This document shows, piece by piece, positions 1 to 10,800 of a DNA stretch of 10,800 nucleotides; position 1 is the stretch's first letter; each line of letters starts with the position of its first letter. The notes beneath the pieces were generated by a model. The model was given only the letters and a program-made list of their open reading frames with translations. It did not search any database and was not told the DNA's origin. The position numbers were made by a program, and so were the translations under genes. Source of the stretch: an uncultured Clostridia bacterium (GTDB lineage: Bacteria > Bacillota_A > Clostridia > Oscillospirales > Oscillospiraceae); assembly GCA_949289625.1 (NCBI GenBank), contig CASEPH010000377.1:1-10800 (forward strand), in the 5' to 3' direction.

Positions 1-1
1 T

Positions 2-1339
2 GATGTGAACAATGAACTGCTGCGCCGTCTGCTCCAGGCCAACAGCGATCTGACAGACTGGCTCATTGATGCCGGGGAGCTGCAAAAGGGCTTTACCTGG
101 GGGCCGGGGCGGATGGGCACCCCGGATGTGGTGTTTACCGCCTATGATGCCTGCGAATTCAACAAGGTGCGGAGCGATCCCTCCTGTGGACCCGGCGATT
201 CCGGCTGGTATATTACAAACCTGCTGACCGACATGTGCAAACGCCGGGGCGGTGAAGTGCTGTTCAATACCCGTGCCGTGAAACTGCTGCAGGATGAAAA
301 CGGCAAGGTGGTGGGCGCATTGGCCCAGGATCCCGGCGGAGAAATTGAGATCCATGCGGGAGCCGTGATCGTGGCTTCAGGCGCTTTTACGAGAAACAGG
401 GAGATCATGGCCAAGATGCAGCCGCTGTTTTATCAGGACGAGGGCAAGGAGCCGGTCCATGTCTATACCTGCGCCACCTGTACTGGCGACGGTATAACCA
501 TGTGCGAAGAATTGGGAGCCCACATCGACTATGTCAATAAGCGTGCCTGCATGTTCGGTCCCATGCACCATCCCATGACCTGTGCTGTGGTGGCCATGCT
601 GCGGAACGGATCTACGGTTTCTGTGGATAAGTTCGGGAATCCCATTACAGAGATGGGTGGCATGTCGGAAATCGGTATGCTGGCCAGCAAGCCGGGCTGG
701 ATGTGCTGGCAGATCATGGACCAGCAGGCCATCGAGGAGACAGTCGCCTCCGGGCAGGCCAGCTCCGATCCGGACCAGGTTCGGGCCTTCTCTCACTGGG
801 AGCGGGATCTGAACGCAGAGCTGCGGGACGGTACCGTGGTGAAGGCGGAATCTCCAGAGGAACTGGCAGAGAAACTGGGCTTTGACAAAAAGGTATTTTG
901 TGATTTCATCGCCAAGCACAATGCGGATGTACGGAACGGAACGCTGCCGAATCCCTTTGGGCCTCCTCCCGGAGATGACGGCGAAGGACCCATGGTGCCG
1001 CCACCCGGCGGAGATGACGAGGACAACTTCATGGGTGGCATGATGATGGAGATGCCTCCTGCCCACGAGCTGCACGGAACCTTGTATGCGGTGTTCATGA
1101 AGATGTTCCATGAAAACGCCATCGGCGGCATGACCATTGACGAGAACACCAATGTAATTCGTGCGGCGGATCGGAAACCCATTGAGGGACTGTATGCCGC
1201 AGGCGATACCTGCCGGGGCATCATGATTCCGGGAGACTTGGGGGTTCAGTACGTGGAGGGTGTGCTCTCCGCCATGACCTCGGCCATGTGTACCGGTTAT
1301 CTGGCGGCGGAGAAGGCCATAAAGTATTTGGATAGATAA
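2..1339 (+). CDS. FAD-dependent oxidoreductase, fumarate reductase flavoprotein-like, 5' end missing
   Basis: This is the C-terminal 445 residues of a flavoprotein of the FAD_binding_2 (fumarate reductase/succinate dehydrogenase flavoprotein) family. The reading frame is open to the left edge. By comparison with the complete paralogue at 3388-5010, about 120 residues including the N-terminal GxGxxG dinucleotide fold are missing. Counting from the codon at position 5, visible family features are VIVASGAF at 121-128, the GDGI motif at 161-164 followed by the ELGA helix, and the C-terminal FAD segment EGLYAAGDT at 394-402. The usual HHTMGG and HG-NR-GG substrate motifs are not present; the matching stretches read HENAIGG and CRGIMIPGDLGVQ. 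A Pro/Gly/Asp/Met-rich stretch (319-351) and a CATC pair of cysteines (156-159) are unusual. It is likely a cytoplasmic reductase or dehydrogenase; the substrate is unknown. A steroid, bile acid or aromatic enoate is possible, as in other members of the family. Confidence 0.9.
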   Translation, partial: DVNNELLRRLLQANSDLTDWLIDAGELQKGFTWGPGRMGTPDVVFTAYDACEFNKVRSDPSCGPGDSGWYITNLLTDMCKRRGGEVLFNTRAVKLLQDENGKVVGALAQDPGGEIEIHAGAVIVASGAFTRNREIMAKMQPLFYQDEGKEPVHVYTCATCTGDGITMCEELGAHIDYVNKRACMFGPMHHPMTCAVVAMLRNGSTVSVDKFGNPITEMGGMSEIGMLASKPGWMCWQIMDQQAIEETVASGQASSDPDQVRAFSHWERDLNAELRDGTVVKAESPEELAEKLGFDKKVFCDFIAKHNADVRNGTLPNPFGPPPGDDGEGPMVPPPGGDDEDNFMGGMMMEMPPAHELHGTLYAVFMKMFHENAIGGMTIDENTNVIRAADRKPIEGLYAAGDTCRGIMIPGDLGVQYVEGVLSAMTSAMCTGYLAAEKAIKYLDR

Positions 1340-1357
1340 GTCTAAAAGCTGAAATCG

Positions 1358-1394
1358 AGGGGCTCGCAGTACCGGATGGGTTCTGCGAGCCCCT
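1358..1394. terminator. Hairpin terminator between convergent genes (proximal to the flavoprotein gene)
   Basis: A perfect 12-base-pair inverted repeat (AGGGGCTCGCAG with its complement ending at 1394) has a 13-base loop and begins 18 bases after the stop codon of the left flavoprotein gene. Neither flank carries a long T-run, so it is a weak intrinsic terminator by textbook criteria. Its position between two convergent genes supports a terminator role on the plus strand and perhaps both strands. Confidence 0.65.
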
Positions 1395-1410
1395 GACTCT
1401 GTAGATACAA

Positions 1411-1440
1411 TGGCGGCAGACGGATTCCCGTCTGCCGCTA
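1411..1440. terminator. Hairpin terminator downstream of SBP1
   Basis: A near-perfect 13-base-pair stem (core GCGGCAGACGG at 1413-1423 pairing with 1428-1438, extended by a G-T and a T-A pair) has a 4-base loop. On the minus strand it begins 6 bases after the SBP1 stop codon, the normal place for its terminator. The following T-run is poor (CATTGTATCT). It lies back to back with the hairpin at 1358-1394. Confidence 0.7.
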
Positions 1441-1446
1441 AAATAG

Positions 1447-3159
1447 TTAGTCTTCCAGGTAACGCTGATAGGCAGCTTCGTAAATGGCATCCATCTGTCC
1501 CAGGCTGCCCGCCTCCAGATCTGCGATGAGATCACGGTAGCCCTGCTCGGTCATGTCTCCCACGACGACCTTGGAAGCGGCCTCGGTCACAGCGGTGAGT
1601 ACGTCGCCCGCCAGAGCAAAGTATTCTGTGGTCTCATCTGTAGTAAGCTTGACTTCTGTCGGAATGGTCATGGTGTCATCGCCATACTCGGCAGTCCACA
1701 GCTCATAGGCGGCTACGGCTTCAGGCGCCAGCGTCATCTCCAGATAGCGTTGCTGTTGATCGGTGGGAAGCCACTGGTTGGGCGTGTAAAATACGGTGGC
1801 AATATCGAAGCTCATGCCGTCGGGATTGTTGGTCATAACGTCGGTCCACTGATAGGAGCCGTCAGCTTCCTTGGTGTAAGAGACGCCCTCAGCACCAAAG
1901 GCTACCAGATCCATGCCGGCGGGGGTGTAGCAGTAGTTCACGTACTGCATGGCGGCTTCTGGTGCGTCACAAGCGGTGGTGATGTAGAGCTTTCCGTTCA
2001 TGGCTACGGTCATAGGTGCAGTCACATGCACGTCGATGTCGGTCAGCGCAAAGGGAGCTGCCGCCCAGTTGGGATCGCTGCCGTTTTCACGGAAGGCAGG
2101 ATCTGTGTATTTGCAGTCATCCTGCCAGACGCCGCATTTGCCGGAGTAATAGGAGGATTCCCAGTTGCCATATTCCTTGCCGGTGTTCATAAAGTCCTCG
2201 TTGATGATGCCCTCGTTGTACAGGGAATTAAGGTAGTTGAGGTATTCCATAAAGCCTTCGGAGGCATAGGAGCAGATGAGCTCGTCGCCATTGGGTTCTA
2301 CCCGCTGATAGCCTACGCTGCGGAAGCCCATAAAGCTGGTGTTAAAGAAGGGGGTCAGACCGGAGTCGCACTCAAAGTTTACCAGCAGGGCGTTGCTGGC
2401 GCCGCACTCAGTTTTGAAAGCCCTGAGGACCTCGGTGAGTTCATCAAAATTCTTGGGAGCTTCCATGCCCAGCTGATCCAGCCAGTCCTGCCGGATCAAC
2501 AGTCCTTGAGAGACCCGTGCGATGGCACGACCGCAGAACTGAGATAGGGTCCCGTCGCTGTTATATACGCCGGTGGCAAAGGAAGGATCGGAATCCAGAA
2601 TTGCCTTGTAGTCAGGGGCGTTCTCTTCCAGCAAAGGGGCCATGTCAATGAGAATATCCTGCTCAATGGCGCCCATCAGATCGGCGTCATACTGGGCTAC
2701 GGTCTGGCTGAAGAAATCCGGTAGATCGCCGCCGGCCATCATCAGGTTCATTTTTTCGGAGTATGTGGATTCCGCCAGCATGGTAAAGTCAATGGATACG
2801 CCGGTGGCTTCCTCCATGGCATCATAGCAGGGAGTGGCGCTGTAGTCGTCGTTGCCCATGGCTTCGGCGGCGTTCATTCGGAGAACTGTCACCATGGAAA
2901 AGGTGTGGTCACCGGGACTGGGGTATTCCACAGAAGACGCTGTGGGCTCTTCTACGACAGAAGTTTCCACGGACGAATCCACGGGAGCAGCTGGCGATGG
3001 CGCCTCAGCGGGAGTCTCAGAAGCCGGGGCAGTTTCCTCTGTCACAGCTGCGGAAGCTGAGGTGCTGGATACTTCAGATGTGGTATCGTCACCGCAGGAA
3101 CACAGCAGTGCGGCCAGCATGGTCAAAGCCAATAGCATGGCCAACAATCTTTTTTTCAT
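1447..3159 (-). CDS. Extracellular solute-binding lipoprotein (SBP1), LplA/ABC family 1 type
   Basis: This 570-residue protein is a predicted surface lipoprotein that binds a small ligand for an ABC importer. The signal peptide has KKR, a hydrophobic core and a lipobox ending LCSC, giving lipid-modified Cys22. A Ser/Thr/Ala/Pro/Glu-rich spacer follows at 24-78. The binding domain then has DLPDFF (145-150), IRQDWLDQLG (222-231), an FGAEG loop (421-425) and a C-terminal helix ending AAYQRYLED, which match the long LplA/YtcQ-like solute-binding proteins whose known ligands are mostly oligosaccharides. The ATG at 3157-3159 was chosen because AGGAGG lies 7 bases upstream and the signal peptide starts there; a GTG at 3202-3204 would put 15 extra residues before it. 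No permease or ATPase gene is adjacent. It is transcribed from its own promoter at 3266-3318, leaving a leader of about 100 bases. SBP2 and SBP3 are paralogues. Confidence 0.93.
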   Translation of the reverse strand: MKKRLLAMLLALTMLAALLCSCGDDTTSEVSSTSASAAVTEETAPASETPAEAPSPAAPVDSSVETSVVEEPTASSVEYPSPGDHTFSMVTVLRMNAAEAMGNDDYSATPCYDAMEEATGVSIDFTMLAESTYSEKMNLMMAGGDLPDFFSQTVAQYDADLMGAIEQDILIDMAPLLEENAPDYKAILDSDPSFATGVYNSDGTLSQFCGRAIARVSQGLLIRQDWLDQLGMEAPKNFDELTEVLRAFKTECGASNALLVNFECDSGLTPFFNTSFMGFRSVGYQRVEPNGDELICSYASEGFMEYLNYLNSLYNEGIINEDFMNTGKEYGNWESSYYSGKCGVWQDDCKYTDPAFRENGSDPNWAAAPFALTDIDVHVTAPMTVAMNGKLYITTACDAPEAAMQYVNYCYTPAGMDLVAFGAEGVSYTKEADGSYQWTDVMTNNPDGMSFDIATVFYTPNQWLPTDQQQRYLEMTLAPEAVAAYELWTAEYGDDTMTIPTEVKLTTDETTEYFALAGDVLTAVTEAASKVVVGDMTEQGYRDLIADLEAGSLGQMDAIYEAAYQRYLED

Positions 3160-3166
3160 TTTCGTT

Positions 3167-3172
3167 CCTCCT
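3167..3172 (-). promoter_or_regulatory. Ribosome binding site that fixes the SBP1 start
   Basis: The minus strand reads AGGAGG followed by 7 bases and ATG. This places the start at 3159 rather than at the upstream in-frame GTG. A small inverted repeat, AGAAT-ACA-ATTCT (3173-3185), abuts the site on its 5' side. Confidence 0.9.
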
Positions 3173-3265
3173 AGAATTGTATTCTGGCAGACAGGAGACC
3201 TCACTTCCTATGTGCATAACGGAGGGGAATACGGCGAGGTGGTCAAGTCCGCCGGTTCTGTTTTT

Positions 3266-3318
3266 ATTCTAGCATGAAAAAATGTGCTGACCAATGCCAC
3301 TGATGTATGGGACCATAC
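3266..3318 (-). promoter_or_regulatory. SBP1 promoter with shared LysR-type operator (site A)
   Basis: On the minus strand, the -10 box TAGAAT (3266-3271) has a TGC extension, a 17-base spacer and the -35 box TTGGTC (3289-3294). Overlapping the -35 is GCATTGGT, preceded by 7 bases and TAC, giving a T-N11-A box (3295-3307). Just upstream is the palindrome GTATGG-N2-CCATAC (3305-3318). The same arrangement occurs at 6170-6221, 8067-8118 and 5061-5112. The -10 and -35 boxes are assigned by eye; the shared spacing strongly supports them. Confidence 0.8.
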
Positions 3319-3334
3319 CATTTGGGTAATAGAA

Positions 3335-3364
3335 ACCGGGCAAAAGCGGTTGCTTTTGCCCGGT
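3335..3364 (-). terminator. Rho-independent terminator of the complete flavoprotein gene
   Basis: A perfect 13-base-pair stem (ACCGGGCAAAAGC paired with its complement) has the 4-base loop GGTT (plus strand). On the minus strand it starts 23 bases after the flavoprotein stop and is followed by TTTCTATT. It separates the flavoprotein transcript from the SBP1 promoter that begins only 16 bases further on. Confidence 0.85.
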
Positions 3365-3387
3365 AAAACAAAATGCCTTTTAATGGA

Positions 3388-5010
3388 TTATTTCAGAAAA
3401 TCAATGGCGCTTTCGGCAGCAAGCCAGCCGCTGGCAAAGGCCCAGCTGAGGTCATTGATGATCTGTACTTTGTTGTTGCGGATATTGAGATAGCGGCCGG
3501 AGGAGAAGTCTCCGGGAACATAAAGCCCCTCAATGAGTCCGCCATCTTTTGCTGTGGCCTGGATATTTTCGTTGACCAGAACGCCGCCGAAGGCACCGTC
3601 CGTGCCCAATCCGCCGGACACAGCATAGTAGGGACCCTTGGTAAAGGGCAGCATCTCATCGGGGTCCTTGAAATACTCGCTGTCCACGCCGGCCTGGCAC
3701 ATGGCGTTGTAATTGGCGATGGTGGCCTTCAGGTTCTCCAGATGGATGCCCAGTTCCTGAGCCAGTGCCTCGATGGTATCTGCTCTTACGACGCTTTTGC
3801 CCATGCCCGGCATAGGTGGCATTCCACCTCCACGGGGAGAAAATGCCTTTTCCAGATCCGCTTCGATGTCCTCCGGATAAGACGGAGGTGCAGGGAAACA
3901 CCATTCATAAGTTTTTCCTGCCCGGAAGGCTTTGACGCAGGTGTCCAGCATGCCCTGATCGAAGATATAGAAGGACTGGAAGCCAGGCTGTTCCGCCAGA
4001 CGGTTGCCGGTTTCAAAGATGCCGCGACGTTTCTGGGTGCATTCATTGATCCAACGCTTTCCGTTCTTGTTGATCCAGAGGCAGCAGGGCTCTGCGGTCA
4101 TGGACATGAGCGTTTGGCTGGGGCACATACCCAGGGGGCCCATAAGCCGAATCTCAAAGCTATCATAGTCGATATAAGCACCCAAGCTTTCCGCAATGGC
4201 GATGGCGTCGCCGGTATAGGAGGGATGGGTATGACCACCGTTGCCCATGGGCATGTCGGCGATTTTGGGAACATATTTCTTTACCATTTCCGCGTTGCGA
4301 ATCCAGCTGCCGGTGGCTAAGATACAAGCTTTGGCGGTGATGGTATTTGTGCCGCCAGGGTCCGATGCGGTGACAGTATAGATGCCGTTTTCGTGGGTAA
4401 CAGTTTCCACGGCGGTATTGGAAAGCATGGTAACGCCATTCTTTTCACACAGGGCAATCATCCGCTTCATGACGTAGGCGCCACCCTTCCTCTCCTGCTT
4501 GAACGCGGGGATCTTGGGGCCGTCCGGACCGTCGAAGATGTAGGTGCCTTCCTTGTATAGTTCCTCCACGTTTTCGCCGGTGTCACAGAGAAAGTCGAAA
4601 AACGCTCCGGTGGCTTTGAAGGTGTTGTAGGCCAGCTTGGGATTTAGTTCCCAATAGGTTTCATCCATAACTTGGCGAAGAGCGGTCATGGTGTTGTCGG
4701 GAATGCCATGGTCCTTCTGCCAACGGCTGCCATAGACCCGCCAGTCTGCCGCGCCCATGGCGCCGCCGCCAAAATTACGGCGTTTTTCCACCAGTACGAC
4801 CTTCTTATCTGTGGTTTCGGATATTCTTGCGGCAGCAACCAAACCTGCTCCGCCTCCGCCCAGTACCACGATGTCGCAGTCATAGGAGACAGGCGGGTGC
4901 GGGGGAACGGCTGCCGGCTGCTGCTCCTCCACATGGGGAGGCATACCCTCCGCGGGCGGTTGTCCTTCTGTTGCTTCATGGGCTGCAATGGCCAAATCTT
5001 TGTCCTGCAT
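3388..5010 (-). CDS. FAD-dependent oxidoreductase, fumarate reductase flavoprotein-like
   Basis: This complete 540-residue flavoprotein of the FAD_binding_2 family is predicted to be cytoplasmic, with no Sec or Tat signal. A Pro/Glu/His-rich N-terminal tail (1-42) precedes the dinucleotide fold: DIVVLGGGGAGL (46-57) with acidic E75 closing the second strand, and GGGAMGA (81-87). Further landmarks are ILATGSW (230-236), TGDAIAIAESLGA (266-278), NKNGKRWINE (314-323) and the C-terminal GLYVPGDFSSGR (495-506). It has no FMN-binding domain, haem domain or iron-sulfur partner, so its electron donor is unknown. Where fumarate reductases have HHTMGG and HG-NR-GG, this protein has TDGAFGG (470-476) and SGRYLNIRNN, so fumarate is an unlikely substrate; another enoate, a steroid or an aromatic compound is possible. 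The start is supported by GGAGGT 4 bases upstream. It is divergent from LysR regulator 1, the usual arrangement for a LysR target. Confidence 0.93.
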   Translation of the reverse strand: MQDKDLAIAAHEATEGQPPAEGMPPHVEEQQPAAVPPHPPVSYDCDIVVLGGGGAGLVAAARISETTDKKVVLVEKRRNFGGGAMGAADWRVYGSRWQKDHGIPDNTMTALRQVMDETYWELNPKLAYNTFKATGAFFDFLCDTGENVEELYKEGTYIFDGPDGPKIPAFKQERKGGAYVMKRMIALCEKNGVTMLSNTAVETVTHENGIYTVTASDPGGTNTITAKACILATGSWIRNAEMVKKYVPKIADMPMGNGGHTHPSYTGDAIAIAESLGAYIDYDSFEIRLMGPLGMCPSQTLMSMTAEPCCLWINKNGKRWINECTQKRRGIFETGNRLAEQPGFQSFYIFDQGMLDTCVKAFRAGKTYEWCFPAPPSYPEDIEADLEKAFSPRGGGMPPMPGMGKSVVRADTIEALAQELGIHLENLKATIANYNAMCQAGVDSEYFKDPDEMLPFTKGPYYAVSGGLGTDGAFGGVLVNENIQATAKDGGLIEGLYVPGDFSSGRYLNIRNNKVQIINDLSWAFASGWLAAESAIDFLK

Positions 5011-5060
5011 AAGTACCTCCGATCTACCCTGGATGCTGCAAGCAGCAAGGGCTTTTTATC

Positions 5061-5112
5061 ATGGTAGCATTCATTTTTTGAAAAAACCAATGCTAAACCA
5101 GCATGGAAGTAT
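5061..5112 (-). promoter_or_regulatory. Flavoprotein promoter with shared LysR-type operator (site D)
   Basis: The minus strand carries a -10 box TACCAT (5061-5066) with a TGC extension, an 18-base spacer and a -35 box TTGGTT (5085-5090). GCATTGGT overlaps the -35 box and forms TGC-N7-GCA (5091-5103), a perfect T-N11-A LysR box. The outer half reads ATAC-N2-CCAT (5103-5112), where the other sites have ATGG or a near match. It sits in the divergent gap with LysR regulator 1, so one bound site could control both directions. Confidence 0.75.
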
Positions 5113-5135
5113 TACACAAAAGTTATGGTCAAGCC

Positions 5136-5162
5136 TTGTTGAAGGATGCAGAAATATATGAT
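5136..5162 (+). promoter_or_regulatory. Possible promoter of LysR regulator 1
   Basis: TTGTTG (5136-5141) and TATGAT (5157-5162) are candidate -35 and -10 boxes with a short 15-base spacer. Overlapping alternatives in the A/T-rich run at 5155-5167 give other spacings. The candidate starts about 24 bases beyond operator site D, which would allow autoregulation. Confidence 0.35.
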
Positions 5163-5187
5163 AAAATAAGATTACGTTGCAGGATAC

Positions 5188-5193
5188 AGGAGG
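5188..5193 (+). promoter_or_regulatory. Ribosome binding site that fixes the LysR regulator 1 start
   Basis: AGGAGG lies 7 bases before ATG 5201. It falls inside the extension that a TTG start at 5177 would require, which argues against that earlier start. Confidence 0.9.
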
Positions 5194-5200
5194 ATGCGGC

Positions 5201-6133
5201 ATGGAACTTAACCAACTGCACTATTTTGTAAAAGTGGCCAAAACAGAGAATATCACCAAAGCGGCCCAGGAGCTGTTCATTACGCAGCCTGCCCTGAGCC
5301 GAGTGATCCTGCGACTGGAGCAGGAGATGGGCACGACGCTGTTTGACCGGCACGGCGGCCGGGTCACGCTCAATGCCCATGGAAAAAAATTTCTTCAATA
5401 TGTAGAACCTGCATTGGAATCCATCAATGCGGGGGTGCACGCGGTCATTGACGAATTGGACGGTCAGGAGATCGTGATCCATAATTATTTGACAGCGGAT
5501 CTGTTTAAATCCATTGTGGAACGGTGCCAGGCAGAACTGCCGGATACGGTGTTCACAGTCAGCAATATCGGCAACGACGCGGAGGAGGAGAGTCTCCAGA
5601 ACACGGAACCAGATATTGTTATGCTGCCCACCAAGGATTTTCACTCTTTTGTGTTTCCTATGAGTTATATGGAGCGTTGGTGCGTGATCTATAACTGCAA
5701 ATACGCCTTTCACTCGGATTTTAACGGCAGATCCATCACCCTGGAGCAGCTGGCTCAGGAACCGGTTGTTTTCTCCGGTTCCCGCTTTGACCGGGCCTTT
5801 GTGGATTCCATTTTCGCAGAGGCGGGATTACGCCCCAAAATCATGGCATGCACGACGTTGGCGGAATCCAGTACCCAGATCAATCGCTGCAAAGCCGTCG
5901 GGTTTGTGCCAGCAAGCAATTTCCGCAGTCTCATCAAGAGCATTGACAGCATCCCGATTGCTGCGGCGGTGGTTTCGGATTCCCCTTGCCAGCGGATGCT
6001 GTACCTGGGCAGAAACCCCAAATTCCTCTCCAATGCCGACGAATACAAGGTGTTGGAGACCATCAAAAACTATCTTTCCAAGGAATACGCGGAAACAGAT
6101 GCCTTTTTTGAGTCGTATTTTGGTCAATCCTGA
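5201..6133 (+). CDS. LysR-type transcriptional regulator 1
   Basis: This 310-residue protein has the standard LysR length. The N-terminal winged helix-turn-helix is clear: MELNQLHYFVKVAK, then ITKAAQELFITQPALSR (18-34), a recognition helix, and LFDR (47-50). A linker helix contains SINAGVHAV (74-82), and the rest forms the effector-binding domain, which shares landmarks with regulator 2: PDI---P--DF, WC-IY, QL-QEP, INRC-A-G, and P-FL-NA near the end. ATG 5201 was chosen because AGGAGG lies 7 bases upstream and the family's N-terminus begins there; a TTG at 5177 would add 8 unmatched residues. It is divergent from the complete flavoprotein gene and 119 bases upstream of SBP2. Both neighbours carry T-N11-A boxes, so it probably regulates them in response to a substrate. 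No clear terminator follows it; read-through into SBP2 is possible. Confidence 0.96.
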   Translation: MELNQLHYFVKVAKTENITKAAQELFITQPALSRVILRLEQEMGTTLFDRHGGRVTLNAHGKKFLQYVEPALESINAGVHAVIDELDGQEIVIHNYLTADLFKSIVERCQAELPDTVFTVSNIGNDAEEESLQNTEPDIVMLPTKDFHSFVFPMSYMERWCVIYNCKYAFHSDFNGRSITLEQLAQEPVVFSGSRFDRAFVDSIFAEAGLRPKIMACTTLAESSTQINRCKAVGFVPASNFRSLIKSIDSIPIAAAVVSDSPCQRMLYLGRNPKFLSNADEYKVLETIKNYLSKEYAETDAFFESYFGQS

Positions 6134-6168
6134 CAGTGATCGGAGTCTGGAACGTATTCCCTTGGTGA

Positions 6169-6221
6169 TATGGGACCATACCGCTTTGGCATTGGTACGG
6201 AGCATCCTTCTGTGATATGCT
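6169..6221 (+). promoter_or_regulatory. SBP2 promoter with shared LysR-type operator (site B)
   Basis: TATGG-N2-CCATA (6169-6180) overlaps TAC-N7-GCA (6179-6191), a T-N11-A LysR box, which runs into GCATTGGT and the -35 box TTGGTA (6192-6197). The -10 box TATGCT (6216-6221) follows an 18-base spacer and has a TGA extension. The 14-mer TATGGGACCATACC (6169-6182) is repeated exactly on the plus strand at 3306-3319 in site A. The predicted leader is about 25 bases. Confidence 0.8.
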
Positions 6222-6252
6222 TTTTTTAAAGTAAGACAAGGAGGATGAGGCA

Positions 6253-7965
6253 ATGAGAAATGAAAAAAAACTGTTTGCGCTGCTGCTGGCTCTGGCCATG
6301 GTACTGTGCTTGGCGGCCTGTGGAACGGAAACAACGTCATCGAACGATTCAGCAAATCCGGTCCAGACCTCTGCAATAGAGGTGTCGGAGCTGCCGGCGG
6401 AGGAGCCGGATACTGCGGAAGTTTCTTCGGAAGAGGCCTCCAGCACAGAGGCTTCCCAGATGGAGGAAACTGCGGATCGACCTGTGGTCAGTTATCCTCT
6501 GTTTGACGACGTCACCACCTTTACCCTTTGGACCTCCAACTCTCCGGACCTCAGCGAGATCATTTCGGACCTGAATCAGTATGTGGTCTTTGAGGAACTG
6601 GAAAAGGTGACAAATGTAAGATGGGATGCAACCCTGGTGTCCTTTTTCTCCTCTACGGAGCAGTTCCAGTTGATGGTAGCATCTCAGGATTATACCGACG
6701 TGGTGTGCCGTGCGCTGGACACTGGTGGTTATACCGGTGGTGCGGATCAAGCCATCGAAGAGGATTTCCTGATCGACGTTACAGAACTGATTGACGAGAA
6801 TATGCCCAATCTGCTGGGATGGTTTGACACCTATCCAGAGCTGAAAAAACAGATCTCCTCTGCGGAGGGTAACATTGCTGGATTCCCCAAGATCTATTTG
6901 GAGCCCAGCGATGTGACTGCAGGCGGCTGTATCCGGCTGGACTGGCTGGAGGAATTGGGACTGGAAACACCCAAGACCTTTGACGACCTGGAGTATGTGC
7001 TGGAACAGTTCCGGGATCAGAAGGGGGCTGCGGAGCCGCTGGTGATCTCCGTGAACACCGGCGTACAGGCAGAGCTGCTCAACGGCTACAATATCGCCGC
7101 TGGTTTTTATCAGGTGGACGGAGAGGTTCGCTTTGGCGCCATGCAGCCTGAGTTCAAGGACTATCTCGCCATGATGAACCGCTGGTATCAGGAGGGGCTG
7201 CTGTCTGACAGCTTCCTGACCTCTCAGGCCGATGTGCTCATGGATGTGAATAGCATCCTCAACAACCAGACTGGCGTATGGTATGGTACCGGCGTCCAGA
7301 CCATCACCAATATTGTCAATATGGCCAACGGACCCATGAGCATCACCGGGGTGCCCTATGTGACGGTGGATGGGAGCAAGGCCCATGTGGGAGAAGAGAG
7401 CACAGTGCTCGACTCCATTATGTGGTCCATTACCACCGAATGCGAAGACCCTGCGGCGATTTGCCAGTATATCGACTATATTTATGGTGAGGACGGCATC
7501 CAGTTGGCCAACTACGGTGTGGAAGGCGAAACCTTCAACTATGTAGATGGGAAACTGGTGTTCACGGATCTGGTCAAGAATAATCCGGATCTGACCTATT
7601 CTCTGGCCCTGAACGTCTATACCTGTGACCGCCAGACGCCGGTCCCCTTTGTGATTGACGAAGAAAAGGCCCGGATGGACTATACCGAGGATCAGATGAA
7701 TGCTGTAGAGGTCTGGAGCAATGCTACAGACGGCCTGTACAACATTCCCCGGCAGGGCGTCACCATGACCACCGAGGAAACGGAAGAATACAACAGCATT
7801 TACAGTGATATTGACACCTACATGGATGAATCCATCTCCAAATTTATTGTGGGTGATACCTCTTTGGAGGAATTCGATGCCTTTGTGGCGCAGCTGGAGA
7901 CCATGGGCATTGCGGACTGCATTGCCATTGAGCAGGCAGCCTATGATCGGTATCTCCAAGGCTAA
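6253..7965 (+). CDS. Extracellular solute-binding lipoprotein (SBP2), LplA/ABC family 1 type
   Basis: This 570-residue lipoprotein is a paralogue of SBP1 and SBP3. The signal peptide ends in the lipobox LAAC, giving lipid-modified Cys23. An acidic Ser/Thr/Glu spacer fills 24-78. The binding domain carries SQDYTDVV (144-151), IRLDWLEELGLETPKTFDDL (227-246), WYQEGLL (311-317), YGVEGETFN (421-429), VFTDL-KNNP and the terminal AAYDRYLQG. These are landmarks of long LplA-like solute-binding proteins, whose characterised members feed sugar importers, so the ligand could be an oligosaccharide or another organic compound. AAGGAGG with an 8-base gap supports ATG 6253. It has its own promoter (site B) and terminator (7985-8022), so it is probably monocistronic apart from read-through from LysR regulator 1. 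No transporter subunits are adjacent. Confidence 0.94.
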   Translation: MRNEKKLFALLLALAMVLCLAACGTETTSSNDSANPVQTSAIEVSELPAEEPDTAEVSSEEASSTEASQMEETADRPVVSYPLFDDVTTFTLWTSNSPDLSEIISDLNQYVVFEELEKVTNVRWDATLVSFFSSTEQFQLMVASQDYTDVVCRALDTGGYTGGADQAIEEDFLIDVTELIDENMPNLLGWFDTYPELKKQISSAEGNIAGFPKIYLEPSDVTAGGCIRLDWLEELGLETPKTFDDLEYVLEQFRDQKGAAEPLVISVNTGVQAELLNGYNIAAGFYQVDGEVRFGAMQPEFKDYLAMMNRWYQEGLLSDSFLTSQADVLMDVNSILNNQTGVWYGTGVQTITNIVNMANGPMSITGVPYVTVDGSKAHVGEESTVLDSIMWSITTECEDPAAICQYIDYIYGEDGIQLANYGVEGETFNYVDGKLVFTDLVKNNPDLTYSLALNVYTCDRQTPVPFVIDEEKARMDYTEDQMNAVEVWSNATDGLYNIPRQGVTMTTEETEEYNSIYSDIDTYMDESISKFIVGDTSLEEFDAFVAQLETMGIADCIAIEQAAYDRYLQG

Positions 7966-7984
7966 ATCTTTTGCGTAGAAATAG

Positions 7985-8022
7985 AGCGGACCTGAGATCG
8001 TATTTACAGTCTCAGGTCCGCT
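7985..8022 (+). terminator. Rho-independent terminator of SBP2
   Basis: A perfect 13-base-pair stem (AGCGGACCTGAGA with its complement at 8010-8022) has a 12-base loop. It starts 19 bases after the SBP2 stop and is followed by AATTTGTAT, a weak T-rich tail. Confidence 0.82.
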
Positions 8023-8066
8023 AATTTGTATAGAGGAACCATGGAATGCGATATAACATTGGTGTA

Positions 8067-8118
8067 ATGGGGGTATGCAAAAAAAGCATTTGTGAAGAAT
8101 TTGTGAAGATGTTATGAT
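8067..8118 (+). promoter_or_regulatory. SBP3 promoter with shared LysR-type operator (site C)
   Basis: The -35 box TTGTGA (8090-8095), 17-base spacer and -10 box TATGAT (8113-8118) with a TGT extension make the best promoter in the window. The operator pattern is ATGG-N2-GTAT (8067-8076), then TGC-A7-GCA (8076-8088), a perfect T-N11-A box, then CATTTGT where the others have CATTGGT. Two tandem copies of ATTTGTGAAGA occupy 8088-8098 and 8099-8109, covering the -35 box and part of the spacer. Confidence 0.8.
8088..8109 (+). repeat. 11-base tandem direct repeat inside the SBP3 promoter
   Basis: ATTTGTGAAGA occurs twice head to tail without a gap. The first copy contains the -35 box and the second lies in the spacer. 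The period is about one helical turn. It is absent from the other three promoters, so it could be an extra regulator site specific to SBP3 or a chance duplication. Confidence 0.85.
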
Positions 8119-8163
8119 GTAGACAGGACTTTTGTACAACAAAATCAGAATGGAGGATTAGAA

Positions 8164-9894
8164 ATGAAAAAGAAACTTTGTGCAATGGTTTTAGCGCTAT
8201 GCATGCTGCTTACCCTGGCAGCAGGTTGTGGAACCCAGACAGAATCCAAGACCTCTGTGGCGGAATCTACTGAGACCAGTCAAGCCGCTGAGACCACGGC
8301 GGCGCCGCAGGAGGAGACGGAAACTCCGGCGGAACAGCCATCCTCTGAAGAGACCACAGAGGGGTCGGCGGTGGAGGAGGCTCCGGCAACCGTGGAATAT
8401 CCTCTGGTGACAGACGGATCTGTTTCCTTTGATGTGTTCATGAGTATGGCAGGCTTTATCCCCATGGTGATTCCTGATGTGGCCAACGTGGGCTTTGACA
8501 CCACCCGGGGTGTTCAGCAGTTGGAGGAGCAAACCGGTGTGGATCTGAAATGGACCCTGATCGACGCGGACTCCTATGCAGACCAGTTTTCCATTGTGAT
8601 GGCCTCCGGGGATTATCCGGATTTCCTGGGGGCAGCCAACACCATGGTCACCGGCGGGATCGATGCCCTGGTGGAGCAGGAGATCTGCATTGATGTGGTG
8701 CCCTATCTGGACAGTTGCTTGCCGGATTTCAAGGCGGGATTGTATTCTGAAAACGAGGATTACCGTAAGTACATTACCTCGGACTCTGGCTACATCACCA
8801 CCATCTACAACTTCGAGGAGCAGTCTACCATGGGTTCCTATATCCGGCAGGACTGGCTGGATCAGCTGGGACTGGCAGTGCCGGAGACCTATGATGAGCT
8901 TCACGATGTACTGGCTGCATTTAAATCCGAAATCGACGGCTGCGATTATCCCATGCTGATGACCCAGAACTGGGATTTCCCCAACAATATGTTCGTGGGT
9001 GGCTATGAGACCAGTTCCTTTGGCACTGGGGCGGATCTTTCCTACTTTGTCCAGGATGGAAAGGTCCAGGCCGGCGTTATGAGCGATGGCTACCGGGATT
9101 ATATTCAGATGTGCCATGACTGGTACGCAGAGGGGCTCATTGGCGAGCCCACCCTGAATGTGGTCAACAATATGCAGATCAACGAATATCTGCTTTCCAA
9201 TCAGTGCGGCTTCGGCAACGGCCAGTCGGACACCCTGGGGACCGGTGCAGTGGCGGCAGCTGGGGGATCCTACAATATGCGGGCTGTGAAGGAAATGGTC
9301 CGGGAGAAGGGTGACACCTTCAAGCTCTACAAAAATGCCGGCCAGCCAGGTAACGGCGGATGGGCTGTATCCACGGCCTGCGAGGAGCCGGAAATTGCGC
9401 TGAAGGTCATCAACTGGATGTGGACCGAAGAGGGTTACAACGCCATGAATTTTGGTGTGGAGGGCGAAACCTACAATATTGTGGACGGCGAAGTGGTGTT
9501 TACCGATCTGATCGTCAATAACCCCAATGGAATGAACGCCATGTTCAACTCCTGCAGTGAGATTTCCTTCTTTGACCTGCCCTTCGACTTCTGCATGGAG
9601 CGGAAGGTGGCGACCCTGTCCAATGAAGCGGAAGCCGAGGCTCAGGAGATCTGGCGGACCAATACTTCCGATGAGATGCGGTATTTCGGGTCCCTGACCA
9701 TTGAGGAGAGCGAAGCCTACACCTCCATGGCCGGCGACCTGTACACCCATGCCGCAGAGAACATCAGCAAATTTGTTACCGGCACCAGACCCATGAGCGA
9801 GTGGGACTCCTTCCTGGATGATCTTCGTTCCATGAAAATCGACGAGTGCATTGCGCTGAAACAGGCGGCCTACGACCGGTATCAGCAGAGATAA
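8164..9894 (+). CDS. Extracellular solute-binding lipoprotein (SBP3), LplA/ABC family 1 type
   Basis: This 576-residue lipoprotein is the third paralogue. The signal peptide begins KKK and ends in lipobox LAAGC, giving lipid-modified Cys22. A Thr/Glu/Ala/Pro spacer runs to residue 78, where all three paralogues reach a V-YP boundary at 79-80. The binding domain has SGDYPDFLG (148-156), IRQDWLDQLGLAVPETYDEL (227-246), WYAEGLI (320-326), FGVEGETYNIVDG (430-442), VFTDLIVNNP and the terminal AAYDRYQQR. GGAGG lies 7 bases before ATG 8164. It resembles SBP2 in the C-terminal half but differs in the central ligand-binding region (roughly 260-400, including a Gly/Ala-rich GTGAVAAAGG segment), so the ligands may differ. 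Its own promoter (site C) and the strong terminator at 9906-9941 make it a single-gene transcript. No permease lies next to it. Confidence 0.94.
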   Translation: MKKKLCAMVLALCMLLTLAAGCGTQTESKTSVAESTETSQAAETTAAPQEETETPAEQPSSEETTEGSAVEEAPATVEYPLVTDGSVSFDVFMSMAGFIPMVIPDVANVGFDTTRGVQQLEEQTGVDLKWTLIDADSYADQFSIVMASGDYPDFLGAANTMVTGGIDALVEQEICIDVVPYLDSCLPDFKAGLYSENEDYRKYITSDSGYITTIYNFEEQSTMGSYIRQDWLDQLGLAVPETYDELHDVLAAFKSEIDGCDYPMLMTQNWDFPNNMFVGGYETSSFGTGADLSYFVQDGKVQAGVMSDGYRDYIQMCHDWYAEGLIGEPTLNVVNNMQINEYLLSNQCGFGNGQSDTLGTGAVAAAGGSYNMRAVKEMVREKGDTFKLYKNAGQPGNGGWAVSTACEEPEIALKVINWMWTEEGYNAMNFGVEGETYNIVDGEVVFTDLIVNNPNGMNAMFNSCSEISFFDLPFDFCMERKVATLSNEAEAEAQEIWRTNTSDEMRYFGSLTIEESEAYTSMAGDLYTHAAENISKFVTGTRPMSEWDSFLDDLRSMKIDECIALKQAAYDRYQQR

Positions 9895-9905
9895 CTAATT
9901 GCGAC

Positions 9906-9941
9906 AAGCCCCCCGCGGAACAAGTGTTCTGCGGGGGGCTT
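9906..9941. terminator. Strong bidirectional terminator between SBP3 and LysR regulator 2
   Basis: Arms 9906-9922 and 9925-9941 are complementary over 17 positions with one G-T pair, including an AAGCCCCCCGC/GCGGGGGGCTT core. The tip pairs cannot all close, leaving a loop of about 4 to 6 bases. Short T-runs occur on both exits, so it can serve both convergent genes. Confidence 0.9.
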
Positions 9942-9951
9942 TGATATCGGA

Positions 9952-10800
9952 TCATGGTTCGCGAAATCCGGCGCGCAGGAATGCCTCAGCGGCCTGCAGT
10001 TCCTCGGTGATATGCATATCCAGTAGTTCCAGAATGGCATAATCCTCCGCGTTGCCGAGGAAATCTGGACGGTGGCTGAGATAGATGGGACGCTCGATCT
10101 TTTTCTCGGAGAGCAGCATGGCGCGCACCGGCGTATCGGGAACTCTGCGCACCAGGGACCGATAGGCGGTTACCGGTGTAATGCCAATGGCCCGGCAGCG
10201 GCTGATAGAGATCCGGGATTCATCGGACTGGGTGGCGAACCGGAGATTGGGTGGCAGCTCTGGAAAGATTTGCGAGAGAATTTCCCTGTCGTAGGGAGAA
10301 CTGTCGAAGATGATGGATTCCTGGAAAAGCTGCTGAATGGAAATAGAGGATCCGTCGCAGTCGGAGCGAAAGGTATAGTTCTTGTGGAACATAATGCACC
10401 AGGGTTCCAGATAGGTTTTTGCCACCGTATAGTTCCGAAAATCCTGTTCTGGAATGATGGTCAGGTCCGGGGCCAGATCCGTGGGATAATCTGAAACGGA
10501 ACGGGTGCCGTCAAAGGCCTGCAGGTCCACGTCGGGAAAGGCGGAAAGACACCGGTCACAAAAGGATGCAAAATCATCCAAAAATACATAGTTGGACACA
10601 AGAATACGACGGTTCACGTTGCGCTGTCGTACCGCATGGACGCCGGCATTAATGGAATCCAGCCCGGCGGAAACATATTTTAAAAAAATCTGGCCATTCT
10701 CATTAAGAATCAAGGTGTTGGATTTCCGATCAAAGAGCTTGACTTCCAATTCTGCTTCCAGTCTGCTGATGGAACGGCTCAGGGCAGGCTGGGTGATATA
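9952..10800 (-). CDS. LysR-type transcriptional regulator 2, 5' end missing
   Basis: The frame is open to the right edge and gives the C-terminal 282 residues of a LysR-type regulator. The first visible residues, YITQPALSRSISRLEAELEV followed by KLFDR, are the second half of the helix-turn-helix. By alignment with regulator 1, about 25 N-terminal residues lie outside the window. It shares SINAGVHAV in the linker helix with regulator 1, plus PDL-IIPEQDF, a WCIMF strand, SIQQLFQES, ISRC-AIG, YRSL and YLSHRPDFLGNAEDY, so the two are paralogues. The internal TTG at 10747-10749 is a leucine codon, not a start. It converges on SBP3 across a strong terminator. By analogy with regulator 1, its unseen 5' side is likely to face a divergent target gene. 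Confidence 0.95.
   Translation of the reverse strand, partial: YITQPALSRSISRLEAELEVKLFDRKSNTLILNENGQIFLKYVSAGLDSINAGVHAVRQRNVNRRILVSNYVFLDDFASFCDRCLSAFPDVDLQAFDGTRSVSDYPTDLAPDLTIIPEQDFRNYTVAKTYLEPWCIMFHKNYTFRSDCDGSSISIQQLFQESIIFDSSPYDREILSQIFPELPPNLRFATQSDESRISISRCRAIGITPVTAYRSLVRRVPDTPVRAMLLSEKKIERPIYLSHRPDFLGNAEDYAILELLDMHITEELQAAEAFLRAGFREP

Follow-up and report, generated by a model that had tools for sequence, protein, structure and literature searches.

The window, as the whole 10.8-kb stretch of DNA analysed here is called, carries genes for three solute-binding lipoproteins, a flavoprotein and two LysR-type regulators. SBP_A (positions 1447–3159, minus strand) and SBP_C (8164–9894, plus strand) encode solute-binding lipoproteins that match SBP_bac_1 (E 1e-11 and E 8.2e-11, respectively), SBP_C also matching AlgQ1/AlgQ2 in the PDB. 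SBP_B (6253–7965, plus strand) gives no Pfam match and is assigned to the same group by its 33% identity to SBP_C; 2 of its 120 listed homologs carry the name extracellular solute-binding protein [Oscillospiraceae bacterium]. The flavoprotein gene, flavo2 (3388–5010, minus strand), harbors a FAD_binding_2 domain (E 4.3e-33), and its product resembles fumarate, urocanate and vinylphenol reductases (PDB 1qo8, 6t85), the match spanning the FAD domain, whereas none of the 25 NCBIfam matches listed (of 44) attains its curated cut-off, that to NF053717 falling far short; inspection by eye found no obvious signal peptide. LysR1 (5201–6133, plus strand), divergent from flavo2, is a LysR-type regulator of 310 amino acids (HTH_1 E 1.7e-21; its LysR_substrate match is under the cut-off), and LysR2 (9952–10800, minus strand), whose 5' end is cut by the window, is 37% identical to it. 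Three stem-loops with no assigned strand lie between these genes: one of 13 bp between the end of flavo2 and site A (3335–3364), one of 13 bp between SBP_B and site C (7985–8022), with a loop exceeding the limit of the first scan, and a GC-rich one of 11 bp between SBP_C and LysR2 (9906–9941). The first two part flavo2 from SBP_A and SBP_B from SBP_C. Rfam has no match within the window.

Alignment of the regions upstream of SBP_A, SBP_B, SBP_C and flavo2 reveals that their promoters, A to D, have a 44-bp element in common. Site A (3290–3333, minus strand) precedes SBP_A, site B (6153–6196, plus strand) precedes SBP_B and site C (8050–8093, plus strand) precedes SBP_C; site D (5086–5129, minus strand) precedes flavo2 in the divergent flavo2–LysR1 spacer. 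A sequence-only reading had placed four sites of one design at these positions, and both coordinates and design are confirmed; its 27-bp unit, ATGG-N2-CCAT-RC-N7-GCATTGGT, is real but too short, as conservation runs 17 bp further upstream to give the total of 44 bp. Scanned along the window, this unit occurs with no mismatch at 3290–3316 (minus) and 6170–6196 (plus), with two at 5086–5112 (minus) and with three at 8067–8093 (plus), the deviations being those already described; beyond sites A–D, no further place in the 10.8 kb has fewer than four mismatches. These are the only four strong matches in the window, and each stands before a gene start (four starts). The operator definition comes from four sites, all of one 10.8-kb window.

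Seventeen columns of the element are invariant, and 12 of them pair up into two dyads, spaced by about two helical turns. The proximal dyad, ATRC-N7-GCAT near −42 (columns 25–39), pairs about column 32 (A25–T39, T26–A38, C28–G36), and T26-N11-A38, invariant in four of four sites, is the T-N11-A within an inverted repeat that is common to targets, so that the LysR-box symmetry claimed earlier is correct at every site. The box is a perfect ATGC-N7-GCAT in C (8075–8089) and D (5090–5104), and reads ATAC-N7-GCAT, each with one mispaired position, in A (3294–3308) and B (6178–6192). The distal dyad, AT-N2-C-N6-G-N2-AT near −64 (columns 3–18), is a degenerate 16-bp dyad of the T-N12-A type, located at 3315–3330 (A), 6156–6171 (B), 8053–8068 (C) and 5111–5126 (D). 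Columns 0–24 hold seven invariant positions, six of which form three complementary pairs about column 10.5, a pairing equalled by 88 of 20000 free permutations and by 547 of 20000 block-preserving ones, which is modest support; the dyad is also weak site by site, with 3 to 5 of 8 pairs complementary. It is the probable, predicted second box. The separate operator formerly proposed at ATGG-N2-CCAT is not supported and is rejected: only A and B (2/4) have GG as well as CC, AT...AT alone is kept in all four sites, and the columns belong to the two dyads. This motif is better read as the facing inner ends of the distal dyad and the proximal LysR box.

The element has a fixed place in each promoter. 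In all four, the last base of the proximal box coincides with the first of a poor −35 hexamer, and the distance from there to a TG-extended −10 is constant; the −10 boxes previously assigned, TAGAAT (A, 3266–3271), TATGCT (B, 6216–6221), TATGAT (C, 8113–8118) and TACCAT (D, 5061–5066), are right, and the alignment upholds the proposal of a single operator design that overlaps a poor −35 at constant spacing from the −10. Conservation reaches up to about −71 and fades past the −35, the −10 excepted. Poor −35 hexamers are expected for activator-dependent promoters, and because they are combined here with a TG-extended −10 at a fixed distance, the promoters probably need a bound regulator. The same operator and regulon could also serve repression, with unliganded LysR1 covering the −35 until ligand relieves it, as CcpC does on citB. 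The contact of the proximal box with the −35 in all four promoters fits repression too, and CcpC is a Gram-positive LysR repressor that binds at −66, to a dyad, and near −27, to a half-dyad (PMC8514465); however, conservation here extends upstream and fades downstream of the −35, where the second CcpC site would be, and the hexamers are of the activator-dependent kind, which makes repression possible but doubtful.

The similarity of the four regions exceeds what chance provides in most of the comparisons made. Their best 42-bp star alignment scores 82, a value reached in none of 400 dinucleotide shuffles (mean 62.1, sd 1.6, max 70) and in none of 4000 random quartets (mean 64.0, max 74) drawn from a pool of 114 de-duplicated upstream regions of other bacterial genomes; with one duplicate region still in the pool, 6 of 3000 random quartets reached it. 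Quartets taken from a single locus (720 drawn) scored up to 83, the top five all coming from one very AT-rich locus (L060). Pairwise over 42 bp, A–B, B–D and C–D lie above all 400 shuffles and B–C is matched by 6/400, while A–C (69/400) and A–D (98/400) are not significant as pairs alone. In a leave-one-out test of the 44-bp matrix, every held-out site scored above all 1,699,160 background positions; with the 27-bp core alone, held-out site C is weak (reached by 128 background positions) and D is reached by 4. Allowing at most two mismatches, the 27-bp pattern has 16 matches across 104 genomes that amount to about 251.7 Mb (from rounded sizes), so that 0.0007 matches are expected per 10.8 kb, against three in the window. 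The reversed pattern gives 5 matches in the 104 genomes versus the 16 real ones, an excess without explanation. Twelve of the 16 were opened; 11 lie inside stop-free frames of at least 146 codons, and the 3-kb loci around the 12 contain no relative of the window's proteins, for which reasons the background matches are taken as chance. Viral contigs hold five exact matches of the pattern.

Common descent would be another source of similarity, and the element could be an inherited remnant of promoters copied along with the lipoprotein genes, exerting no present control. Three of the four genes are indeed paralogs, but their mutual identity of only 30–33% suggests an age far beyond that at which unselected DNA would still align; moreover, the alternation of conserved and unconserved columns follows the dyads, and the gene behind the fourth promoter, that of a flavoprotein, is from a different family. 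We regard a remnant as very improbable, and the earlier argument against a simple recent duplication gains support from the same divergence and from the unrelated fourth target. The element could also be the target of a regulator outside the LysR family, any dyad-binding protein being able to use it and its T-N11-A symmetry then being incidental. The ATRC/GYAT half-sites around T-N11-A speak against such a protein, as do the probable second box, upstream by two turns, and the presence of two LysR genes in the cluster, and we consider it improbable.

Among LysR proteins, LysR1 is the better candidate binder. Its predicted model (mean pLDDT 87.9, pTM 0.75) has BenM, CbnR and OxyR as nearest solved structures in the PDB, BenM being top by both sequence and structure. 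In BenM and CbnR, recognition-helix residue 30 is a proline (P30), and this position reads the T of T-N11-A (PMC12609908); LysR1 has this proline, as Q29-P30, at the start of a predicted helix comprising residues 29–43. The sites might instead belong to LysR2, or to a LysR protein whose gene lies beyond the window, LysR1 then having other targets: LysR2 retains the recognition-helix core QPALSR, shares 37% identity with LysR1 and adjoins SBP_C. The divergent spacer beside a LysR gene is, however, a classical location of a LysR operator, and site D, in contrast to A, B and C, sits in just such a spacer, between LysR1 and flavo2. Relatives of LysR1 also apparently share contigs with those of flavo2, as judged from identical contig sizes above 4 kb: four such contigs are found for LysR1–flavo2, two for LysR1–SBP_B and six for flavo2–SBP_B, against 0.0, 0.07 and 0.6 after jitter. 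Both observations favor LysR1 and leave another LysR protein rather unlikely. The probabilities of the favored reading and its rivals overlap, as one LysR protein can activate and repress and both may bind.

This box does not hold as a rule for LysR proteins whose helix is similar, because ATRC-N7-GYAT is present in the 200 bases upstream of only 1 of 33 distant LysR homologs (shuffles, mean 0.4); the looser ATnC-N7-GnAT is found in 3 of 33 (mean 1.8). Close relatives of LysR1 found here are unnamed database proteins only. A search of genome contigs with LysR1 returned one locus, aligned to residues 1–89. Within the class of that locus, taken to be Clostridia and sampled in overlapping draws, LysR1 matched none of 391 genomes at E ≤ 1e-25 and flavo2 none of 382 at E ≤ 1e-70, empty results that are not proof of absence; a LysR alignment matched 5 of 382 at 1e-27, over 107–139 N-terminal residues. 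In the family of that genome, 21 of 200 genomes matched at 1e-25, over the first 88–198 residues among the matches listed. SBP_B found matches in 24 of 148 genomes at 1e-40 (identity at most 36%), in 4 of 382 at 1e-78 (34–35%) and in none of three genomes of another family at 1e-85. Tetranucleotide composition pointed to no nearer lineage. Viral contigs contain no relative of the LysR alignment, phages searched with positions 3160–5200 only gave no match, and 18 plasmid records matched, the ten listed at 26–31% identity. Among the titles and abstract openings listed in the literature, in part the best-ranked of more, none describes this gene set of LysR, flavoprotein and solute-binding lipoproteins.

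We propose that one LysR-type operator-promoter module is present in four copies, sites A to D, and that the four neighbouring genes with this two-part site in front are probably turned on and off as a group. A LysR tetramer could hold both dyads, distal and proximal, along the same helix face, because their centres are 21.5 bp, or about two turns, apart. On balance, LysR1 would most likely occupy all four sites and, together with a small ligand, activate SBP_A, SBP_B, SBP_C and flavo2 as one regulon; the ligand is perhaps a compound bound by the lipoproteins and reduced by the flavoprotein.

What is new is a well-formed instance of an already familiar type of gene control, and the element fits a LysR-type activator. 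In BenM-regulated promoters, Site 1 is the distal site. BenM and CatM, which act on benA and catB of Acinetobacter baylyi, recognize ATAC-N7-GTAT; Site 1 matches this consensus, Sites 2 and 3 deviate from it, effectors make the tetramer move onto Sites 1 and 2, with the benA −35 directly downstream of Site 2 (PMC6628147). The proximal box here resembles that consensus, and the present promoters share with the BenM/CatM operators T-N11-A, several boxes and one box just upstream of the −35, but differ in that the strongest dyad is promoter-proximal, a counter-point to a BenM-like reading, that the distal box, of T-N12-A type, is a degenerate dyad of 16 bp, and that there is no conserved downstream Site 3 and the gene set is another. 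CcpC–citB of Bacillus likewise combines a Gram-positive LysR protein with a dyad in the −60s and, closer to the promoter, another site, yet the CcpC boxes read ATAA, TTAT and TATT and this other site lies near −27 rather than −42 (PMC8514465). The T-N12-A spacing proposed for the distal box recalls CutR of Mycobacterium and other T-N12-A LysR proteins, whereas CutR is described as a dimer on its inverted repeat without an activation site (PMC12609908), and two boxes are proposed here.

The resulting operator definition is sharp, comprising 44 bp, two dyads and a fixed −10 distance for predicted LysR binding, and it would tie three solute-binding lipoproteins to a reductase-type flavoprotein as one functional unit, a link offering a handle on the lipoprotein ligands and the flavo2 substrate. 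More tentatively, in a proposal that we hold to be possible rather than likely, a binding-protein-fed redox system could stand under one LysR protein, in which three different orphan lipoproteins would collect related compounds, the cytoplasmic flavoprotein would reduce them, and the repeated promoter module, through its T-N12-A/T-N11-A spacing difference (distal and proximal box, respectively), could let the ligand change the box that is held. If true, a family of such modules would exist across a barely known lineage.

SBP_B may have a further source of transcription in the promoter of LysR1, because the stem-loop scan listed none between the two genes. A candidate for that promoter, TTGAAG-17-TAAAAT with TG (5139–5167, plus strand), comes from a consensus scan only, one without excess over shuffles, and starts 13 positions past the distal dyad of site D.

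Aligned on GCATTGGT, four promoter regions of the window share a 44-base element, ...AT..C.....TG..AT......AT.C.......GCATT.GT, which precedes three solute-binding lipoprotein genes and one flavoprotein gene: site A (3290-3333, minus strand) before SBP_A (1447-3159, minus), site B (6153-6196, plus) before SBP_B (6253-7965, plus), site C (8050-8093, plus) before SBP_C (8164-9894, plus) and site D (5086-5129, minus) before flavo2 (3388-5010, minus). It is longer than the 27-base core on which a sequence-only reading had placed the four sites; their positions, and the deviations listed for C and D, were confirmed. Judged from the sequence, this is a real, well-formed operator–promoter module.

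Among 42-base star alignments of the four upstream regions the highest score is 82, against a mean of 62.1 and a maximum of 70 in 400 dinucleotide shuffles. None of 4000 random quartets of upstream regions from other genomes reached this value (mean 64.0, maximum 74). The quartets came from 114 regions (GC 0.36-0.56, a duplicate region removed) of genomes belonging to the class and the family of one Lachnospiraceae genome; many of these loci had been chosen for holding LysR or binding-protein genes. Against this significance, 6 of 3000 quartets reach 82 with the duplicate still in the pool, and same-locus quartets go as high as 83, in a single locus with 29% GC. Taken as 42-base pairs, A-B, B-D and C-D lie above all 400 shuffles and B-C is equalled by 6, while A-C (69/400) and A-D (98/400) are individually not significant. 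When a 44-base matrix was built from three sites, all four being drawn from one window, the fourth scored 18.9-32.5, a score reached at none of 1,699,160 background positions (852 kb, 65 loci of other genomes; L001-L009, L011-L030, L062-L071 and masked loci omitted); the three training sites were the only positions of the window to outscore it. With the 27-base core alone, 128 background positions reach site C and 4 reach D, so the upstream part matters, above all for C; by itself that part is weak, with the score of the held-out site attained at 300 to 39724 background positions. Allowing at most two mismatches, the 27-base pattern occurs three times in the window against 0.0007 expected per 10.8 kb, the expectation coming from 16 matches in about 251.7 Mb (104 genomes). 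Twelve of these background matches were inspected, and 11 fall within long frames free of stops. The reversed control gave 5 matches in the same genomes.

Twelve of the 17 invariant columns (numbered 0-43) belong to two dyads. The promoter-near one pairs A25-T39, T26-A38 and C28-G36 about column 32, giving ATRC-N7-GCAT; it is perfect in C and D and bears out the T-N11-A LysR box proposed earlier. The promoter-far one pairs A3-T18, T4-A17 and C7-G14 about column 10.5 (AT-N2-C-N6-G-N2-AT, T-N12-A), and is graded as likely, not certain, because permuting its invariants gives at least three pairs in 88 of 20000 cases when done freely and in 547 of 20000 when done by blocks. T13, C37, T40, G42 and T43 fall outside both. 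Assuming that the -10 starts at -12, the dyads centre near -64 and -42, a spacing of 21.5 bp, about two turns. The last base of the proximal box is also the first of the -35. The -35 hexamers (A, TTGGTC; B, TTGGTA; C, TTTGTG; D, TTGGTT) are all far from TTGACA, and a TG-preceded -10 follows after 17 bases in A and 18 in B, C and D, as had been read. In A and C a consensus promoter scan favours a -35 displaced by one position, but the scan finds promoter-like sites equally often in shuffles, and is therefore no evidence on its own. The ATGG-N2-CCAT motif (columns 17-26), previously taken for a second operator, did not hold up as one: of its invariant outer ATs, the first closes the distal dyad on the right and the second opens the proximal dyad on the left, and sites A and B alone carry both GG and CC (the corresponding pairs are GG/GT in C and AC/CC in D). 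We therefore read it as the predicted join of two boxes, not a third site.

LysR1 (5201-6133, plus) is, from its domain matches and structural model, a LysR-type regulator: HTH_1 matches with E 1.7e-21 and LysR_substrate under its cut-off, while the full-length model (mean pLDDT 87.9, pTM 0.75) places helix 29-43 at the recognition position, and its top PDB neighbours are BenM, CbnR and OxyR. In BenM and CbnR, the T of T-N11-A is described as read by recognition-helix residue 30 (PMC12609908); LysR1 has Q29-P30. BenM/CatM sites are given as ATAC-N7-GTAT; effector shifts the tetramer onto Sites 1 and 2, and Site 2 lies immediately before the benA -35 (PMC6628147). A LysR1 tetramer would occupy both boxes and, with ligand, activate the four weak -35 promoters; binding by LysR1 and activation, taken jointly, form the most likely mechanism, which we hold with moderate confidence. 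Repression from the same position is the main rival and seems rather unlikely, the odds of the two overlapping because a LysR protein can do both. The binder may instead be LysR2 (9952-10800, minus, 5' end cut by the window), which is 37% identical to LysR1 and has QPALSR in common with it. As for LysR1 itself, site D lies within the divergent flavo2-LysR1 spacer, and the consensus scan gives a candidate LysR1 promoter (TTGAAG-17-TAAAAT, 5139) beginning 13 positions past the distal dyad. Autoregulation is thus possible, although the boxes do not lie over the -35 of this candidate.

Inverted repeats that could, by their sequence, end transcription follow SBP_A (12-bp stem, with a further one at 1413-1438), flavo2 (13-bp), SBP_B (13-bp) and SBP_C (11-bp). 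They part flavo2 from SBP_A and SBP_B from SBP_C, hence an own operator for each. Between LysR1 and SBP_B no inverted repeat is among those listed by the scan, so that SBP_B may also be transcribed from LysR1. The genes would form one regulon of mostly separate units, probably a LysR regulon.

Relatives seem to hold LysR1, flavo2 and SBP_B together, as suggested indirectly by contigs above 4 kb (the longest of each cluster) of exactly equal size in the lists compared (65 relatives for LysR1, 120 of 311 listed for flavo2, 120 of 261 listed for SBP_B): 4 for LysR1-flavo2, 2 for LysR1-SBP_B and 6 for flavo2-SBP_B; with jitter the means fall to 0.0, 0.07 and 0.6. A close flavo2 relative lies on three of the four contigs shared with LysR1 (75-87%) and on three of the six shared with SBP_B (80-83%); the flavo2 relatives on the remaining ones are 42-47% identical. 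The close relatives found for LysR1 are nameless database proteins down to 35% identity, and its genome searches gave N-terminal matches only, or none at the thresholds used. ATRC-N7-GYAT precedes 1 of 33 distant LysR homologs, and is therefore not a general property of the LysR1-type HTH. One Lachnospiraceae locus (L010, G001:C47; 4676-6781, 14350-15840) carries a LysR gene (HTH 53% identical over 66 residues) divergent from a solute-binding protein 27% identical to SBP_B, with a second such protein about 8 kb away; ATRC-N7-GYAT was not found in the 200 bases upstream of this LysR gene.

SBP_A, SBP_B and SBP_C are 30-33% identical pairwise, and among 120 SBP_B homologs listed out of 261, two are named 'extracellular solute-binding protein [Oscillospiraceae bacterium]'. 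These three paralogs stand beside flavoproteins, none of the window's seven genes being an ABC permease, and are possibly orphan binding proteins. The flavoproteins flavo1 (2-1339, plus, 5' end cut by the window) and flavo2 are 26% identical; flavo2 bears a resemblance to fumarate, urocanate and vinylphenol reductases, but each of the 25 NCBIfam matches listed out of 44 is under its cut-off. Both contain proline-, glycine- and methionine-rich stretches that look unusual for the family, PFGPPPGDDGEGPMVPPPGGDDEDNFMGGMMMEMPP in flavo1 (950-1062, plus) and EGQPPAEGMPPHVEEQQPAAVPPHPP (N-terminus) and SPRGGGMPPMPGMGKS in flavo2 (3790-3840 and 4891-4965, minus). Four other genomes (G001, G030, G063, G079), with nine candidates scored in each, hold at least nine paralogs apiece of the SBP_B-type protein (E <= 1e-40).
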